Origin: Pseudanabaena sp. FACHB-1998
Lineage (GTDB): Bacteria > Cyanobacteriota > Cyanobacteriia > Pseudanabaenales > Pseudanabaenaceae
DNA length: 64,000 bases
Direction of reading: 5' to 3'
NCBI RefSeq assembly: GCF_014696355.1
Contig: NZ_JACJQA010000009.1
Coordinates: 1 to 64,000 of the forward strand
The notes under the pieces are model-generated. The model saw only the letters and a program-made list of their open reading frames with translations, was not told the origin of the DNA and made no database searches. The position numbers and the translations under genes are program-made. Shown here piece after piece: positions 1 through 64,000 of the stretch. Numbering within the stretch: the first letter of the stretch is position 1; every line of letters begins with the position of its first letter.

Positions 1-93
1 GCTTGGTTGAAGCATCGAATTCGCAAACTTTTACGCAATTCTGACAATTTACGTGATGCCATGGAATCTGTTCTGGCCGCTTCTGCGTCCTAA
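1..93 (+). CDS. 3' end of an unidentified gene (partial)
   Basis: Frame 1 is open from the window edge to a TAA at 91-93 and encodes about 30 residues ending in AMESVLAASAS. The piece is rich in Arg, Lys and Leu, as expected for a helical C-terminus. The 5' part lies outside the window. No domain can be recognised from so little sequence. A chance open frame of this length is possible, so confidence is limited. The 186 bases that follow, up to argH, hold only a possible 22-codon frame from 132 that I do not support as a gene. Confidence 0.4.
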   Translation, partial: AWLKHRIRKLLRNSDNLRDAMESVLAASAS

Positions 94-279
94 TACACTT
101 GGCGACAGCTATACTTGATCGCTTTTTATACATGCTCAACACAGAAAACAGTATTAGCATTGTCCGTGCAGTACGGAAATGGCTCAAGGAAAGTAGTTAA
201 ATAATGAACTTATGACAAAAAGGCGCAAAACCTCCTGTCAAAAAGTAAACTTAACTCTCAAGTAACATAGTTTTTTTGT

Positions 280-1671
280 ATGAGCCAGCCAACAGCCCCC
301 CAACCTTGGAGTCAGCGTTTCGAGACAGCGCTACATCCTGCGATCGCCCTATTTAACGCCAGCATTAGCTTTGACATTAATCTGATTGAATATGACATTA
401 CAGGCTCTCAAGCCCACTCATGGATGCTGGCAAAGGTGGGTATTATTAGTGCCGCAGAAGGGGAAATGCTTGTCAATGGGCTAGAGCAAATTCGCCAAGA
501 ATATCGGTCAGGAAATTTTAATCCGGGGGTTGATGCTGAAGATGTGCATTTTGCGGTAGAGCGTCGCCTGACTGAGTTAATTGGTGATGTGGGTAAAAAA
601 GTGCATACAGCGCGATCGCGAAATGATCAAGTGGCTACCGATGTTCGCCTGTATCTACGTGATCAAATTCGCAAAATTCAGAGCGATTTGCGGACTTGGC
701 AAACGGTGTTGGTCGGCAAAGCGGAGCAGTATGTAGAAACCTTCATCCCCGGCTATACCCATCTACAACGCGCCCAGCCCATTAGCCTTGCCCACCATCT
801 CTTAGCTTATTTTGAAATGGCTCAACGGGACTGGACTCGCCTTGATGAAATTTATCAACGAGTGAATGTTTGTCCTCTGGGTTCAGGAGCTTTAGCAGGT
901 ACACCCCATCCAATTGATCGCCACTATACTGCCGAGTTATTAGACTTTGGTTCCGTTGGGCGCAATAGCCTTGATGGTGTATCTGATCGCGACTTTGCAG
1001 TCGAGTTTCTCTGTGCCGCCAGTTTAATTATGGTGCATCTCAGCCGCCTATCCGAAGAAGTAATTCTCTGGTCATCGCAGGAATTTAGTTTTGTGAAGCT
1101 AAGCGATCGCGTTAGCACTGGCTCTAGCATCATGCCCCAAAAGAAGAATCCTGACGTTCCCGAATTAGTACGCGGCAAAACAGGGCGGGTATTTGGTCAC
1201 TTGCAAGGCTTACTGACCATTATTAAGGGCTTACCCTTGGCTTACAACAAGGATATGCAAGAGGATAAGGAAGGGATTTTTGATGCTGTCGTGACGGTTC
1301 GCGCTTGTTTGGAAGCGATGACGATTCTTGTAGATGAAGGAATTGAATTTCAGTCTCAACGTCTTGCGGAGGCAGTTGCTGAGGACTTCTCTAATGCTAC
1401 GGATGTTGCCGATTATCTAGCCGCTAAGGGAGTTCCTTTCCGTGAAGCTTATCAATTAGTTGGGAAATTGGTAAAAACCTGCACCAGTGAAGGTATTCTC
1501 CTCAAGGATTTATCCGTAGAGCGTTGGAAAACCTTCCATCCTCAATTTGAAGCGAATATTGTCGAAGCGATCGCTCCTGCTCAAGTAGTGAAGGTGCGTA
1601 ATAGTTACGGTGGTACTGGCTTCGAGCAAGTCAAAATCCAAGTAGAAGCTGCCAAAAAACTCCTCGCCTAG
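280..1671 (+). CDS. argH: Argininosuccinate lyase
   Basis: Cytosolic enzyme that splits argininosuccinate into arginine and fumarate, the last step of arginine synthesis. The 463-residue length is normal for the family. The fumarase/aspartase signature [12 protein letters not shown] lies at about residues 281-292 and carries the catalytic serine loop; the early block [12 protein letters not shown] and the central block [10 protein letters not shown] are also clear. The gene stands alone and is followed by a strong hairpin at 1713-1753. argF, another arginine-pathway gene, is also in this window, about 53 kb away and not co-transcribed. Confidence 0.97.
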
Positions 1672-1712
1672 AAAAAGAGCTTCCAAGGAAGTCCTTATTC
1701 TAGCGATCACCT

Positions 1713-1753
1713 GCTAAGAGAATGGCGGCGCAAAGCGCCGCCATTCTCTTAGC
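1713..1753 (+). terminator. Hairpin after argH
   Basis: Perfect 18-bp arms (1713-1730 and 1736-1753) with a GC-rich core and loop CAAAG, 42 bases after the argH stop. No long T-run follows. The core of the GGCGGCG-CAAAG-CGCCGCC type recurs through the window. Confidence 0.6.
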
Positions 1754-1860
1754 AATTTGGATCAAACAAAGCTCCGTAGGATTGCTTTATGCTCTAGCAA
1801 AGTGTTGTAATGAAATCTAGCTGACTACAGCTACAATTGCAAAAAAATTTATAAGCATTT

Positions 1861-2730
1861 ATGGCAGTAATTATTGACGGCAAAGCACTAGCAAAAAAGA
1901 TGCAAACAGCGATCGCGGAGGAGGTCGCCAAACTGCAACCTACATATGGTCGTCCTCCGGGGCTAGCGGTGCTGATGGTGGGGGACAATCCTGCTAGTGC
2001 CGCCTATGTTAAAAACAAGGAAACTGCTTGCCATAAAGCAGGCCTCGCATCCTTTGGCAAACATTTCCCTGCTAGCACTACCCAAGCAGAACTCGAACAA
2101 GTGATTGATGAGCTAAATGCCGATGAGCGTGTAGATGGCATCTTAATTCAATTACCTTTACCCGAAAACTTAGATTCGATCGCCTTGTTAAATCGTCTCG
2201 CTCCAGACAAAGATGCCGATGGACTGCATCCAAATAATTTGGGCAAACTGGTAAGGGGCGAAGATGGTTTGCGGAGTTGCACGCCTGCGGGTGTGATGGA
2301 GTTATTGGCAGAAGCCAAGATTGAGATTGCTGGAAAAAATGCAGTGGTGATTGGACGCAGTATTTTAGTTGGAAAACCTGTGGCGCTAATGCTACTTGAG
2401 CAAAATGCCACCGTGACGATCGCCCATTCTCGTACAAAAAATCTCTCTGAAATTACTCGCAAAGCAGATATTTTGATTGCGGCGATCGGCAAGCCTGAAT
2501 TTGTAACTGCCGATATGGTCAAGCCTGAAGCCGTAGTGATCGATGTGGGGATTAATCGCGTTACTGACAGTACAGGGAAGTCACGTTTAGTGGGTGATGT
2601 AGACTATACCAGCGTCAGCGAAGTTGCCTCTTACATTACCCCTGTCCCCGGCGGCGTTGGACCGATGACCGTAACTATGCTTTTGCATAATACTGTGTGG
2701 AGCTATCGCCGTAAGTTTGCCAACCGTTAA
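1861..2730 (+). CDS. folD: Bifunctional methylenetetrahydrofolate dehydrogenase/cyclohydrolase
   Basis: Interconverts 5,10-methylene-, methenyl- and 10-formyl-tetrahydrofolate, supplying one-carbon units for purines and formyl-Met. The 289-residue length is typical. The family's YVxxK active-site motif is present as Y49 and K53 (in [15 protein letters not shown]), [10 protein letters not shown] follows near residue 95, and the signature [10 protein letters not shown] is at about 261-270. [12 protein letters not shown] marks the Rossmann dinucleotide site. It is a single gene with its own upstream region. folE and folP are elsewhere in the window, so folate genes are scattered. Confidence 0.97.
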
Positions 2731-2938
2731 TGCCAAAGAGGGTATAGGTGCGTTGCACCGCTACTCTTTTGGGCGTTAATGTCCTAATAAACTTGGGGAA
2801 ATCTCTAAAATCCTACGGTAGCGATCGCAAGTCATTGCATAATATACATTCTGGATACACTCAGAAGTTATGCCTCAATTTCTGAGCAAATTATTGTCTA
2901 ATTATTAGCGAACCATTGTCGAAACCATCGCATACGCC

Positions 2939-2974
2939 ATGCCCCAAACAATGCCCCAAACAATGCCCCAAACA
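2939..2974 (+). repeat. Triplicated 12-bp start-codon repeat in crtE
   Basis: ATGCCCCAAACA occurs three times in tandem, in frame, and encodes MPQT three times. Each copy supplies a possible start codon. Slippage would change the N-terminus by four residues without a frameshift. Confidence 0.9.
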
Positions 2975-3862
2975 GTCGCATTCAATTTAGATAAGTATTT
3001 ACGCGATCTCAAACAAGAGGTTGAAACAGCCCTTGATGCTTCGATCGCCATTATCTATCCCGAAAAAATTTATGAATCCATGCGCTACTCGCTGATGGCT
3101 GGTGGCAAACGTTTACGCCCAATCCTCTGCCTTGCCGCTTGTGAACTGCTAGGGGGCGATCGCGCGGCCGCCATGCCCACAGCCTGCGCGATGGAAATGG
3201 TACATACCATGTCATTAATCCATGATGATTTACCTGCGATGGATAATGACGATTTTCGGCGTGGCAAACCGACTAATCACAAAGTTTATGGGGATGACAT
3301 TGCAATTTTGGCAGGAGATGCGTTACTAGCCTACGCCTTTGAATTTATTGCGGCTCAAACTAAAAATGTCCCGCCTGAAAGAATTTTAAAAGCGATCGCC
3401 CATCTCGGTCATGCCGTAGCCGCGACAGGTTTGGTGGGAGGACAGGTGGTTGACTTAGAATGTGAAGGCAAGCCCGATGTAACGGCTGAAACCCTCACAT
3501 TTATTCATATACATAAAACTGCGGCTTTACTAGAATCTTGCGTTATCTGCGGAGCTTTGCTAGCAGGTGCAAATGATACTGACATTGATCGGTTATCAAC
3601 CTATGCTAATAACATTGGTTTAGCTTTTCAAATCATTGATGACATCCTAGACATCACATCTACATCTGAGCAATTGGGCAAAACCGCAGGCAAAGACCTT
3701 ACGGCTCAAAAGGTTACCTATCCTAGTCTATGGGGCATAGAAGTCTCACAACAAAAGGCTCAGGATTTAGTAGAACAAGCTAAAGCCCAACTCGTTAGTT
3801 ATGGTGATGCAGCGCTACCTCTAATGGCTCTCGCTGACTACATCACTGCTCGGAAAAACTAA
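2939..3862 (+). CDS. crtE: Geranylgeranyl diphosphate synthase (trans-isoprenyl diphosphate synthase)
   Basis: Condenses isopentenyl diphosphate with allylic diphosphates to give GGPP for carotenoids, the chlorophyll phytyl tail and quinones. Both aspartate-rich motifs are visible: DDLPAMDND at about 96-104 and QIIDDILD around 231-238; the RPIL and GGKRLRP blocks precede the first. Length is 307 residues. The first 12 codons are three exact copies of a 12-bp unit, each beginning with ATG, so the true start could be 2939, 2951 or 2963. The next gene begins within 50 bases on the same strand and may be co-transcribed. Confidence 0.93.
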
Positions 3863-3911
3863 ACCCCTCAGCCCCTTGAACAATTTTTTGTCCATAATTC
3901 TTGCAGTTGAT

Positions 3912-4352
3912 ATGAACCTCCATCCCGTTGGCGAAATCCTAGATAACCAAGTTCTACTAATCGCTCTATGTTCTAGCCTGACTGCTCAAATACTGAAACT
4001 GTTTATTGAGCTAGCTCAGTTCCGCCGAGTTAGATTTAAGGTGCTTTTTGAGACTGGTGGTATGCCTAGCGCGCATTCGGCTCTGGTTTCAGCGCTGGCA
4101 GCTGGTATTGGACGCACTCAAGGTTGGGATACGCCTCAATTTGCGATCGCTACGGTTTTCGCTTTTATCGTCATGTATGATGCCGCAGGTATTCGCCGCG
4201 CCGCAGGCAAGCAAGCAAAAGTTCTCAATCAAATCATGGTGGAAGTATTTGAAGAAGAACATGATCCCCTCAAAGAACTCTTAGGTCATACCCCCGCCCA
4301 AGTCGTAGCAGGTTCCATCTTAGGGATCTTGCTGATGTGGTGGTTCTTATAA
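3912..4352 (+). CDS. DUF212 / divergent PAP2-family membrane protein
   Basis: About 146 residues from ATG 3912; an upstream in-frame TTG at 3876 would add 12 residues but overlaps the crtE leader and has no clear ribosome site. The family is a divergent relative of acid phosphatase/vanadium haloperoxidase enzymes. The motif GGMPSAHSALVSALA (about residues 48-62) is the characteristic PSAHS block, and FAFIVMYDAAGIRRAAGKQA follows. Several hydrophobic segments include the C-terminal VVAGSILGILLMWWFL. The substrate is unknown. Close spacing after crtE suggests co-transcription, which might link it to isoprenoid phosphates, but that is only inference. Confidence 0.85.
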   Translation: MNLHPVGEILDNQVLLIALCSSLTAQILKLFIELAQFRRVRFKVLFETGGMPSAHSALVSALAAGIGRTQGWDTPQFAIATVFAFIVMYDAAGIRRAAGKQAKVLNQIMVEVFEEEHDPLKELLGHTPAQVVAGSILGILLMWWFL

Positions 4353-4380
4353 AACTGCGATCGCAATTTCCAGTAATAGT

Positions 4381-4405
4381 AAAGGGAGGCTTTGTGCCTC
4401 CCTTT
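4381..4405 (+). terminator. Hairpin after the DUF212 gene
   Basis: Ten-bp perfect arms AAAGGGAGGC/GCCTCCCTTT with a TTTGT loop, followed by a pyrimidine-rich stretch, 28 bases after the stop. Confidence 0.6.
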
Positions 4406-4431
4406 CTTACTTTAGAGCTTAATTCAGATTA

Positions 4432-4661
4432 ATACCAAATGAAGAAATGGCTACGCCATTTCTTCATTTGAAAAACCTTACTGGGTTTGGTTTTTATATC
4501 ACAAAAGTGTTGGCACACTTTCGTGATATAAAAACCAAAAAGCGAGTTGCGGCGCTTCGCGCCGCAACTCGCTTTTTGGGTTTTATGTCCTAAGCAAACC
4601 TTACATTGCTATAGAATGGTCTCCCCCCCAATGACTTTGCCATTTGGGGGTTTGGTATAAG
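4432..4661. repeat. Composite of dispersed palindromic repeats upstream of ftsH
   Basis: This 230-bp stretch contains three stacked hairpins and no gene. It starts with ATACCAA and a palindrome (about 4437-4470), then the spacer AAAAACCTTACTGGGTTTG, then a hairpin with the arm TTTTTATATCACAAAAGTG (about 4489-4536), then a 21-bp-arm hairpin (4535-4579). It ends with TAAGCAAACCTTACATTGCTATA, the end sequence of the MITE family, and a last GGTAT at about 4656-4660. The same units recur at 15.7, 22.3 and 37.8 kb. It is best read as nested or adjacent miniature elements. Confidence 0.75.
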
Positions 4662-4831
4662 ATAATTTTGTGATACGGGAATAGATGGGATAGTTTTGAG
4701 GAAGCAGGCAAATTTATAGATCCAAAGACGGATTCTGAGGTCGTTTAAGCAGATCTAAGGCTACTTACGTTAAGATTGATTAATAAAATCATTCGTTCTT
4801 GGCAAAATCAACTAAGAACATCTCTATTGAT

Positions 4832-4835
4832 GGAG
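4832..4835 (+). promoter_or_regulatory. Ribosome binding site deciding the ftsH start
   Basis: GGAG lies 8 bases before a GTG at 4844. The longer frame beginning with TTG at 4799 has no comparable site. Confidence 0.55.
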
Positions 4836-4843
4836 CAGTAGTA

Positions 4844-6715
4844 GTGAAAAGCAATAATAAAAACGACAATAATAATAAAAAGTGGAAAAATTTTGGTTTA
4901 TACGCACTGCTAGGCATTGTCGTTATTACCTTAGGAACAACCTTACTTGATAGTCAGCCCGCCGCTCAAGGGGAATGGCGCTATAGCAAGCTGATCGAAG
5001 AAGTCCGCAAGAAACCCGCAGGCGTTTCTAGAGTTACCCTCAGCCCCGATCGCACCTTTGCTGAAGCAACTGTCCCCGGAGGACCCGAAGGTAAACGTAA
5101 AGTGCGCGTCAACTTGCCTAACGACCCTGAATTCATCAAAACTCTTAGAGAAAACAACGTTGAACTAGATGTTGCCCCCCGCCGCACCGATGGCGCACTA
5201 GTTCAAACCTTGAGTAGCTTGATTTTGCCAATTTTGCTTTTAGTTGGTTTATTTTTCCTATTACGTCGCGCCCAGTCAGGTCCAGGCAACCAAGCGATGA
5301 ATTTTGGTAAATCCCGCGCCCGCGTACAGATGGAGCCTCAAACCCAAGTTACCTTCACCGACGTGGCTGGTATTGAACAAGCTAAATTTGAACTTACCGA
5401 AGTTGTAGACTTCCTCAAGAATCCCGATCGCTTCACCGCAGTCGGCGCAAAAATACCCAAAGGCGTACTGCTAGTGGGACCTCCTGGAACAGGTAAAACT
5501 CTACTCGCTCGTGCCGTTGCAGGTGAAGCTGGAGTACCTTTCTTCAGCATATCTGGTTCAGAGTTCGTAGAAATGTTCGTCGGTGTCGGCGCATCCCGTG
5601 TACGTGACCTGTTCGAGCAAGCTAAAGCTAATGCTCCTTGTATCGTCTTCATTGATGAAATTGATGCCGTCGGTCGTCAACGTGGCGCTGGACTCGGTGG
5701 TGGTAATGATGAGCGTGAACAAACCCTGAACCAATTGCTCACCGAAATGGATGGCTTTGAAGGTAACACAGGCATCATCATCGTTGCAGCAACTAACCGT
5801 CCTGATGTTCTTGATGCAGCATTACTACGTCCCGGTCGTTTTGATCGCCAAGTGGTGGTTGATCGCCCCGACTTCGCTGGTCGTCTGGAAATCCTCGGAG
5901 TCCATGCACGCGGCAAGACCCTCTCCAAGGATGTCGATCTTGAAAAGATTGCCCGTCGTACCCCCGGATTCACAGGTGCTGACCTCTCTAACCTTTTAAA
6001 CGAAGCTGCAATTCTCGCGGCTCGTCGTAACCTGACCGAAATCTCGATGGATGAAATCAACGATGCTGTTGATCGCGTCTTGGTTGGACCTGAAAAGAAA
6101 GATCGTGTCATGAGCGAAAAGCGCAAAGAATTAGTTGCGTACCATGAAGCAGGTCATGCTCTCGTTGGTGCTTTGATGCCTGACTATGATGCAATTCAAA
6201 AGGTGACAATTATTCCTCGCGGTCGTGCGGGTGGTTTGACATGGTTCTTACCAACTGAAGAAAGAATGCAAAGCCGCGCCTATTTGCAAAACCAGATGGC
6301 AGTTGCCCTCGGTGGTCGTATCGCTGAAGAAATCGTCTTTGGTGAAGAAGAAGTTACTACAGGTGCATCTAGCGATTTACAACAAGTTGCATCGGTTGCT
6401 CGTCAAATGGTAATGCGCTTTGGCATGAGTGAAAAGCTAGGGCCCGTTGCCCTCGGTCGTTCTAGTGGCAATATGTTCCTTGGTCGAGATATTGCCGCAG
6501 AGCGGGATTTCTCCGAAGAAACTGCTGCAACTATCGATGAAGAAGTTGGCATTTTAGTTGCGGACGCTTACCGTCGGGCAAAGCAACTGCTAGTTGATAA
6601 CCGTCACGTTCTCGACAAGATTGCCAAAGATCTAGTTGAGCGTGAAACCGTTGATGCTGAAGAGCTTCAACAAATCTTAGAAACTAATGAGTTAAAGTTG
6701 GCTGCTGCTCTCTAA
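4844..6715 (+). CDS. ftsH: ATP-dependent zinc metalloprotease FtsH (FtsH3-like)
   Basis: Hexameric thylakoid or plasma-membrane AAA protease that degrades damaged membrane proteins. From GTG 4844 it is 623 residues. Two N-terminal membrane segments ([15 protein letters not shown] and [15 protein letters not shown]) bracket a lumenal domain. Walker A GPPGTGKT is at about 212-219, Walker B is in IVFIDEIDA, and the zinc motif HEAGH is at about 434-438. The AAA and protease parts closely resemble what I recall of Synechocystis Slr1604 (FtsH3), including [26 protein letters not shown] in the linker. Start choice rests on the GGAG before the GTG. It is a single gene with a strong terminator. Confidence 0.95.
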
Positions 6716-6728
6716 GAATAAATCACAA

Positions 6729-6776
6729 CCTCATAAAATAAGGGTGGCGCAGACGCGCCACCCTTATTTTATGAGG
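6729..6776 (+). terminator. Hairpin after ftsH
   Basis: Arms of about 22 bp around an AGA loop, core AAGGGTGGCGC, starting 13 bases after the stop. Its distal end touches the next MITE-like repeat. Confidence 0.7.
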
Positions 6777-6871
6777 CTACCATTCTTGTTAGTGAACAAC
6801 CCAAGAAACGAGTTGCGGTGCGAAGCGCCGCAACTCGTTTCTTGGGTTTAATGCAAGTGAACACAGCTATA
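6775..6871. mobile_element. MITE-like element
   Basis: The left end reads GGCTACCATTCTTGTTAG and the right end ATGCAAGTGAACACAGCTATA. Their inverted comparison matches the family ends TATAGCTGTTGCCATTCTTGTTAG. Between them is a long palindrome with the core AGTTGCGGTGCGAAGCGCCGCAACT. There is no coding capacity. It lies between ftsH and tRNA-Pro. Confidence 0.6.
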
Positions 6872-6898
6872 TTCACAAACTTTAATTAATCAATTTAA

Positions 6899-6972
6899 TC
6901 GGAATGTTGGGATTTGAACCCAAGACCCCCACTACCCCAAAGTGGTGCGCTACCAAGCTGCGCTACATCCCG
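6899..6972 (-). tRNA. tRNA-Pro (anticodon GGG)
   Basis: On the minus strand the cloverleaf is complete: acceptor CGGGATG/CATTCCG (one G-T pair), D arm GCGC-AGCTTGGTA-GCGC, anticodon stem CCACT/AGTGG around loop TTGGGGT giving GGG, and T arm with GGTTCAAATCC. The 3' CCA is not encoded. It would read CCC and CCU. Confidence 0.93.
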
Positions 6973-7082
6973 TCACGCTCTAAAACTACTTGTTTTATAA
7001 CGCTTTGCTAGCATATCATAACTAATCGCATTAATTAAAGAATTTCTGTCAAAAAGTTAAAAATATAGCAACGTTTATAAAA

Positions 7083-7109
7083 AGAAGTCGGAGCAGAACT
7101 CCGACTTCT
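7083..7109 (-). terminator. Hairpin after the TIGR04376 gene
   Basis: AGAAGTCGGAG and CTCCGACTTCT pair around a short loop. Read on the minus strand this follows the stop at 7112 and runs into TTTTTATAAA. Confidence 0.6.
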
Positions 7110-7111
7110 TT

Positions 7112-7684
7112 TTATTTACCTAAATTTCGTTTAAGTCTTTCTAGCTCTTCGTCCATTTCCCAGCGACGGAAAGTTTCTTCTAGCTTGTCATCGGGATCTC
7201 GAAAAGGTGGAGTATAGAGATTATCCCAATTCAGGGGGGTGCTAGTGGGAGATTTGGCTTTAGCATTTTTAGCAGCTTCAGCGATTTTAACTTGGACTTC
7301 CTTGCGGCGTTCTTGGATTTGCACCTGTAGGGCTTGGCTATCGATCGCTCGTTTTTTTACCAATTCCATCTGTGCCCAGATTTGATTACCTTGCCTTAAT
7401 AAAGCCGCCTCGCGTTCTTTGGCGAGATTAGCCAAATCAGGACGATCAAAGGATTCTGCTTTAACTGTGCGATCGTGCCACACCCGAATTTCTTCAGCAA
7501 TCTCCAGAATCCGATCCTGTAGATTTTTTTCTTCTTGCTTAGAGCTAATGATTAACTTAGCGATTTCTTCTTCTTGCTGACGTAACTTGTCCTCGAGGAT
7601 TTGCAATTCAATTTGGGGATTATTGCGAATAAATTCCTCTAGGCGTGTCTCTAAAAAGCGAGATATGTCCTCCAATAATCCCAT
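7112..7684 (-). CDS. TIGR04376 family cyanobacterial coiled-coil protein
   Basis: A 190-residue soluble, highly charged protein. The N-terminus MGLLEDISRFLETRLEEF followed by NNPQIELQILEDKLRQQEEE fits the cyanobacteria-specific family TIGR04376 as I recall it. Residues about 20-140 are predicted from the heptad-like E/Q/L/K pattern to be coiled coil. The end (LYTPPFRDPDDKLEETFRRWEMDEELERLK) is a second conserved block. There is no signal peptide or membrane segment and the function is unknown. A hairpin-like GAAGTCGGAG/CTCCGACTTC stands at 7085-7107 just after the stop. The upstream gene is on the same strand, 31 bases away, so the two may form an operon. Confidence 0.8.
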   Translation of the reverse strand: MGLLEDISRFLETRLEEFIRNNPQIELQILEDKLRQQEEEIAKLIISSKQEEKNLQDRILEIAEEIRVWHDRTVKAESFDRPDLANLAKEREAALLRQGNQIWAQMELVKKRAIDSQALQVQIQERRKEVQVKIAEAAKNAKAKSPTSTPLNWDNLYTPPFRDPDDKLEETFRRWEMDEELERLKRNLGK

Positions 7685-7715
7685 ATATTTTCCTTAGGTA
7701 TTTCGATTCAGATCT

Positions 7716-8828
7716 CTAGAATTTTTGTCCAACAAATACGGTTTTTATCTCTTTACCACGCTTGAGCGTAATTTCCTGTTGACTCACACGGTGCAAAGTC
7801 CAGCCAGTGTTACTGATCGCTTTGCCTAGTCCGATGGATTGCACGGAGCCATTCATGTCAAACATCGCGGTCGAGCGATCGCCTAAATCCAGCACACCAA
7901 TCAATGTATATGATGGCATAGGTGCAGCGACTATGGGTGATGCGGGATTGGGTTTAGAGTTTGACGAATTAGTAGAAACATCAATGGAATTGTTAGCGGT
8001 AAGTGGGGGTAAAGCGAGGGGCGAAGGCGCATTACCCGTATTGGTCATCGTGGGTGGCTGATATACAGGCACATACATCGGTTGCTGTAAACCATTGGCA
8101 AAAGGATTAGTTCCATTTGGTAAGGGCATATTGCCAATGATAGGCGCAGTCATAATGGGAATGCTATTGCCAATCGACCCTGTATTAGAAGCGATCGCCC
8201 GACTTTTGTCGGATATCTCTGATAACATTCGCTTAATTTCATCAGCAAAGGGTTTGTTATTGGTGCTTTTGGGGCTAACTTGAGCAACATTAACGGACTG
8301 ACGACCTAGCCAGATGCCATGATTAATTGTCCACATGATCGCTGCAAATAAAGCCGAGCTACAGGCAAAAACTAACAAAATCCGATCTAGGAGACTATAT
8401 TGGGGGGCTACAGACTCAGGAGGCGTGGGTGGAATATTTGACGGTGGCTCTGGATTCCGCATGATGTAGGGTTGAATCCAAAGCACATCTTGTTTTGATA
8501 TGGGTGGTAGGGCAATATCCGCAAGGTTAAGTTTGGTAATGCTAACCGTATCTTTAGAAGTATTGCTTTCTCTGGAATCTGGCTCAATTTTAGAAATAGC
8601 GACCATATCTGAGCTGGAAGATGTAACGGAAGCATAGGGAGCAGATGCTTTAATTTGGGCGGATTGTCCTCTTTTTTGTTTTAGCGATCGCTGCTTGCCA
8701 TAGTCAACATGTAAGGTGCTTTCGACTTCCCCAAACAGATCGTCCATTAAGTTATCAACATTGTCTGTATAAGCATCAACGTCTTGAGTTACATAAAATT
8801 GATTTTTGTTATTCGTATCTTGCATCAT
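7716..8828 (-). CDS. Single-pass membrane protein with a GspC/PilP-like C-terminal domain
   Basis: 370 residues. An acidic, low-complexity cytoplasmic part (about 1-145) is followed by one membrane segment, LDRILLVFACSSALFAAIMW (about 147-166). A Pro/Asn/Ser-rich linker (about 190-295) precedes a compact C-terminal domain containing YTLIGVLDLGDRSTAMFDMNG and a closing ITLKRGKEIKTVFVGQ. That last block resembles the small beta domains of GspC/PilP secretion-pilus proteins (inference). I do not recognise a named gene. It may share a transcript with the TIGR04376 gene downstream. Confidence 0.6.
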   Translation of the reverse strand: MMQDTNNKNQFYVTQDVDAYTDNVDNLMDDLFGEVESTLHVDYGKQRSLKQKRGQSAQIKASAPYASVTSSSSDMVAISKIEPDSRESNTSKDTVSITKLNLADIALPPISKQDVLWIQPYIMRNPEPPSNIPPTPPESVAPQYSLLDRILLVFACSSALFAAIMWTINHGIWLGRQSVNVAQVSPKSTNNKPFADEIKRMLSEISDKSRAIASNTGSIGNSIPIMTAPIIGNMPLPNGTNPFANGLQQPMYVPVYQPPTMTNTGNAPSPLALPPLTANNSIDVSTNSSNSKPNPASPIVAAPMPSYTLIGVLDLGDRSTAMFDMNGSVQSIGLGKAISNTGWTLHRVSQQEITLKRGKEIKTVFVGQKF

Positions 8829-9025
8829 AAGCCACCCTATTCACTCCGTTATCCACAGGCTTTTGTTATACCCGAATTAATCTGCTTGCTATCTTAGCCA
8901 AATCAAGCTAAATCAGAATACTTGAAGATTGTCTTTATAGAAATAAGAAAAAATAATACTGGTAAGTGATACCACAGATTGACTTTTAATGCCACAACTT
9001 TACGTCGTATTTCGCAAATCTTTTT

Positions 9026-9070
9026 AAACAAAGAGAAAGGCGGCGCGATGCGCCGCCTTTCTCTTTGTTT
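9026..9070. terminator. Long hairpin with GGCGGCGC core
   Basis: Perfect 21-bp arms AAACAAAGAGAAAGGCGGCGC and its complement around a GAT loop. The flanking bases 8829-9025 show no gene. Symmetric arms could stop transcription from either side. Confidence 0.6.
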
Positions 9071-9107
9071 AGGGAGATGGGGCGCAAAGCGCCCATCTCC
9101 CTTTTTT
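9071..9107 (-). terminator. Hairpin after the DUF1517 gene
   Basis: AGGGAGATGGGGCGC pairs with GCGCCCATCTCCCT around AAA. It abuts the preceding palindrome and lies 9 bases past the minus-strand stop at 9116. Confidence 0.6.
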
Positions 9108-9115
9108 GAGGAACA

Positions 9116-10087
9116 CTAAATTCTGACTAGGTCTGGATATACGGTCAAAATTTCGTCGTTAGTTAAGGTATATTCATCCGACTGTGGCTCCCATAGCACT
9201 TCAACTGCTAAGAGGTCATCCGCAGGGATAGATCCGATCGCTGAGAGTGATGCTTGCAAATCTTCGGACGAGCGTAAAACTGGCAACTTACTGAGAGATT
9301 CGCCTGCTACTGCTAGCAGGATTGTCACCACAATATATTCGCTAGGATCTTCGAGGCTGAGGCTGCCTTCACTGGGCAAAGAGGCGGCAGTTTTACCTTG
9401 CAAGACTCGTCCGCCCACATTGCTTAAAACCTCTGTGCTGAGCTTGCTGCGCTCAGACATAACTAAGCCATTAAATTTCTGCTCAGCAAGGGCAAATTTT
9501 GTATTTTCATTGGCACTGCTGACATATACCCAATATTCGGGATGGCGCATCAAGGAAACCGCAGTTTCACGGGTAACTGTGGCTAAACCTTCGACCGATG
9601 AAGTGTCAGACTCGAGGGCGAGGCGGGTTAATTCCTGTTGTAGCGATCGCGCTGAGGAAAGTAGCCCTACTTGGATTTTGGCAACTGTGACTTTGCTGCT
9701 CATGCCTGTGATGCCTGCGCCGTCACCACGACCGCGAAAGGCTTGCATGATTGCACCAGCCACGATTACTAGCAATAGCAAGGTAAATAAACCGCCGCCA
9801 AAACCACCACCAAAGAACATGGGGAAAAAGAAGAATCCACCGCCGCCACCATTGTAATAAGGTGTGCCACTGTTGTAGCTGGGGTTAGATGATGTGGAGC
9901 GACTAGGGACTGATGGGGCGGATTTAAAGGAACTACCACCCAATCTACCTCCTGCCCGCTTCGCAAAGGCTTCATGGGCGTTGCCAAATACGGTTATAGC
10001 TACTAAAGAAATAGCCACCAGCGATCGCGTCCAGACTTTGACGTTAGCTTTAACTTTTTTCATAAATTCTGGGCTAAAAAATTTCAT
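9116..10087 (-). CDS. DUF1517 domain membrane protein
   Basis: 323 residues. A cleavable or anchoring N-terminal hydrophobic stretch (LVAISLVAITVFGNAHEAFA, about 23-42) is followed by RAGGRLGGSSFKS, a Ser/Pro linker and a glycine/phenylalanine tract leading into the membrane helix GGLFTLLLLVIVAGAIMQAF (about 98-117). The rest (about 130-323) is the conserved DUF1517 domain with VAKIQVGLLSSARSLQQEL, and it ends in a conserved Asp/Glu-rich block. The family is found in cyanobacteria and plastids; its role is unknown. The gene appears to be monocistronic. Confidence 0.85.
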   Translation of the reverse strand: MKFFSPEFMKKVKANVKVWTRSLVAISLVAITVFGNAHEAFAKRAGGRLGGSSFKSAPSVPSRSTSSNPSYNSGTPYYNGGGGGFFFFPMFFGGGFGGGLFTLLLLVIVAGAIMQAFRGRGDGAGITGMSSKVTVAKIQVGLLSSARSLQQELTRLALESDTSSVEGLATVTRETAVSLMRHPEYWVYVSSANENTKFALAEQKFNGLVMSERSKLSTEVLSNVGGRVLQGKTAASLPSEGSLSLEDPSEYIVVTILLAVAGESLSKLPVLRSSEDLQASLSAIGSIPADDLLAVEVLWEPQSDEYTLTNDEILTVYPDLVRI

Positions 10088-10155
10088 AGGTACAGAGTAG
10101 CGTTACTGAAAACTTGCTATAGATGTTCTATCTCAATTTTAGCTCTAGTCAATAA

Positions 10156-10200
10156 CTAAAAAATATAAGGTGCGGCTTCGCAGCACCTTATATTTTTTAG
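10156..10200 (-). terminator. Hairpin overlapping the gshB stop
   Basis: Arms CTAAAAAATATAAGGTGC and its complement, 18 bp each. The gshB stop codon (10197-10199) lies within the right arm, so the final codons and the terminator share sequence. Confidence 0.65.
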
Positions 10201-11156
10201 ACGATCGCTAGCCAATCCATAACCCGATCGCCAAGGGATACACCATCAAGGCGATCAATTTCGCGAATACCTGTGGGGCTGGTCACGTTTACTTCGGTTA
10301 GATAACCTCCGATTACATCAATACCCACAAACATTAAGCCATCACGTTTGAGGGTGGGTGCAAGTTGGGCGCATATTTCCCTTTCGCGATCGGTGATATC
10401 TACTTGAACAGCACTGCCACCAACTGCCATATTGCCACGAAATTCTCCTGATTTGGGGACACGGTTAACCGCCCCGATGGGTTCACCATCTAGCAAAATA
10501 ATCCGCTTATCCCCTTTTTGAGCATCGGGTAAATATTCCTGCACCATCACGGGAGTTTTGCCGATATTGGTACTAATTTCGATTAAGGAGTTGATATTGC
10601 GATCGCCTACTTCTAAAAACAAAATGCCCTCGCCACCCTTGCCGCCTAAGGGCTTCATCACGGCTTTGCCTTCAGTCTCTACGAAGTCAATAATCAGCCC
10701 CTTATCGGCAGTCACAATTGTTTTAGGAATTGCGCCTGTAAACTGGAGGGCATACATTTTCTCGTTAGCGGCGCGAATCCCCTTTGGTGAGTTAAGAACT
10801 CGCGTTTTTGAGGCATCTACATAATCGAGAATATAAGTTGCATAAAGATACTCAGTAGTAACGGGCGGATCGGGGCGCATCCAGACAAATTGCATATTTT
10901 CTAGGGGTTGAAATTCACCTTGAGCTACCTCATACCAAGGTTGTGGAACTTGCCATTTCCCATCCACTAAAGGAATTGCCTTAATTTTTGTAGCCTGCAA
11001 AAGCGCCCACGCTTTGCCATCCTTGACACTGAGGCTATTCATATCAGCGATAAATACTTCATAGCCTTTGCGACAAGCGGCTTCCATCAGGGCTACGCTA
11101 GTGTCATGGGCTGGATCGAGCTTAGCGATCAGATCAATAATAAAAGCAAGTTTCAT
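10197..11156 (-). CDS. gshB: Glutathione synthetase
   Basis: ATP-grasp enzyme that joins gamma-glutamylcysteine and glycine to make glutathione. The 319-residue length and start MKLAFIIDLIAKLDPAHDTS fit the family. Diagnostic blocks are WMRPDPPVTTEYLYATYILD, KPLGGKGGEGI, MVQEYLPDAQKGDKRIILLD and the metal-binding end GIDVIGGYLTEVNVTSPTGI. It stands alone, divergent from the DUF2839 gene, with two hairpins in the 250-bp space between. Confidence 0.97.
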   Translation of the reverse strand: MKLAFIIDLIAKLDPAHDTSVALMEAACRKGYEVFIADMNSLSVKDGKAWALLQATKIKAIPLVDGKWQVPQPWYEVAQGEFQPLENMQFVWMRPDPPVTTEYLYATYILDYVDASKTRVLNSPKGIRAANEKMYALQFTGAIPKTIVTADKGLIIDFVETEGKAVMKPLGGKGGEGILFLEVGDRNINSLIEISTNIGKTPVMVQEYLPDAQKGDKRIILLDGEPIGAVNRVPKSGEFRGNMAVGGSAVQVDITDREREICAQLAPTLKRDGLMFVGIDVIGGYLTEVNVTSPTGIREIDRLDGVSLGDRVMDWLAIV

Positions 11157-11231
11157 TGTTCACTGCAATTTCATGTCTGATTATTTTAGCGATAATAATC
11201 CTCAGCGTCAGTATCACCCCTTATGTCCAAA

Positions 11232-11284
11232 CCAAGAAATATTTAAAAAGTATTGCTTCGCAACACTTTTTAAATATTTCTTGG
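11232..11284. repeat. Palindrome between gshB and the DUF2839 gene
   Basis: Twenty-bp arms CCAAGAAATATTTAAAAAGT and its complement around a 13-base loop with GCTTCGC. It lies between divergent genes, so a terminator role is unlikely; it looks like one of the dispersed repeats. Confidence 0.55.
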
Positions 11285-11300
11285 AGTGAGCGTTACTCGA

Positions 11301-11343
11301 CCAAAATAGAAAGGCATCGCTTTGTGATGTCTTTCTATTCTGG
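11301..11343. repeat. Second palindrome between gshB and the DUF2839 gene
   Basis: CCAAAATAGAAAGGCATC pairs imperfectly with GATGTCTTTCTATTCTGG. It sits 65 bases before the DUF2839 start and may be a repeat remnant. Confidence 0.45.
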
Positions 11344-11407
11344 TCTTGGATTTGCTTGAAACAAAGCTGATATTATTAGAAGAATTGTAAATTTAGGAGC
11401 AGAAAAT

Positions 11408-11626
11408 ATGGGCGAGTCAAAGCGCCGCAAACAGGTAATGGGTGAAGAGTATGGTAAATCTGAGCCGATCGCATCTTGGATTCCCTTTTTGACCAAAGAT
11501 AAAGCCGATGCCTTTGTGAAAATTTCAACACAAGCGGCTTGGTATGGCATTGGGGCGATGGTCGTTATTTGGATAACAATACGCTTTATTGGCCCCGCTT
11601 TTGGCTGGTGGCAGTTGGCTGACTAA
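11408..11626 (+). CDS. DUF2839 family small membrane protein
   Basis: 72 residues. The basic start MGESKRRKQVMGEEYG and the C-terminal membrane helix WYGIGAMVVIWITIRFIGPAFGWW fit DUF2839, a family I know only from cyanobacteria. Function unknown. It is preceded by AGGAGCAGAAAATATG, a good ribosome site, and stops 4 bases before ispD, so the two are probably co-transcribed. Confidence 0.85.
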   Translation: MGESKRRKQVMGEEYGKSEPIASWIPFLTKDKADAFVKISTQAAWYGIGAMVVIWITIRFIGPAFGWWQLAD

Positions 11627-11630
11627 CCCT

Positions 11631-12317
11631 ATGACCTGTCATTTATTAATTCCTGCGGCGGGTAGTGGCAAACGCATGGGAGCCGATCGCAATAAGTTGC
11701 TGCTGCCCTTACTCGACAAACCAATTTTGCAATGGACTCTAGAAGCGGCGATCGCCTCGAAAGCGATCGCTTGGATCGGGGTGATGGGTCAGCCCCATGA
11801 CTATCCTGAATTTCAAAAAATCTTTAACTGCTTAAATACCCGCAAACCGATCCGTCTGATTCAAGGGGGGGCAACTCGCCAAGCTTCTGTTTTTAATGGA
11901 TTAAAAGCTTTACCTGCCGACAGCGATCGCGTTCTCATTCACGACGGGGCAAGATGTCTGGCGACCTCGGAACTATTTGACCGTTGTGATCTATCTCTGC
12001 AAACAATTCAAGGCTTTATTGCTGCCATCCCAGTTAAGGACACGATTAAAGTTGTCGATGGCGATCAGATTGTGGATACTCCCAATCGCGATCATCTTTG
12101 GGCTGCCCAAACGCCTCAAGGCTTTCATGTAGATCTCTTGAAAAATGCCCATCTGACAGCCGTTGAGCTAGGCTGGGAAGTTACCGATGATGCGGCGCTA
12201 TTGGAGAAAGTAGGTTTAGCAGTACAAATTGTGATGGGTGAAGAAACGAATCTCAAGGTCACTACGCCACAGGATTTGGCGATCGCTGAGTTCATCTTGA
12301 AACAAAGGAAATTTTAA
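11631..12317 (+). CDS. ispD: 2-C-methyl-D-erythritol 4-phosphate cytidylyltransferase
   Basis: Third step of the MEP isoprenoid pathway: makes CDP-methylerythritol from MEP and CTP. From ATG 11631 it is 228 residues and begins MTCHLLIPAAGSGKRMG, with the nucleotide-binding loop right at the N-terminus as in the family. HDGARCL and VTDDAALLE are other conserved blocks. A longer frame from 11589 overlaps the DUF2839 gene and is rejected. It feeds the same pathway as crtE. Confidence 0.95.
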   Translation: MTCHLLIPAAGSGKRMGADRNKLLLPLLDKPILQWTLEAAIASKAIAWIGVMGQPHDYPEFQKIFNCLNTRKPIRLIQGGATRQASVFNGLKALPADSDRVLIHDGARCLATSELFDRCDLSLQTIQGFIAAIPVKDTIKVVDGDQIVDTPNRDHLWAAQTPQGFHVDLLKNAHLTAVELGWEVTDDAALLEKVGLAVQIVMGEETNLKVTTPQDLAIAEFILKQRKF

Positions 12318-12357
12318 AGAAAAAGAGAGCATTATATGCTCTCTTTTTCTTTAAAAT
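12311..12357. terminator. Bidirectional terminator between ispD and the SH3-domain gene
   Basis: Arms ATTTTAAAGAAAAAGAGAGC and its complement around ATTATAT, with A-runs and T-runs on both sides. Convergent genes end at 12317 and 12359, so it can serve both. Confidence 0.8.
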
Positions 12358-12358
12358 T

Positions 12359-12748
12359 TTAGGGATAAGGACATCGCAATTTTAAGAAATCTTCTCTAAT
12401 CCAACCCTTATAGGGACTAGCTCTAAATCTTGTCGTTAAATACCAAACTTTGCCTTCGCTATCTTTACGACTAAGTGGCGCAACCACACCACTTTTTTCT
12501 TGGTCATCATTAGCTACAATTACCAAATTTCCCACTGATACAGTCCCAATGACATCAAAGATTGTGCCTGCTCCTGATCTGATATTCACTTGAGAACCCA
12601 TATCTTCACCGATAATATCGGCAATACAGCTTTTATCGGTAATGGACTGAGCGTTGGCGGGGGGTATTTGGGTGGCAAATGTAGTAAGGACAGCAATCTC
12701 CGTAAAGAGGAGCGAGCAAATTTTTTGCGATTTCATAGGTAAACACAT
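12359..12748 (-). CDS. Secreted protein with an SH3b-like domain
   Basis: 129 residues. A signal peptide is visible (ICSLLFTEIAVLTTFATQIPPANAQ, likely cut after AQ). The mature part starts CIADIIGE and contains VNIRSGAGTIFDVIGTVSVGNLV, the usual bacterial SH3 pattern, ending in GWIREDFLKLRCPYP. Two cysteines near the ends of the mature domain could form a disulfide. An in-frame ATG at 12736 is a possible alternative start. SH3b domains often bind peptidoglycan; that role here is inference. Confidence 0.65.
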   Translation of the reverse strand: MCLPMKSQKICSLLFTEIAVLTTFATQIPPANAQSITDKSCIADIIGEDMGSQVNIRSGAGTIFDVIGTVSVGNLVIVANDDQEKSGVVAPLSRKDSEGKVWYLTTRFRASPYKGWIREDFLKLRCPYP

Positions 12749-12803
12749 CCCAAACTAATCGTTGAGATTAAGACGAGTGATGCCTTGCCTCCCCATCCTA
12801 ATT

Positions 12804-13256
12804 CTAGGATTTGAGACTCCGCAATACCACTAAGAGTTCCGAATCTTCGCGCTTAAACACAGGCAGAAATTCAATGTGTTTGTAGCGCACCATGCCATGA
12901 ATATCGATGATGCAGTAAGCGCGTTTACTACCAAATAAGCCCGCAACTCCATACTTTTTACATACTTCCTGATTGCGATCGCTTAGCAAAGGAAACTGTA
13001 ATCCCAATTTCTTAGAAAACTCAATATGCTTTTCAATCGGATCAGTACTAATTCCTAAAATTTCTGCCCCAGCTTCCCGAAACTTAGTCCAATCATCGGC
13101 AAAGCACTGCATTTCGCTAGTGCAAAGCGGAGAAAAGTCTCCAGGATAAAAGGCTAGGACGACATTGGTTTTACCTTCGTAGCGGCTGAGGGTGATATCG
13201 CCGCGATCGCTGGGCAAAGTAAAATCTGGAGCTTTTTGACCGACTTCAACAGACAT
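12804..13256 (-). CDS. Peroxiredoxin (AhpC/TSA, BCP-like)
   Basis: 150-residue thioredoxin-fold peroxidase that reduces hydroperoxides. VLAFYPGDFSPLCTSEMQC holds the peroxidatic Cys45, with a second cysteine at 51 as a possible resolving partner. This spacing is one residue longer than the CxxxxC of PrxQ. Cys86-type positions elsewhere (EVCKKYG, RAYCIID) add further cysteines. A second peroxiredoxin with the canonical PrxQ spacing is at 58.6 kb. The gene is divergent from the next gene, with about 110 bases between. Confidence 0.88.
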   Translation of the reverse strand: MSVEVGQKAPDFTLPSDRGDITLSRYEGKTNVVLAFYPGDFSPLCTSEMQCFADDWTKFREAGAEILGISTDPIEKHIEFSKKLGLQFPLLSDRNQEVCKKYGVAGLFGSKRAYCIIDIHGMVRYKHIEFLPVFKREDSELLVVLRSLKS

Positions 13257-13365
13257 AGAAGTTTCCTGCGTTACCTTTTGATTTGGGATTTAGACTGGAA
13301 AGTATTATTTGATTCGCAGCCACTCATCATCTTATCAACAATCCCTACGGTGAAACATTTTGTCT

Positions 13366-13935
13366 ATGCAACCTGCTAACTACTTATTAACCGTGGAACT
13401 ATCGAGTGAACTCTATGCTGATCTAAGAGAAAAAGCCCAAACCACAGGTCAAACGGAATCGGAGCTAGTAATTCAATGTTTGCGGCAGGTTTTAGGTTTG
13501 CCAGAGTCTGCGCCCACTGCTCAACAAAATTCTCAATCTTCAGAACAAGAAAGATTTTCGGCTCTAGAAGTTAAGCTAGAGCAAAGGCTTAAGGAATATG
13601 TGGAAAAGCTGGTTAACGATCGCGTATCACTTTCATCATTGGAATATCCCTCGAAGCAGCAAGTAGCTTTTGAAGATAATCCCCCTAATTTTGAACAAAA
13701 GTTAAATGTAAATTTAGATGTAAAGCCATCAATGCCTATGCCCACAATTCGCCCCTTACAAGTAGGCGATCGGGTGTTGGTGCTAGAGTCCGATAGTCCT
13801 TACTACATGGCAAAGTTATTAGTAATTAAAACTAGCTTAATTCGGGCAACGGTAGAGACAGAGACAGGTGAGAAAACTTTTTTAAAAAGGGATTTGCGAT
13901 TTGTTGAAGCTACGCAAGAGCCAAATAATTGCTAA
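13366..13935 (+). CDS. Conserved cyanobacterial protein, unknown function
   Basis: About 189 residues from ATG 13366 (a TTG two codons earlier is less likely). The N-terminus LLTVELSSELYADLREKAQTTGQTESELVIQCLRQVLGL looks like a ribbon-helix-helix or arc-type dimerisation and DNA-binding segment. A charged coiled-coil part follows. The C-terminal domain, from LQVGDRVLVLESDSPYYMAKLLVIKT to TFLKRDLRFVE, resembles a small SH3-like beta barrel. I do not recognise a named family. A role in DNA or RNA binding is inference only. Confidence 0.6.
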   Translation: MQPANYLLTVELSSELYADLREKAQTTGQTESELVIQCLRQVLGLPESAPTAQQNSQSSEQERFSALEVKLEQRLKEYVEKLVNDRVSLSSLEYPSKQQVAFEDNPPNFEQKLNVNLDVKPSMPMPTIRPLQVGDRVLVLESDSPYYMAKLLVIKTSLIRATVETETGEKTFLKRDLRFVEATQEPNNC

Positions 13936-13956
13936 TCCAAGCAAAGCTTCGATTAC

Positions 13957-14009
13957 TCCAATAAACTTAGATGTGTGTGGCTTCGCCACACACATCTAAG
14001 TTTATTGGA
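13957..14009. terminator. Long hairpin between convergent genes
   Basis: Perfect 25-bp arms from TCCAATAAACTTAGATGTGT to the complement, loop TTC. It separates the genes ending at 13935 (+) and 14027 (-). Confidence 0.7.
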
Positions 14010-14026
14010 TGGGAATAGAGTAGCGA

Positions 14027-14608
14027 TTATTTTTGAGATTTCTTGGGGAATATTTTTGGCGATCGCAAGATCTTAATAACCGCTAAGCCTGTAACTGACC
14101 CATAAATGGCTCCTTGCAGCACACTCGCCAAAGCTACGGATTTCACCATATAGCCTAGGTATAGCCCAAGCCCACTCATCGAGAGAGCAAACACACTCGC
14201 AAAGAGCCACAAACCTGCGGCTCGAAAACATTTGAGGAGTTGCCATTGACAGATACTAACAACTGTCCCCACGATCGCTAAATTCATTAGCAAAATTGGA
14301 ATGATTGGCTGGGTAGGCGAGGATGAATTAATCGCTAAGGATGGCATAAAAAAGACAATTGTTAATCCTGTAAGCCAACCAAACAGGGTTAAAGGTAGCC
14401 ACCATCCCTCTTTGGCAAAGCGATCGCGCAAAACTAACGATTGAGCTACAGAAATTCCAATGCTCTGTAAAATTTCATTTAAAAATATTCGAGCCTTTAA
14501 ATCATAGGGTTCTTGCCAAACGAGAACTGGCAAAATCGCACTGCCGATTATATTGGCGATTAGCCATAGCCACCAAAAGCCCCAGCCCACTTTTTTTGAC
14601 ATATACAA
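14027..14608 (-). CDS. Integral membrane protein, unknown function
   Basis: 193 residues with about five hydrophobic helices, starting MYMSKKVGWGFWWLWLIANIIGSAILPVL. Repeated W-rich segments (QWQLLKCFRAAGLWLFAS, LRDRFAKEGWWLPLTL) suggest an internal duplication of a two-helix unit, a pattern I have seen in uncharacterised cyanobacterial membrane proteins. The C-terminus is basic (KILRSPKIFPKKSQK). No catalytic residues are recognisable. An ATG two codons into the frame is an equally good start. Confidence 0.55.
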   Translation of the reverse strand: MYMSKKVGWGFWWLWLIANIIGSAILPVLVWQEPYDLKARIFLNEILQSIGISVAQSLVLRDRFAKEGWWLPLTLFGWLTGLTIVFFMPSLAINSSSPTQPIIPILLMNLAIVGTVVSICQWQLLKCFRAAGLWLFASVFALSMSGLGLYLGYMVKSVALASVLQGAIYGSVTGLAVIKILRSPKIFPKKSQK

Positions 14609-14720
14609 TTAGCAGCAGCTTTCTGATATTTTCGCCATTACATTATGCCTCTGCACACTATATATTTGCACTTACTATAGCTATTTATAAAGAGCTATGC
14701 ATCCTCATGATTAGTGAAGC

Positions 14721-14778
14721 ATAGCAATCCTAAATGATTTGAGAGAAGTCCCTCTCTCAAATCATTTAGGATTGCTAT
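14721..14778. repeat. Palindromic repeat upstream of the SDR gene
   Basis: Perfect 26-bp arms beginning ATAGCAATCCTAAATGATTT with loop AGTCC. The TTTAGGATTGCTAT end sequence reappears at about 20195 and 52170, pointing to a dispersed family. Confidence 0.65.
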
Positions 14779-14858
14779 ATGCTCATAGATGGTGGTGAGA
14801 ACGATTTCGTATTTCACTGGGTTAGAAACACCTCTAAGTAATTAAAAAAAGGTTGAAA

Positions 14859-15581
14859 ATGTCAGATCCATTGTCTGGGAAAAAAGCGATCGTCACAGGG
14901 GCAAGTAGTGGCATAGGTAAGGAGGTCGCATTGCGCTTATTACAAGCAGGCGCACAGGTGAGCCTAGTCAGCCGTAATCCCGATCGCATCCTCCAAGAAT
15001 TACCCGCAGGCAGCAATGCGAAAGGCTATGCGATTGATCTGGGAGAAATTGCCCAAGTTGCCACCAAAATGAAAGCGATCGCCGCCGAGATGGGAGGTGT
15101 GGATATTCTCATTAACAATGCTGGCATGGCATATATTGGCGAACTAATTGATATGCCTCTAGATGAATGGCAAAAATTATTTGACCTTAATCTCACAAGT
15201 GTTTTCCAATGTTTACAAGCGGTCTTGCCATCCATGCGATCGCAAAAAAGCGGCACAATTATCAATGTTGCCTCGATCGCCGCAAAACAGGGATTTCCCA
15301 ATTGGGGCGCATATTGTGCCAGTAAATTTGCCTTATTGGGACTAACTCAAGCGATCGCTGCCGAAGAACAGCCTCATGGCATCAAAGTCATGTCCATTTG
15401 TCCGGGTTCAGTAGATACCGCCCTATGGGACACTCTGGGAGATAAAGTACCACCTAGCTTTAATCGAGCCGCCATGCTCCGCCCCGCAACCGTCGCCGAG
15501 TCAATTATGACTTTAGTTAATCTTCCTAAAGATGCAGTGATTAGTGATTTAGTGTTAATGCCCAATGCAGGAACATTTTAA
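14859..15581 (+). CDS. Short-chain dehydrogenase/reductase (3-oxoacyl-ACP reductase-like)
   Basis: About 240 residues from ATG 14859; the TTG two codons upstream has no better ribosome site. It has the classical SDR plan: cofactor loop TGASSGIG near residue 14, NNAGMAYIG in the middle, catalytic Ser in NVASIAAKQG, and YCASK with Tyr and Lys near 150. SICPGSVDTALWDT follows. NAD(P)-dependent oxidoreduction is secure; the substrate is not. It is a single gene. Confidence 0.88.
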   Translation: MSDPLSGKKAIVTGASSGIGKEVALRLLQAGAQVSLVSRNPDRILQELPAGSNAKGYAIDLGEIAQVATKMKAIAAEMGGVDILINNAGMAYIGELIDMPLDEWQKLFDLNLTSVFQCLQAVLPSMRSQKSGTIINVASIAAKQGFPNWGAYCASKFALLGLTQAIAAEEQPHGIKVMSICPGSVDTALWDTLGDKVPPSFNRAAMLRPATVAESIMTLVNLPKDAVISDLVLMPNAGTF

Positions 15582-15627
15582 GAAAGTAATAGAAGAAGTA
15601 TGGCAATTCTATTCGTTTTTCTGAATT

Positions 15628-15743
15628 TATAGCAAAGCAAGAGTTAGCCAGTACAAACCAAAACCCAAAAAGCGAGTTGCGGCGCTTCGCGCCGCAACTC
15701 GCTTTTTGGGTTTTATGTCCTAAGCAAAACTTACATTGCTATA
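15628..15743. mobile_element. MITE-like element with TATAGCAA ends
   Basis: The left end TATAGCAAAGCAAGAG and the right end, inverted, TATAGCAATGTAAG match. Both arms then lead into a palindrome with core AGTTGCGGCGCTTCGCGCC. About 80 bases of the right half are nearly identical to the element at 4535-4616. TA lies at both borders. No gene inside. Confidence 0.65.
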
Positions 15744-15773
15744 TTTTAAAAACAAATTTTTGGGACAAAACAC

Positions 15774-15820
15774 AATTTAAAGAGAGCCGTGATACTAAGC
15801 TTTACGGCTCTCTTTAAATT
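15774..15820. repeat. Hairpin in the intergenic region before folE
   Basis: Seventeen-bp arms AATTTAAAGAGAGCCGT and its complement around a 13-base loop. Confidence 0.55.
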
Positions 15821-15941
15821 GTTGGGAACCATATAAAAATAAACACTAATTCTTGGGTGGGAAGGAAGTAGCCTCATTAAATCCTTAGACAATCAATAAG
15901 CTTTTATCTATGTATCTGTCGCCAAGTGGATTAGCGCATAG

Positions 15942-15992
15942 ACCCCAAGAAGAGAATAGCGACGCTTTGCGTCGCCATTCTCTTCTTGGGGT
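15942..15992. repeat. Palindromic repeat in the region before folE
   Basis: Arms ACCCCAAGAAGAGAATAG and complement with core CGACGC-TTT-GCGTCG and one mismatch. The left flank GCCAAGTGGATTAG is like the partial element at 26712-26740, so this may be a degenerate MITE copy. Confidence 0.5.
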
Positions 15993-16475
15993 AATACAAG
16001 GGACGATAGTTAGATATTCCGTTTTAAAATTGTCTGATGGAAAGCTATAGCAATAAAAAAGCATCAAAACACCCCAGTTAAGTCGTGCCGCAAAGTACCG
16101 TCACTTACCCTAGAGTAAGCAACTCTTATTACTGCTATACAAAAAATCGCCTTGGTAATGGGGAATACATTGACATTCTGAAAACATTCAAAGCTAACGA
16201 AGCTTGGAGCTAATAGACTAGAATTATGTAGGAATGTTAAATCAAGATTGTAAAAGTTCAATCGATTGAGAGAAGCGCTAACTTCCACCAATCTGCGAAT
16301 ATGAGAGAATATATTAAATTTTATAGTTTGAATTAACAGTCGAACGCCTTTTTATGCAGGTAGCTTTGACATAATCAAACCGAAAATTTTGATGTTTAGC
16401 TACTGTTTTCTCAGTATTTTTTTGGCTTCCTCGTTTTTAAGTTAATTCACTGGATATCTAGTTAAGTATCACGCC
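15993..16475. other. Gene-free region upstream of folE
   Basis: About 480 bases without a supportable gene. Short minus-strand frames here have no ribosome site and no family resemblance. The last 170 bases are AT-rich and should hold the folE promoter, but I see no convincing -35/-10 pair. Confidence 0.4.
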
Positions 16476-17240
16476 ATGACGATCAGCATCTCTCGCCCCA
16501 TCACCAATACGTCTGAGAACGATTCTAAATCCCCAAAAGTCCTCGAAACTTTACCCACCAGAAAAGCAATTTCGCAAATCATTCGCGATCGCGTCATAGC
16601 CGCTGGCGAACCTTACTTTGCTAATGACTCGATCGCCGATCACATCAGCGATAGCGAGCGAGAAGAGCTAAAGAAGGAAATTGAAGTTAAATTACAAAGC
16701 GTCTTTGATTCTCTGATTATTGACACGGCTAACGATCACAACACCCAAGAGACTGCAAAACGGGTGGCAAAAATGTATGTGGATGAAGTCTTTAAGGGAC
16801 GCTATCACCCCATGCCCAAGGTTACCGATTTCCCCAACGCTAAGGAACTAGACGAAATTTATACCCTTGGTCCCATTACCGTGCGTTCTGCTTGCTCTCA
16901 CCACTTTGTACCGATTGTGGGTCAAGCTTGGATTGGGATTGTTCCTAGCGATCGCGTAATTGGCATCTCCAAATTTAATCGAATTGTGGACTGGGTCATG
17001 AGCCGTCCCCACATTCAAGAAGAAGCCGCAATCATGGTTGCTGACACCATCGAAAACTTGATCAAGCCCAAGGGTTTAGCTTTTGTAATTAAGGCTCAAC
17101 ATATGTGCATGACTTGGCGTGGAGTCAAAGAGACTGATACCAAAATGGTGAATTCAATTGTGCGTGGTTCCTTTAGAAATGACCCTTACATGAAAAAAGA
17201 ATTCTTCGATCTCATTCGCGCTCACGGCTTTGGCGATTAA
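16476..17240 (+). CDS. folE: GTP cyclohydrolase I
   Basis: Zinc enzyme that turns GTP into dihydroneopterin triphosphate, the first step of folate and pterin synthesis. 254 residues; the N-terminal 45 residues are an extension before the core. The core has NDHNTQETAKRVAKMYVDEVF, the zinc and catalytic block VRSACSHHFVPIVGQAWIGI, GISKFNRIVDW, and the second zinc cysteine in AQHMCMTWRGV. It ends in a strong terminator at 17239-17289. Confidence 0.97.
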   Translation: MTISISRPITNTSENDSKSPKVLETLPTRKAISQIIRDRVIAAGEPYFANDSIADHISDSEREELKKEIEVKLQSVFDSLIIDTANDHNTQETAKRVAKMYVDEVFKGRYHPMPKVTDFPNAKELDEIYTLGPITVRSACSHHFVPIVGQAWIGIVPSDRVIGISKFNRIVDWVMSRPHIQEEAAIMVADTIENLIKPKGLAFVIKAQHMCMTWRGVKETDTKMVNSIVRGSFRNDPYMKKEFFDLIRAHGFGD

Positions 17241-17289
17241 TTTAAAAATAGAGTTGAGGCGCAAAGTACCTCAACTCTATTTTTAAATT
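17239..17289 (+). terminator. Hairpin overlapping the folE stop
   Basis: Arms AATTTAAAAATAGAGTTGAGG and complement, 21 bp, with a CGCAAAGTA loop. The left arm begins within the folE stop codon. Confidence 0.75.
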
Positions 17290-17321
17290 CTATGGCGGGC
17301 TACAAGCCTCTATAGTGTTTG

Positions 17322-17918
17322 ATGGAAGAATTTATATTTAAGATGATGAAAAATTGGCTAAAAAAATCTTTTGGCTTAGGTATTCGACTAGCGATCGCTT
17401 GTATAACCTTAGGCATATTGTTGGGAACGTTATGGGCAAATCCAGTTCAAGCCAAACTAACCGATGATACCTACGATGGAAATATATTTGCGCTCTATGG
17501 CGGTAATGGGTCAATAGTTCCTCCTCGGATTAGCCTCGCCCAATCTCTCCAGCTTGGTCGCCCCGCGATGGTTGTTTTTTATGTCGATGATAGTGCCGAC
17601 TGTAAGCGATTTTCTCCCATCCTCAACCTTGCCCAAGGCTTTTATAGTAAATCTCTTAGTTTGATTGCGATACCTGTAGATAGCCTAGATTTACAAAAAG
17701 GTAGCTACGCACCCACCGAAGAAGCCTACTACTACAAAGGTACTGTGCCTCAAACGGTTCTGATTTCTGGCGAAGGTAAGGTTAGTTACGATCGCGAAGG
17801 TTTATTTGGCTTTGAAGAGTTAGACTCGGCTATTCGTGGCTTATTAGGGCTACCCGATGCTCCTCCAGAATTAAAATTTCGTAAAACCGATAAAGCAATT
17901 AACGAAGTTAATCCTTAA
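17322..17918 (+). CDS. Thioredoxin-fold thylakoid protein, photosystem I accumulation factor-like
   Basis: About 198 residues. A positively charged N-terminus is followed by a signal or anchor helix (IRLAIACITLGILLGTLW) and ANPVQA, a likely cleavage site, so the domain faces the lumen or periplasm. LGRPAMVVFYVDDSADCKRFSP is a thioredoxin-like strand-helix with only one cysteine where CxxC would be; GTVPQTVLISGEGKV contains the cis-Pro loop. I recall a cyanobacterial family with this layout (Synechocystis Slr1796) linked to photosystem I accumulation. ATGs at 17343 and 17346 are possible starts. It lies 18 bases before the ferredoxin-like gene, likely one operon. Confidence 0.75.
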   Translation: MEEFIFKMMKNWLKKSFGLGIRLAIACITLGILLGTLWANPVQAKLTDDTYDGNIFALYGGNGSIVPPRISLAQSLQLGRPAMVVFYVDDSADCKRFSPILNLAQGFYSKSLSLIAIPVDSLDLQKGSYAPTEEAYYYKGTVPQTVLISGEGKVSYDREGLFGFEELDSAIRGLLGLPDAPPELKFRKTDKAINEVNP

Positions 17919-17936
17919 TTTAGCTAACCCAGAGCC

Positions 17937-18419
17937 ATGCCTCCCATGGTTCTGGATGTTCTACCAAAAATCAACTTCATGGAAGACATTTCAGAAATCA
18001 CCCATACTGAGCCAGAACGAGCCATAGATTTAGACCTAATTCGCCAGCAACTTGCTACTCGCGCCCATCAGCTCTCTATTCCCCAAATAGAAAAACATTT
18101 ATTTCTATGCGCCGATCAGACAAAGCCACTCTGTTGTCAAAAAGAAGTTGGCTTACAAGCTTGGGACTACCTCAAGCGCCGCATCAAAGAGCTAGACCTT
18201 GAAATCAAAATCTTTCGTACTAAAACTAATTGTTTACGGGTATGCGATCGCGGGCCCATTCTTTTAGTCTATCCAGATGGGATTTGGTATCATTCTGCCA
18301 CTACAGAAGTATTAGAAAGGATTTTGCAAGAACATATTATTGGCGGTAAAGTCGTTGACGACTATGCCTTTGTGGTTCCTAATCCGTCCTCCAGCAATGA
18401 AATAAATCTAAAGAATTAG
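17937..18419 (+). CDS. Thioredoxin-like [2Fe-2S] ferredoxin family protein
   Basis: 160 residues. [15 protein letters not shown] and [23 protein letters not shown] give the four cysteines spaced as in thioredoxin-like 2Fe-2S ferredoxins (NuoE-like fold). The PDGIWY and [15 protein letters not shown] blocks are typical of small cyanobacterial and chloroplast members. The partner is unknown. It follows the thioredoxin-fold gene by 18 bases, so a redox pair is plausible. Its last residues (INLKN) are encoded by the left arm of the terminator hairpin. Confidence 0.85.
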
Positions 18420-18456
18420 TGACGACGCGAAGCATCGCCACTAATTCTTTAGATTT
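18404..18456. terminator. Hairpin covering the ferredoxin-like gene stop
   Basis: AAATCTAAAGAATTAGTG pairs with CACTAATTCTTTAGATTT. The TAG stop at 18417-18419 is inside the left arm. Convergent genes end at 18419 and 18493. Confidence 0.7.
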
Positions 18457-18492
18457 CAAATCAAAAAAGCAATACTGAACATCGCTTTTTTG

Positions 18493-19851
18493 CTATTGCG
18501 AAAGAGCCTCTTTGCGAGAATCAAAAAGCTGCAATACTGCACTCTTAATATTGTCGATGACATAAGGATCGCAGCTTTTGATTAATTCTTCCGCAGTCAG
18601 ATTCCCCTTAAAAAATTCCTTAGAAAGGAATAACATCCGACTCATTTCCAGAAAACCAAGGGACTTCACCATAAAAGTTGCCACAGGTGAATTTTTGACA
18701 TCATAACTAGAGTCTACAGTGCGTCCTTTGTCTAAAAGTTCTAAAACTTCAGCTTCTATAGGAGTTGTCGGTTGATACGGCTCAGTAATTTCTGGCAAAA
18801 ATTGTTCTAAACCAACTACAGGCATATCTTCTAAAGGTAATTCTCCCATCATTGTTGATAGCGGAATGTCGCGCCCGATCCGAAATGATAGAGCTTCTAA
18901 AATGGCGATCGAAGTTAATTTTGTCCCTAAATATAATCGAGATACTTCTAAATTTTGCTTAGTTTGAGCTAATAACTTGTAATAGGATTTTTCATCAGGC
19001 TCATTGCGATAGCGTCTAAATACGATTTCAGGAGATAAAAAGTTCATAAATCCTTCCATCTTTTGCATAGAAACTCTGTAACCATGCACAGTATAGGAAT
19101 TTACATTCTTTAAATCATGATTTGTTTCGGGAATTAAGTTCCAAGTATTGTTGAGAAAGTGAGAAGAATTAGTACTTGCAAAATTTTCGACATCTCTATT
19201 AGAAAGCCGCACCGCCCTTTTTACAAATCCCCCTATTTCCTCATCATTCCACCCCAAATTAAATACTTCATTAGCATTAACTAACCGCCCAAACAGTAGA
19301 TCTGATGATGTTAATCCCGAAGAAGATTGAGGACGAAAAGGAATAGTTGCTTCGATACAAGCGGCTATTTCCGTAAGTTTGCTTAGTGGCAGCATTTTTT
19401 CTAAAGCTTTACCCGCAATTAAGGCGCTTAGAAATTCATTTTGCCCAGACATCGGTAACAGAGGCTGTCCATGATTAAAGCCAAACAGCATCAGTACCAT
19501 ATTAAAAATGACATCCTCTTGTAGTTCGGGTGGTTCGAGAATGACGAGTTGTTCACGGTCTTCTTTGATATAGGGAGAAATGTAGCGACTAATATTGACA
19601 CTAATGCCTTGATCGACCTGCACATAGACCAAATCATGAAATAACGCCGATATGACTTCGATCGCATCTCCACCTGCGCCCACCTCAAAAATGTGGTTTG
19701 GGGTATGAAATGATCGCCAAGGACCTGTCATGGTCTGAATGATCAAATTGGAGATTTTAGTCAATTGTTCTGTGTCAACTTGACCTTGCAAGTCAGCGAT
19801 CGCCCATGTGAGACAATCTAGACATTTTTGTTTATCTGTTGCCGTACTCAT
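18493..19851 (-). CDS. HD-domain protein, predicted metal-dependent phosphohydrolase-like
   Basis: 452 residues. The first part carries WRSFHTPNHIFEV (His49, His53) and ALFHDLVY (His72-Asp73), the order H...HD expected of the HD superfamily. The remaining 370 residues are mostly helical with no further recognisable domain. No signal or membrane segment. The nearest thing I recall is a set of uncharacterised cyanobacterial proteins. Substrate unknown; cyclic or phosphorylated nucleotide hydrolysis is only a family-level guess. It is monocistronic. Confidence 0.65.
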   Translation of the reverse strand: MSTATDKQKCLDCLTWAIADLQGQVDTEQLTKISNLIIQTMTGPWRSFHTPNHIFEVGAGGDAIEVISALFHDLVYVQVDQGISVNISRYISPYIKEDREQLVILEPPELQEDVIFNMVLMLFGFNHGQPLLPMSGQNEFLSALIAGKALEKMLPLSKLTEIAACIEATIPFRPQSSSGLTSSDLLFGRLVNANEVFNLGWNDEEIGGFVKRAVRLSNRDVENFASTNSSHFLNNTWNLIPETNHDLKNVNSYTVHGYRVSMQKMEGFMNFLSPEIVFRRYRNEPDEKSYYKLLAQTKQNLEVSRLYLGTKLTSIAILEALSFRIGRDIPLSTMMGELPLEDMPVVGLEQFLPEITEPYQPTTPIEAEVLELLDKGRTVDSSYDVKNSPVATFMVKSLGFLEMSRMLFLSKEFFKGNLTAEELIKSCDPYVIDNIKSAVLQLFDSRKEALSQ

Positions 19852-20233
19852 CCAACCTTCTCCGCATTTAACGTCTTCGTATTTACAGCGTTTTTTCGAT
19901 CACCTCAACCACAAAATGTTGGTTATACAATAGGCAAAGCTTGTAACCTAAATAATTTGCTAAATGCTTTGACATGAGTATAGGTATGTTTATGGAGTTT
20001 GTCTGAGCGCAGAGCGCTGTAGGCTGTGTATTGCATGAAACTTAGACTGACCTGTATGTATAAGGGATTGGATTTATTGGATTTTGCTTTTTTTAATATT
20101 ACTAATACTGTCAAAAAGATATGGCAGCCCTAAATCATTTGTAGATTTTTGTTGATTGGAAGCGCATCCCGTCGGGGGGTGTTTTCAATAACTATTTAGG
20201 ATTGCTCTGGGCGACACAAAGCGCCTTATATCT
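19852..20233. other. Gene-free region between the HD-protein and Nudix genes
   Basis: About 380 bases. A 63-codon minus-strand frame here is not supported. Near 20125-20200 the sequence CCCTAAATCATTTG and ACTATTTAGGATTGCT form a loose inverted pair like the palindrome at 14721, probably a decayed repeat. Confidence 0.4.
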
Positions 20234-20707
20234 TTACATATTAATACGCCTCTCCAAAGATGACAGAAAATCTAACATGATCTGCTTATGACTGAACGCA
20301 ATTGGACGATTTTGTAATGCACGGCTGGAATAATGTGTACCTTTAATGATTTCTTCCTCGGAGAGAAAGTCCATGTCCCAGCCTTCACAAAGTTCGAGCA
20401 TATCTATACCTACATCTAAACGACCATAAAATACATGACGAATTACTTGATCTCCTGAATAGCTGCGGAAGAGACTGATCGGTTCGGGAACATAGTTAAT
20501 TTCTTCCTTTAATTCTCGTTGGATGCATATTTCAGGATTTTCGCCTAGCTCTAGGTGTCCGCCAAACATTGTCCACACCCCCGGATGCACGATAGTGGGA
20601 ATATCGTCGCGTAATTGCATTAAGAATTTATCTTGATGCTGAAGTATCGCGATCGCTACTGAACGAATTGTGCTGTCGGAGGTGTTTGAACCTATAGCAT
20701 TACTCAT
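20234..20707 (-). CDS. Nudix hydrolase
   Basis: 157 residues with a complete Nudix box from GHLELGENPE through RELKEEINY (pattern Gx5Ex7REUxEE). Such enzymes cleave nucleoside diphosphates linked to another group; the substrate cannot be told from sequence. An N-terminal block SVAIAILQHQDKFLMQLRDD fits the beta-sheet preceding the box. It is a single gene with its promoter in the 280-base divergent spacer shared with the M16 gene. Confidence 0.9.
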   Translation of the reverse strand: MSNAIGSNTSDSTIRSVAIAILQHQDKFLMQLRDDIPTIVHPGVWTMFGGHLELGENPEICIQRELKEEINYVPEPISLFRSYSGDQVIRHVFYGRLDVGIDMLELCEGWDMDFLSEEEIIKGTHYSSRALQNRPIAFSHKQIMLDFLSSLERRINM

Positions 20708-20991
20708 AATTAATACTCATAATTAATTAAGTTTGAGATTCTGTATATCGTTAGTTTGGCTTGAAATTGACTTTGACTAAATCTAAGTTTATTAAGAATA
20801 GAGTGTGGGCGCTAAGCACCGCCACTCTATTGTGGGGGTTAATACCAGCGCCGACCGCTGCACAAAGTATTTTGCTGATATTTTTACTCAACTCGGAAAT
20901 ACAGGAAAATACTTTGTGTAGCTTTAGATACCATGTATTTATAAATACATAGGATAATAAAATAATTATAAAGATTTAAACAGTAATTATT

Positions 20992-22293
20992 GTGCCAATT
21001 ACCTGCGATCGCGTAGCTGCAAAAGTTTCTCCAAAAGCGACTTTTCTGAAGTTGGGAAACGGAATAACTCTGGTTCATCAAGAGGTTCCCACCGCAGCAG
21101 TCGCGAGCGTAGATGTCTGGGTAAAAGCGGGGACAACAAGTGACCCAGAAAAGGCGATCGGGATGGCACATTTTCTCGAACACATGATTTTTAAGGGAAC
21201 TGAGTTTATCGCCCCTAGCGAATTTGATCGAGTAATAGAGTCTGAGGGTGGGGTTTCTAATGCGGCAACGAGTTTGGACTATGTCCACTATAGCTTTACG
21301 GTGGATGCGAACCGATTTGCGATAACTCTGCCTTATTTAGCGCAAATGCTGCTTCAGGCAAAGATTGATGAATATGAGTTAGAGCAGGAGCGATTAGTCG
21401 TCCTTGAGGAATTGCGTCAAAGCTTAGATGATCCCGACTGTTTTGCCTATCAACATTTGATGCAAACTGCCTATGGCGATCATCCCTATAGCCGAACAGT
21501 TTTAGGTAATGAAGAAGTAATTTCGCAAATTACCGCCGACCAAATGCGTGCTTACCATCGCACTTATTATCGTCCTGAAAATATGACTGTGGCGATCGCG
21601 GGAGCTGTAACTCGTGAAGAAGCGATCAGAATTGTAGATACTGCTTTTACTAGTGACACTTTTTCGAGAAATTTTTTAGACGATCGCTCTAGTCATGTTA
21701 ATCAGCCTATCGCTATCAAACCAGCGATGAAACGGGATCAGGTCAAGTTACCAAGAGTGCAACAGAGTCGCTTGACGGTGGCATGGTTGGGGGCAAGTGT
21801 CGCGGATTTAGAAGATGCCATTCAGCTTGAGTTGGTATCAACTATTTTGACGGAGGGGCGATCGGCTCGGTTAGTGCGCGACTTACTTGAGGAATCTGAT
21901 TTAGTACAGGATCTTGCGGGTAGTTTCTCCATGCAGCAAGAATCGGCGTTATTTTCAATTTCTACTTACTTAGATGCCGAGAATCTGGAAATAGTTGAGC
22001 AAAGGATTATGCAACAGGTGCAGGATTTGCATTTACATCCTATTTCGGAGGCGGAACTCAATAAGGCTAAGCGATCGCTTTGCAATCATTTCACTTTTGC
22101 CCTAGAGTCACCTAGCCAACTAGCTAGCTTTTTGGGATATCACAGTCTGTTAGGTTGTGAGGAACTTTGTACGGATTGGACAAATGCTTACTGCGATATC
22201 ATTCGCAAAGTCCAGCCCTTAGATTTACAGAAACTAGTTCAAAAATATCTCTCTTTAGAAAGCTATATCGTCACCAGTGTAATTCCCGAATAA
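20992..22293 (+). CDS. M16 family zinc peptidase (catalytic subunit)
   Basis: 433 residues from GTG 20992. The inverted zinc motif HFLEH is at His60-Glu63-His64, and the downstream glutamate region LVVLEELRQS is present. LGNGITLVHQEVPTAAVASVDVWVKAGT is the typical N-terminal strand region. It is paired with a second M16 gene 158 bases downstream that lacks the motif, the usual arrangement of a heterodimeric two-part M16 protease. It probably degrades peptides; PqqL/YmxG-type enzymes are relatives. Confidence 0.9.
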   Translation: MPITCDRVAAKVSPKATFLKLGNGITLVHQEVPTAAVASVDVWVKAGTTSDPEKAIGMAHFLEHMIFKGTEFIAPSEFDRVIESEGGVSNAATSLDYVHYSFTVDANRFAITLPYLAQMLLQAKIDEYELEQERLVVLEELRQSLDDPDCFAYQHLMQTAYGDHPYSRTVLGNEEVISQITADQMRAYHRTYYRPENMTVAIAGAVTREEAIRIVDTAFTSDTFSRNFLDDRSSHVNQPIAIKPAMKRDQVKLPRVQQSRLTVAWLGASVADLEDAIQLELVSTILTEGRSARLVRDLLEESDLVQDLAGSFSMQQESALFSISTYLDAENLEIVEQRIMQQVQDLHLHPISEAELNKAKRSLCNHFTFALESPSQLASFLGYHSLLGCEELCTDWTNAYCDIIRKVQPLDLQKLVQKYLSLESYIVTSVIPE

Positions 22294-22398
22294 TGTTTTT
22301 CAAAACTAAGAATGGCACAGCAATTTTTAGTTTTGAAAAACATTGTTGAGTTTGTTTTTTAATTCACAAAAACGTTGTCCCACTTTCGTAAATTGGTA
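22292..22398. repeat. Palindromic repeat between the two M16 genes
   Basis: The hairpin AATGTTTTTCAAAACT ... AGTTTTGAAAAACATT begins in the stop codon. It is followed by TTGAGTTTGTTTTTTAATTCACAAAAA and ends in AATTGGTAT. This is an uninterrupted relative of the element that is split by a MITE at 37.8 kb. Confidence 0.6.
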
Positions 22399-22451
22399 TT
22401 ACGGCGCTTTTCGGGTAAGATTTTTAGGTAAAATGCATTTGTCACTAAACA

Positions 22452-23708
22452 ATGTCAAAACGAGCAAGCGATCGCCTAGTGCTATCTAATGGCATTGTGG
22501 TCTTGGTAACTGAAAATCCTACGGCTGATATTATTGCGGCCCGTTGTTTTTTTGCGGGTGGTGAGCGACTGGAAACTCCTGCAAAATCAGGACTAAGTCA
22601 TCTAGCAGCATCATTGATGACGCGAGGCACTAAGCAATATTCCTCCTTGGAAATTGCCGAGCAAGTCGAATCCATTGGAGCATCTTTGGGGACAGAATGC
22701 TCTAGCGATTATTTTTTACTTTCTTTAAAAACAATCACCGCCGATTTCCATGATGTATTGGTGCTGGGTTCGGAAATTTTGCGATCGCCTAGTTTCCCTG
22801 ATAGTGAACTCGATTTAGAGCGTCGTTTAACGATGCAATCGATCCGATCGCAACAGGAGCGACCTTTTACAATCGCCTATGACCGCTTGCAAAAACTGAT
22901 GTATGGCGATCATCCCTACGGACTCTCGAGCTTAGGGACTGAAGAAACCGTTAAGGGAATTACTAGAGACGATTTAGTCGCTTTTCATCAACAACAACTC
23001 CGTCCTGAGCAAATGGTCGTGAGCATTGCAGGTAAAATTTCCCCAGAAAAAGCGATCTCCTTGGTCGAAGAATCCTTTGGTGATTGGCAGTCTTCTGTAC
23101 CCTTAAGCACTCAGCCTACCCCAACCCCAATATTTCAGCCCCAATTAGTCACCCATGAGCAGGACACCCAACAGGCGATCGTGATCATCGGCTACCCTGC
23201 GCCATCGGTGAGTTCCCCAGACTATGCTGCCCTGAAGATCATTTCTACTTACTTAGGTAATGGGTTATCCAGCCGCCTTTTTGTGGAATTGCGAGAAAAG
23301 CGGGGACTTGCCTACGAAGTTTCGGCTTTTTATCCCACTAGACTAGAGACTTCCCAATTTGTTGCCTACATGGGAACTGCCTCCCAAAATACGGGAACAG
23401 CTTTAGAAGGTTTGCGCCATGAGTGCGAAAGATTAGCTAATGTCACCCTCTCAGAAGAAGAACTCAGCGTTTGTAAAAGTAAGCTCTTAGGGCAGTACGC
23501 TCTCGGTAAACAGACCAATAGCCAAATTGCTCAGGTGTATGGCTGGTATGAAGTGATGGGGCTAGGATTAGAATTTGATCGCTCTTTCGTCGAATCTATC
23601 GAAGCCGTTACCCAAGCGGATGTCCAAAATGTTGCTAAAAAGTATTTTGCTACGCCCGCAATTTCTGTAGTTGGCTCAGCCGAAGCCTTAAAGCAATTAA
23701 AGTTTTAG
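22452..23708 (+). CDS. M16 family peptidase-like protein without zinc motif
   Basis: 418 residues of the M16 fold. Where the partner has HFLEH, this protein has SHLAASLMTRG, so both the glutamate and the second histidine are missing and it cannot bind zinc. The glycine-rich and R/Y pair typical of the non-catalytic subunit is recognisable: LGNGLSSRLFVELREKRGLAYEVSAF. Its role should be substrate binding within a heterodimer with the upstream gene product. It has the same orientation and is probably co-transcribed or read from an own promoter after the repeat. Confidence 0.88.
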   Translation: MSKRASDRLVLSNGIVVLVTENPTADIIAARCFFAGGERLETPAKSGLSHLAASLMTRGTKQYSSLEIAEQVESIGASLGTECSSDYFLLSLKTITADFHDVLVLGSEILRSPSFPDSELDLERRLTMQSIRSQQERPFTIAYDRLQKLMYGDHPYGLSSLGTEETVKGITRDDLVAFHQQQLRPEQMVVSIAGKISPEKAISLVEESFGDWQSSVPLSTQPTPTPIFQPQLVTHEQDTQQAIVIIGYPAPSVSSPDYAALKIISTYLGNGLSSRLFVELREKRGLAYEVSAFYPTRLETSQFVAYMGTASQNTGTALEGLRHECERLANVTLSEEELSVCKSKLLGQYALGKQTNSQIAQVYGWYEVMGLGLEFDRSFVESIEAVTQADVQNVAKKYFATPAISVVGSAEALKQLKF

Positions 23709-23709
23709 C

Positions 23710-23746
23710 CTTTTGGATGGCGCGGCGAAGCCGCGTCATCCAAAAG
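23710..23746 (+). terminator. Hairpin after the second M16 gene
   Basis: CTTTTGGATGGCGCGGC and GCCGCGTCATCCAAAAG with one mismatch, loop GAA, 2 bases after the stop. Confidence 0.6.
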
Positions 23747-23787
23747 CTGGTTCCTTATTAAATTGCCGCACCCTAAGTAGCTAATTG

Positions 23788-23820
23788 AAAACAGAAAATG
23801 GCTCCGCCATTTTCTGTTTT
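23788..23820. repeat. Palindrome just upstream of the cysteine desulfurase gene
   Basis: AAAACAGAAAATGGC-TCC-GCCATTTTCTGTTTT, followed by GGTAT. It belongs to the ATACCAA/TTGGTAT family. It contains an in-frame ATG (23798) that makes the desulfurase frame look 11 codons longer than it probably is. Confidence 0.65.
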
Positions 23821-23830
23821 GGTATCACCT

Positions 23831-24982
23831 ATGCAAAGACCAATTTATCTTGATTGTCATGCAACTACGCCCGTAGATGAACGAGTCTTAGCAGCTATGC
23901 TGCCCTATTTTCGAGAATCCTTTGGTAATCCCGCGAGTGTGGGGCATCTATACGGGTGGGAAGCAGAATCAGCAGTTAAATTAGCGCGTGAAGCGATCGC
24001 TAATTCCATCAATGCGACACCTGAAGAAATCATCTTTACTAGTGGCGCAACCGAAGCGAATAATCTTGCCATTAAAGGCGTTGCGGAGGCATACCATCGA
24101 AAGGGAAGACATATTATTACCCTCCAGACGGAACATAGCGCTGTTCTTGATCCCTGCGGTTATCTAGAATCCCTTGGCTTTGAGATTACTTATTTACCCG
24201 TAAAGTCTGATGGTTTAATTGATTTACAAGAATTAGAGATGGCGATCCGTCCCGATACGATTTTAGTGTCAGTAATGGCGGCAAATAATGAAATTGGCGT
24301 GCTACAACCGATCGCTACTATTGGGCAGCTATGCCATGAGCGTCAAATTCTCTTTCATACCGATGCCGCACAGGCGATCGGCAAAATCCCTCTTGATGTG
24401 CAAGCTATGCAGATTGATTTGATGTCTCTCACGGCGCATAAAATCTATGGCGCGAAAGGTATTGGCGCTTTGTATGTGCGTCGTCGCCATCCTAGAGTCA
24501 CTCTTGCCCCTCAATTACATGGTGGTGGGCATGAACGAGGAATGCGCTCTGGCACTCTTTACACCCCGCAAATTGTCGGCTTTGCCAAGGCTCTAGAAAT
24601 AGCGATCGCCTCACAAGCGGAGGAAGAGCAAAAAGCTTTAACCTTACGACAACATCTTTGGCAAAAACTAAGCGAACTTGAGTCCATTCGGCTCAACGGT
24701 CATCCAAAGCTACGCCTTGCGGGAAATCTCAATGTTAGTTTTAGGGGAATTAATGGACAAGCCTTAATGCTTGCCCTACAAACGATAGTCGCGATCTCTT
24801 CAGGCTCCGCCTGTTCCTCCGCAAAATCTGCTCCCTCCCATGTGCTGAAGGCTCTAGGTCATACCGATGAGCTAGCTTATGCTTCCATCCGTTTTGGCAT
24901 TGGTAGATTTAACACCCTAGAAGAAATAGAAATTGTTGCTAATCATGTGGTGGAGTCAGTGCGATCGCTAAGAAATTCATAA
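23831..24982 (+). CDS. Cysteine desulfurase (IscS/NifS family)
   Basis: PLP enzyme that takes sulfur from cysteine for Fe-S clusters and thiolation. From ATG 23831 it is 383 residues and begins MQRPIYLDCHATTPVD, the classic N-terminus; the upstream ATG is within a repeat. PLP lysine is in LTAHKIYGAKG at about 204. The mobile-loop cysteine is in SSGSACSSAKSAPSHVL near 328, with the longer loop of the IscS/NifS group. It is a single gene; no iscU or sufE is nearby. Confidence 0.93.
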   Translation: MQRPIYLDCHATTPVDERVLAAMLPYFRESFGNPASVGHLYGWEAESAVKLAREAIANSINATPEEIIFTSGATEANNLAIKGVAEAYHRKGRHIITLQTEHSAVLDPCGYLESLGFEITYLPVKSDGLIDLQELEMAIRPDTILVSVMAANNEIGVLQPIATIGQLCHERQILFHTDAAQAIGKIPLDVQAMQIDLMSLTAHKIYGAKGIGALYVRRRHPRVTLAPQLHGGGHERGMRSGTLYTPQIVGFAKALEIAIASQAEEEQKALTLRQHLWQKLSELESIRLNGHPKLRLAGNLNVSFRGINGQALMLALQTIVAISSGSACSSAKSAPSHVLKALGHTDELAYASIRFGIGRFNTLEEIEIVANHVVESVRSLRNS

Positions 24983-24985
24983 CTT

Positions 24986-25020
24986 CAAAACTAAAAATGG
25001 CATAGCCATTTTTAGTTTTG
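24986..25020. repeat. Palindrome after the cysteine desulfurase gene
   Basis: CAAAACTAAAAATGGC-ATA-GCCATTTTTAGTTTTG, 4 bases after the stop. The GCCATTTT core is shared with the palindromes at 4.4, 22.3, 23.8, 34.9 and 37.8 kb. It may double as terminator. Confidence 0.6.
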
Positions 25021-25054
25021 GTACAACATGACGAACGCCAGATATAATTTAGAG

Positions 25055-25096
25055 AAATTTTTGAAAGCGCTGCTTTGCCGTGCTTTCAAAAATTTT
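25055..25096. repeat. Hairpin upstream of nrdR
   Basis: AAATTTTTGAAAGC and GCTTTCAAAAATTT flank a 13-base loop and are followed by a T-run; possibly a terminator for transcripts from the left. Confidence 0.5.
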
Positions 25097-25160
25097 TTTA
25101 AGTTTTAATGCAGCGCAAAGCGCTGTAATCTAGCAATAGTCAACAAGTTCGAGATATGTC

Positions 25161-25613
25161 ATGCTCTGCCCGTTTTGCCAACATACCGATAGCCGTGTAT
25201 TAGAATCTCGTTCGGCAGAAGCAGGCTCTAGTATTAGACGCAGGCGTGAATGTCTTAACTGTCAGCGTCGTTTTACCACTTACGAACGCATTGAATTTGT
25301 CCCCATTACGGTTTTAAAGCGAGATGGCGCGATCGAATCCTTTGATCGCTCTAAGCTACTACGGGGCATGATTCGTGCTTGCGAAAAAACGGGCGTACCT
25401 CAAACTACCCTAGAATCAATTATTGACGAAATAGAAGCGCAACTACAAGTACGCGAGCGCCATCAAGTTTCTAGTGTGGAGATTGGTGAAATGGTCTTGC
25501 AATATTTACAGGAAGTAAGTGAAGTTGCTTACGTGCGTTTTGCCTCAGTCTATCGGCAATTTCGGGGAGTCAGAGACTTCGCTGAGGCCCTAAATCACTT
25601 TACAGCTAATTAA
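25161..25613 (+). CDS. nrdR: Transcriptional repressor NrdR
   Basis: 150 residues, the standard length. The N-terminal zinc ribbon is CPFC (residues 3-6) with [17 protein letters not shown], and an ATP-cone domain follows ([22 protein letters not shown]). It represses ribonucleotide reductase genes in response to nucleotide levels by binding NrdR boxes. No ribonucleotide reductase gene is in this window. It appears monocistronic. Confidence 0.96.
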
Positions 25614-25954
25614 TGTTAAGTTTGCTACGGTGATCTGCCGCAAAAATCTCAAGTGCTGTCAAAATTTCCCCATTTAATTAATTTTATTACCTAACTTTAG
25701 ACTGAAATTAATCTGTATTCCATAACTAGAGTTAGAAAGAAATAAGTTTAAAAAAACTCAAAAGCTTTGCTAGTAGCCAATATTTATATTAATAGTTATT
25801 TGTTTGTCTACATTTTTACCTTAACTAAGCGATCGCGGCAAAAGATATAGAAACAGAAGCTAACAAAAATTTGTAAAGAAAAGTTGAAATTTTTTATTGA
25901 CCCTAGCTATAATAACTATGTTTTGTAATCCCGATCGCATTTCAGGGTCTAAAT
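25614..25954. other. AT-rich gene-free region upstream of the DUF3155 gene
   Basis: About 340 bases, very AT-rich, with one HIP1 octamer. No gene or hairpin that I can support. It should contain the promoter of the gene starting at 25969. Confidence 0.4.
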
Positions 25955-25961
25955 TAGGAGG
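25955..25961 (+). promoter_or_regulatory. Strong ribosome binding site deciding the DUF3155 gene start
   Basis: TAGGAGG, an almost perfect anti-Shine-Dalgarno match, lies 7 bases before a TTG at 25969. It indicates that the TTG, not an upstream codon, is the start. Confidence 0.75.
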
Positions 25962-25968
25962 TATTGAT

Positions 25969-26277
25969 TTGGCAAGGAGACGTAAGCGGAAGAGTAGACG
26001 TCGCCAAGAAGGGCGCAAAATCCTAGAACATATTCCTCAATTTAGTATCGATAGCGGTGAAGATAAGCCAGTGACGGCTGCACGTAAGTACATTCATACA
26101 CATGGCATTCTTCCTCCAGCACTGTTGCTCGTAAGACGTAACGAGCATACAACAGATCGATACTTCTGGGCAGAGAAAGGACTATTTGGAGCACAGTATG
26201 TTGAAGAAAATCACTTCTTATTTCCCAGTCTGAAACCGCCTGAAGAAAGAGAAGTAGCACTTGCTGTATCCAGATAA
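25969..26277 (+). CDS. DUF3155 family small basic protein
   Basis: 102 residues from TTG 25969. It begins MARRRKRKSRRRQEGRKILEH (start read as Met), a strongly basic head, followed by the conserved block PVTAARKYIHTHGILPPALLL and TDRYFWAEKGLFGAQY. DUF3155 is a cyanobacterial family of unknown function. The basic N-terminus suggests nucleic-acid binding (inference). The longer frame from 25897 adds an unrelated leader without a ribosome site and is rejected. Confidence 0.82.
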   Translation: MARRRKRKSRRRQEGRKILEHIPQFSIDSGEDKPVTAARKYIHTHGILPPALLLVRRNEHTTDRYFWAEKGLFGAQYVEENHFLFPSLKPPEEREVALAVSR

Positions 26278-26566
26278 GCCTTGATCAACTTACTAAAGCA
26301 ATAAAACCTCAACCTATTGTGTTGTGTGATATTTCTTTAATTTACATACTGTTCATAAATATTAATTTCTATAAAAGCTGTGTTTATCCTACAGTTAATA
26401 GAGATTAAAAAATCTTGGTTGTAAATTATTAGAAAAAATATTCGGCTGGATTTGTTGAATTTTTCGGTCAGAAATATTTAAAATTTTGCGGTTATTTGAT
26501 TAGCCGTTTAATGGGGGTTTTATTGATTAATGAATATATTAACTGTTGAAATTATTTAACACATCT
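26278..26566. other. AT-rich untranslated stretch after the DUF3155 gene
   Basis: About 290 bases with no gene, ending at a hairpin with a T-run (26567-26599). It could be a long 3' UTR or a small RNA with its own terminator; the sequence alone does not decide. Confidence 0.35.
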
Positions 26567-26599
26567 TCCAGAAGTGACATCTCACTTCTGGATTTTTTA
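26567..26599 (+). terminator. Rho-independent terminator-like hairpin
   Basis: TCCAGAAGTGA-CATC-TCACTTCTGGA followed by TTTTTTA. Classical shape, 290 bases beyond the nearest plus-strand stop. Confidence 0.65.
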
Positions 26600-26601
26600 T
26601 G

Positions 26602-26713
26602 TTTAGCGGTTGGCATTCTTGTGAGGAGATAAAACCAGAATCGAGTTGCGGCGCTTCGCGCCGCAACTCGATTCTGGTTTTGATTTGTCCTAATGCAGGT
26701 GACTTTAGCTATA
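26602..26713. mobile_element. MITE-like element
   Basis: The left end is TTTAGCGGTTGGCATTCTTG; the right end is TGCAGGTGACTTTAGCTATA. A perfect palindrome (26631-26681, loop TTC, core AGTTGCGGCGC) fills the middle. A further partial end, TATAGCGATCTCTAAGTGGATTAG, begins at 26710, so two elements may abut. Confidence 0.6.
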
Positions 26714-26793
26714 TAGCGATCTCTAAGTGGATTAGGATACAAAACCATAGGGCAGCACAAATTACTGCCCTATTGGATTAATTTAATAATTAA

Positions 26794-26830
26794 AAAGTAA
26801 AAAGCCTCGCTGTGCGAGGCTTTTTACTTT
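26794..26830. terminator. Terminator before the 70-residue conserved gene
   Basis: AAAGTAAAAAGCCTCGC-TGT-GCGAGGCTTTTTACTTT, A-run and T-run on both sides. It can end the minus-strand gene whose stop is at 26879. Confidence 0.75.
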
Positions 26831-26878
26831 TGATTATATAATTTGTAGAAGTAAATCATAAAAAGCAAAAAGTAATTA

Positions 26879-27091
26879 CTAAGCGTTGATAGCTTCAGTA
26901 CTAACTGAGTTTTTCCAGCCTCTAGGCATTTTTAAATCATCGGGATCAACATAGTGACAAGCATAGTCATCTAAGCAAATTAATGCCCAACCATTGCCAT
27001 CAATATTGACCAATTTATAAGAAGCTTCCAAAACAAAAAAGCCTTTGTGGTTGCGGGTATCGGGCTTGACTCTGACGTTATCTAAAATCAT
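26879..27091 (-). CDS. Small conserved protein, unknown function
   Basis: 70 residues: MILDNVRVKPDTRNHKGFFVL opens, then ASYKLVNIDGNGWALICLDDYACHYVDPDDL. There is no signal peptide or membrane segment; the pattern of alternating hydrophobics suggests a small beta-rich fold. It resembles short cyanobacterial hypothetical proteins but I cannot name a family. A ribosome site (AAGGAAGT on the coding strand) precedes the ATG by a few bases. Confidence 0.65.
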   Translation of the reverse strand: MILDNVRVKPDTRNHKGFFVLEASYKLVNIDGNGWALICLDDYACHYVDPDDLKMPRGWKNSVSTEAINA

Positions 27092-27327
27092 TGTTTTAAC
27101 TTCCTTTAAAAAAATTGGCTGCTTGAAATAAAAAAATTAGTAACTTTAGTCACTTTAGTTACTTATATTTAGGTAGCCTAACACCCTTGACAAAAAACCT
27201 GCGTTAAGTTTTGCTGACAAACATGGAAAAAATGTAAAGTTGCACAAACTTATATAAAGTTATGATGCAGGCTTGACGTTTTTATCTTAATTAAAGTTGA
27301 CAATAATTTTAAAATATCGCTTAAGTT

Positions 27328-27750
27328 TTAGCTTACCACCCAATCTCTGACCTTCTCAAGGGCTTTCCAGTCTGGGCGGCGGCGCAATCCTTCTTCAAAA
27401 TTCTCAACAATTTCTGGCTTAATATCTTTGAGAATCATCAGCCAATTTTGAGCAGCTTCTACCTGTTCGCGTACACCCTTTTGGGATAGCTCAAGCATGG
27501 CGATTGCCAAATTAATGCGACCTTGAGGATCTTCAGGTGCAATCTTTACAGCTTTTTGGGCGGCTTTGAGTGCTAATTTAGCATTGTTATCTAGCAAATA
27601 TAGCCAAGAAAGGCAAATCCAACCGCTAGCAACTTTGGGCTGGCGATCGCATACTTTTTCAAACACAGGAATTAAGGTTGCCGCAGATTCACCTTGCTTG
27701 TAGCGTTCTAAACCTTGAGTGAATAAATCTTCTGCAATTTCTGTATTCAT
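27328..27750 (-). CDS. TPR-repeat protein
   Basis: 140 residues. About two to three tetratricopeptide units: LFTQGLERYKQGESAATLIPVFEKV, then SGWICLSWLYLLDNNAKLALKAAQKAVKIAPEDP, the second closely matching the TPR consensus (A at 8, A at 20, P at 32). The ending KVRDWVVS is polar. A scaffold role is likely; no partner can be inferred. Confidence 0.75.
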   Translation of the reverse strand: MNTEIAEDLFTQGLERYKQGESAATLIPVFEKVCDRQPKVASGWICLSWLYLLDNNAKLALKAAQKAVKIAPEDPQGRINLAIAMLELSQKGVREQVEAAQNWLMILKDIKPEIVENFEEGLRRRPDWKALEKVRDWVVS

Positions 27751-27814
27751 CGAGCGAATCCAATCTTTAAAGCCGTATTTTTTGCCTTAGTGATACTAGC
27801 ATAAGTTAAGTAAT

Positions 27815-27865
27815 AAAACCTATTTTTGGTGACACAGCTTCGTTGTGACACCAAAAATAGATTTT
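27815..27865. repeat. Hairpin upstream of the glycosyltransferase gene
   Basis: AAAACCTATTTTTGGTG pairs with CACCAAAAATAGATTTT with one mismatch around GACACAGCTTCGTTGTGA. It abuts the MITE at 27865. Confidence 0.5.
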
Positions 27866-27959
27866 ATAGCTGTCATCAGCTTAGGTGGGACTTAAGACTC
27901 GCTAAAGAATTGCGGCGCTTTGCAACGCAATTCTTTAGCGGGTGATGGCTACAGCTATA
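27865..27959. mobile_element. MITE-like element with clean TATAGCTGT ends
   Basis: The left end TATAGCTGTCATCA and the right end, inverted, TATAGCTGTAGCCATCA match. The central palindrome is CTAAAGAATTGCG...CGCAATTCTTTAG. It is only about 95 bp with TA at both borders and lies right before a glycosyltransferase start. Confidence 0.65.
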
Positions 27960-27991
27960 TTATGAAATCGTATAAATCTAAGTGCAAAATA

Positions 27992-28771
27992 ATGCATCGT
28001 ATTCCCATTATTAATGTGGGTATTGACACCACTAGTTATGCAGATAGTTGCGATCGCATTGTGAGGCTTTCTCATCAAAATCAATCTGGTTATGTGATTG
28101 CCGCCAATGTTCATGTAGTGATGATGGCTTATTGGGATCGGCAATATCGTCAAGTTTTGGAAAAAGGAGAAATAGTAACTCCTGATGGAATGCCGCTAGT
28201 ATGGGCTTTGAGATTATTGGGGACTAAAAAGCAACAACGGGTCTATGGACCTGATTTGATGTTGGCTTTGTGCGATCGCGCAGTGCTGGAAGATTTATCG
28301 ATTTATTTATTTGGAGCAACTGACGATACGTTAGGGAAATTAGAGCGTAATTTAAAGTTGCGATTTCCTAATTTAGCGATCGCGGGTAAACACGCACCGC
28401 CTTACTTAGAGCTTAATTCGCCTGATTTTGCTTTGCAGTTAGAAACAGATATTAGATTAATTAAAAACTCAGGGGCAAAAATCGTTTTTGTGGCTTTGGG
28501 TTGTCCCAAGCAAGAATTTTGGATGCATGTCGCTCAATACAAATCTCAATATAAATTAGCAGTCGTAATGATCGGTGTGGGTGCTGCCTTTGATTTTCAT
28601 AGTGGTCAGGTGGCTCAGGCTCCTCGCTGGATGATGGCAATGGGTTTGGAATGGCTCTATCGATTTTGCCAAGAACCCAAACGCCTATGGCAACGTTATT
28701 TGATTAATAATCCTATGTTCGTGATTTTGTTCGCAATTCAGTATTTACGGAGGACTCTATTCAAGATGTAA
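27992..28771 (+). CDS. WecG/TagA/CpsF family glycosyltransferase
   Basis: 259 residues from ATG 27992 (an in-frame ATG at 27962 is possible; anything upstream is in the MITE). GT26-type enzymes transfer N-acetylmannosamine-like sugars to a lipid-linked acceptor. Hallmarks: GYVIAANVHVVMMAYWDRQY, ILTPDGMPLVWA-type block VTPDGMPLVWALRLLG, YLFGATDD, VALGCPKQEFWMH, and GVGAAFDFHSGQVAQAPRWM. It is followed 163 bases later by a polyprenyl-phosphate sugar transferase, consistent with one surface-polysaccharide pathway. Its last codon lies in a hairpin. Confidence 0.92.
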   Translation: MHRIPIINVGIDTTSYADSCDRIVRLSHQNQSGYVIAANVHVVMMAYWDRQYRQVLEKGEIVTPDGMPLVWALRLLGTKKQQRVYGPDLMLALCDRAVLEDLSIYLFGATDDTLGKLERNLKLRFPNLAIAGKHAPPYLELNSPDFALQLETDIRLIKNSGAKIVFVALGCPKQEFWMHVAQYKSQYKLAVVMIGVGAAFDFHSGQVAQAPRWMMAMGLEWLYRFCQEPKRLWQRYLINNPMFVILFAIQYLRRTLFKM

Positions 28772-28817
28772 TTTTTTGAAGCTAGGCTTTGCCTAGCTTC
28801 AAAAAATTACATCTTGA
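28761..28817. terminator. Hairpin covering the stop of the glycosyltransferase gene
   Basis: Perfect 27-bp arms starting TCAAGATGTAATTTTTTGAA, loop TTT. The TAA stop (28769-28771) is in the left arm. Confidence 0.7.
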
Positions 28818-28934
28818 ATGCCTGCATTTCCTCAAGGGCTAAATAATTATTAAATTTGGGCAAGATAATCTTTAAGGATTGAAGAAAGAATTTTGTGAAG
28901 CAGTCAAACTCAGGCTAAGAGTAATAAGAGGGAT

Positions 28935-30389
28935 ATGAGAGTGAGTAGCGATCGCCAGCCAACCGAAAAAATAACTAAAAAGAAAGATATTCGGGCTGGC
29001 AACCAGACTAAACGCTGGAATATGTGGGAATTTAATTGGTTAAGAGGCTTGTTACTAATTTGTAGTGATATTTTAGGTTTGGGAATAGTTTGGAAAGCCT
29101 CACTGAGTTTTAATCAAGTTTTTTCGCCTTTGCCTCCTGCGTTAAATTGGGGAGAGTTTGGAGGTTTAACGGGCTTGTTTTGGGCTTTTGCGGCAGTAAT
29201 TGTGACTGTATTTGCCTATCACAATTTTTATCGTGGTGAGTCACAATGGCGTAATTACGTCAAACAAGCTCAAGTAATCAGCAGTGTATATATGTCATCG
29301 CTGGTGATTAGCTATTTTTATGATCCGACCATTGATGCTCCGCGATCGCTCTTTTTCCCAGCGTGGCTAGGCAGCGTCGTCATGATTATCGGACTTAGAC
29401 TATTGCTAACTTTGCTCATTGACCAATTTCCGATCGCGCAACCCCATACGCCCGTTTTTGTGATTGCGCCGAGTAATCGTCTTTCTCTTTTAGCAAATGT
29501 GATTGAAAAGAGAACAGGCTATAAAGTTGTGGGCGTTCTTGCTTCTTCCTTAGCTAATTCTTCCCATTCGATGCAAGCAATTCTGAATTCAGGAGCGAAG
29601 GAAGTCATAGCGGAAGGTTTGCCTGAAACTCAGTTAGCTTCTCAACTTTATTGGCAGTTACGCAATGCAGGGATTGGATTGCGTCTAATTCCTTCTAGTT
29701 TAATGCTATTACATCGGCGGGGAACACCTGAGATTTTTGCCTCTATGCCGATGATTAGAATTGAATCTCCTCTCTTGGCTAATTGGGAATATATCTTTAA
29801 ACGTATTTTCGATTTTAGTGCGGCTTTTCTGGGCTTAATTCTAATCTCACCAATATTTATGGCGATCGCGATCGCGATCAAAGCTAGCTCAAAAGGAAGC
29901 GTATTTTATACCCAAGATCGGATCGGCTTACAAGGTCAGTCCTTTCGCATGTGGAAGTTTCGCAGTATGTTTATGGATGCCGATCGCCGCCAATCAGAAC
30001 TAGAACATCTCAATAAAAGTTCCGATGGAGTCATGTTCAAAATTGAACACGATCCACGCATTATTCCCATCGGACGTTTTTTGCGCTATACCAGCTTGGA
30101 TGAATTGCCGCAATTATTTAACGTTTTGCTAGGACAAATGAGTTTAGTTGGTCCCCGCCCTTTACCTGTACGCGATGTCGCTCGATTTACGGATTGGCAT
30201 CATACAAGACATTTGGTGATGCCGGGTATCACAGGGCTTTGGCAAATTTCAGGGCGATCGGACTTAGACACCATTGATGATGTTGCTAAGTTAGATCTGT
30301 TTTATATAGATCGGTGGACACTAAACTTTGATTTAGAAATTCTCATTGAAACTGTAAGATTAGTTCTCTTTGGCAAAGGGGCATATTAA
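28935..30389 (+). CDS. Polyprenyl-phosphate sugar transferase (exopolysaccharide initiation)
   Basis: 484 residues. N-terminal membrane helices (five hydrophobic segments, about 35-175) are followed by a nucleotide-binding-like middle part (TPVFVIAPSNRLSLLANVI) and a C-terminal bacterial sugar transferase domain. This domain has the membrane helix IFDFSAAFLGLILISPIFMA, QDRIGLQGQSFRMWKFRSMF, DELPQLFNVLLGQMSLVGPRPLP and PGITGLWQISGRS. Such proteins load the first sugar phosphate onto undecaprenyl phosphate. It pairs with the GT26-type gene just upstream. Confidence 0.92.
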   Translation: MRVSSDRQPTEKITKKKDIRAGNQTKRWNMWEFNWLRGLLLICSDILGLGIVWKASLSFNQVFSPLPPALNWGEFGGLTGLFWAFAAVIVTVFAYHNFYRGESQWRNYVKQAQVISSVYMSSLVISYFYDPTIDAPRSLFFPAWLGSVVMIIGLRLLLTLLIDQFPIAQPHTPVFVIAPSNRLSLLANVIEKRTGYKVVGVLASSLANSSHSMQAILNSGAKEVIAEGLPETQLASQLYWQLRNAGIGLRLIPSSLMLLHRRGTPEIFASMPMIRIESPLLANWEYIFKRIFDFSAAFLGLILISPIFMAIAIAIKASSKGSVFYTQDRIGLQGQSFRMWKFRSMFMDADRRQSELEHLNKSSDGVMFKIEHDPRIIPIGRFLRYTSLDELPQLFNVLLGQMSLVGPRPLPVRDVARFTDWHHTRHLVMPGITGLWQISGRSDLDTIDDVAKLDLFYIDRWTLNFDLEILIETVRLVLFGKGAY

Positions 30390-30424
30390 ATAAAGGCAAG
30401 GCGAAACCTTTTCCTTTATTTAAT
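30385..30424. terminator. Shared hairpin between convergent genes
   Basis: ATTAAATAAAGG ... CCTTTATTTAAT. Both stop codons, 30387-30389 (+) and 30420-30422 (-), lie within the arms. Confidence 0.7.
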
Positions 30425-31421
30425 TTTGGACAGAACCATCGGGCATAATTGTGCCAAATAGATTAGCTTCTGATAAGCTCACCCCGTTAAGATTAGCAAG
30501 ACGCAGATTAGCTTTAACTAAGTTCGTTCCAATTAGAAAAGCCGCATCTAACTTCGCCGAAATTAACTGCGCTCCTATTAAAATAGCTCCGCTCAAATTG
30601 GCATTACTCAATACAGCATCACTCAAAATTGTATCTTCTAAATTACTATCACTAAGATCGGCGTTATTGAGAATAGCGTTACTCAGTACAGCATTTTTAA
30701 GATTTGCATTTTTGAGACTTGCATTACTAAGATTTGCATTACACAAAATTGCATCCACTAAATTAGCAAAACTTAGATTTGCTTGATTAATAGTGGCATT
30801 ATTCAAATCACATTCCTGTAAGTTGGCATTATTTAAATTTGCATGATTAAGTTTGCAATCTGACAAATTAGCATTACTAAGATTAGCAAATTCTAAATTT
30901 GCATTTGTCAAATCACTACGTCGCAAATCGGCATTGGTCAAATTTGCATTACTGAGAATGGAATTACTGAGATTAGTTTCGCTCAAATCAGCATTACTCA
31001 AATCACTTTCATTTAAGTCCGCCCCACTTAAATTCGCTCCATTAAAATAAGCTTCGGTCAGATCCGCACCATGGAGGTTAGCAAGACTCAAATCACATCT
31101 TTGCAAACATGCCTCGCGTAAATGGGCTTTACTCAGATAGGCTCCACTAACTTCTGCGTCTCGTAAGCTAGCTTTGTAAAGATCTGCCTCTTTTAAATTC
31201 GCTTTAACAAGATCGGAGCCACTTAAGTTTGCTCCTAGCAAATTCGCATTAGTGAGGTTAGTCCAACGCAAATTTACACCGCTTAAGTCGGCTTCACGTA
31301 GATTAGCTCGCCTCAAGTTGGCTCCACTCAAGTTGGGAATTATCTCAGGATTTTCTTGTCGCCATCTATTCCAGTTAGCAACTCCTTGTTTCAGTAACGC
31401 AAGATGTTCTGAGTTTCCCAT
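30420..31421 (-). CDS. Pentapeptide-repeat protein
   Basis: 333 residues. After a short head (MGNSEHLALLKQGVANWNRWRQ) almost the whole protein is A(D/N)LxX repeats from NLSGANLRRANLREADL onward, about 55 units. This sequence forms a right-handed square beta helix. No signal peptide or enzymatic domain. The head with LLKQGVxxWNxWR is typical of cyanobacterial members of this family. Function unknown; DNA-gyrase mimicry is known for some others but is not supported here. Plus-strand frames inside are its shadows. Confidence 0.93.
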   Translation of the reverse strand: MGNSEHLALLKQGVANWNRWRQENPEIIPNLSGANLRRANLREADLSGVNLRWTNLTNANLLGANLSGSDLVKANLKEADLYKASLRDAEVSGAYLSKAHLREACLQRCDLSLANLHGADLTEAYFNGANLSGADLNESDLSNADLSETNLSNSILSNANLTNADLRRSDLTNANLEFANLSNANLSDCKLNHANLNNANLQECDLNNATINQANLSFANLVDAILCNANLSNASLKNANLKNAVLSNAILNNADLSDSNLEDTILSDAVLSNANLSGAILIGAQLISAKLDAAFLIGTNLVKANLRLANLNGVSLSEANLFGTIMPDGSVQN

Positions 31422-31491
31422 AGGTCTCTTCCTTTTTACACCATAATCTCGTTGGATATATGACGAGCCAGATTTATGCTAAAAGAGTTAA

Positions 31492-31541
31492 TTTTGAGAG
31501 TAATTCAACTTGTCTAAAGACAAGTTGAATTACTCTCAAAA
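31492..31541. repeat. Palindrome in the region upstream of the ComFB gene
   Basis: Perfect 23-bp arms TTTTGAGAGTAATTCAACTT... and complement with loop TAAA, 70 bases upstream of the divergent pentapeptide gene's start. Confidence 0.6.
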
Positions 31542-31639
31542 TTTCACTAACTTTAGATAGCTCATATTCCTACTAACTGTCGCTATGGGAAACAAGAAAA
31601 AGTCTGAAATTGAATGTTGGTTTATGCGAATTTTTTAGG

Positions 31640-31727
31640 AGAGAAACCAAAAGCCCAGAAGCGAATTGCGGCGCGAAGCGCCGCAATTCGCTTCTGGTTT
31701 GGTGTGCTAACAAGAATGGCAACAGCA
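31640..31727. mobile_element. MITE-like element
   Basis: The right end, inverted, is ATGCTGTTGCCATTCTTGTTAG, matching the family end. The central palindrome has core AATTGCGGCGCGAAGCGCC. The left end is degenerate (TTTTTTAGGAGAGAAACC). The rest of 31422-31876 holds no gene. Confidence 0.55.
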
Positions 31728-31876
31728 TCTCTTGAATGAGCATTAAAATAAAGAAAAAATACTGAGGTTATCAATAAGTTATTAAATTACTTGTTTTCTG
31801 GAGATTAACAGTAATATCTACAGAGGCTACTAAATATAAAGACTTTTAAATATCAAATTTCTAGCAACAAAAAACT

Positions 31877-33139
31877 ATGACTAGCCTCAAAAATGCCCTT
31901 GAGGAAATCGTTGTGGTGGAAGTACAGGAACAACTGAGTTCCCTGAGTCAGTCTGCTCGTCAATCAATTAATCTGAGTGAAGTAGCTGCCTTTGCTTTAA
32001 ATCGACTGCCTGTGCTTTATGCCAGTACCAGTAGAGGTTGGCTCCAACAACGTAAACGCGCCCATAACGAATTACGAAACCAAGTTGTCAGCGCTGTTCA
32101 GCAAGCGATGCTTGGTGTCAAGCGCGATCCGTTGCGGAAATCAACTAAAATCGCGGCTAGCAAAGTAGAAACTCCCGCCCATGTTCTTGCTAGATTGCAA
32201 CAACTTTTTAGCAAGCCTAACTTGTTATGGCAGGAAGTACCCCAAGCTTTTCAGGAAACCTTAACTTTAATTACTCATAAGCCTGAATTTGCAGGTTTAA
32301 GCATTAACGATCGCAACCGATTGCAAGAAATCAAAGGCTACTTACAACGCAAAGGTACTACCAGCTATGAGAACAAGGATTGGCATACTAGTCTTCCTCC
32401 TTTGCCCAATCCTGAGCTTAAATCCTATATTCTTTCAGCTTCCTACTTTCTCATCAATGTCCTAGAGGACTTAGTTCAGCAAGAAGTTACTAATCAACTG
32501 GCTCACATGGCAAATGTCTTGCCCCGCAAGGTAGGCGTAGATGATGTTTGTGCCTATGTCTTAAATCGCTTGCCTCCGATGTATGCCACAACCGAGCAAG
32601 GCGTAGTCTGGCAAAGCCAAAAAGCTAAAGAACAATTAAATAGTCAAATTGAGTCAACGGTGATTCAATCGCTAATGACCTTAGGCAAAATGCCCCGCCG
32701 CCTTACTGATCCCATTCCTTTATTAAAATTTGAAGAGGAATGTGAACTTGCCATTACCGAACTGAGGCAAATGTTTCAAAGAGATGATATTACTTGGCGT
32801 AATTTTGCGGGGCTTGCGGAATATGCGATCGCTTGTCAAAGACAAGGAATGAACTATTGGCGGCAACAATGGCGGATGCTTGGGCAAATATATAGCGAAA
32901 TGTATTTACAACCGGGGGATGCAGAATTATCACTAATTCATAGTTCTGAGGGAGAAATTTTAGTAGTCCGTACCCATACCAAACCCGCCTTTGGATGGCT
33001 TGCCGACAATCCTCGAAATTTAGGTATTAGCACTTTGAGGCTTTTTCCTGCGGTTGCAGAGATTGAACTCTATGCTTCTTTTCTGGATTTCTCAATTTCC
33101 TATACCCGTGAAGAAATGGCAGCCGATGGGATTATTTAA
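31877..33139 (+). CDS. Tandem ComFB-domain protein
   Basis: 420 residues with two ComFB-like domains. The first (about 5-85) contains ALEEIVVVEVQEQL, EVAAFALNRLPVLYASTSRG and NQVVSAVQQAML; the second (about 190-275) repeats it as LEDLVQQEVTNQL, DVCAYVLNRLPPMYATTEQG and SQIESTVIQSLM. A third part (about 300-420) ends in a compact domain with LSLIHSSEGEILVVRTHTKP. ComFB proteins have been reported as cyclic-di-nucleotide receptors in cyanobacteria, influencing cell size and natural competence; that role here is by family only. It follows a repeat-filled promoter region and ends in a terminator. Confidence 0.85.
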   Translation: MTSLKNALEEIVVVEVQEQLSSLSQSARQSINLSEVAAFALNRLPVLYASTSRGWLQQRKRAHNELRNQVVSAVQQAMLGVKRDPLRKSTKIAASKVETPAHVLARLQQLFSKPNLLWQEVPQAFQETLTLITHKPEFAGLSINDRNRLQEIKGYLQRKGTTSYENKDWHTSLPPLPNPELKSYILSASYFLINVLEDLVQQEVTNQLAHMANVLPRKVGVDDVCAYVLNRLPPMYATTEQGVVWQSQKAKEQLNSQIESTVIQSLMTLGKMPRRLTDPIPLLKFEEECELAITELRQMFQRDDITWRNFAGLAEYAIACQRQGMNYWRQQWRMLGQIYSEMYLQPGDAELSLIHSSEGEILVVRTHTKPAFGWLADNPRNLGISTLRLFPAVAEIELYASFLDFSISYTREEMAADGII

Positions 33140-33141
33140 TC

Positions 33142-33172
33142 AGGAAAGGCGGCGCTTTGCGCCGCCTTTCCT
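33142..33172 (+). terminator. Hairpin after the ComFB gene
   Basis: AGGAAAGGCGGCGC-TTT-GCGCCGCCTTTCCT, 2 bases past the stop. Confidence 0.65.
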
Positions 33173-33235
33173 AATTTGGTTTTATAGCGGTAGCATCAGG
33201 TTGTAAAGTAGTGCCATATCTAGAAACTTTTGTCT

Positions 33236-34765
33236 ATGGCTTTTCAACGTGCTAGTGGAATTTTGTTGCATCCGACCTCTTTGCCAAGTAAATTTGGGAT
33301 CGGAGACTTAGGAGAAACCGCCTATCAGTTCATTGAGTTTTTATCGCGCAGTGGTCAAAAACTCTGGCAAGTGCTGCCCCTTGGCCCAACGGGATATGGA
33401 AATTCACCCTATATGAGCTATAGCGCGATCGCAGGTAATCCCTATCTCATTAGTCCAGAGCTTTTAGAAAAGCAGTACTTACTGAAAGAAACGGATTGGG
33501 AAGATATTCCTGATTTTGCGTTAGAGAATGTAGATTTTGAGGTGGTGATCCCCTATAAACGCCAGTTATTAGAGCTTGCCTACGATCGATTCAAACGTGG
33601 TTATGAAGATCAAGACCCGCAAAATCATCATGATATGTATCTCTTACAAGAGAAATTTAAAAGATTTTGTCAAGAGGAATCGGAGTGGTTAGAAGATTAC
33701 GTGCTGTTTATGGCTTTGCATGAGCAGAATCCTGAAATCACATGGAATAAGTGGGAACCCGCGATCGCCCAACGTCAACCTCAAGCATTACAGCAAAAGC
33801 AAGTGGAACTCGCCGATCAGATCGGATTTCATCGATTCTTGCAATTTATCTTTTTTGATCAATGGCTAACGCTCAAAAAATATGCCAACGATCGCCAGAT
33901 TAAAATCATTGGGGACATTCCCATTTATGTCTCACACCATAGCGCTGATGTGTGGGCGAATCCCGATAACTTTTCCCTCGATCCTGAAACCTACGAAGTT
34001 GCGCTGATGGCAGGCGTACCACCAGACTATTTCAGTGCCACAGGTCAGCTATGGGGCAATCCTGTCTATAACTGGGAATATCTTCAAGAAACTGAATTTT
34101 GTTGGTGGATTGATCGCTTCCGCTTTTTAAATCGCTATGTGGATATTATTCGCATTGACCATTTCCGAGGTTTTGAAGCTTTTTGGCAAGTTCCCGCAGG
34201 TGAGGAAACTGCCATTAATGGAGAATGGCAACTTGCCCCCGGGACGGAGCTATTTAATAAACTCAATGAAGTGATGGGTGAGCTACCAATTTTGGCAGAA
34301 GATCTCGGCATCATTACCCCAGAAGTTGAAAAACTTCGTGATGACTTTGCATTTCCGGGAATGCGGGTGCTGATGTTTGCCTTTGGAGGTGGTTCCGACA
34401 ATTTCCACCTACCCCACAACTATGTCCGCAATAGCGTGGTTTACACAGGAACCCATGACAATGACACGGCGGTTGGTTGGTGGCAAAGGGCTAGCAAGTA
34501 CGAAAAGAATTTGTTTTATCGCTATATTGTCGGCTTTGCTACAGGTGAGCCAATCAACTGGGTGTTAATTCGTATGGCACTTGCCTCGGTATCCGTCATA
34601 GCGATCTTGCCTTTACAAGATGTTTTGGGCTTAGATAATAGTGCGCGGATGAATGTCCCCGGAACTGCTACGGGTAATTGGAGTTGGCGCTATAGTGATC
34701 CAAATTTGCTCAACCAAGATTTAAGCGATCGCTTGATCGAAGTCACTCAACTTTACAGCCGCTAA
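33236..34765 (+). CDS. malQ: 4-alpha-glucanotransferase (amylomaltase)
   Basis: GH77 enzyme that moves glucan segments between alpha-1,4 chains in glycogen and maltodextrin metabolism. 509 residues from ATG 33236; a TTG two codons earlier is less likely. Family blocks: RASGILLHPTSLPSKFGIGD, PYMSYSAIAGNP, GDIPIYVSHHSADVWAN, catalytic Asp in IIRIDHFRGF, acid/base Glu in LAEDLG, and YTGTHDNDT near the end. Monocistronic, terminator at 34794-34842. Confidence 0.97.
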   Translation: MAFQRASGILLHPTSLPSKFGIGDLGETAYQFIEFLSRSGQKLWQVLPLGPTGYGNSPYMSYSAIAGNPYLISPELLEKQYLLKETDWEDIPDFALENVDFEVVIPYKRQLLELAYDRFKRGYEDQDPQNHHDMYLLQEKFKRFCQEESEWLEDYVLFMALHEQNPEITWNKWEPAIAQRQPQALQQKQVELADQIGFHRFLQFIFFDQWLTLKKYANDRQIKIIGDIPIYVSHHSADVWANPDNFSLDPETYEVALMAGVPPDYFSATGQLWGNPVYNWEYLQETEFCWWIDRFRFLNRYVDIIRIDHFRGFEAFWQVPAGEETAINGEWQLAPGTELFNKLNEVMGELPILAEDLGIITPEVEKLRDDFAFPGMRVLMFAFGGGSDNFHLPHNYVRNSVVYTGTHDNDTAVGWWQRASKYEKNLFYRYIVGFATGEPINWVLIRMALASVSVIAILPLQDVLGLDNSARMNVPGTATGNWSWRYSDPNLLNQDLSDRLIEVTQLYSR

Positions 34766-34793
34766 TTTAGAGAGCTTGAGGTATCTTGTAATA

Positions 34794-34842
34794 ATCCCAA
34801 AGCCTATGGCGCACGCGCAGCGTGCGCCATAGGCTTTGGGAT
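34794..34842. terminator. Long perfect hairpin after malQ
   Basis: Arms ATCCCAAAGCCTATGGCGCAC... and complement, 23 bp or more around GCG. It begins 29 bases after the stop and has TTTTATATTT on the right. Confidence 0.65.
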
Positions 34843-34890
34843 TTTATATTTAATTACGCTTAAGCCGTTTATTGAGGCTCATAAGATTTA

Positions 34891-34933
34891 ATACCAAAGC
34901 ACAAAATGGGTGTGCCATTTTGTGCTTTGGTAT
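34891..34933. repeat. ATACCAA-bounded palindrome
   Basis: ATACCAAAGCACAAAATGG... and ...CCATTTTGTGCTTTGGTAT, 19-bp arms, loop GTGTG. This is the cleanest single member of the ATACCAA family in the window. Confidence 0.75.
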
Positions 34934-35062
34934 TAGTGTTGCTTGTTACCCCTTTATAATTACAGTCTTGGGAAACTTGACACAAAATTTGATATGACAA
35001 TATATATCTATCATTAAATAAATTTCACAAACGATTCCTATAGGTCGTTTTGCCCCAAAAAA

Positions 35063-36406
35063 ATGTCTTCCCTTGCTTTTGAAGTTTTATTCATCATCTT
35101 GCTCATTCTTGCCAATGGTATATTTTCGATGTCCGAACTCGCAATTGTCTCTGCTCGTAAAGTGCGACTAGAGCAATGGGCAAAAGAAGGAAATGCCAAA
35201 GCCAGAGCAGCTTTAAGACTGATAAGCTCACCTAATAATTTTCTTTCAACGGTTCAAATTGGGATCACTTTAATCGGGATTTTAAGCGGTGCATTAGGGG
35301 GCATAACTGTCGCAAAAGGACTCAAGACTTCTCTAGACACAGTTCCTTTGCTGCAACCCTATAGTGAATCCCTGAGTTTTGTGATCGTTGTTGGCTTAAT
35401 TACTTACCTATCGCTAGTTGTGGGTGAGCTTGTACCAAAGCGTCTCGCCATGAGCAATGCTGAGCGGATCGCCTGTGCGGTTGCGCCGCCGATGCGTTTT
35501 CTTGCCAATATTGGTACGCCTGTAGTTTATTTACTCAGTGTCTCTACGGAAGCTTTGCTAAGTGTCTTGGGTATTCAGGCCAACGAAGAAGCCCAAGTTA
35601 CAGAAGAAGAAATCAAGGTAATGATTGCTCAGGGTGCTGAGTCGGGAATGTTTGAAGAAGCTGAACAAGACATGGTCGAGCGGGTTTTTCGCTTAGGCGA
35701 TCGCCCGATTAAGGCTTTGATGACTCCTCGCACGGAGATTGATTGGCTCGATATTGATGCACCTTTTGACGAAACCCAGCGCGAAGTCCTAAATAGTGGT
35801 CATTCTCGATTTCCCGTCGCTAGAGAAAATCTTGATGATTGTTTAGGTGTAGTGGAGATCCGCGAGTTTCTTAATGCCAGCCTTATGGGTGAGCCAATTG
35901 ATTTGCTGAAGGTCAGCAGTCCGCCGCTCTATGTAGCCGAAACCGCTAGTGCCTTGAGTGTGTTAGAGCAGTTTAAGCAGTCAGGCGATCGCGTGGCGAT
36001 GGTGACCGACGAGTATGGCGGTGTTGAAGGCTTAGTCACCCTAACCGATCTACTCGAAGCGATCGTGGGCGATCTGCCATCTAACGATCGCCAAGGCGAT
36101 CCCGATGCTAAGCAAAGGGAAGACGGTTCTTGGTTAATTGACGGTATGGTGTCTAGCGATCGCCTTAAAGAGATCCTCGAAGTCGAAGACCTCCCCTACG
36201 AAGAGGAACGCAACTACCATACTCTAGGAGGTTTAATGATGACCTACCTTAGACATATCCCTATGGTTGGTGAGCATTTCACTTGGGAAACGATGCGCTT
36301 TGAGGTTGTGGATATGGACGGAAATCGCGTTGACAAAGTGTTAGTAAGTTTATTACCCCCAGTAGCGCCTGAGGTTGAATCAAAAAACAACCCTAGAAAA
36401 GGCTAG
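35063..36406 (+). CDS. CNNM/CorC-type membrane transporter (hemolysin family)
   Basis: 447 residues. A DUF21/CNNM membrane domain (about 1-185; four hydrophobic helices, with SMSELAIVSARKVRLEQWA and NNFLSTVQIGITLIGILSGALGG) is followed by two CBS domains (about 210-330; LMTPRTEIDWLDID, RVAMVTDEYGGVEGLVTLTDLLEAIVGD) and a CorC/HlyC C-terminal domain (GLMMTYLRHIPMVGEHF). Such proteins move or sense Mg or Co. The old name hemolysin is misleading. Its stop codon is within the left arm of a 68-bp hairpin. Confidence 0.94.
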   Translation: MSSLAFEVLFIILLILANGIFSMSELAIVSARKVRLEQWAKEGNAKARAALRLISSPNNFLSTVQIGITLIGILSGALGGITVAKGLKTSLDTVPLLQPYSESLSFVIVVGLITYLSLVVGELVPKRLAMSNAERIACAVAPPMRFLANIGTPVVYLLSVSTEALLSVLGIQANEEAQVTEEEIKVMIAQGAESGMFEEAEQDMVERVFRLGDRPIKALMTPRTEIDWLDIDAPFDETQREVLNSGHSRFPVARENLDDCLGVVEIREFLNASLMGEPIDLLKVSSPPLYVAETASALSVLEQFKQSGDRVAMVTDEYGGVEGLVTLTDLLEAIVGDLPSNDRQGDPDAKQREDGSWLIDGMVSSDRLKEILEVEDLPYEEERNYHTLGGLMMTYLRHIPMVGEHFTWETMRFEVVDMDGNRVDKVLVSLLPPVAPEVESKNNPRKG

Positions 36407-36469
36407 TTTAGTCACACAAAAAAAAAGGCGGCGCGATGCGCCGCCTTTTTTTTGTGTGACTAAACTAGC
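36402..36469. terminator. Very long hairpin after the CNNM gene
   Basis: Thirty-three-base left arm (36402-36434) and 32-base right arm (36438-36469) with only one bulged A; loop GAT, core GGCGGCGC with A9/T8 tracts beside it. The TAG stop at 36404-36406 is in the left arm. Confidence 0.75.
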
Positions 36470-36604
36470 TGCTAATTATTTGCTGGAAAGGGATTAGCTA
36501 TAAATTTAGGAATTTATTTGTATCTCTACGGAAATTGTTGTATCGTATTCAAATACGGTATTCCCATCAAGATACAGTAGATTATTCTTGGAGATTTAAA
36601 GTTC

Positions 36605-37786
36605 ATGCGTTCAAGGCAACATCCCTTTCAAGCCTCAACATCAGTGATTAAGGCGATCGCTAGTCTATTTAAAAACCTCGCTAGCCACAAACTAGCCCGT
36701 AAGTTTATATCTTTTTTCTTGGCTGGAGCATTGATTACGGTCACGATGGCAGCTTGCACGGCTAGCAATGAGACACCCACTGCTCAAACAGGTAATTCTA
36801 CAGCCCAACAAAAATCTGGCGACCCACAGAAAGATGGTGCGCCTAAAAAAGAAGTTGAATTAACCCTCGTGTCCTTTGCCGTTACCAAACAAGCTCACGA
36901 AGCAATTATTCCTAAATTTGTAGAGAAGTGGCAAAAGGAACAAAATCAAAAAGTTACCTTTAAGCAAAGCTATGGTGGATCTGGTTCTCAAACCCGTGCA
37001 GTTATTGACGGTCTCGAAGCTGATATTGTCCACCTTGCGCTTGCGGCGGATACTAGCAAAATTGAAAAGGCTGGGCTGATTAATAAAGGCTGGGAGCAAG
37101 AATACCCTAATGAAGGAATTGTTTCTAAGTCGATACCAGTCCTTGTGACCCGTGATGGAAATCCTAAAAATATCAAGGACTGGTCAGATTTAGAGAAAAG
37201 TGGCATTAGCTTAATCACTGCCGACCCCAAAACTTCAGGAGTGGCGCGTTGGAACTTCCTTGCTCTTTGGAATGCAGCAGTAAAGAAAGGTGGCAGCGAT
37301 GACAAAGCCTTAGAAGCTCTCACGAAAGTGTATACTAACGTGCCAATCTTAACAAAAGACGCTAGAGAAGCTACTGACGCATTCTTTAAGCAAGGTCAAG
37401 GCGATGCATTGATTAACTATGAAAACGAGATCGTCCTTGCATCTCAAAAGGGACAGAAAGTTAATTACGTCATTCCTGATGTTAATTTTTCCATCGATAA
37501 TCCGATCGCAGTCGTTGACAAGAATGTAGAAAAACACGGCACAAAGGAAGTTGCGGAAGCATTTGTAAAGTTCCTTTATTCTCCTGAAGCCCAAACTGAA
37601 TTTGCTAAGGTCGGTTTCCGTCCAGTAGATGAAACTGTAGCCAAAGAAAAGCAATTTATAGATCTTTATCCGAAGGTCAAAGAACTCTCGACTGTAAAAG
37701 ATTTGGGAGGTTGGGATGCGATTAATAAGAAATTCTTTGCTGATGGTGCAATCTTTGACCAAATTCAAGGAAAAATCAAGCGTTAA
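36605..37786 (+). CDS. sbpA: Sulfate ABC transporter substrate-binding protein
   Basis: 393 residues. After a long N-terminal head comes a hydrophobic helix ending LITVTMAACTASNE, a likely lipobox with Cys near residue 57, then a low-complexity linker and the periplasmic binding domain. Family blocks: SYGGSGSQTRAVIDGLEADIV, LVTRDGNPKNIKDWSDL, DPKTSGVARWNFLALWN, and GQGDALINYENE. It captures sulfate or thiosulfate and delivers it to CysT/CysW. A 296-base spacer with nested repeats separates it from cysT. Confidence 0.94.
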   Translation: MRSRQHPFQASTSVIKAIASLFKNLASHKLARKFISFFLAGALITVTMAACTASNETPTAQTGNSTAQQKSGDPQKDGAPKKEVELTLVSFAVTKQAHEAIIPKFVEKWQKEQNQKVTFKQSYGGSGSQTRAVIDGLEADIVHLALAADTSKIEKAGLINKGWEQEYPNEGIVSKSIPVLVTRDGNPKNIKDWSDLEKSGISLITADPKTSGVARWNFLALWNAAVKKGGSDDKALEALTKVYTNVPILTKDAREATDAFFKQGQGDALINYENEIVLASQKGQKVNYVIPDVNFSIDNPIAVVDKNVEKHGTKEVAEAFVKFLYSPEAQTEFAKVGFRPVDETVAKEKQFIDLYPKVKELSTVKDLGGWDAINKKFFADGAIFDQIQGKIKR

Positions 37787-37823
37787 TAGATTAAATTGAC
37801 TTCTCCTAAAAAGAAGGAGCGTC

Positions 37824-38039
37824 ATACCAAAATTAAAAATAGCTGCGCCATTTTTAGTTTTAAAAAACCTTACTGGGTTTGATTTTTATAGCTGTTGCCA
37901 TTCTTGTTAGGACACAAAACCAGAAGACGAGTTGCGGCGCGAAGCGCCGCAACTCGCTTCTTGAGTTTTGATTTGTTCTAATGCAAGTGACCACAGATAT
38001 AATTCACAAAAGTGTGATCACACTTTTGTGAATTGGTAT
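37824..38039. repeat. ATACCAA-family palindromic element interrupted by a MITE
   Basis: The outer element starts ATACCAA, has a TAAAAATaGCtgcGCCATTTTTA hairpin, then AAAACCTTACTGGGTTTG. It continues after the insert as AATTCACAAAAGTGTGATCA... and closes with TTGGTAT. Copies at 4.4 and 22.3 kb have the two halves joined, so the middle here was split later. Confidence 0.75.
37887..38001. mobile_element. MITE-like element nested in another repeat
   Basis: About 115 bp from TATAGCTGTTGCCATTCTTG to GTGACCACAGATATA. Ends are imperfect inverted repeats of about 25 bp, the interior palindrome has core AGTTGCGGCGCGAAGCGCC, and TATA stands at both borders. It sits between TTTTTATA and ATTCACAAAAG of the outer repeat. 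Confidence 0.75.
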
Positions 38040-38082
38040 AAATCCCTTGTTTGATATAAGATTTTTGAAAATTAAAGACAAC

Positions 38083-38976
38083 ATGGTAACGACGACACCT
38101 TCTTCTCCGCCTGACCAAAAGCAAAAATCTAATCCCTTGCTGAAATTCCTTGGCAAAATTCCTTGGACATGGGTAATTACCTTTACTTATCTAGCTTTTC
38201 TCTTGATTTTGCCGATCATTGCCCTGATCGTTAAATCAGTGAGTGAGCCTTTTGAAAGCTTTTGGAAAACAGCTACCAGTCCCCTTGCCTTATCCAGTTA
38301 CGAAGTAACCTTTGTGACTGCCTTTGCGGCAGCGGCAATCAATGGGGTATTTGGCACATTAATTGCTTGGGTCATCGTTCGCTACGATTTCTTTGGCAAG
38401 CGCTTTCTCGAAGCTGTTGTGGACTTGCCCTTTGCTTTGCCGACTGCGGTGGCAGGGCTTACCCTCGCCACGGTTTATAGCGAAAAGGGTTGGCTTGGCT
38501 CCTTGTTTGCGGCTAACGGCGTAATTGGAGCATTGTTTCCCCCTACTGGTATCAAAATGGCTTTTAGCCGTATTGGGGTTTGGCTAGCTATGATGTTTAT
38601 CTCTTTACCCTTTATTGTGAGGACAGTCCAGCCAGTCCTTACAGAGTTAGAAAAAGAAATTGAAGAGGCCGCTTGGTCACTCGGCGCATCAAAATTTCAA
38701 ACCTTTATGCAGGTGATTTTACCTCCCCTTACCCCTGCTATTTTGACAGGCGTAGCACTTGGCTTTTCTCGGGCTGTTGGGGAGTATGGCTCCACCGTAA
38801 TCATTGCTTCTAACACTCCTTTTAAGGATCTAATTACTCCAGTTTTAATCTTCCAACGCTTAGAACAGTATGACTATGTGGGGGCAACAGTGATTGGATT
38901 TGTGATGTTACTCATCTCCTTTGTCAGCCTCCTTGCCATTAATCTATTGCAAGCATGGAGTAAGCGCTATGGCTAA
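38083..38976 (+). CDS. cysT: Sulfate ABC transporter permease CysT
   Basis: 297 residues from ATG 38083; the upstream TTG lies next to the repeat and is rejected. Six membrane helices and the inner-membrane permease motif EEAAWSLGASKFQTFMQVILPPLTPAILTG (EAA loop) for coupling to the ATPase. AVGEYGSTVIIASNTP is the sulfate permease signature. Its last 8 bases overlap the start of cysW, so translation is coupled. Confidence 0.94.
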   Translation: MVTTTPSSPPDQKQKSNPLLKFLGKIPWTWVITFTYLAFLLILPIIALIVKSVSEPFESFWKTATSPLALSSYEVTFVTAFAAAAINGVFGTLIAWVIVRYDFFGKRFLEAVVDLPFALPTAVAGLTLATVYSEKGWLGSLFAANGVIGALFPPTGIKMAFSRIGVWLAMMFISLPFIVRTVQPVLTELEKEIEEAAWSLGASKFQTFMQVILPPLTPAILTGVALGFSRAVGEYGSTVIIASNTPFKDLITPVLIFQRLEQYDYVGATVIGFVMLLISFVSLLAINLLQAWSKRYG

Positions 38977-39841
38977 TCTCAATAGTTCCCTTAATAATTC
39001 GCAAAATAATCCTGAACCCGTCAAAATCAAACAGAATAAAAGCTTTGCTCCTGCAATTCTAATTACGATCGCCTTTGTTTATTTAGGGTTAGTCCTGTTA
39101 ATACCTGCGGCAAATGTTTTTGTTACCGCTTTTAGCAAAGGTTTTACTCCGATTTTGGAAGCGGTCAAGCGTCCTGATTTCCAAAATGCGATCAAACTCA
39201 CCGTCAGCCTCGCCGTAGTAGCCCTACCGCTAAATACCATCTTTGGACTCAGTGCCGCTTGGGCGATCGCCCGTAATAAATTTCCCGGAAAAGCTTTCCT
39301 GCTTAGCATTATCGACCTGCCATTTTCGATTTCCCCCGTTGTTGCAGGTTTAATGATTGTGTTGCTTTATGGCAGACTTGGCTGGTTTGGTTCATGGCTA
39401 GAAGCTAACAATATTAAGATTATCTTTGCCTTTCCGGGCATGTTACTTGCCACGATATTTGTGAGTATGCCTTTTATCGCTCGCGAGGTTATTCCTGTAC
39501 TCGATGAAATGGGAACTGATCAAGAGGAAGCTGCTCGAACTCTTGGCGCAAACGATTGGCAAATCTTTTGGCGAGTTGTGATTCCGAATATCCGTTGGGG
39601 CTTGCTCTATGGATTAGTACTGACCAATGCCCGTGCTATGGGGGAATTTGGGGCTGTATCCGTAGTTTCAGGTAATATCGCCAGCAAAACTCAAAGTTTG
39701 CCCTTATTTGTTGAGGAATCATACAAACAATACGAAACAGAAGTTGCCTATTCGGCGGCTGTCCTTCTGGCTTTATTAGCTGTAGTTACCCTAGTTCTCA
39801 AAGAAATTTTAGAACGTAGAACCCATAATTCACGCAAATAA
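38969..39841 (+). CDS. cysW: Sulfate ABC transporter permease CysW
   Basis: 290 residues from ATG 38969, overlapping the cysT stop by 8 bases. Six membrane helices; EAA loop EEAARTLGANDWQIFWRVVIP; signature ARAMGEFGAVSVVSGNI. It forms the membrane channel with CysT. A good ribosome site and short gap link it to the NIL gene downstream. No cysA ATPase gene is within this cluster. Confidence 0.94.
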   Translation: MANLNSSLNNSQNNPEPVKIKQNKSFAPAILITIAFVYLGLVLLIPAANVFVTAFSKGFTPILEAVKRPDFQNAIKLTVSLAVVALPLNTIFGLSAAWAIARNKFPGKAFLLSIIDLPFSISPVVAGLMIVLLYGRLGWFGSWLEANNIKIIFAFPGMLLATIFVSMPFIAREVIPVLDEMGTDQEEAARTLGANDWQIFWRVVIPNIRWGLLYGLVLTNARAMGEFGAVSVVSGNIASKTQSLPLFVEESYKQYETEVAYSAAVLLALLAVVTLVLKEILERRTHNSRK

Positions 39842-39854
39842 AGGAGTTAGCTCA

Positions 39855-40124
39855 ATGACCATTGATACTCGCCCAGTCATCAGAGATATCCGCTTGCGTA
39901 TCCCTGAAGATCTTCACGGAGAGCCTGTTATCTCCCAGTTAACCTCTCGATGTGGGGTAACGGTGAATATCATCTCCGCTACTTTGGGGGTAAATGCTGG
40001 CAGTGGTTGGTTTCATCTTTCTCTGACAGGTACTCACGCTCAAATTCAAACAGCGATCGCCTATCTCAACGATCTAGATATAGAAATTTGGGAAGATGAA
40101 ACTGACTCTCATACTTCTCTTTAA
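39855..40124 (+). CDS. NIL-domain protein
   Basis: 89 residues, essentially one NIL domain: IRDIRLRIPEDLHGEPVISQLTSRCGVTVNIISATLGVNAGSGWFHLSLTG (key residues spread over about 7-57). NIL domains are usually at the C-terminus of methionine or sulfur-related ABC ATPases and on ferredoxins. Here it stands free, 13 bases after cysW with ribosome site AAAGGAG, at the place where cysA is found in other cyanobacteria. A regulatory part of the sulfate transporter is plausible inference. Confidence 0.85.
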   Translation: MTIDTRPVIRDIRLRIPEDLHGEPVISQLTSRCGVTVNIISATLGVNAGSGWFHLSLTGTHAQIQTAIAYLNDLDIEIWEDETDSHTSL

Positions 40125-40150
40125 TTTCAAACCACAAAATGACTTTGCCA

Positions 40151-40195
40151 TTTAATTTATGGTGGTGCGGCTGCGCCGCACCACCATAAATTAAA
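40151..40195 (+). terminator. Hairpin after the NIL gene
   Basis: TTTAATTTATGGTGGTGCGGC and its perfect complement, 21 bp each, loop TGC. Confidence 0.7.
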
Positions 40196-40244
40196 GATAT
40201 TATTTGCAACTCGTTACCTAATTGGGTATACTAGTTATCCGTTC

Positions 40245-40315
40245 GGCGGCATAGCCAAGTGGTAAGGCAGGAGTCTGCAAAACTCTCACCCCCAGTTCAA
40301 ATCTGGGTGCCGCCT
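40245..40315 (+). tRNA. tRNA-Cys (anticodon GCA)
   Basis: Acceptor GGCGGCA/TGCCGCC, D arm with AGCCAAGTGGTAAGGC, anticodon stem GAGT/ACTC around loop CTGCAAA giving GCA, T arm CCCAG-TTCAAAT-CTGGG, discriminator T. 71 bases, no encoded CCA. Next to a sulfate-uptake operon. Confidence 0.95.
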
Positions 40316-40334
40316 TCAAACGAAATATCAAACA

Positions 40335-40371
40335 AAAGAAAGAACTATTGCTAAGCAATAGTTCTTTCTTT
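40335..40371. terminator. Terminator between tRNA-Cys and the LysR gene
   Basis: AAAGAAAGAACTATTGC-TAA-GCAATAGTTCTTTCTTT; ends 1 base before the minus-strand stop at 40372. Confidence 0.75.
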
Positions 40372-41316
40372 TTACCAAGCTGTATTTTCAGCGATCTGCT
40401 TACCCTCGGTTTGCAAATATTCTAAAAAGGCTTGGGCAACTACCGATAGTTGCTTACCTGCAAGATGAATGACATACCAATTGCAAGGGATCGGGAAATG
40501 CTCAACATCTAAGATGGCAATTTGACCAGACGCTCCCTCAAGGGCGATCGTATGGCGCGACAAAATCGAGATTCCTAGCCCTCCAGCGATCGCCTGTTTA
40601 ATCGCTTCATTGCTCGATAGTTCCATTTTGACCTTGGGCGTAATTTTATGCTCATCAAACAACTTCTGCACATATCCCCTCGTACCTGATCCCCCCTCTC
40701 TAGTAATAAAAGGCTGATCCGCCAACTTTTGAATTGGAATATTTTTTTCATGAGCCAATGGATGATCATGATTGGCAAGCACAACCAAGGGATTTGATAA
40801 AAATTGATGAGCCTTTACATCTGGCTCATCAGGAACTTGACTCAATATATATAGATCATCTTTGTTATCGGCAAGTCTTTCTAAAATTCCACTATGATTG
40901 GTTACCTTCAGTGATATTTCAACCCCCGGATAACGCTGACAAAAAGGACCAAGCAATCTAGGGATCACGTATTTAGCAGTTGTTACCACCGTAATTTTGA
41001 GATATCCCTGTTTTAAGCCTTTCATATCCGCAACACTCATTTCAAACTGCGATATGCGCCCAAAGACCTCCTGACAAGTTGTAAAAAGTTCTTTACCCGC
41101 TTGAGTCAAAAATAGTCGCTTGCCAACTTGCTCAAATAAAGGCATCCCGATCGCCTTGGTTAAATGCTTAATTTGCATCGAAACAGTTGGCTGAGTTAAA
41201 AATAACTCCTCGGCAGCACGAGTATAGCTACCATGACGAGCCGCCACCTCAAAAACCTGCAATTGGTGCAGGGTAATATGGCTAGCTAATTGAGAATCTG
41301 TTAGACGGGAACTCAT
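40372..41316 (-). CDS. LysR-type transcriptional regulator (RbcR/CbbR-like)
   Basis: 314 residues from ATG 41316 (the frame opens five codons earlier at 41331, but that ATG is within a palindrome likely to be an operator). N-terminal winged helix-turn-helix: ITLHQLQVFEVAARHGSYTRAAEELFLTQPTVSMQIKHL. The effector domain carries KITVVTTAKYVIPRLLGPF and GLGISILSRHTI. The N-terminal half is nearest to RbcR/CmpR/NdhR regulators of carbon fixation in my memory. Being next to sulfate genes could also suggest a CysR-like role; the target is unknown. Confidence 0.88.
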   Translation of the reverse strand: MSSRLTDSQLASHITLHQLQVFEVAARHGSYTRAAEELFLTQPTVSMQIKHLTKAIGMPLFEQVGKRLFLTQAGKELFTTCQEVFGRISQFEMSVADMKGLKQGYLKITVVTTAKYVIPRLLGPFCQRYPGVEISLKVTNHSGILERLADNKDDLYILSQVPDEPDVKAHQFLSNPLVVLANHDHPLAHEKNIPIQKLADQPFITREGGSGTRGYVQKLFDEHKITPKVKMELSSNEAIKQAIAGGLGISILSRHTIALEGASGQIAILDVEHFPIPCNWYVIHLAGKQLSVVAQAFLEYLQTEGKQIAENTAW

Positions 41317-41324
41317 AGGAAACA

Positions 41325-41350
41325 AAATCATAGACTATATTCTATGATTT
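41325..41350. promoter_or_regulatory. Candidate LysR operator
   Basis: Perfect 9-bp inverted repeat AAATCATAG-N8-CTATGATTT containing a T-N11-A arrangement typical of LysR boxes, immediately upstream of the regulator's ATG at 41316. Autoregulation is likely by family habit. Confidence 0.5.
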
Positions 41351-41439
41351 TATCATTAATACCTACTTTTGATCTATAATTAAAAACATAAGATAAATCT
41401 AAAAATATTTATCTTTATAATTCCCTTTTCTGTAATACC

Positions 41440-41524
41440 AATTGCAGGAGTACAAATCCAAGAAGCGAATTGCGGCAATTCGCTTCTTGGATTTGTGTCC
41501 TGATAAGAATGGCAACAGCATATA
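41440..41524. mobile_element. MITE-like element
   Basis: Right end, inverted, TATATGCTGTTGCCATTCTT; interior palindrome CAAATCCAAGAAGCGAATTGC / GCAATTCGCTTCTTGGATTTG with almost no loop. Left end degenerate (ACCAATTGCAGGAGTA). The rest of the spacer is AT-rich. Confidence 0.55.
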
Positions 41525-41623
41525 AAACCTGTAGTGCACCCTTTGTTATATTCTTTCGGTAGAAAGGGAGTAACTATAAATTCCTAATGTTTTTTCAGAA
41601 GCTTTTGTGAGGTAGGTCGAACA

Positions 41624-42097
41624 ATGAGATTAAAGCAGCAAGTTGCGGATTTATTTAGAGCTTTTGCCATCTTGTGCAAAGACGAGAGCTTCTTGAAAGC
41701 TATCAGCAAGATTGAAAATTTTGTCTCTAAAATTTTGGCAATTACTCTAGTATTTGTGATTTTTATAGCGCTTCTAGACCTACTCAAGCTTCTGACCGTG
41801 GATTTGTTTTTCACCGATCCCAAGGGGGTATTTACTGCGCCATTACTGAAAATATTTGGGATGTTCTTGAATGTATTGATTGCCCTCGAACTTATGGAAA
41901 ATGTCACGGCTTACCTACGTCAGCATGTAATTCAGTTAGAGTTGGTGATTATTACAGCTTTGACTGCGGTTGCTCGTAAAATTGTCATTTTTGATAGCAA
42001 GTCCGAAGGCGATCTAACAGGATTAGCGATCGCCGTTCTGTCGCTCTCCATTAGTTACTGGATTGTCCGCAGTCAAAACATCAAATACAAGGGATGA
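41624..42097 (+). CDS. PsiE-family (phosphate-starvation-inducible) membrane protein
   Basis: 157 residues with four hydrophobic helices: ILAITLVFVIFIALLDLLKLL, LLKIFGMFLNVLIALELMENV, VIQLELVIITALTAVARKIVI and LTGLAIAVLSLSISYWIV. The ELMENVTAYL and ALTAVARKIVIFD blocks are those of the PsiE family. Function is unknown in spite of the name, and no PHO box is obvious upstream. A frame on the other strand is its shadow. Confidence 0.85.
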   Translation: MRLKQQVADLFRAFAILCKDESFLKAISKIENFVSKILAITLVFVIFIALLDLLKLLTVDLFFTDPKGVFTAPLLKIFGMFLNVLIALELMENVTAYLRQHVIQLELVIITALTAVARKIVIFDSKSEGDLTGLAIAVLSLSISYWIVRSQNIKYKG

Positions 42098-42126
42098 TAA
42101 AACGGGCTTTGCGCGTTTTATCATCC
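42094..42126 (+). terminator. Hairpin after the PsiE-family gene
   Basis: GATGATAAAACG and CGTTTTATCATC around GGCTTTGCG; begins at the stop codon. Confidence 0.6.
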
Positions 42127-42203
42127 CCATCAATGGGATCTTCTAATGCTAAAATTGTGGCAAGCTGTTCATCTATATATTCAAACTTTACAAACAAAGC
42201 TAT

Positions 42204-42323
42204 ATGACACAATCATTAAGTAACTTTCTAGGCAGCCTTGTCGCAGGCGGCGTAGTTCTTGGACTCATCTTCGGCGCATTGTATATTGTTAGCCAAAAAG
42301 ACAAAATCGTTCGCGGTCGTTAG
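42204..42323 (+). CDS. psbX: Photosystem II reaction-centre protein PsbX
   Basis: 39 residues: starts MTQSLSNFLGSLVAGG, one membrane helix, and ends SQKDKIVRGR. The N-terminal TxSLxNFL and C-terminal SQKDKI are diagnostic of PsbX, a single-pass subunit beside cytochrome b559 that affects plastoquinone turnover at QB. It is too short for a length-filtered gene list. ycf66 follows at 42607, an association I recall from other cyanobacteria. A strong hairpin at 42343 separates them. Confidence 0.92.
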   Translation: MTQSLSNFLGSLVAGGVVLGLIFGALYIVSQKDKIVRGR

Positions 42324-42342
42324 TATTTCACTCTAAATTAAA

Positions 42343-42391
42343 CCCCAAGAATAGAGGGGCGGCGCTTTGCGCCGCCCCTCTATTCTTGGGG
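42343..42391 (+). terminator. Hairpin after psbX
   Basis: CCCCAAGAATAGAGGGGCGG... and perfect complement, 23-bp arms, loop TTT, 20 bases after the psbX stop. Confidence 0.7.
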
Positions 42392-42406
42392 GCATCAAAC
42401 GAACCA

Positions 42407-42457
42407 CTAGGAAATTTTTGAAAACTTTGCTTCGCAAAGTTTTCAAAAATTTCCTAG
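42407..42457. repeat. Second palindrome between psbX and ycf66
   Basis: CTAGGAAATTTTTGAAAACT... and complement, perfect 24-bp arms, loop TTC. Confidence 0.65.
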
Positions 42458-42519
42458 ATTTGGATTTGAGCGCAAAGCGCTGTAAGGTCAGAAATTTGCA
42501 TCAGTGTATAGCGGAGTAT

Positions 42520-42528
42520 TGTTATACT
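42520..42528 (+). promoter_or_regulatory. Possible extended -10 promoter of ycf66
   Basis: TGTTATACT matches the extended -10 pattern TGnTATAAT at five of six hexamer positions, 79 bases before the ATG. No good -35 at the right distance. Confidence 0.35.
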
Positions 42529-42606
42529 GAGGGATAAAAGATTGTCTAACCAATAAACCGCATAATCGGCGGCAAGAATGCAGGTATTTAGGAGAAATAT
42601 AGAACC

Positions 42607-43374
42607 ATGATCAACATCGGTGGCAACCCGCTAATGATTCTTTTGGCAATCGTTGCCGCTCTAGGAGGTGTAGGGTTATATTTTGTGCGAAATTTTCGCC
42701 CTGAGCTAGCCCGCGACCATGATATCTTTTTCTCGGCGATCGCCCTAGTATATGGAATCATCTTGCTAGCTTTTAATTTCCGTATGGAAATTACAACACA
42801 GTTAGCCCAAGTCCTAGTAGTTGGTTTTGCAGGTTGGTTTGCGGTAGAGTCCTTGGTATTGCGCCAAGCTCTGGCTAACCAAGCTCGTAGAGCGCCCTCT
42901 AGTCCCTTGGTGGATGATGAAGAACCCATTGGTTCTGACTATCGTGTGGAAATCGATCCTACCCGTGAAATTGCGCCCCGTCGCGATCGCGACTCAGCAC
43001 GTCGGATGCGTGGTTCCATATCTAACAGCGCTGAAGCCAGTGAGTTACGTGGAGATACTACTGATGAACGTCGCTCCCGCCGTTCTAAAGGCAGTACCAG
43101 CAACAATGATTCGGTGATTGATATTGACGAAAGCGATATTCGTCCTGTCAGCCCGAAGCGTCGTCCCCGTCCTAGCGGTGATGCTCCCAGTAGCGATCGC
43201 CCTAGCAGCGATCGTCCTAGCAGCGATCGTCCTAGAAATCGCAGTGGTGAATCCGAAAACTTTGATAATAGCGAATCCCCCAGAGATTCGGCTCCATCTG
43301 GACGTAGGCGTAGACCATCTAGCCGCCCCACGGCATATTCAAATAATGAATCACCAGATCCTGACGATTTTTAA
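42607..43374 (+). CDS. ycf66: Ycf66 family protein
   Basis: 255 residues. The N-terminal 85 residues are the Ycf66 domain, three hydrophobic helices in NPLMILLAIVAALGGVGLYF, DIFFSAIALVYGIILLAFNF and LAQVLVVGFAGWFAVESL. The remainder is a long hydrophilic tail rich in Arg, Ser, Asp and Pro with three direct copies of SSDRP near residues 197-212. The family occurs in cyanobacteria and some plastids; function unknown. ATG is preceded by TAGGAGAAATATAGAACC, a fair ribosome site. Confidence 0.9.
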   Translation: MINIGGNPLMILLAIVAALGGVGLYFVRNFRPELARDHDIFFSAIALVYGIILLAFNFRMEITTQLAQVLVVGFAGWFAVESLVLRQALANQARRAPSSPLVDDEEPIGSDYRVEIDPTREIAPRRDRDSARRMRGSISNSAEASELRGDTTDERRSRRSKGSTSNNDSVIDIDESDIRPVSPKRRPRPSGDAPSSDRPSSDRPSSDRPRNRSGESENFDNSESPRDSAPSGRRRRPSSRPTAYSNNESPDPDDF

Positions 43375-43547
43375 GTTTATTTGATACCGTTAACTTTATA
43401 TTTATTTCTGAACTGATCTAGATCTAACTGATTTAACTTGGTTTAAGTTTACGAGTCTTTATAAGCTTTGTAAGGTAGTGTTAAATTAGCTTTTCACAGC
43501 TCCTTACATTTAATTTGATCAACCATTACTTGGGCTTTCGATCAACC

Positions 43548-45167
43548 GTGAGTTATTGCGTTAATCCAACCTGTGCTAATCCGAATAACGAGCCATTCGC
43601 CATTAACTGCGCGAGTTGTGGTTCTAATTTAAAGCTGCGAAATCGTTATCGGGCAAGTCGTCCCCTGGGGAAAGGGGGATTTGGAGCCACATTTCTGGCT
43701 GCTGATGAGGGGCTGCCCGGATTTCCCTCTTGCGTGGTCAAGCAATTGCGCCCCAACACTCAATCCCCTAGTGTCATGAAAATGGCGCGTGAATTATTTG
43801 AACGGGAAGCTTTTACCCTTGGTAAGATTGGTAGCCACCCGCAAATTCCGCGTTTGCTAGATTATTTTGAGGAAGATAGTAATTTCTATCTCGTCCAAGA
43901 GTTTGTTGATGGGGAAACTTTAAAGCAAGAATTTGAGCGGCGCGGAGTATTTAGCGAAATTGAGATTCGTAAGATACTGACAGAGATTTTTCCTGCTCTA
44001 GGCTTTATGCATGAGAATGGGGTCATCCATCGAGACATTAAGCCTGCCAATATCATGCGCCGTAAGCAAGATGGACAATTGGTGCTAATTGACTTTGGTG
44101 CTGTTTCTAGCCAAGTTAATAAACCCTCTAGTGAGGAAGATCCCAGTGGTTTGTTGACCAATTTCGCGATCGGCACACCCGGATTTGCGCCACCTGAGCA
44201 GATGGCGATGCGCCCTGTATACTCCAGCGATCTCTATGCAACTGCCATGAGTTGTTTGTATTTGATGACGGGGCGATCGCCTAAAGACCTACCACACGAT
44301 CCTTATACAGGCGAAATCAACTGGAAATCTCAAGTTAAGCTTGGCGATCGCATGAGGGTAGTTTTTGAGAAACTACTTCAACAGTCCGTCTCGCAAAGAT
44401 TTCGCTCTGCCGAAGAAGCTCTACGAGCGCTAGAGTCTGGTGGTGTAGTAGAGGAGACTCCCAAGGCAGTTACGCCCGTTAACTATGCGTCTTCTACTCC
44501 TTCTTCCGTAAACGTTCGTCCTGCAACCAATACGCAACTACCAAATTCTCGTATTCAGTCGCAGAAGTATGGCTCTCAGGGATCTCAATTTGATAGCGGT
44601 ATGCTGACTACGGGCAATACTCGTTCTGGTAGTCGGATTAATGGCGAACTTAAAGGGGGGCGTAAGGTTATTGTTGAATACAGTCAAGGTAAGCGTAATT
44701 TTGCCAATCAGGACTATTCTAAGGCTGCCTTTGGTAGCGCGACCTTATCTGGGATCGTGATGAGTCGCTCGAAACTCGTCGAGGCAGATTTTTGTCATAC
44801 CGACTTGACAGGGGCAAGCTTTCAAGGAGCAAACCTGTCGCAAGCAAAGTTAAATAGTGCTAATTTGCGTGAAGCAAAAATGCAGCGTGCAGTGCTGGTT
44901 AAATCAGATTTAGGTAGTGCGTCAATGATCTTGGCAGATTTGCGCGAAGCCAATTTGCAATCAGCCTATATGAGTAAAGCCGATTTATCAGGTGCAAATC
45001 TCAGTGGGGCAAACCTAAAAGGAGCCTATCTCAGTCAAGCAAATCTCAGTGGCACAAATCTGTGTGGCGCAGATTTAAAAGGAGCCAAAATCTCCGACGA
45101 ACAGCTATCTCAAGCAAAAACTAATTGGGGAACTATTCGCCCTGATGGTAGCAAGCGCCTATTTTAA
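43548..45167 (+). CDS. Serine/threonine protein kinase with pentapeptide-repeat tail (SpkB-like)
   Basis: 539 residues from GTG 43548, which yields the family start (M)SYCVNPTC. The first 30 residues form a zinc ribbon of four cysteines (C4, C9, C22, C25 region). The kinase domain has LGKGGFGATF, ATP lysine in CVVKQLRP, HRDIKPANIM at 161-170 and DFGAVSS. A Ser/Pro/Thr linker is followed by A(D/N)LxX repeats from about 400 to the end. This order, zinc ribbon-kinase-pentapeptides, matches Synechocystis SpkB, linked to oxidative stress in the literature. A longer frame from 43515 is rejected. Confidence 0.92.
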   Translation: MSYCVNPTCANPNNEPFAINCASCGSNLKLRNRYRASRPLGKGGFGATFLAADEGLPGFPSCVVKQLRPNTQSPSVMKMARELFEREAFTLGKIGSHPQIPRLLDYFEEDSNFYLVQEFVDGETLKQEFERRGVFSEIEIRKILTEIFPALGFMHENGVIHRDIKPANIMRRKQDGQLVLIDFGAVSSQVNKPSSEEDPSGLLTNFAIGTPGFAPPEQMAMRPVYSSDLYATAMSCLYLMTGRSPKDLPHDPYTGEINWKSQVKLGDRMRVVFEKLLQQSVSQRFRSAEEALRALESGGVVEETPKAVTPVNYASSTPSSVNVRPATNTQLPNSRIQSQKYGSQGSQFDSGMLTTGNTRSGSRINGELKGGRKVIVEYSQGKRNFANQDYSKAAFGSATLSGIVMSRSKLVEADFCHTDLTGASFQGANLSQAKLNSANLREAKMQRAVLVKSDLGSASMILADLREANLQSAYMSKADLSGANLSGANLKGAYLSQANLSGTNLCGADLKGAKISDEQLSQAKTNWGTIRPDGSKRLF

Positions 45168-45171
45168 TTCT

Positions 45172-45204
45172 AAGAATAGGATGCGCGTCGCGCATCCTAT
45201 TCTT
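45172..45204 (+). terminator. Hairpin after the kinase gene
   Basis: AAGAATAGGATGCGC-GTC-GCGCATCCTATTCTT, 4 bases past the stop. Confidence 0.65.
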
Positions 45205-45235
45205 GTGTCTATCTATATGTACGGATATTAAGATT

Positions 45236-46597
45236 GTGAGACTTACGGATAATCAATTAGTTGTTCTATTTACGGAGCTTTTGGGAGATGACCGAGTTAT
45301 AGCTTTTGATAGCCTCAAATCCCATGTGCATCAGCGCATCGTGCAAAGTCTTACACCTGATAGTCTCTCGCCCGCCTGTGTAATTTATCCCCAAAGTATT
45401 AACGAACTAGCCAAGGCGATCGCCCTAGCCTATGAGCATCGATTGCGGGTGCTGCCCTGCGGTAACGCAACAAAATTGGATTGGGGTGGCTTAGTTAGTC
45501 GCGCCGATGTGGTGGTGAGTACATCGCGACTAAATCAGATCATTGAGCATTGTGTCGGTGACCTTACAGTAACGGTGCAAGCGGGGGTGAAGTATCAAGA
45601 TTTGCAAGCAGTCTTAGCTGAGAAAGGACAGTTTTTAGCAATCGATCCTCCCTATAGTCCAGATGCAACGATTGGCGGCATTTTGGCAACAGGTAGTGCA
45701 GGTTCATTGCGGCATCGCTATAACAGCGTGCGCGATATGTGCTTGGGGATCGAGTTTGTACGCTCCGATGGCGAAGTAGTCAAAGCAGGGGGGCGCGTAG
45801 TTAAAAACGTGGCTGGCTATGACCTCATGAAATTATTAACGGGTTCCTATGGGACTTTGGGGATTGCGTCCACGATTACTTTTAGACTTTATCCTTTGCC
45901 CGAATTTACTCAAATTGTCGTAGTTACGGGGGCATCTGAGGCGATCGCCCAATTACAGCAGCAAATTAGTAAATCAGTATTAACTCCTACGGCTTGCGAT
46001 TTATTATCGGCTTCAGCAATTCTAAAATTAGGTTTAGGTGAAGATATTGGTTTAGCAATTCAATTTTCGAGCCTTAAAGTTAGCGTCATCGAACAATGCG
46101 ATCGCGTGGCAGCCCTTGCCAAAGAATTGAATCTACAGGTTCAGATGATTGATCAAGTTCAAGATTTTTGGCGATCGCTAGAAAATTTGTTATGGCAAAG
46201 CGAACTTCGCAATTCGGAGCAATCATCTATAATTCAATCGATTGTCTGCAAATTAGGGATTTTATCATCAGGAAGTACTGCGCTCATTCAGCAATGCGAA
46301 CAAATTTTTAGCACTCAATCCTATTTCCTCCAAATTCATGCTGGCAGTGGTTTAGGCATATTGCAAGTAGAAGATGGACAAAATCTGGAGATTGCTAATC
46401 AGCTAGCAAAAGTAAGAAGTATTACTGAATCCCATAGTGGATTTTTGACAATTCTCGAAGCTCCTCAAGATTTGAAATTTAATAGCATTTTGGGCAATGT
46501 TTGGGGATATACAGGCAATGCTCGCGATTTAATGATGAAAATTCAACAACAGTTTGATCCTAGAGGCTTGCTCAGTTGCGATCGCCTGAATTGTTAG
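45236..46597 (+). CDS. glcE: Glycolate oxidase FAD-binding subunit GlcE-like
   Basis: 453 residues from GTG 45236; the frame extends up to 45203 but that part is in the terminator hairpin. An FAD-binding type 4 domain is clear: ACVIYPQSINELAKAIALAY, VVVSTSRLNQIIEH, GDLTVTVQAG, DATIGGILATGSAGSLRHRY, GGRVVKNVAGYDLMKLLTGS (substrate/FAD region). Photorespiratory glycolate oxidation is expected with GlcD (not in this window) and GlcF. glcF is on the same strand 700 bases down, with a Uma2-type gene between. Confidence 0.85.
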   Translation: MRLTDNQLVVLFTELLGDDRVIAFDSLKSHVHQRIVQSLTPDSLSPACVIYPQSINELAKAIALAYEHRLRVLPCGNATKLDWGGLVSRADVVVSTSRLNQIIEHCVGDLTVTVQAGVKYQDLQAVLAEKGQFLAIDPPYSPDATIGGILATGSAGSLRHRYNSVRDMCLGIEFVRSDGEVVKAGGRVVKNVAGYDLMKLLTGSYGTLGIASTITFRLYPLPEFTQIVVVTGASEAIAQLQQQISKSVLTPTACDLLSASAILKLGLGEDIGLAIQFSSLKVSVIEQCDRVAALAKELNLQVQMIDQVQDFWRSLENLLWQSELRNSEQSSIIQSIVCKLGILSSGSTALIQQCEQIFSTQSYFLQIHAGSGLGILQVEDGQNLEIANQLAKVRSITESHSGFLTILEAPQDLKFNSILGNVWGYTGNARDLMMKIQQQFDPRGLLSCDRLNC

Positions 46598-46685
46598 AGT
46601 GGCGGTGCAAAGCGCTGCCATTCCTTTTTGTTTTTTTTGATATAGTGCGTATATGGGCTTTCTGATTTTTATGGAGGTTTAGGCA

Positions 46686-47285
46686 ATGGCGATCGCATCA
46701 GAGCAACCTAAAAATATAGAGATAACTGGATCATTAAGCACCAATAGCTTATCAATCGAAGAATTTTTGGCTTTACCAGAAACTAAACCTGCTAGTGAAT
46801 ATATTGACGGTCAAATTTATCAGAAACCTATGCCACAGGGACAACATAGTACTTTTCAAGCAGAAATTGTTACCTCAATTAATTTGATTGGGAAGCCTCA
46901 AAAACTTGCTTTTGCATTTCCTGAGTTACGCTGTAATTTTGCAGGTATATCAATCGTTCCTGATATTGCGGTGATGCGTTGGACAAATATACCGTTCCTG
47001 CCAAATAAACGAGTTGCCAATCAGATTTTGGTTTCCCCTGATTGGATTATTGAGATTCTTTCGCCAGATCAGTCACCTTTGAGGGTAATGAGCAAGATCA
47101 GTTCAGCTATTACCAATGGTTCTGAACTTGGTTGGCTAATCTCACCAGCCCAAGATTTTATTATGGTTTTCCAAGGCGATCGCTTCCCTGAAAAAATGTC
47201 TGGTAAAGATGTTCTACCCGTTTTAAATGTTTTAAATTGGCAGGTAACGGTGGATGATGTATTTAATTTGTTGTGTTTGGAATAA
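46686..47285 (+). CDS. Uma2 family (PD-(D/E)XK) nuclease-like protein
   Basis: 199 residues. Uma2 motifs: SIEEFLALPETKPASEYIDGQIYQK, VVPDIAVMRW (catalytic Asp) and WIIEILSPDQSPLRVMSKI (Glu...). These proteins are expanded in cyanobacteria; activity is unproved for most. Usually the block is ExxSPSD; here it is EILSPDQ, so the catalytic Glu-x-Lys may be altered. It lies between glcE and glcF on the same strand, 10 bases before glcF. Confidence 0.85.
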   Translation: MAIASEQPKNIEITGSLSTNSLSIEEFLALPETKPASEYIDGQIYQKPMPQGQHSTFQAEIVTSINLIGKPQKLAFAFPELRCNFAGISIVPDIAVMRWTNIPFLPNKRVANQILVSPDWIIEILSPDQSPLRVMSKISSAITNGSELGWLISPAQDFIMVFQGDRFPEKMSGKDVLPVLNVLNWQVTVDDVFNLLCLE

Positions 47286-47295
47286 ATTTTAAAAT

Positions 47296-48678
47296 ATGCA
47301 AGTCTCTGACAAGTCTAGCTTTGAGAATATCTTTATTAATAATCAAAATAATTATGAAATAGTTCCTAGTTTTGATGCTAAAAATCCACCAAAACCAGAG
47401 TTAATCGATGCCTGTGTGCATTGCGGCTTTTGTCTATCCACTTGTCCGAGTTATCGCATCATTGGCAAAGAGACAGATTCGCCACGCGGTAGAATCTATT
47501 TAATGGATGGAATTAATGAAGGTGAAATTCCCTTATCTCCTGCGATCGCTCAGCATTTTGATACCTGCTTAGGTTGCTTAGCCTGTGTCACTACTTGCCC
47601 CTCTGGTGTGCAGTATGACCAACTCATCGAGGCAACTCGCGCCCAAGTAGAACGCAACCATCCGCGATCGCTACCTGAGCAATTATTACGGAAGTTTATC
47701 TTTGCCACATTCCCCTATCCCAATCGCCTCCGAGTCCTGCTTGCGCCACTATTGGTTTATCAGAAATTAGGTTTCCAAAAACTATTGCGATCGACAGGTT
47801 GGCTAGAGAAGTTTCTACCTGAACAAATTACAGCAATGGAATCGGTATTACCCGAACTCACTCCCGCAGCATTTAAAGATAACTTACCTGAAGTGATTCC
47901 AGCCAAGGGAGAGAAGCGTTATCGCGTCGGTATGATTTTAGGCTGTGTGCAGCGCGTATTTTTGCCAGAGGTGAATAATGCCACCGTGCGCGTATTAACT
48001 GCTAATGGTTGCGAAATCGTTATTCCAAAATCCCAAGGCTGTTGCGGAGCTTTGACCCATCACCAAGGACAAGAAGCGCAAACTCTGGAACTTGCTAAGC
48101 AAACTATTGATACCTTTGCAAATCTCAATCTTGATGCTGTGTTAATCAATGCGTCAGGTTGTGGGCATACCCTCAAGGAATATGGTCACATTCTCAAAGA
48201 CGATCCTAAGTATGCCGAAAAAGCAAAGGCATTCTCTAGCAAAGTGAAGGATGTACAGGAATTTCTGGACAATGTGGGCTTGACTGCGAAGTTGTCACCT
48301 TTGCAGGATCAGCCATTGGCGATCGCCTATCAAGATGCTTGCCACATGCTGCATGGACAAAAAATCAGCCTCGAACCCCGCCGCCTCTTGCGCCAGATTC
48401 CCAACGTGCAGTTAAGGGAATCCGTTGATGCTGCGCTCTGTTGCGGTAGTGCAGGTATCTACAATATTTTGCAGCCAGAAGTTGGTAATGAGTTGGGAGA
48501 GATGAAGGTAAATAACCTCACGGACACTGGTGCAGAGGTGATTGCTTCGGCAAATGTGGGATGTATTACCCAAATTCGTAAGCATTTAAAATTGCAAAAT
48601 AAGAATGTTCTACTCATGCATCCAATGGAGCTTTTAGACTATTCCATTCGCGGTAAAAAACTTGATTCAAGACAGTAA
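47296..48678 (+). CDS. glcF: Glycolate oxidase iron-sulfur subunit GlcF
   Basis: 460 residues. Two 4Fe-4S ferredoxin motifs, CVHCGFCLSTCP (about 36-47) and CLGCLACVTTCP (about 92-103), are followed by two CCG domains with QGCCGALTHHQGQ and ALCCGSAGIYNILQPE. This is the order expected for GlcF. It carries electrons from the flavin subunits to the quinone pool. It is followed by an AlkB-like gene 12 bases downstream. Confidence 0.94.
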   Translation: MQVSDKSSFENIFINNQNNYEIVPSFDAKNPPKPELIDACVHCGFCLSTCPSYRIIGKETDSPRGRIYLMDGINEGEIPLSPAIAQHFDTCLGCLACVTTCPSGVQYDQLIEATRAQVERNHPRSLPEQLLRKFIFATFPYPNRLRVLLAPLLVYQKLGFQKLLRSTGWLEKFLPEQITAMESVLPELTPAAFKDNLPEVIPAKGEKRYRVGMILGCVQRVFLPEVNNATVRVLTANGCEIVIPKSQGCCGALTHHQGQEAQTLELAKQTIDTFANLNLDAVLINASGCGHTLKEYGHILKDDPKYAEKAKAFSSKVKDVQEFLDNVGLTAKLSPLQDQPLAIAYQDACHMLHGQKISLEPRRLLRQIPNVQLRESVDAALCCGSAGIYNILQPEVGNELGEMKVNNLTDTGAEVIASANVGCITQIRKHLKLQNKNVLLMHPMELLDYSIRGKKLDSRQ

Positions 48679-48689
48679 TTCTTAAATTA

Positions 48690-49316
48690 ATGAACCCAGA
48701 TAGCAAGCCTGAATTTATTGAAATTTCTAAGGCTGAGATTTGCTTGTATAGAAATTTCCTGCATGACTGGGAAGCTCAAAGAGTTTACCAAGAATTAATT
48801 GAAAATATTGCTTGGCAACAAGATTTAATTAAGTTATATGGTCGTAAAATTCCAATTCCTCGTTTAACAGCTTGGTATGGGGATGAGGGAGTATCTTATA
48901 AATATTCGGGTATCTTGATGCAACCTCATCCTTGGACAGAAACTTTATCTCAACTTAAAAATTGGATTGAAAATCGAATATCTGGTAAATTTAATAGTGT
49001 TTTACTTAATCACTATCGAAATGGTAATGATAGTGTTGCATGGCATAGTGATGATGAGCCAGAATTAGGCGAAAATCCAATAATTGCATCTTTAAGTTTA
49101 GGTGTATCCAGAAAATTTGAAATGCGATCGCGATCGCATCCAGATGTAGATAAGTTAGAAATATTACTGAACAGTGGTGATTTATTAATAATGGGTGGGG
49201 ACACTCAGCAAAATTGGCAACATCAAATACCAAAAATGCGTAAAGTGACTGAATCTAGAATTAATTTAACTTTTAGAAGTATTCTTATATCTATAGACGA
49301 AATGGGAATAGGATAA
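48690..49316 (+). CDS. AlkB-like 2-oxoglutarate/Fe(II) dioxygenase
   Basis: 208 residues with the AlkB fold: PRLTAWYGDEGVSYKYSG, LLNHYRNGNDSVAWHSDDEPEL (His and Asp iron ligands), SLGVSRKFEMRSR, GDLLIMGGDTQQNWQHQIPK (second His) and RINLTFR with the 2-oxoglutarate arginines. It would remove alkyl groups from DNA or RNA bases. It starts 12 bases after glcF but is visibly more AT-rich than glcF, which may mean a separate origin. Confidence 0.92.
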   Translation: MNPDSKPEFIEISKAEICLYRNFLHDWEAQRVYQELIENIAWQQDLIKLYGRKIPIPRLTAWYGDEGVSYKYSGILMQPHPWTETLSQLKNWIENRISGKFNSVLLNHYRNGNDSVAWHSDDEPELGENPIIASLSLGVSRKFEMRSRSHPDVDKLEILLNSGDLLIMGGDTQQNWQHQIPKMRKVTESRINLTFRSILISIDEMGIG

Positions 49317-49321
49317 CTATT

Positions 49322-50626
49322 ATGAATAAATTAAATAAGATTTATGATCTAATTTTAGAGGGTCTGTATTCATCCTATGGAATTACATCTGAATTGGGAA
49401 GGAAAGAATTCTTGAGTGGGTTAAAACCACATATTCGAGATCTCAGAGAAAGTTTTCAGAATAAACAGGTCAGAGTTGATTACTCAAATAAAAATATCCA
49501 AGCTGCTTATTTAATAGCATATTATCCCTCTTATGTCGAAATGACCTATGAAGTTTTAAATCGTCATGGGGTTGAAGCTTTATCTTTTAAAAACAAAGAA
49601 CTTAATGTATGTTTGTTTGGGGCAGGTGCCGCTCCTGAAGCAATCGCTTTACTAAACTTTATTACAACTCATAATCTGAATAATATTGAGGTAGTAGTTA
49701 TTCGTGCCTACGATATTTTTGCATCAACTTGGAGCTTTAGCCTTGATTTAATAGAACAGTTTATTGTCCCCCATTTTTGGGAATCAAAAAAATTTAAACT
49801 AATTGGTAGAGACTTAGATTTATGTAAGCATGATGGATTCAAAGATATTAGACAGGAGATTCGCAATTCTAACCTGTTGATATTTCAAAATTGTTTAAAT
49901 GAACTTGATGATAGAAATACAGCAATTCAAAATATAAAATATTTAGCACAAAATATCTCGCCAGAAAGTACGTTAATTATTGCAGACTTATCTGGATATC
50001 AAGTAGTAATAGAAGCAAAATCAAAAATCGAATATATTTTAAAAGAAATCCCTCGTTTAAATTTTTTTAAATCAAATGATAAGGAAGAAATACGCATAAA
50101 AACATTAATTCCGTTGATTATTAAGCAAAATCTTTTAACAGGAAGTGATGGATTAATCCCACGATCAACAGTTAAATTTAATTTTATTAGTGCCTACCAC
50201 TTGCCAGAAGCTCCAGATGTTATTCCTGATACTATTTCTTTAGAAATTTTGCGAGCTTATATTGAGAATCTAGAAATTACGCAACGTAATACACAGCAGG
50301 AAAATGAAGAATTAAGAAATTTGCTAAATCATTTACAGCAACAGACGCAAGATTTACAAAGGCGATTGGATGAACAAGTGAGATCTTCTATCAATTTTGA
50401 AGACAAAGAAAATAGAGATTTGTCACTAGAAAGATTAGATAAATCTGTAGCCGCAGTAGATATATCTTTGCGTGAGCTAATTCTTCAGAATCGAGACGCA
50501 GTATTATCACAAACTAAACTAGCTCATCGCAAGCTAGAAAAAAGATTGTGGATAGCAATTATTGGTGCTGGAGGATTAGGAATAATTGCAATTTGTTTAT
50601 TATTAATTTCTTTGTTTCGTCGCTAG
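49322..50626 (+). CDS. Methyltransferase-like protein with coiled coil and C-terminal membrane anchor
   Basis: 434 residues. An N-terminal Rossmann-type domain contains LNVCLFGAGAAPEAIALL (SAM-binding glycine motif with acidic residue), VIRAYDIFASTW and NLLIFQNCLNELDD. A long coiled coil (about 315-395, with TQQENEELRNLLNHLQQQTQD) follows, and a tail anchor LWIAIIGAGGLGIIAICLLL near the end. I do not recognise a named family. It starts 5 bases after the AlkB-like gene, so the two are probably co-transcribed. Base composition is strongly AT-rich. Confidence 0.7.
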   Translation: MNKLNKIYDLILEGLYSSYGITSELGRKEFLSGLKPHIRDLRESFQNKQVRVDYSNKNIQAAYLIAYYPSYVEMTYEVLNRHGVEALSFKNKELNVCLFGAGAAPEAIALLNFITTHNLNNIEVVVIRAYDIFASTWSFSLDLIEQFIVPHFWESKKFKLIGRDLDLCKHDGFKDIRQEIRNSNLLIFQNCLNELDDRNTAIQNIKYLAQNISPESTLIIADLSGYQVVIEAKSKIEYILKEIPRLNFFKSNDKEEIRIKTLIPLIIKQNLLTGSDGLIPRSTVKFNFISAYHLPEAPDVIPDTISLEILRAYIENLEITQRNTQQENEELRNLLNHLQQQTQDLQRRLDEQVRSSINFEDKENRDLSLERLDKSVAAVDISLRELILQNRDAVLSQTKLAHRKLEKRLWIAIIGAGGLGIIAICLLLISLFRR

Positions 50627-50671
50627 ATAAAATTAATTGATATTAGGAACTAACATATGAAAGGATCTTGT

Positions 50672-51061
50672 TTACTGAATCTGATAAATATAACCATCAT
50701 CAACCCGTACTCCATTAACCATATTATCCGTTAGCCTTCTACCTGATAAATTACGATGCCATTGTAATTGGGAGTGACGCAAATCCTCAATTAACTCATG
50801 TTTGGGGCTTACCGCAATAAGTGAAGTCCAATCAATTTTTAATTCTGGTTGAACATCACGAAATACTGTCAAAATCTCTTTATAGGCTTTTAGAGTACCT
50901 TCGCGATCGCATATCTCTGAAGTCAACATCAAATGCCACGACTCTGAATCCGAAGAATAAATCCAAAGTGCCGAATCAGTTGATAGCCCTGCTAAGTTGA
51001 GAGCATCAATTAATCTTTGCCCTTCTTCAATTTCATAGTTTAGTAATGTTGCTGTAGCCAT
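50672..51061 (-). CDS. Unknown protein paired with a HEPN gene
   Basis: 129 residues, start MATATLLNYEIEEGQRLIDAL. Predicted alpha/beta, no signal or membrane part. Blocks: SALWIYSSDSESWHLMLTSEI and GRRLTDNMVNGVRVDDGYIYQI. Its first 22 bases overlap the end of the HEPN gene upstream, so translation is coupled. No domain name is secure; it occupies the position of a nucleotidyltransferase in HEPN-MNT pairs, but I see no GSxxxxxxxxSDxD motif. Confidence 0.6.
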   Translation of the reverse strand: MATATLLNYEIEEGQRLIDALNLAGLSTDSALWIYSSDSESWHLMLTSEICDREGTLKAYKEILTVFRDVQPELKIDWTSLIAVSPKHELIEDLRHSQLQWHRNLSGRRLTDNMVNGVRVDDGYIYQIQ

Positions 51062-51453
51062 TGAAAAACTCCATCATCAGGATCGGCAATTGCTGAGTAC
51101 ATATCGCGAGCTTCTTGTTCAGTATATGTTTTATAGCGGCTTTCAGGCTTCCAGTGTTCTATAACTAACAACCAATTAGAACCAAAATTTGGATCGCTAC
51201 GACGAGATGCTAATTCTTTGTCAAGTTTAGCATTTTTAACAAGTTTGACTAAATCGTGAGTGTGGCTATCTATAGCCATTTGCTTATCAGGAAAATCAAA
51301 TTCTTTAGTATGTTTAGCAATACAGGCTTTCAAAGCGCACTCTACTATATAGCCACTGAGATAATAGGCTCCAGAATATTGATCATTTTGGAGGAGTACT
51401 TCGGCTTCTTTAAGGCGAATGCGTGCTAGGTTTTGAAAATCTTGCTTATTCAA
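51040..51453 (-). CDS. HEPN-domain protein
   Basis: 137 residues, mostly helical. The pattern LARIRLKEAEVLLQNDQYSGAYYLSGYIVECALKACIAKH is the usual HEPN helix pair. SHTHDLVKLVKNA follows. The RNase motif RxxxxH is not clear, so ribonuclease activity is uncertain. HEPN proteins often form toxin or defence pairs with the adjacent gene. It overlaps the unknown downstream gene by 22 bases. Confidence 0.8.
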   Translation of the reverse strand: MNKQDFQNLARIRLKEAEVLLQNDQYSGAYYLSGYIVECALKACIAKHTKEFDFPDKQMAIDSHTHDLVKLVKNAKLDKELASRRSDPNFGSNWLLVIEHWKPESRYKTYTEQEARDMYSAIADPDDGVFQWLQQHY

Positions 51454-51559
51454 GGAAATAGCGTAACCTTATTGCTGTAGTTATACTTAAATATATCAGC
51501 AGAAAAGATCTATAGACAGCGATAGCCTATTCCGCCGATTAATTTTTGCCCTAAAGTAT

Positions 51560-52069
51560 ATGCTCAAAATTCTGACAAATCAGCGATTAATATCGACAAA
51601 GATAGCCATAGCGATCGCCCTAAGCGCTTTATCTATACCTAACGCCACAAATGCCGAAGGCTATATAAATAAGCGGGTTTGTCCTGCGGATTTTCCGAGT
51701 TTGAGCAAGGCTTTAGCTAAAGATTTACCAGATTATCTCAATCGTGTTTATAGTCGCCTACGCATTAAACGCGAAGTAATGACCATCAGTCAGCCAGAAC
51801 TTGAGCCTCTGCCACTATCCCCTGACCAAGCACGCGATCGACTACCAGAGCAGATTTTTTTATCAGTATTAGAAAGACAGACGGGCAAAGTAGAGACTTC
51901 GCAACGGGCTTATTGGTTATTTGTGGTTCCAACTTCTAAAGGTTGGCGCTTAGATATGGCTTTTATGCGAATTGGGCAAGCGCCGCCTGTAGATGTCAGT
52001 GATGCAGCGATCGCTGATGCTGCCAATAAATGGCTACGCGACTACTGCGATCCTCGTTATAGGCTCTAG
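51560..52069 (+). CDS. Secreted protein, unknown function
   Basis: 169 residues. A signal peptide (ISTKIAIAIALSALSIPNATNAEG) is followed by a mature domain with RVCPADFPSLSKALAKDLPDYLNRVYSR and LSVLERQTGKVETSQRAYWLFVVPTSKGWRLDMAFMRI. Two cysteines (CPADF and DYCDP) stand at the domain ends and could pair. It resembles conserved cyanobacterial periplasmic proteins without a name. Confidence 0.65.
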   Translation: MLKILTNQRLISTKIAIAIALSALSIPNATNAEGYINKRVCPADFPSLSKALAKDLPDYLNRVYSRLRIKREVMTISQPELEPLPLSPDQARDRLPEQIFLSVLERQTGKVETSQRAYWLFVVPTSKGWRLDMAFMRIGQAPPVDVSDAAIADAANKWLRDYCDPRYRL

Positions 52070-52123
52070 GGGCAGTTACTATTTTTAAAACTATAGCCAT
52101 CTTATTTCATTTATGGGATTAAA

Positions 52124-52168
52124 TAGTTGGTGAGAGTGCGCCTCTTTGGGGCGCACTCTCACCAACTA
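52124..52168. repeat. Palindrome upstream of cruP
   Basis: TAGTTGGTGAGAGTGCGCC and its complement around TCTTTGG, then TTAGGATTGCT, an end seen at 14.7 kb and 20.2 kb. Confidence 0.6.
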
Positions 52169-52182
52169 CTTAGGATTGCTCT

Positions 52183-53802
52183 ATGTCTCTATTTGAAACC
52201 GTTAAATCGCAAATGCCTGCTGAGATTCCCGCCCAATTAGAACGGATGGATGCTTTTTGGTCGAGCTATCGTCAGCAGCCTCAAGCGATCGCCAAAGTTG
52301 TTAGTAGTTCGCAAAGTAACCTTGGTGATAGGGACTTTGATGTAATTGTTTGTGGAGGGACTTTAGGGATTTTTATCGCCTGTGCTTTGCAAATCAAAGG
52401 ATGGCAGGTTGCGGTTATAGAGCAAGGGCTCTTACGAGGTCGTACACAGGAATGGAATATTTCGCGAAAAGAATTAAATACTTTTTTAGAATTAAATTTG
52501 CTTACGGAAATAGAACTAGAAGCGGCGATCGCTACGGTCTATAATCCTGCTAGAGTCGGCTTTCAGGGAGGGAAAGATCTATGGGTGCGGGATATTCTGA
52601 ATATTGGAGTTGATCCAGTTTATTTATTAGAAGTTCTCAAACAGAAGTTTTTAGATGATGGTGGTACTTTGTTAGAGAAAGCTGCATTTAAACAAGCAAT
52701 TGTATATAGCGACGGTGTTGCGGTTGAGGTTAAGTCCATCTCTAACGATGAGCTTAAGATTCTCACGGGGAGACTATTATTAGATGTTATGGGACATTTC
52801 TCACCGATCGCCAAGCAAGGGCGATCGCTAGTTCAGGGAAACATTAAACCCGATGGAGTCTGTATGGTGGTGGGCAGTTGTGCGAAGGGATTACCAGAAA
52901 AGCCTTATGGAGACTTGATTTATAGCTTTGCACCGATTCAAAATCAATGTCAGTACTTTTGGGAAGCATTCCCTGCTAAGGATGGCAGAACTACCTATAT
53001 GTTTACCTATGTTGATGCCGATCCTTTGCGTCCTAGTTTCGCTCAATTGATGGAAGATTATTTGTTTTGGTTGCCGAAATATCAAGAAGTGGAACTAAAG
53101 CAAATTCAATTTGAGCGAGTTCTCTTTGGCTTCTTTCCATCTTACAAACAGAATCCTTTACAAACTCCTTGGGATCGAATTTTGCAGGTAGGTGATAGTT
53201 CAGGAATGCAATCTCCGCTTAGTTTTGGTGGTTTTGGGGCAATGGTGCGTCATTTGCCACGTTTAACGATGGGAATTGAAGCAGCCTTGGGTGGTGATTT
53301 GTTAGCTAAAGAGAATTTGCGATCGCTACAGCCCTATCAACCGAATCTATCGGTAACATGGCTATTTCAAAAATCCATGAGCGTAGCCGTCAATCAACAA
53401 ATTGAAAGCGATCGCATTAATTATTTGCTAGGTGTCACGTTTACAGCAATGGAAAAACTTGGCGATCAAGTTCTCTATCCTTTTTTACAAGATGTGGTGC
53501 AGTTTATACCCCTTGCAAAAACTATGTTGGCGATGTCTATTGCCGATCCCGTGTTAGTTCTGAAAATCATGCAGCAAGTAGGCTTTGGCGCTTTGCTAGA
53601 TTGGCTAAAGCATTACTTCAATTTGGGAGCGTACAGCTTTTTAAATCAAATTGGCGATCGCCTTGAACCAGCGATCGCTAATTTGCTGCCCGAACAACAG
53701 TATCAATTAAACAGAAAAATTGAAGCTTGGTATTACGGTTCAGGCGGAGATTATGAAAGTGCTGCGAAGCAGCGCTTTCATAATTTAGAGGACGCTTGCT
53801 AA
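52183..53802 (+). CDS. cruP: CruP, FAD-dependent lycopene cyclase paralogue
   Basis: 539 residues. The Rossmann region DFDVIVCGGTLGIFIACAL is followed by GWQVAVIEQG. FAD/active-site block DSSGMQSPLSFGGFGAMVRHLPRL is the CruA/CruP signature, and the protein fits CruP rather than CruA as I remember them. CruP is known from cyanobacteria and plants, where it limits carotenoid epoxide build-up rather than acting as main cyclase. The last 17 codons overlap the convergent argF gene, and a hairpin (53752-53782) lies within its coding end. Confidence 0.85.
   Translation: MSLFETVKSQMPAEIPAQLERMDAFWSSYRQQPQAIAKVVSSSQSNLGDRDFDVIVCGGTLGIFIACALQIKGWQVAVIEQGLLRGRTQEWNISRKELNTFLELNLLTEIELEAAIATVYNPARVGFQGGKDLWVRDILNIGVDPVYLLEVLKQKFLDDGGTLLEKAAFKQAIVYSDGVAVEVKSISNDELKILTGRLLLDVMGHFSPIAKQGRSLVQGNIKPDGVCMVVGSCAKGLPEKPYGDLIYSFAPIQNQCQYFWEAFPAKDGRTTYMFTYVDADPLRPSFAQLMEDYLFWLPKYQEVELKQIQFERVLFGFFPSYKQNPLQTPWDRILQVGDSSGMQSPLSFGGFGAMVRHLPRLTMGIEAALGGDLLAKENLRSLQPYQPNLSVTWLFQKSMSVAVNQQIESDRINYLLGVTFTAMEKLGDQVLYPFLQDVVQFIPLAKTMLAMSIADPVLVLKIMQQVGFGALLDWLKHYFNLGAYSFLNQIGDRLEPAIANLLPEQQYQLNRKIEAWYYGSGGDYESAAKQRFHNLEDAC
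53752..53782. terminator. Hairpin inside the cruP 3' end
   Basis: TATGAAAGTGCTGC-GAA-GCAGCGCTTTCATA, one G-T pair. It lies 20 bases before the cruP stop and just past the argF stop, so it can end argF transcription while coding for cruP residues. Confidence 0.55.
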
Positions 53803-54696
53803 TAGAGCTTTTTGGGCATGGAGACGATTTTCGGCTTCATCCCAAATGCGAGACTGACTTCCTTCCATTACTTCATCAGTAATTTCTTCACCACGATGGG
53901 CAGGTAAACAATGCAAGGCGATCGCTTCGGGATCAGCCAAAGCCATCAGTTCTGAGTTGAGTTGATAAGGTTGGAAAACGGGAATCCGATCCTCTGCTTC
54001 AGATTCCTGTCCCATACTTGCCCAGACATCGGTATAAAGTACATGAGCCGCCCGCGAAGCAAGCTTTGGATCTTCGGTGACAATTACTTCGGAATTTGTG
54101 GCTAGAGCCTTCGCTTGAGCGACGATTTTAGGATCGGGAGCAAAATTCTTGGGGGAAGCAATACGAACATTCATTCCCACCAGAGCGCAGCCAATCATTA
54201 GAGAATGCGCCATATTGTTACCATCTCCCAAATAGGTCAGAGTCAACCCCTTAAGAGTCCCAAATTTTTCTAAAACAGTTAGCAAATCGGCAAGGACTTG
54301 GCAAGGATGCTCTAGATCGCTGAGAGCATTGATAATGGGCATTTTGCAGAATTGGGCAAAGGTTTCTAATTCTGCTTGCTCAAAGGTGCGAATGGCAAGA
54401 ACATCTAAATAGCGATCTAGAACTCTCGCCGTATCTTTAATTGGTTCGCCGCGACTTACCTGCGTTACATTCGGATCGAGGTCGATCACATGCCCCCCCA
54501 GTTGATGCATCGCTACGGTAAAGCTGACTCTTGTGCGGGTAGATGCTTTGCGAAAGAGCAAGCCAAGGGTTTTGCGCTGAAAGTCAAATTTCACTTCTCC
54601 AGCCTTTAATTGTAGAGCTAAAGTCAGTAATTCCTGAAGTTCGCTTGGTTGTAAGTCTGCCAAACTAAGAAGGTCGCGTCCCTGAAGATTTCCCAT
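53785..54696 (-). CDS. argF: Ornithine carbamoyltransferase
   Basis: 303 residues from ATG 54696, the normal length; a further 33 codons upstream add an unrelated leader. Carbamoyl phosphate + ornithine to citrulline in arginine synthesis. Motifs: FRKASTRTRVSF (carbamoyl phosphate, SxRTR), AIRTFEQAELE, HPCQVLADLLT, LTYLGDGNNMAHSLM, and the ornithine loop LHCLPAHRGEEIT. It overlaps cruP (convergent) by 18 bases. Confidence 0.95.
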   Translation of the reverse strand: MGNLQGRDLLSLADLQPSELQELLTLALQLKAGEVKFDFQRKTLGLLFRKASTRTRVSFTVAMHQLGGHVIDLDPNVTQVSRGEPIKDTARVLDRYLDVLAIRTFEQAELETFAQFCKMPIINALSDLEHPCQVLADLLTVLEKFGTLKGLTLTYLGDGNNMAHSLMIGCALVGMNVRIASPKNFAPDPKIVAQAKALATNSEVIVTEDPKLASRAAHVLYTDVWASMGQESEAEDRIPVFQPYQLNSELMALADPEAIALHCLPAHRGEEITDEVMEGSQSRIWDEAENRLHAQKALLASVL

Positions 54697-54838
54697 TGTT
54701 TTCTGTGGATGAAGCTTGTGCAAAAGCTGATAGTGAATTGATCTGAGATTACAAGTTACAGAGCAATTAGACAAATAATTGTTCGGTATTATCAAAACCT
54801 CGTACGCTAAAAAAAAATCTTGCGGTTTATTTGAGTGG

Positions 54839-54889
54839 TAATTGTTTTAGTAGAAATATTGCAAAGCAATATTTCTACTAAAACAATTA
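54839..54889. terminator. Hairpin covering the YqeG gene stop
   Basis: TAATTGTTTTAGTAGAAATA... and perfect complement, 24-bp arms, loop AAA. The minus-strand stop (54887-54889) is at its edge. Confidence 0.7.
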
Positions 54890-55423
54890 GATCTTTACGC
54901 CCGATTTGCGAGCAATCCAAATTTCCCAATTGCGGAGAAAGCTTGATCGCGCCTTAAAGATGGTGGCAAGGGTCGGTTTAAATACAATTTCTTCGCTCGG
55001 CGGCTGCACCAAAATTGTGAATAGCCCCAACCGATTGCCCACGATCGTATCGGTAAAGAGCCGATCGCCCACCATGGCTACTTGCTCTGGTGGTAATTTC
55101 ATTGCTTCTAAAACTTGACGCACTACTCGACGCGAAGGCTTACCTGCACGACTGCGATAAGGAAGGTTAAGACTTTCAGCCACCTTTTGAATACGGCGAT
55201 CGCTAAAATTATTACTGGCTAGCCAAATGGGATATCGCTGGCTCATTAATTCCACCCATTTACGAATATCCTCTGAGACATCGGATTCATCATCCCCGAT
55301 TAAAGTATTATCAACGTCCAAAATTAGTCCGCGCAAACCGTACTTTTCCATCAATTGCGGTGCGATCGCGGTAATCGGTGATGACAAAACTAAATCAGGA
55401 GCAATAAGTCGCCAAGGTTTCAC
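54887..55423 (-). CDS. YqeG family HAD-type phosphatase
   Basis: 178 residues of the HAD IIIA class. LRGLILDVDNTLIGDDESD holds the catalytic DxD; LASNNFSDRRIQKVAE the second motif; KPSRRVVRQVLEAMKLPPEQVAMVGDRLFTD motifs III and IV. Substrate unknown; relatives include phosphatidylglycerophosphatase GEP4 and so a lipid substrate is possible. Monocistronic or read with argF. Confidence 0.9.
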   Translation of the reverse strand: MKPWRLIAPDLVLSSPITAIAPQLMEKYGLRGLILDVDNTLIGDDESDVSEDIRKWVELMSQRYPIWLASNNFSDRRIQKVAESLNLPYRSRAGKPSRRVVRQVLEAMKLPPEQVAMVGDRLFTDTIVGNRLGLFTILVQPPSEEIVFKPTLATIFKARSSFLRNWEIWIARKSGVKI

Positions 55424-55484
55424 AAAAATTTTGGTGATGTTAACTAAATTATTAAGAATATCTTAACCCAGAAACAACTCTATG

Positions 55485-55541
55485 CCAAATCTCAAAGATA
55501 AAAGGCGGCGCTTTGCGTCGCCTTTTATCTTTGAGATTTGG
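55485..55541. terminator. Hairpin covering the mltG stop
   Basis: CCAAATCTCAAAGATAAAAG... and complement with core GGCGGCGC-TTT-GCGTCGCC; the last mltG codons are in the right arm. Confidence 0.65.
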
Positions 55542-56595
55542 ACTGTATTTTTTTGTCGATCGCTTGTAAAGCCTTTTCGTGATCTTCTAAATTACGGCTA
55601 AACACATGACTTCCATCGTATTTCGCCACAAAGAACAAATAATCCGTAGGTGAAGGCTCTAGCGTTGCTTTGAGACTCGCTAACCCTACCGAAGCGATCG
55701 GTCCCGGAGGTAACCCCTCATTGAGATAGGTATTGTAAGGTGAAGCAGTACGAACCTGTTCTAGAGTAAGCGGATTTTCGGGAGTTTGCTTAATATTTAA
55801 GCCATACTCAACGGTTGGATCGGACTCCAAACGCATATTTTTTCTAATACGATTCCAAAATACCCCCGAAATCACTCGTCGCTCGGCTTCAATTACCGCT
55901 TCCTTTTCGACAATGCTGGCAAGGGTAACCCAATCCTTAAGACTAATTTTGACCCTTGGTTTACCTGCTTGATTTTCTTTATAGATAGGCAAAGCTACCT
56001 GCTCAAACCGATCTAGCATCAGATCAATAATGAGATCGGGAGTTGCTTCCGATGGCAAAATTTGATAGGTATCAGGGAAAAGAAAACCTTCTAAACTGGG
56101 AATGTCATCGGGAAGCCAAGCCCTTCGCCTTGGATTAGTCCGTTGAGCCGCAGCAATAAAATCCTTAGCAGTAAAAAATCCCTGCTTCTCAAATAGCTCA
56201 GACATCTGGGCGATCGACCATCCCTCGGGAATGGTAAATCGCACTTCTGAAGATTTAGCCGTTTGAATCTGAGAGACAACCTCTTGCAATGATTGATTTG
56301 TAGCAAAGTCATAGGTTCCAGACCTCAGAGCTACTGATTCACTACCGCGCAGAGATTGCCATTGTATCCACAGACGTAGCGCCAGACTAGAGCGAATTAC
56401 GCCTGCGGATTCCAACTCTTGAGCGATCGCTTGAGTAGGCATTCCATCGGAGATAGTGAGTCGTACTTTTGCTCCAAAAGTACTTGGCGCTGAACTTGCC
56501 CATATCCACCAAGAGCTGCTAGCAATGCCAGTTAACAGAATCGTAATTGGCAAGGCTAGCCCATAAAAAAGCCAATTAGAACTCTTCTTCGGCAT
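55525..56595 (-). CDS. mltG: Endolytic transglycosylase MltG
   Basis: 356 residues from ATG 56595 (an ATG six codons earlier, 56613, is possible and overlaps more). An N-terminal membrane anchor (LFYGLALPITILLTGIASSSW) is followed by the YceG domain: PEGWSIAQMSELFEKQGFF, SLEGFLFPDTYQI, LASIVEKEAVIEAE with the catalytic Glu, and NTYLNEGLPPGPIASVG. It cuts nascent glycan strands and so sets peptidoglycan chain length. It overlaps the DUF3727 gene end, so they are one operon. Confidence 0.93.
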   Translation of the reverse strand: MPKKSSNWLFYGLALPITILLTGIASSSWWIWASSAPSTFGAKVRLTISDGMPTQAIAQELESAGVIRSSLALRLWIQWQSLRGSESVALRSGTYDFATNQSLQEVVSQIQTAKSSEVRFTIPEGWSIAQMSELFEKQGFFTAKDFIAAAQRTNPRRRAWLPDDIPSLEGFLFPDTYQILPSEATPDLIIDLMLDRFEQVALPIYKENQAGKPRVKISLKDWVTLASIVEKEAVIEAERRVISGVFWNRIRKNMRLESDPTVEYGLNIKQTPENPLTLEQVRTASPYNTYLNEGLPPGPIASVGLASLKATLEPSPTDYLFFVAKYDGSHVFSRNLEDHEKALQAIDKKIQSKSQR

Positions 56596-57130
56596 CTTCT
56601 GTGCTGAGGACATGGTCTAGATATTGCTCCACATAAGGCTCAAGGGCTGCCATTTCCTCAGGTGTCAGGATTTCGGGCTGTCCCTTGTCCCCCACTTTAG
56701 CGATAAACATTAGAGGATCGAGGGCTGTAAATACAGAGAATGCTTGTTCTTCGTAATAAAAGTGAGCTAGCTCTTGAAATTCACTACAGTTACCGTCTTC
56801 TTCAGTATCAATTTCAATAATATCTTCTTCAGTGGGTTCTGGTAGTTCACCATCAACGGTCAGAGTGTAGGCTGAGCGCTTTAGAGAAAGATTTTGTTCT
56901 GCTAAAACCGCCTGAGCTACTGGAAAAATTAGATCAATTTCTTCGTCGGTGACATCGACTAATTCAGTTTCTTCTTCGTCATCGGTTTCTTGCCATGCGA
57001 ATATTTGCACAGAAAAGTCCACTGGTTGTAGCAGTAAATATTCGGTAGTATCTACTTTAAACGCAGTTTCAATAGTGCAAGGCAAGCTTTTACCTGCTTC
57101 ATCCGTGAGTACGATCGTCGATCCTTCCAT
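56576..57130 (-). CDS. DUF3727 (DUF1292-like) protein
   Basis: 184 residues, highly acidic. The first half (IVLTDEAGKSLPCTIETAFKVDTTEYLLLQPVD) resembles DUF1292, the second (FYEEQAFSVFTALDPLMFIAKVGDKGQ) fits DUF3727. This pairing is a cyanobacterial and plastid feature. Function unknown. It overlaps mltG by 20 or more bases and is transcribed first. Confidence 0.82.
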   Translation of the reverse strand: MEGSTIVLTDEAGKSLPCTIETAFKVDTTEYLLLQPVDFSVQIFAWQETDDEEETELVDVTDEEIDLIFPVAQAVLAEQNLSLKRSAYTLTVDGELPEPTEEDIIEIDTEEDGNCSEFQELAHFYYEEQAFSVFTALDPLMFIAKVGDKGQPEILTPEEMAALEPYVEQYLDHVLSTEDAEEEF

Positions 57131-57219
57131 AGATTGCTTTTTTGTATCCTATAGCACTACTAGCTCAGAGAAACGCTCTTATATAAGGCTTTTGGCGCTC
57201 TTAAGCATTATGACAGCAA

Positions 57220-57274
57220 ATGGGACAAAAAATTATGGACGGTGCATCGCACCGTCCATAATTTTTTGTCCCAT
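57220..57274. terminator. Long perfect hairpin between ruvX and DUF3727
   Basis: ATGGGACAAAAAATTATGGA... and complement, 26-bp arms, loop ATC. A second weaker hairpin (about 57307-57350, AAAGATTAAGGGCGGCGC) follows just before the ruvX stop. Confidence 0.65.
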
Positions 57275-57353
57275 TACTCACCCAGAGAATCGCCGCCTTT
57301 CTGTTTTAAAAGATTAAGGGCGGCGCTTCGCGCCTACCTTAATCTTTTGGGTT

Positions 57354-57782
57354 TTATATGCTTTGCTGGCGCTTGATAGCTAGCCATTGCTGCAAAATCA
57401 AAGCGGCGGCTTTACGATCAATCATGGCTTTGTTTTCTCTGGTGGAAATGCCCTGCGATCGCATCATTTCTTCGGCTTCGTAAGAAGTGAGTCGTTCATC
57501 GACAAATTCCACCGCAATGCTTAGTTGCTTAGAAGCCCCATTGGCAAATTTTTGGACTTGTTTAGCTTGATAGCCGAGGGAGCCGTCCATGTTGTAGGGC
57601 AAGCCAATGACCAAAACATCAACCTCACGCTCTTGAATTAGCGATCGCAGTTCGTCCATATCCTCTTGCCATGACTTACGAATAATCGTGGTGATGCCAT
57701 GAACGGATATGCCAAGGCGATCGCAACCTGCCACCCCAATCCTTTTTCGACCAACATCTAATCCTAATGCTGCATACTGCAT
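57354..57782 (-). CDS. ruvX: Putative pre-16S rRNA nuclease / Holliday junction resolvase YqgF
   Basis: 142 residues with an RNase H-like fold. AALGLDVGRKRIGVA has the first catalytic Asp, VLVIGLPYNMDGSLG the second block, VEFVDERLTSYEAEE the third, and IDRKAAALILQQWL the last Asp. The family matures 16S rRNA and was earlier seen as a junction resolvase. The upstream KDPG aldolase gene ends 36 bases before its start; co-transcription is likely. Confidence 0.93.
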   Translation of the reverse strand: MQYAALGLDVGRKRIGVAGCDRLGISVHGITTIIRKSWQEDMDELRSLIQEREVDVLVIGLPYNMDGSLGYQAKQVQKFANGASKQLSIAVEFVDERLTSYEAEEMMRSQGISTRENKAMIDRKAAALILQQWLAIKRQQSI

Positions 57783-57818
57783 AGCTTTTAATTTAAGTGA
57801 CGCAAAGCGTCACTTAGG

Positions 57819-58460
57819 CTAACTCCTTTGAAATGGTTGTACCTTTTGGATCAAAGTTCGCGATCGCGCAATAATTGTTGTCCAGTCAGCCTCAACGATC
57901 GCTTCAGGAGAAAATAAATGGCTGGAAATACCCACCGCGATCGCCCCAGCCTCCAAAAATTTATCCGCATTTTCAATCGTAATCCCGCCTGTCGGAATCA
58001 AGGGAATATCGCGCAATACTGGCTGCAAACATTGCAAATAATCAAAGCCACCCATCACTTTGATCGGAAAAACTTTGACGGCTGCTGCTCCCGCTTGCCA
58101 AGCGGTGACGATTTCTGTAGGGGTTAATGCTCCTGCAATTACGGGAATATTATTTTCTAAGCCTTTGGTAATAAGATCGCGACTTGTGTGGGGTGTAAAT
58201 AAAAAGCTACAACCACAGGCGATCGCCCTTTCCGCCATATCTAAGTCTAAAACTGTCCCTGCGCCAATTTTGCAATCAGGTAATTCTTGTTGCAATTTGG
58301 GAATTAGTGACTCAGCGCGATCGGTATTCCACGCGATCTCAATCAGCTTAATTCCACCTGCGGCGGCGGCAAGAGCCATTTCTCTAGCGATAACCACGTT
58401 ATCGGCACGTATAACGGCAATAATGCGATGTTGCTGCAACAAACTGAGCCAAGGGTTCAC
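57819..58460 (-). CDS. eda: 2-dehydro-3-deoxy-phosphogluconate aldolase (KDPG/KHG aldolase)
   Basis: 213 residues if it starts at GTG 58460; the frame is open to an ATG at 58547, which lies in a hairpin, and a GTG at 58520 is a third choice. The core starts WLSLLQQHRIIAVIRAD. GAGTVLDLDMAERAIACG, CSFLFTPHTS and the Schiff-base Lys in AAAVKVFPI are clear, plus IPTGGITIENADKF. It cleaves KDPG to pyruvate and glyceraldehyde 3-phosphate (Entner-Doudoroff route, which operates in cyanobacteria). Confidence 0.88.
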   Translation of the reverse strand: MNPWLSLLQQHRIIAVIRADNVVIAREMALAAAAGGIKLIEIAWNTDRAESLIPKLQQELPDCKIGAGTVLDLDMAERAIACGCSFLFTPHTSRDLITKGLENNIPVIAGALTPTEIVTAWQAGAAAVKVFPIKVMGGFDYLQCLQPVLRDIPLIPTGGITIENADKFLEAGAIAVGISSHLFSPEAIVEADWTTIIARSRTLIQKVQPFQRS

Positions 58461-58518
58461 AGGATTTTTTGCAAAATATGTTGCGATAAACTGCCACAGA
58501 TCATGACATAGAATGATC

Positions 58519-58559
58519 ACAAAGAGAAAGATGGAGCAATGCTCCATCTTTCTCTTTGT
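58519..58559. terminator. Hairpin between divergent eda and prxQ genes
   Basis: ACAAAGAGAAAGATGGAGC and its complement, 19-bp arms, loop ATT-like AAT. Lies between two divergent genes, so it might rather be a repeat or regulatory. Confidence 0.5.
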
Positions 58560-58603
58560 TAGGACTTACGCATCGTTAATAAAGTTTTTTCATCAGAGTT
58601 TCT

Positions 58604-59062
58604 ATGGCTTTAAATGTTGGCGATCGCGCCCCAGATTTTAGTTTGTCTGATACCAATGGCAACACTGTCAGCCTATCTAGTCTCAAAGGTAAGCGCATTA
58701 TTTTATACTTCTATCCCCGTGACAATACCCCCGGATGTACCAAAGAAGCCTGTGGCTTCCGTGATAATTACGCCCAGTTTCAGGAAAAAAATACTTTGAT
58801 TTTTGGGGTCAGTACCGATGATGCCAAAGCTCACCAAAAATTTACCACCAAATACAATCTCCCCTTTCCCCTACTCTGCGATGTGGATGGGCAGGTTGCT
58901 ACAGCCTACGAAAGCTATGGCAAGAAGAAATTTATGGGTAAAGAGTATGTAGGTGTTTTTCGCAATACCTTTGTAATTGATGCTAACGGTAATATTGAGA
59001 AAATTTATCTGGGAGTCAAAGCAGAATTACACCCTGCTCAAGTCCTTGCTGACATTTATTAA
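58604..59062 (+). CDS. Peroxiredoxin Q (BCP type)
   Basis: 152 residues. ILYFYPRDNTPGCTKEACGF has the peroxidatic Cys45 and resolving Cys50 in the PrxQ spacing CxxxxC. It reduces hydrogen peroxide and lipid peroxides with thioredoxin. FGVSTDDAKAHQKFTTKYNLPFPLL and VFRNTFVIDANGNIEKIY are typical. folP begins 7 bases after the stop, so they are an operon. Confidence 0.93.
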   Translation: MALNVGDRAPDFSLSDTNGNTVSLSSLKGKRIILYFYPRDNTPGCTKEACGFRDNYAQFQEKNTLIFGVSTDDAKAHQKFTTKYNLPFPLLCDVDGQVATAYESYGKKKFMGKEYVGVFRNTFVIDANGNIEKIYLGVKAELHPAQVLADIY

Positions 59063-59069
59063 AAGCCAC

Positions 59070-59921
59070 ATGACTAAACCTGTTATTAAGCCTTGGTTAA
59101 TCCGCGATCGCCAATTTATTTGGGGCGATCGCACCTATCTGATGGGCGTTTTGAATGTTACACCCGATAGCTTTAGTGATGGCGGGAAATTTAACTCCTG
59201 TGATGCTGCGATTAAGCAAGTAGAGCAAATGTTGCCCTATATTGACATCCTCGATATTGGCGGCGAATCAACACGTCCCAACGCCGAAGCAGTAAGTGCG
59301 GCGGAAGAATGCGATCGGGTACTTCCCATTATTAAAGCCCTACGCGACGCATATCCTCAGTTGCCGATATCGGTAGATACGATGAAAGCAAGTGTGGCTA
59401 AAGAAGCGATCGCCGTAGGTGCAGATATTTTAAATGATGTATCCGCAGGTCGCTTTGATCCTGAAATGCTGCCCCTTGTTGGTAAATTACAAGTGCCAAT
59501 TTTCTTGATGCACATGCAAGGCGAGCCAAGAACGATGCAACTCAAGCCCCATTATCGCCATGTCGTCCAAGATATTAAGCAATTTCTAAATGATGCGATT
59601 TTAGTCGCTAAGGCTTGCGGCATTCCGAAACATCTCATTGCGATCGACCCGGGGATTGGATTTGGAAAAAACCTTGAGCATAATCTAGAAATTATCAAAA
59701 ATTTATCCGTATTTCAGGATATTGGCGCTCCATTACTATTAGGAGTTTCGCGTAAAACTTTTATTGGTAAGCTTTGCGATCGCCCTGAACCAAGCGATCG
59801 GCTATTAGGAACCATTGCCGCCTGTGGAGCTTGTATTGCTGGTGGAGCCGATATTTTGCGAGTCCACGATCCTAAAGAGATTGCCGAAGCCTGCCGAGTG
59901 AGTGATGCTATTTATCGATAA
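59070..59921 (+). CDS. folP: Dihydropteroate synthase
   Basis: 283 residues from ATG 59070; the open frame reaches back into the peroxiredoxin gene but that part is a shadow. Couples p-aminobenzoate to the pterin diphosphate. MGVLNVTPDSFSDGG and DILDIGGESTRP are the two signatures; IPIFLMHMQGEPRTMQ, IAIDPGIGFGKN and LLLGVSRKTFIG complete the barrel. The C-terminus is encoded in the left arm of a hairpin. Confidence 0.96.
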   Translation: MTKPVIKPWLIRDRQFIWGDRTYLMGVLNVTPDSFSDGGKFNSCDAAIKQVEQMLPYIDILDIGGESTRPNAEAVSAAEECDRVLPIIKALRDAYPQLPISVDTMKASVAKEAIAVGADILNDVSAGRFDPEMLPLVGKLQVPIFLMHMQGEPRTMQLKPHYRHVVQDIKQFLNDAILVAKACGIPKHLIAIDPGIGFGKNLEHNLEIIKNLSVFQDIGAPLLLGVSRKTFIGKLCDRPEPSDRLLGTIAACGACIAGGADILRVHDPKEIAEACRVSDAIYR

Positions 59922-59956
59922 ATAATGTGATGGAGAGCATCACATTATTTATCGAT
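59914..59956 (+). terminator. Hairpin covering the folP stop
   Basis: ATCGATAAATAATGTGATG and its complement around GAGAG; the TAA at 59919-59921 is in the left arm. Confidence 0.7.
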
Positions 59957-60117
59957 GAAATGAAGACAATTACGACACTTAGCTGCACAAGCCTTCGATT
60001 TATAGAAAAACTGCATAGATCCCATGCACTAATAGCAATTAGAAGGAAATATCCCTTTCAGTCCATCGGTTACAATAACCAAAGAGGATGTAAGCTTTAA
60101 TACAGCTTTAATACAAT

Positions 60118-60152
60118 CTTGTAAAGTTGTAAAGTTTGTAAAGTTTGTAATC
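60118..60152 (+). repeat. Short direct repeats TTGTAAAG upstream of the BioD-like gene
   Basis: TTGTAAAG, TTGTAAAG, TTTGTAAAG and TTTGTAA follow one another at 8-9 bp spacing, ending about 20 bases before the gene start. Confidence 0.6.
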
Positions 60153-60171
60153 ATTTTGTAGAGGGCAAGAC

Positions 60172-61275
60172 GTGCCACAGGCTAAGCATTTGTTGATTGG
60201 CTCAACCCGAGCAGGTAGTGGTAAATCAGCAACAATTTTGGGATTAACGTATCACTTGCAAGCCAAAGGTTACAAAGTTGGTTATGGGAAACCGATTGGC
60301 ACTTTTACGACCAAGGAATTACCCGAATCAGCCGAACGCAGTGAAGCTGATGTAGATTTTATTCGCCAGACTCTGAACTTACCACAGTCGCTGTTACGTC
60401 CCACTTTGCTCAATCTTGATCGTGCGGCTCTCCAGCGCCGTCTCTCAGGTGAAGATACTGCGGACTACAGCAATAAGCTTGATGAATATAAAACGATTAT
60501 CGCTGGTGATTTAGTTCTTTTAGAAGCTCCAGCTAACACAGCCGAAGGCGCAATCTTTGGGCTTTCCTTAGAACAAATGGCAGATAAACTAGATGCACCT
60601 ATTTTATTGGTCATGCGATTTGGCTCTCTATTGGTAGTCGATCACATCTTGATGGCAAAACAACGCTTTGGCGATCGCCTATTAGGAGTCGTAATTAATG
60701 ATATTCCCGAAGATCAGTACGAAACCTCATTAGAAATATTACATCCCTATCTCGAAGAACAAGGAATTCCCGTATTTGCGTTAATGCCTGAAAATCGCAC
60801 CTTAAGGAGTGTGAGCGTATCCGAACTGATCGAACAGCTTGGCGCAAATATCCTCTGCTGTCCTGAAAATATTGACCTCAGTAAAGTGATGGTTGAGGAA
60901 TTAAAAATTGGGGCAATGGATGTTAACTCTGCTCAAAGTTATTTCCGCAAGTCCTACAACAAAGCGGTAATTACAGGTAGTAGCCGTATTGATTTACAAT
61001 TTGCCGCGTTAGAGACTTCAACTAATTGCCTAATCCTGACGGGACGACCTTTTATTAGTGAAGATGTAGCCCATAAAGCGATGGAACTAGGTGTGCCAGT
61101 TCTTTCGGTTAACAAAGACACTTTAAGTACAGTTAGTATCATTGAAAGCTGTCTTGGACAAGTCCGTCTCCATGAAGGTATCAAGGTGACCAGTATTTGC
61201 GACATGATGTCTAAACATTTTAATTTTGATCGCTTCTTGAAGTTGATGAAAATTAAAGCTTTAACCACTGCTTAA
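60172..61275 (+). CDS. BioD-like P-loop / DRTGG-domain protein (phosphotransacetylase family)
   Basis: 367 residues from GTG 60172. N-terminal P-loop HLLIGSTRAGSGKSATILGL as in dethiobiotin synthetase-like ATPases, followed by YKVGYGKPIGTF. From about 205 comes a DRTGG domain (VSVSELIEQLGANILC, VITGSSRIDLQFAALET). This layout equals the regulatory N-terminal half of long-type phosphotransacetylases without the catalytic part; such proteins are often annotated as phosphotransacetylase family. Actual role unknown. Direct repeats sit in its leader. Confidence 0.85.
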   Translation: MPQAKHLLIGSTRAGSGKSATILGLTYHLQAKGYKVGYGKPIGTFTTKELPESAERSEADVDFIRQTLNLPQSLLRPTLLNLDRAALQRRLSGEDTADYSNKLDEYKTIIAGDLVLLEAPANTAEGAIFGLSLEQMADKLDAPILLVMRFGSLLVVDHILMAKQRFGDRLLGVVINDIPEDQYETSLEILHPYLEEQGIPVFALMPENRTLRSVSVSELIEQLGANILCCPENIDLSKVMVEELKIGAMDVNSAQSYFRKSYNKAVITGSSRIDLQFAALETSTNCLILTGRPFISEDVAHKAMELGVPVLSVNKDTLSTVSIIESCLGQVRLHEGIKVTSICDMMSKHFNFDRFLKLMKIKALTTA

Positions 61276-61280
61276 TCTTA

Positions 61281-61320
61281 AATATAAAAAAGCCTGCTCG
61301 TGAGCAGGCTTTTTTATATT
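61281..61320. terminator. Bidirectional terminator
   Basis: AATATAAAAAAGCCTGCTC-GT-GAGCAGGCTTTTTTATATT, between convergent genes ending at 61275 and 61314. Confidence 0.85.
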
Positions 61321-61544
61321 TCTTGGAGAGTTTTCCATCCAGGTTGCCATAGCGATCGCCTTTGTAGAGCTTTAGCATTAAGCCAAAATCTCACAGAATC
61401 ATCACAGGCAGCCTTAATTTCTGCAAAAACTAACTCCCCTTCATTTTTGCGATTGACGACTACAAAATGCCTCCATCCGAAGGTTTCTTGCATAGCTGTC
61501 CATTTTGAGCCAATTAAGTGGGGAAACTTTTGTTTTTTGGGCAT
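61314..61544 (-). CDS. TIGR02450 family Trp-rich protein
   Basis: 76 residues. KFPHLIGSKWTAMQETFGWRHFVVVN then AACDDSVRFWLNAKALQRRSLWQPGW fits the small tryptophan-rich family TIGR02450 (six Trp). Function unknown, but the family is common in cyanobacteria and marine bacteria. A plus-strand frame over it (61300-61668) is a shadow. Confidence 0.85.
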   Translation of the reverse strand: MPKKQKFPHLIGSKWTAMQETFGWRHFVVVNRKNEGELVFAEIKAACDDSVRFWLNAKALQRRSLWQPGWKTLQEI

Positions 61545-61596
61545 AAACTTTCACAAAAAAATTGCCCTAGGCAATTTTTTTGTCAATCTTGTAAAT

Positions 61597-61839
61597 CTAG
61601 TCAACATCGTCATCGTCGATATCGTCATCATCATCGTCGATGTAGCTAGCATCATCACCAAGCATTAATTCGCTTAATTCTTCAGCTTCATCATCAAACT
61701 TTAAGCTAGACTCAGTGCCTTCTCTAGCAATCAGGCGACCTGTAGATTCAAGCCAGTCCAAAATCGATACTTCTTGCTGGGTGGGAATGATCGCGGCTGG
61801 CTGATTGCGTCGTTGGACACGTAATGCGGGATTATTCAT
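61597..61839 (-). CDS. DUF3134 family protein
   Basis: 80 residues from ATG 61839, which gives the family start MNNPALRVQRRNQPAAIIPTQ; the 12 codons before it are not conserved. SILDWLESTGRLIARE is the signature. The end is a run of aspartates from residue about 64. Function unknown, cyanobacteria only as far as I know. Confidence 0.82.
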   Translation of the reverse strand: MNNPALRVQRRNQPAAIIPTQQEVSILDWLESTGRLIAREGTESSLKFDDEAEELSELMLGDDASYIDDDDDDIDDDDVD

Positions 61840-61904
61840 ATTCTTTAAAAAATACCTAAAGTAGTTACCAATCAAGAAGGGCGCTTAGCCCCCTTCTCGA
61901 TTTT

Positions 61905-62243
61905 CTAGAAACCTGCGGGTAAACCTAAGCCACCAGTCAGCTCTTCCATTTTTTGCTTCATTGTGCTAGTTGAAAGTTGATAGGCATCTTTGAGGGCAGC
62001 AAGTACTAAGTCTGACAAAACTTCTGCGCCTTCATTTAGGGCTTCAGGAGCAATTTCTACGCCCTGAGGTTCTTGGTTGCCACTTAAAGTTACTTTAACT
62101 AATCCACCGCCTGATTCACCAGTTAGACGTAGTTGGTCTAATTCTTCTTGTAACTTTTTAGCGCCTTCTTGAATTTGCTGCGCTTTTTGGAAGGCTTCTT
62201 TCATTTTGCCTAAACCAAAGCCAAATCCTTTTCCGTCTGACAT
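61905..62243 (-). CDS. YbaB/EbfC nucleoid-associated protein
   Basis: 112 residues. [29 protein letters not shown] is the basic N-terminal helix; [23 protein letters not shown] the beta part; [32 protein letters not shown] the C-terminal helices. It binds DNA as a dimer with tweezer-like arms. The AT-rich gap to the PIN gene suggests its own promoter. Confidence 0.93.
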
Positions 62244-62317
62244 AGCAGTATCAGTTTTATCCTAAGTTTTCCTGTACATTATGTCACTAATCTGCACGAT
62301 TCGGTAAGTACGGTCAT

Positions 62318-62758
62318 CTAGATATCCGTCCACAGACGCGCATCTACAAATCTAGATATATGTTTGACATTTGTAGTTGCCACAATAACCTCGTAGCCTT
62401 GCTGCACTTGTAACAAGGCTTGAGCCGCTAAAATCACATCCCCATCTAATGATTTCGGATCAGCCGTTGCTTGTCCACTTTGTCTCACCTCTGCCCATAA
62501 CTTTGCGGCATAGATCATGACAGATGTAGTAATTGGTAAATAAATGATTTCATTTTTTAATCGGTCTAAACGTTGAAGCCCTTTCAATTTGTTAGCCCGT
62601 ATTAACTCCCGTCTTAGCTCATAATCGGCAATTTCAGGAATTGCTACCTTATAACCTCTTGGTTCTAGAGTACTGAGCCACTTTAAACAATCTTGATTAG
62701 TTTTAGGGTTAGTTACCTTACCTAAAACACCTGTATCTAGTAGGACAAGTAGCTTCAT
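62318..62758 (-). CDS. PIN-domain toxin-like ribonuclease
   Basis: 146 residues. PIN acidic residues are in place: Asp8 in VLLDTGVLG, Glu42/Glu47 in IPEIADYELRRE, Asp105 and Asp107 in SLDGDVILAAQA, and TTNVKHISRF as last block. VapC-type toxins cut RNA. Its ATG overlaps the last 4 bases of the upstream gene (62755-62758), the usual antitoxin-toxin coupling. See the next entry for the unusual partner. Confidence 0.88.
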   Translation of the reverse strand: MKLLVLLDTGVLGKVTNPKTNQDCLKWLSTLEPRGYKVAIPEIADYELRRELIRANKLKGLQRLDRLKNEIIYLPITTSVMIYAAKLWAEVRQSGQATADPKSLDGDVILAAQALLQVQQGYEVIVATTNVKHISRFVDARLWTDI

Positions 62759-63480
62759 GCAGGTATCGGTCGATGGGACAATGTTCCATTGTTAAGGGCA
62801 TTCCGAAGATAATTCCAAGTTTCCTCTTGCTCGTTTGGGTCTTCTATATCTTCTGCTAGCCATTCTTCCGCTAATTTCGCCAAGCCTTGGCTTTGATTAT
62901 TTCTTATTCTCAAGGGATCTTGATCATCTATCCTAGAGATGATGTTTGCAAAGTAGCTATCTAGCTCGGTAACAATATCAGGATTTTTGAGTAGCGGTAC
63001 AGCCAACCTCTGGATTTGTCGGACTACGGTAATTAGAAATTGAATTTGTAAGGATTGGCTTGGGCTTTGTACAGATTTTAGGCTCAATTGTTCTAGGACT
63101 AATGCATCCGTACCGATGAGCGCGTAAGTAAGATAGCGCAAAATATTTTTGCAGTCGCTGGATATATCGGTTAGAAATTCTAGAGTAATCGATTCTTGGT
63201 TAATAGCTTCCCTTGTCCCCGTGATCGTGGTTTCTTGAGTAGCCGCTAAGATAGCTTCTTGGACTATTTTTTTCGCAGTAACTGTAAGTATCTGGACGAA
63301 TTCTAAGATTTCTCTTAATCGCAATAAAGATCCATCAGTATTGAATGTGTCCATAAATGAATTGGTATTAACATTAATGGCTAATTCAGTAACTGATGCA
63401 ATAGTTGGTTCAGATGTGATCATTGCAATATTTTGCATGGCTTTGTCCCTCATCTGTTTGTACTTAGTGCGCTTAGCCAT
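62755..63480 (-). CDS. Phycobiliprotein-like globin fused to an antitoxin-like tail
   Basis: 241 residues from ATG 63480 (MAKRTKYKQ); an ATG at 63498 and the longest frame to 63636 are less likely because they run into the lyase gene. Residues about 55-180 align by eye with the C-phycocyanin beta-chain: VQILTVTAKKIVQEA (about 62-76), SSDCKNILRYLTYALIGTDA (about 107-126) and TELDSYFANIISRI near 171-184. Where the bilin-binding Cys (CLRD) should be, this protein has ISSD; it has Cys110 four residues later. The last 52 residues (RIRNNQSQGLAKLAEEWLAED to LSHRPIPA) look like the small antitoxins next to PIN genes in cyanobacteria. A TTG at 62911-62913 could start that tail alone. Confidence 0.6.
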   Translation of the reverse strand: MAKRTKYKQMRDKAMQNIAMITSEPTIASVTELAINVNTNSFMDTFNTDGSLLRLREILEFVQILTVTAKKIVQEAILAATQETTITGTREAINQESITLEFLTDISSDCKNILRYLTYALIGTDALVLEQLSLKSVQSPSQSLQIQFLITVVRQIQRLAVPLLKNPDIVTELDSYFANIISRIDDQDPLRIRNNQSQGLAKLAEEWLAEDIEDPNEQEETWNYLRNALNNGTLSHRPIPA

Positions 63481-63502
63481 GATGCTAACACAGCCCATGA
63501 TG

Positions 63503-64000
63503 CTATGTACTAGCTGTAAATTCTTGACTAAAATCTTTGATTTTTTTGAATTTGTAAAAGTCCATAATTGCGCCCCAGATGGCTGTGCCTGTTTCAGGAT
63601 CGACTCCCCGATCGCCACTCCAAAATTCATCAGCACTAACCTCGAAACCTAAAACAACTTGACGCGATTCATTTAAATATTGAAAACAACATTTCGCATC
63701 TTTAGGCATTTCGGCTTTGTAGCGACCATTGGCAAAGAAAACATCTAGTGAGCAACCAGCGAGAGGTTCGATGTCATTAATGGTGATTTGATTGAGGCGA
63801 TCGCGATCGCGTCCAGCCCCAGTCCATGCACTCGGATCTTTAAATCCCCAATATTTCACTTGAATTTTGTCCTCATTTTCTACAAATTGCAAAATACGCT
63901 GACGATAGGGGCGATCGAGAATCAAGGCATTAGCCTGTTCGGCAAAGATAGCAGGGCTGCCCAAAAGGTTAGACGAAATGGGACGTTGCCACCAAACTAA
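63503..64000 (-). CDS. CpcT/CpeT-type phycobiliprotein lyase (5' end outside window)
   Basis: 165 residues are visible, without the start. QRPISSNLLGSPAIFAEQAN, LDRPYRQRILQF, QVKYWGFKDPSAWTGAGRD, LAGCSLDVFF and GVDPETGTAIWGAIMDFYKF match the CpcT/CpeT lyase family, which attaches phycocyanobilin or phycoerythrobilin to beta-chain cysteines (Cys-153-type). It is 22 bases upstream of the phycobiliprotein-like fusion, on the same strand, so they are probably one transcript. Confidence 0.88.
   Translation of the reverse strand, partial: LVWWQRPISSNLLGSPAIFAEQANALILDRPYRQRILQFVENEDKIQVKYWGFKDPSAWTGAGRDRDRLNQITINDIEPLAGCSLDVFFANGRYKAEMPKDAKCCFQYLNESRQVVLGFEVSADEFWSGDRGVDPETGTAIWGAIMDFYKFKKIKDFSQEFTAST

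Follow-up and report, generated by a model that had tools for sequence, protein, structure and literature searches.

Reciprocally nested miniature elements of two families in Pseudanabaena, probably mobilised by IS630-family transposases with unlike target duplications

The spacer between two neighbouring sulfate-transport genes of Pseudanabaena holds one short repeat within another, which raises the question of whether the landing of one mobile element in a second one is recorded here and, if so, which transposases could have moved the two. The source genome comprises 4.78 Mb in 64 contigs; the window, i.e. the whole stretch of DNA analysed, is 64,000 nucleotides long. The gene of the sulfate-binding protein (36605-37786) and cysT (ATG at 38083), both named from a reading of their translations, run in the same direction, and the spacer between them is occupied by TACCAAAA...TTTTTA, then 111 bp, then TA-ATTCACAAAAG...TTGGTA. 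Both repeats are present in all 23 Pseudanabaena genomes searched, and neither was found in any of the 15 genomes searched from other families. A transposase fragment resident in the genome has a counterpart in Pseudanabaena sp. M53BS1SP1A06MG, with 96% identity over 110 residues.

The outer repeat is 101 bp long (TACCAA...TTGGTA), extends over positions 37825-38038 and is split by an element of 111 bp (37889-37999, forward strand). Its left part (37825-37888, forward strand) begins with TACCAAAA, continues with the hairpin AATTAAAAATAGC-TGC-GCCATTTTTAGTTTT and with CCTTACTGGGTTTG, and ends in the TA target of the inner element. The right part (38000-38038, forward strand) is formed by the hairpin AATTCACAAAAGTG-TGAT-CACACTTTTGTGAATT and the terminal TTGGTA. 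The insert is flanked by TA on either side (37887-37888 and 38000-38001) and measures 115 bp with both of them (37887-38001), which bears out the TA-bounded MITE of about 115 bp described in the earlier note. Its first bases are TAGCTGTTGCCATTCTTGTTAGGACA, of which a related inverted copy forms the other end; the terminal repeats of this IS630/Tc1-mariner-type MITE are imperfect (TATAGCTGTTGCCATTCTTGTTAGGACA and TATATCTGTGGTCACTTGCATTAGAACA), with a central GCGGCGC hairpin between them. The outer repeat has TCA on its left (37822-37824) and TAA on its right (38039-38041), both of the TNA type, and the inequality of these flanks means that the duplication has decayed or that the flanks were rearranged. 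The outer consensus is restored without a gap once the insert and one TA are removed. The structure in the window is confirmed to be an inner MITE inserted into an unrelated outer MITE. Short hairpins with a core like GCGGCGC-(GAA/TTT)-GCGCCGC are very numerous across the window (for example at 1708, 9028, 15942, 33137, 36411, 42342 and 55493), and only some of them lie within the MITEs described here.

At six loci (the window copy L001, L002, L003, L004, L010 and L012) the sequences on both sides of the insert were rejoined through one TA, and the product was aligned to the outer consensus. The junction is continuous in all six and needs exactly one TA in each, so the TA proposed earlier as the target duplication of the inner element is indeed its duplicated target. 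The rejoined L001, L002 and L012 align with no gap, L004 has one 1-bp insertion away from the junction, and L003 and L010 have small indels, likewise away from it. It might be supposed that the arrangement was built by independent insertions side by side or by recombination between repeats, as short repeats and hairpins crowd the genome and truncated or abutting copies do exist (near 4432, L023, L163 and C34). This explanation is extremely improbable, since at six loci the two outer halves complete each other to a single consensus and are separated by the insert and exactly one extra TA, and a TA duplication at different positions is not expected from recombination.

The state before the insertion of the inner MITE had been read in the earlier note from contiguous outer halves at 4491 and 22355. 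The sequence at these places is as stated there, and both copies are themselves damaged: the one at 4433-4527 (forward strand), uninterrupted at the equivalent site, has lost its right end beside a third MITE family (4530-4613), and the one at 22301-22398 (forward strand, right flank TTA) has lost its left terminus. Because of this damage the copies near 4432 and 22297 are weaker witnesses than the approximately 30 or more near-full outer copies without insert in the genome. The third MITE family (TATAGCAAAGCAAGAGTTAGCC...TGTCCTAAGCAAAACTTACATTGCTATA) is represented in the window by a complete copy at 15628-15743 besides the partial one at 4530-4613, and it occurs in L046 near 270-390; its likely source is a group of elements on C8, C15, C40 and C4 with ends TATAGCAAAGAAAGGGATAGTTAGGACA beside a DDE_3 transposase.

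Besides the window copy, six outer copies hold the inner element, whose site and orientation vary among them. The insertion site TTTT-TA-A was used four times, once in the opposite orientation (L012), and the other sites are ATTCA-TA-AAAGTG (L004), CCTTAG-TA-G (L010) and TTTTG-TA-AAT (L022). In L001, L002 and L003 the inner element has the same position and orientation, and the inner elements of L002 and L003 have no closer relative than each other (97.4%), which could suggest that outer arms and inner core are one composite repeat spreading as a unit; for this last pair alone such spread is possible. As an account of the whole family it is very improbable and largely refuted. The earlier note had pointed out that all outer copies should then contain the inner sequence, whereas most outer copies and most inner copies are solitary and the nested ones differ in site and orientation. 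Moreover, L001 and L002 have outer elements of different subfamilies (82.5% mutual identity), each nearer to empty copies (90-97%), that of L002 being 97% identical to the empty L164. The window event is independent and not a copy of another composite, since its outer element is closest to the empty L189 (90.1%) and L190 (88.1%), with 85% identity at most to the nested outer elements, and its inner element has its nearest relative in the solitary L005 (96.5%).

Insertion in the opposite direction is found as well. In L176 an outer element lies inside an old copy of the inner family, and its removal together with one TGA gives an inner alignment that is continuous across the junction. L165 (TCA/TCA) and L187 (TAA/TAA) resemble this arrangement, but were not counted because of the weak alignment of their hosts. 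A nest of three elements is present on contig C7 (~85880-86210; L022 and L168), where one outer element holds both the inner one and a second outer one (L168), the latter landed in CC-TTA-CTAGG with a TTA duplication. Nesting between the two MITE families is recurrent and reciprocal; the insertion that the earlier note called a recorded transposition is real, but it is not a single event.

The inner family is not a product of chance, as at least 64 of its left ends are found in the genome (30-mer, up to 3 mismatches) versus 0 for a reversed control pattern and the window copy, over 115 bp, has 97% identity with the family consensus. The genome stretches retrieved contain at least 57 distinct oriented copies, at least 40 of them 114-116 bp long; the copy counts of both families are lower bounds because only the best-scoring candidates were taken in. 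The element carries no transposase gene and many copies are near one length. Diverged, older copies of the family (~75-86% identity) are seen in the window at 6780-6871, 26604-26713, 31641-31726 and 41454-41524.

An IS630/mariner-like transposase acting in trans had been suspected, and IS630 elements with similar ends do reside in the same genome. One on C47 is ~950 bp long, has two reading frames, ends in TATAGCTAACACCAAGTGTATTAGGACG and TATAGCTAGCACCAAGCGTATTAGGACG and is bordered by TA on both sides. Its sister element is represented by seven identical ends (0 mismatches), of which the inspected ones differ in their flanks and in most cases run into a contig end; this is the pattern that recent copying of near-identical elements should leave. 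Ends of the form TATAGCYRTNGCCA-N6-TTAGGACR are shared by full-length relatives from Nostoc, Cylindrospermum, Dolichospermum and others, and the inner MITE has a left end that conforms to this consensus. The family-consensus ends of the inner MITE agree with the resident IS630 end at 21/28 and 22/28 bases, which was counted against the assignment of the source. The transposases of this TA type have HTH_Tnp_IS630 and DDE_3 domains. Together these data support the inner element being a TA-duplicating MITE of the IS630 type, and the likeness of the ends suggests a TA-specific IS630 element as its probable mobiliser in trans.

The outer element had been described as an ATACCAA-family repeat. The repeat is real; its true ends are TACC...GGTA, and the flanking A/T lie outside the element in its 3-bp flanks. 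What the earlier note missed is that the outer repeat is also a MITE, probably with a source of its own in a different, TNA-duplicating clade of the IS630 family. Identical 3-bp flanks are found in 28 of the 49 outer copies with both ends (14 TTA, 12 TAA, 1 TCA, 1 TGA), and a flank match of 4 bp or more in none of the 49. Thus the outer type does not follow the family's usual 2-bp TA duplication and has a 3-bp TNA duplication, both in the MITE and in the similar-ended IS (identical 3-bp flanks in 15/18 copies). A TA duplication with shifted ends was considered for the outer MITE and rejected, since neither the copies flanked by TCA/TCA, TGA/TGA or TAA/TAA nor the rejoined L176 site can be accounted for with fewer than 3 bp.

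The candidate source of the outer MITE was found in this genome as a broken copy only, a transposase remnant on C50 that ends in TTTTGTGATTTGGTA. Longer relatives end alike: L222 starts with TACCAAAACAC and has TTA on both sides, and plasmid elements of P. galeata (L304) and of Pseudanabaena sp. ABRG5-3 (L307) are both flanked by TAA/TAA. Among more distant relatives a 3-bp duplication accompanies 8/9 copies in one genome (TAA, TTA, TTC) and 3/3 copies in a second one (TCA, TTA); L240 has TAA/TAA, and L244 and L248 have TAA/TTA. The IS630-family elements of ~1.14 kb with ends of the TACCAAA/TATGAAAT type and TNA (or TTC) duplications are L246, L251, L254, L255-L263, L222, L240, L304 and L307, and the likely mobiliser would be ~1143 bp long. 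The right end of the outer MITE agrees with the end of this second IS630-family element at 22/27 bases, and its left end has little in common with the proposed IS beyond TACCAAA.

Duplications of 3 bp at TNA are made by the IS1031 subgroup of the IS5 family, which resembles the outer element in target and duplication length. An IS5/IS1031 source was rejected, as the element with matching ends encodes a transposase of the IS630 family and not of IS5; this transposase has no match to an IS5 model in NCBIfam or Pfam. The outer-type transposases match the DDE_3 (Pfam) and IS630 (NCBIfam) models, their NF033545 scores (191.8 and 131.3 bits, cut-off 100) place them in the IS630 family, and they are annotated so in plasmid records. 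Their HTH domains are HTH_23/29/32 instead of HTH_Tnp_IS630, and they resemble the TA type only locally. The outer MITE was probably mobilised by an IS630-family element different from that of the inner one. Transposases of the IS630 family in two adjacent reading frames, with otherwise good ends, were also noted (L092 1400-2277, L049 1087-1956, L304 511-1583), as expected of programmed frameshifting.

ISY100 (ISTcSa) of Synechocystis PCC 6803, a member of the IS630/Tc1/mariner family, inserts at TA and duplicates it, and the same is stated there for the IS630 family as a whole (PMC2170065), so the clade with outer-type ends departs from the family rule. ISY100 is like the inner family in being cyanobacterial and in duplicating its TA target; it differs from the gene-less inner MITE in having 24-bp ends and a transposase gene, and from the outer one, which duplicates 3 bp. 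What is unusual in the present results is that a clade of the IS630 family duplicates three bases, TNA. A report of IS630 elements with TNA duplication was not found in the open-access literature searched, which is not proof of absence. It is likely that a cyanobacterial IS630 clade that inserts at TNA and duplicates 3 bp spawned the abundant TACCAAA MITE of Pseudanabaena, and that two IS630-family systems of one genus, unlike in their cut spacing, repeatedly inserted their MITEs into each other.

At the sulfate locus, the orthologous spacers of 14 Pseudanabaena relatives contain neither element, and the neighbouring coding end is 74-84% identical (L202, whose contig gave no spacer, was left out of the comparison). 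Both insertions therefore most likely took place in this lineage. One relative's spacer has a short hairpin resembling the left arm of the outer element. An outer element without the inner one was not found at this locus among the 14 relatives, and the state before insertion was therefore read from paralogous copies. The outer element is more diverged than the inner one, which fits the order outer first, inner second, and the structure itself also requires this order. From these comparisons and from the likeness of the ends we infer the date of the events at the locus and the assignment of transposases to MITEs. The older outer MITE (101 bp, TACCAAA...TTTGGTA) would have landed between cysT and the gene of the sulfate-binding protein, and its transposase was probably one of the IS630-family clade with TNA cutting and 3-bp duplication. 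The TA in TTTTTAATTCAC of this outer copy would later have become the target of the inner MITE (111 bp) and been duplicated, with an IS630 element specific for TA, and with ends of the TATAGCYRTNGCCA-N6-TTAGGACR type, probably acting in trans. Such nesting of two MITE families with different ends, the outer placed first through the TNA clade and the inner later through a TA-specific IS630 element, is very likely.

An AAGGGGC...GCCCCTT hairpin precedes cysT in the spacers of relatives (L194, L195, L197, L198), and the window has at 38039-38060, beside the outer MITE, seemingly only the right half of it (CCCTTGTTTGATAT). The presence of a GGGGC...GCCCC hairpin here in several relatives, together with the folding of the spacer, which is much better than that of shuffled sequences (z = -9.75), could mean that selection maintains the hairpins as a terminator, attenuator or RNA-stability element of the sulfate-transport operon, so that the nested state would be selected and more than a relic of transposition. 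This is unlikely: the hairpins travel with the repeats wherever these occur, relatives do not conserve them at the locus, and the repeat region has no match to an Rfam family. Such a function does not compete with an origin by transposition, and an effect of the repeat region on cysT expression is possible, judging from its position and folding.

The insertion of one MITE into the other is clear but ordinary in kind, as IS630-type MITEs and nested short repeats are already known. RUP of Streptococcus pneumoniae is a gene-less repeat of 107 bp with ends like those of the resident IS630-Spn1 and a proposed mobilisation in trans, similar in these respects to the MITEs described here, and insertion of repeats into each other is likewise on record for pneumococcus (PMC3049150). 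RUP differs in its host, and reciprocal nesting with two IS630 sources of unlike duplication length is not described in the available part of that study. In Anabaena sp. 90 many short, mostly intergenic MITEs with inverted repeats were reported (PMC3542288). These have no evident IS with matching ends (type II), in contrast to the similar IS ends found here. A paper on Pseudanabaena MITEs was not found in the open-access literature. New here are the two Pseudanabaena MITE families, their reciprocal nesting and the IS630-family clade with 3-bp TNA duplications.

Nested copies serve as pairs of sites before and after insertion, which fix element ends and duplication lengths without experiment and also give relative ages. 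They demonstrate that two MITE families of Pseudanabaena moved repeatedly, also into each other, and the IS630-family clade with a 3-bp duplication is a testable exception to the TA rule of its family.

Follow-up and report, generated by a model that had tools for sequence, protein, structure and literature searches.

The open reading frame just upstream of a PIN-domain gene in a 64,000-nt stretch of Pseudanabaena sp. FACHB-1998 DNA (contig NZ_JACJQA010000009.1, positions 1 to 64,000; hereafter, the window) encodes a phycobilisome-type globin that continues into an antitoxin-like tail, and the two genes very probably form a toxin-antitoxin pair of the PIN kind whose antitoxin carries the globin. 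The best overall explanation of the sequence data, to which we give a probability of roughly 0.8, is a VapBC-like, type II-like pair whose antitoxin would have recruited a phycobiliprotein fold as its N-terminal module. The PIN protein would be the toxin, presumably an RNase, and the C-terminal ~50 residues of the protein encoded upstream would be the part of the antitoxin that binds the toxin and gives specificity. The antitoxin N-terminal domain would be an exchangeable module, in relatives often small, DNA-binding or of a known antitoxin type, and in the window probably a recruited phycobiliprotein fold with its bilin cysteine lost. The locus comprises the following features, in window positions.

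62755..63480, minus strand: putative globin-antitoxin coding sequence, 241 aa, stop codon included in the coordinates; same layout in relatives L005, L006 and L007
62932..63312, minus strand: phycobilisome-type globin domain, residues 57-183; PF00502, E 1.1e-9; model residues 42-192 align with phycobiliproteins
62755..62913, minus strand: predicted antitoxin tail (tail A), residues ~190-241 plus stop; profile of non-globin partners, E 1.5e-9; recombination switch at ~62860-62920
62318..62758, minus strand: PIN-domain ribonuclease-like putative toxin coding sequence, 146 aa; PF01850, E 3.6e-6; conserved acids
62755..62758, minus strand: 4-nt ATGA overlap between antitoxin stop and toxin start, from the ORF coordinates; -4 is also the most frequent spacing in the two PIN families
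62318..63502, no strand: segment that some congeneric loci have between cpcT and ebfC and others lack; its right edge is the PIN stop, and its left edge, near 63497, is not base-exact
63503..64000, continuing past the window, minus strand: CpcT/CpeT family flanking gene, outside the insert; PF06206, E 2e-40
61905..62243, minus strand: ebfC/ybaB flanking gene, outside the insert; PF02575, E 2e-28

The pair thus lies between a CpcT/CpeT-family gene upstream and ebfC downstream. We placed the start of the globin-tail frame at the ATG at 63480, in agreement with the start of the relative in genome G015 (L005); an alternative GTG at 63636 would lengthen the frame. As originally predicted, the antitoxin stop and the PIN start overlap in the manner of VapBC, by the four nucleotides ATGA, and this -4 spacing was the commonest in the two PIN families described below (44/108 and 63/101 pairs). 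PF00502 (Phycobilisome) matched the globin with 38.9 bits against a cut-off of 22.2; the alignment begins at profile position 30, the globin being diverged and its N-terminal region weakly conserved. This was the sole Pfam match of the globin-tail protein at E <= 5, and the scan showed no Panacea domain. The N-terminal domain matched no known DNA-binding class, which lowers the claim of a textbook VapB and leaves that of a VapB-like mode of working as it was. The tail alone (62758-62913) matched nothing in Pfam, NCBIfam or PADLOC, and a promoter scan gave two weak sites against 4 expected. An in-frame TTG at 62911-62913, proposed as a start for separate production of the tail, is indeed present; the corresponding codons of the relatives differ (ACA in G015, TTA in G024, GCA in G011), so that it is conserved in 0/3 locus relatives, and no clear ribosome site precedes it. 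We rejected this candidate. Elsewhere in the window, a small Pseudanabaena ORF with an aspartate run (61597-61839, minus strand) adjoins ebfC and is conserved, with relatives at 12 to 13 of loci L325-L342.

The resemblance of the tail to antitoxins that precede PIN genes was assessed with a profile built independently of the globin proteins. A search of 388 cyanobacterial genomes with the PIN protein returned 95 genomes with a match at E <= 1e-8. We inspected 111 loci of this family, PIN A (L002 and L124-L233), and close copies in sister genomes count among them; weaker matches and most fragmentary ones were left out, and one further locus (L323) was fetched and remained uncounted. The tail A profile comprised 74 non-redundant tails from 102 non-globin PIN partners and no globin row; L226 and L233 were excluded by hand, and for three loci the mechanical list gave no partner ORF. 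It matched the window protein with 33.9 bits (E 1.5e-9), compared with a best E of 0.025 among 200 shuffles of the last 70 residues; the next window ORF appeared at E 1.6, leaving the fusion as the only clear match.

Across the family, a tail of at least 8 bits was found just upstream of the PIN gene and on the same strand in 110/111 loci, with 1 hit elsewhere. This count is in part circular, since the profile drew on 102 of the loci, though not on the four globin loci. The predicted resemblance thus holds up: a lack of similarity had been named as a possible refutation, and the tail does match PIN-linked antitoxins. Non-toxic PIN homologues without this partner had likewise been named, and here the partner was present in 110 of the 111 loci and absent in one. 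This single exception, L226, is a PIN A relative with a 258-aa upstream ORF in which no tail was detectable. The PIN proteins themselves keep their acidic residues almost throughout: in 107 PIN A rows, with the window counted twice, D8 and E47 were each retained in 107, D105 in 105 and D107 in 106. The only solved relative among the matches listed, FitB (2h1c), was a weak match (E 0.086). The genome of the window also encodes a separate 125-aa ORF with a similar tail at its end, which has a four-base overlap with another PIN gene. In all, two PIN A pairs with non-globin antitoxins were observed in this genome besides the window pair (L002, 770-1596 of G000:C51; L231, G000:C38). Both this PIN family and the second one described below occur on a few cyanobacterial plasmids.

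The pair occupies a site that is empty in many congeneric genomes. We surveyed 26 genomes, 4 of which had no cpcT match and two extra rows of which were distant cpcT paralogues. Of the resulting 22 congeneric cpcT loci, 4 carried the pair and 12 had cpcT immediately next to ebfC; a contig end, or the position of ebfC outside the stretch, left the other 6 unassigned. In the 8 of 12 empty sites that were compared, the sequence resumes right after the PIN stop codon; we infer an insertion at this site rather than repeated loss.

The occupied sites are mosaic. Residue identity between the window and G011 is 92% in the tail and 95% in the PIN protein compared with 33% in the globin, and between the window and G015 it is 78% in the globin, 53% in the tail and 73% in the PIN protein. 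The window locus therefore combines a globin of the G015/G024 type with a tail and PIN of the G011 type, and at the DNA level the switch falls at ~62860-62920, the border of globin and tail. Because it falls there, tail and toxin have been swapped together, with the globin as a separate module: at a single locus, the predicted toxin-binding tail has moved along with its toxin, and the break lies cleanly between two domains.

The same modularity is visible across the tail A family, whose N-terminal modules include an RHH-like type, an EIEATPREYW module, DUF433, HTH_17, an AF2212-like type and others. Pfam analysis of seven tail A partners gave DUF433 (E 1.4e-19), HTH_17 (2e-8) and AF2212-like (3e-6) matches, with Phd/YefM (3.6e-4) and a FitA-like RHH (0.021) below cut-off; the latter, weakly FitA-like hit came from L189, a partner of the commonest non-globin kind. 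At L177, DUF433, a known PIN antitoxin family, stands ahead of tail A, giving two antitoxin modules in one protein. A globin precedes tail A in 4/111 loci (the window, G011, G015 and G368). G024 also carries globin and tail A; its PIN gene is split, and it was read separately from the 111.

We also found a second tail, tail B, with a PIN family of its own (PIN B; 107/388 genomes at E <= 1e-20). The two tails are not one family: profile comparison found no similarity between them (probability 0.1%). The tail B profile was built without the globin rows and without six partners longer than 300 aa. Tail B reached at least 15 bits in the partner of 84/89 class-sample PIN B loci, a count that is likewise partly circular, and globins stood in 2 of these partners (G117 and G010). 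A scan of named genomes covered 16 loci, G117 and G010 among them, and yielded further fusions of globin and tail B from Coleofasciculus sp. LEGE 07092, Cyanobacteria bacterium UBA11370 and three Hormoscilla genomes. In the remaining nine loci, from Microcystis, Snowella, Crocosphaera and strain SU3, tail B occurs with no globin, in ORFs of 64-113 aa in the first three genera. The fused globin-antitoxin layout of the original prediction therefore recurs in other genomes, with tail A as well as with tail B.

Several tail B loci have unusual arrangements. Two tandem tail B ORFs precede one PIN gene, with no globin, in Microcystis L116, L118, L119 and L121. In Hormoscilla, tandem globin-antitoxin-like ORFs stand before the PIN gene (L113, 2470-3150 and 3245-3928; L111, 1691-2258 and 2467-3150; L112, 1701-2372 and 2467-3150), and the first copy of L111 looks broken. 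In 6/89 PIN B loci, an HsdS-like type I specificity subunit carries a C-terminal tail B (49-57 bits): L367 5586-9615, L368 5559-9588, L369 12605-16664, L370 11076-15126, L371 10216-14350 and L372 5843-9989. These ORFs overlap the PIN gene by 1 or 4 bases, and an HsdM-like gene lies ahead. Pfam, applied to L367 alone, gave PF01420, and N6_Mtase with HSDR_N_2; L368-L372 looked similar by eye. Flanking genes vary, and no hsdR was apparent by eye. These loci are possibly a mobile methylase-specificity-antitoxin-RNase cassette; a literature search by title returned no publication on an HsdS-antitoxin-PIN fusion.

The identity of the globin module rests on its family match. PF00502 exceeded its cut-off in 11/11 scanned proteins among 13 globin fusions (L006 and L112 were outside the scan), and the family itself occurs in 385/388 cyanobacterial genomes. 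Against NCBIfam, the Coleofasciculus, UBA11370 and Hormoscilla globins matched alpha-phycocyanin best, those of Lyngbya and SR411 beta-phycoerythrin, and that of G368 beta-allophycocyanin (118 bits); the window, G015 and G011 globins were weakly allophycocyanin-like (22 bits for the window). All are far under the NCBIfam cut-offs (best matches of 22-146 bits vs 228-275). An AlphaFold2 model of the window protein had a mean pLDDT of 64.8 and a pTM of 0.49. Residues 42-192 of the model aligned to smURFP and allophycocyanin with a VIA-align Z of about 15, and in Foldseek a chain of the phycobilisome core linker ranked first at E 5e-3, with nothing under 0.001; since helical models can reach such Z values by chance, it is the sequence match that carries weight for the fold. 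The Coleofasciculus fusion (L110, pLDDT 75) matched phycocyanin in Foldseek at E 4.5e-10.

A tree of 11/13 fusion globins (two near copies omitted) and 25 ordinary phycobiliproteins rejected a single clade for the fusions, with a log-likelihood 109 lower and a p-AU of 2.5e-105. We therefore discarded one common origin for all of them. On this unrooted tree, and with fusion assumed to be non-ancestral, the starred branches need three changes, or only two if the Lyngbya and SR411 rows (L108 and L109) are left out. The rejection of a joint clade of the window globins and G368 was marginal (p-AU 0.041). With support 99/96, the window clade falls beside the Lyngbya and SR411 rows, whose tail and toxin are of the other kind, a grouping that is unsure because long branches meet (SR411 with the window clade). 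The class of the window globin likewise differs by method, weakly allophycocyanin in NCBIfam vs a position among beta-phycocyanin/phycoerythrin-type rows in the tree. The data suggest about three captures from different phycobiliprotein classes, the number being less sure than the rejection of a single origin.

Further searches for fusions were largely negative. For the L225 type, only G368 had a full-length fusion among 61 genomes of its family. For the L110 type, none was present among the matches listed (242 genomes), a weak negative because ordinary phycocyanins crowd those matches. Plasmid carriage of the fusion was not found, the six records that match the Lyngbya globin covering under 80%, and no viral carriage was found for close relatives of the window fusion.

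The original prediction regarded the globin as a pigment-protein-like sensor, possibly linked to the phycobilisome. The sensor part was weakened by the loss of the bilin-binding residue: cysteine 84 is kept in 3/13 fusions, with the C-x-R-D bilin motif retained in Lyngbya L108 and the cysteine in Coleofasciculus L110 and UBA11370 L115. It is gone in the other 10/13 (the window protein, its three locus relatives, L225, SR411 and four Hormoscilla rows) and present in 13/13 comparison rows, a set that counts the Lyngbya fusion as one row. With so few fusions keeping the cysteine, pigment sensing is unlikely, and we consider a bilin- or light-sensing antitoxin very improbable; the three fusions that keep the residue speak for it, and the 10 without it, together with the present/absent nature of the site next to cpcT, speak against it.

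The phycobilisome link stood in part. We set aside permanent membership of a phycobilisome operon through cpcT, since cpcT and ebfC adjoin without the pair in 12/22 congeneric loci. Across loci, proximity to phycobilisome genes is commoner for the globin types than for other PIN loci. A phycobilisome-related gene was present in the fetched stretch of 3/203 non-globin PIN loci vs 2/6 globin locus types over a similar reach (p 0.007), where the six types were lumped after the fact and the ordinary-phycobiliprotein profile used for the count contains the Lyngbya fusion as one row. The two linked types are that of the window (cpcT) and that of Lyngbya (a CpeS-like lyase 62 bases off); with G368, whose CpeT-family gene is separated from the pair by one gene and came into view only over a longer stretch, the figure becomes 3/6. 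The Lyngbya pair is situated within a phycobilisome cluster, in which Pfam identified two bilin reductases, two CpeS-like lyases, a rod linker and another phycobiliprotein, and in which more phycocyanin-like and linker-like genes were recognized by eye. Within 3 kb, no phycobilisome neighbour was seen at SR411 (by eye only), Coleofasciculus, UBA11370 or Hormoscilla; the only phycobiliprotein-type genes near the Hormoscilla pairs were tandem or degenerate globin-antitoxin copies. NblA passed the Pfam cut-off in 4 of 7 searched fusion genomes; the window genome had one match of 24.0 bits against a cut-off of 25, and none was found in G015 and G010.

Decay of the fusion loci agrees with a toxin-antitoxin relationship. 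In 3/12 of them the toxin frame is broken and an antitoxin frame kept (L006 of G024, L109 of SR411 and L112 of Hormoscilla SP12CHS1); the G024 antitoxin frame starts 14 residues later, and its contig ends inside the gene. No intact toxin without an intact antitoxin frame was found in the 12 loci, the broken-looking copy in L111 being the first of a tandem. This pattern would be expected of a toxin, in small numbers. An ordinary, inert phycobiliprotein paralogue with a PIN gene downstream by chance might be envisaged given a family so large and so nearly universal in cyanobacteria; the tail profile match, the conserved overlap, the recurrence in several lineages and the mosaic border at the tail make it highly improbable.

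In the toxin-antitoxin pair that we favour, the tail would neutralise the PIN RNase, and the globin would provide dimerisation or stability together with a cue, through regulated degradation or partner binding, for release of the toxin. We propose such a tail block with globin-set turnover because characterised cyanobacterial PIN pairs use antitoxins proteolysed by Clp or Lon: in Synechocystis, the antitoxin neutralises the toxin and proteolysis frees it (PMC3834315, PMC5924515). We lean towards the globin being an oligomerisation and regulatory module rather than inert ballast. It may nevertheless be only a folding, dimerisation or stability domain, taken up since a phycobiliprotein gene adjoined a tail-PIN cassette where it landed, a tenable possibility that we do not favour. 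The great diversity of N-terminal modules in both tail families, the existence of the short, globin-free tail B proteins in Microcystis, Snowella and Crocosphaera, the absence of the bilin cysteine from most fusions and the nearby phycobilisome genes, which would ease capture, all fit it. Several captures of one fold class, from different phycobiliprotein families, argue against it, yet phycobiliprotein genes are abundant in these organisms. A more daring, unlikely proposal is that the globin serves as a decoy for antenna degradation by NblA/ClpC: the antitoxin would be lost along with the antennae during nitrogen starvation or phage attack, and the PIN RNase freed. Here the repeated capture of phycobiliprotein folds onto PIN antitoxins counts in favour, as do the proteolytic switching of cyanobacterial PIN antitoxins by Clp or Lon (PMC3834315, PMC5924515), the Lyngbya cluster and the enrichment of globin types near phycobilisome genes. 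It is opposed by the patchy detection of NblA, above cut-off in just over half of the fusion genomes searched, and by the badly conserved N-terminal region of the window globin.

Taken with the HsdS fusions, these proteins raise the doubtful but broader idea that tail and PIN RNase constitute a portable addiction or guard cassette, welded onto the C-terminus of watched host proteins such as phycobiliproteins and HsdS, whose breakdown would free the RNase. The carrier would itself become the antitoxin, and dismantling it would therefore release the RNase and stop the cell. Triggers, if this were true, would include NblA-ClpC antenna breakdown, through starvation or phage-borne NblA, and attack on the restriction enzyme; a toxin in cyanobacteria would then sense the breakdown of the cell's own light-harvesting antenna. 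Some cyanophages carry nblA. The PrrC tRNase, linked to a type I restriction enzyme, offers a parallel as an RNase silenced by a cellular protein complex and activated by a phage factor directed against that complex (PMC2610378); it shares no homology with the present system and is an analogy only, the release step being conjectural here.

Compared with known systems, the VapBC-like pair that we favour shares with VapBC and other type II PIN modules, including FitAB, the PIN toxin, a small upstream antitoxin gene, a short overlap and a patchy distribution, as well as a two-part antitoxin with, here by prediction, a C-terminal toxin-binding part. It differs in having a phycobiliprotein-fold N-terminus in place of RHH, AbrB, HTH or Phd, and a tail without a Pfam or NCBIfam model. 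PIN-COG2442 (DUF433) pairs such as vapBC10 are also cyanobacterial PIN pairs, and L177, with DUF433 and tail A, resembles them; the ClpXP-degraded antitoxin of a vapBC10-type pair provides a precedent for regulation (PMC2701414, PMC3834315). VapB10 binds its own promoter, whereas the globin here has no known DNA-binding function. Ordinary phycobiliproteins (ApcA/B, CpcA/B, CpeA/B) have the same fold and Pfam family, and the fusions fall near three of their classes; they are set apart from the fusions, in which the bilin cysteine is mostly lost, an antitoxin tail and coupling to PIN are present, and NCBIfam scores are below cut-off. Panacea/NetFlax antitoxins likewise have exchangeable domains, some combining a dedicated neutralisation domain with an accessory domain (PMC10440598); the pair described here has no Panacea domain, and its other module is a photosynthetic antenna fold. 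Ssr8013-Slr8014 of pSYSG, an experimentally tested pair (PMC4963859), matched neither the PIN A/tail A nor the PIN B/tail B families.

Modular antitoxins as such are already known (PMC2701414, PMC10440598). For a fusion of a phycobilisome protein or phycobiliprotein with an antitoxin, a search by title, with preprints and most subscription journals outside its coverage, found no publication among the titles listed, in keeping with the original remark that no described system of this layout was known. The finding joins antenna proteins and toxin-antitoxin systems, which we did not find joined in the literature searched. A photosynthetic fold has been captured repeatedly, in two unrelated PIN antitoxin families, and this makes it testable whether growth arrest or abortive infection is linked to phycobilisome state: the condition of the antenna may govern some toxin-antitoxin pairs.
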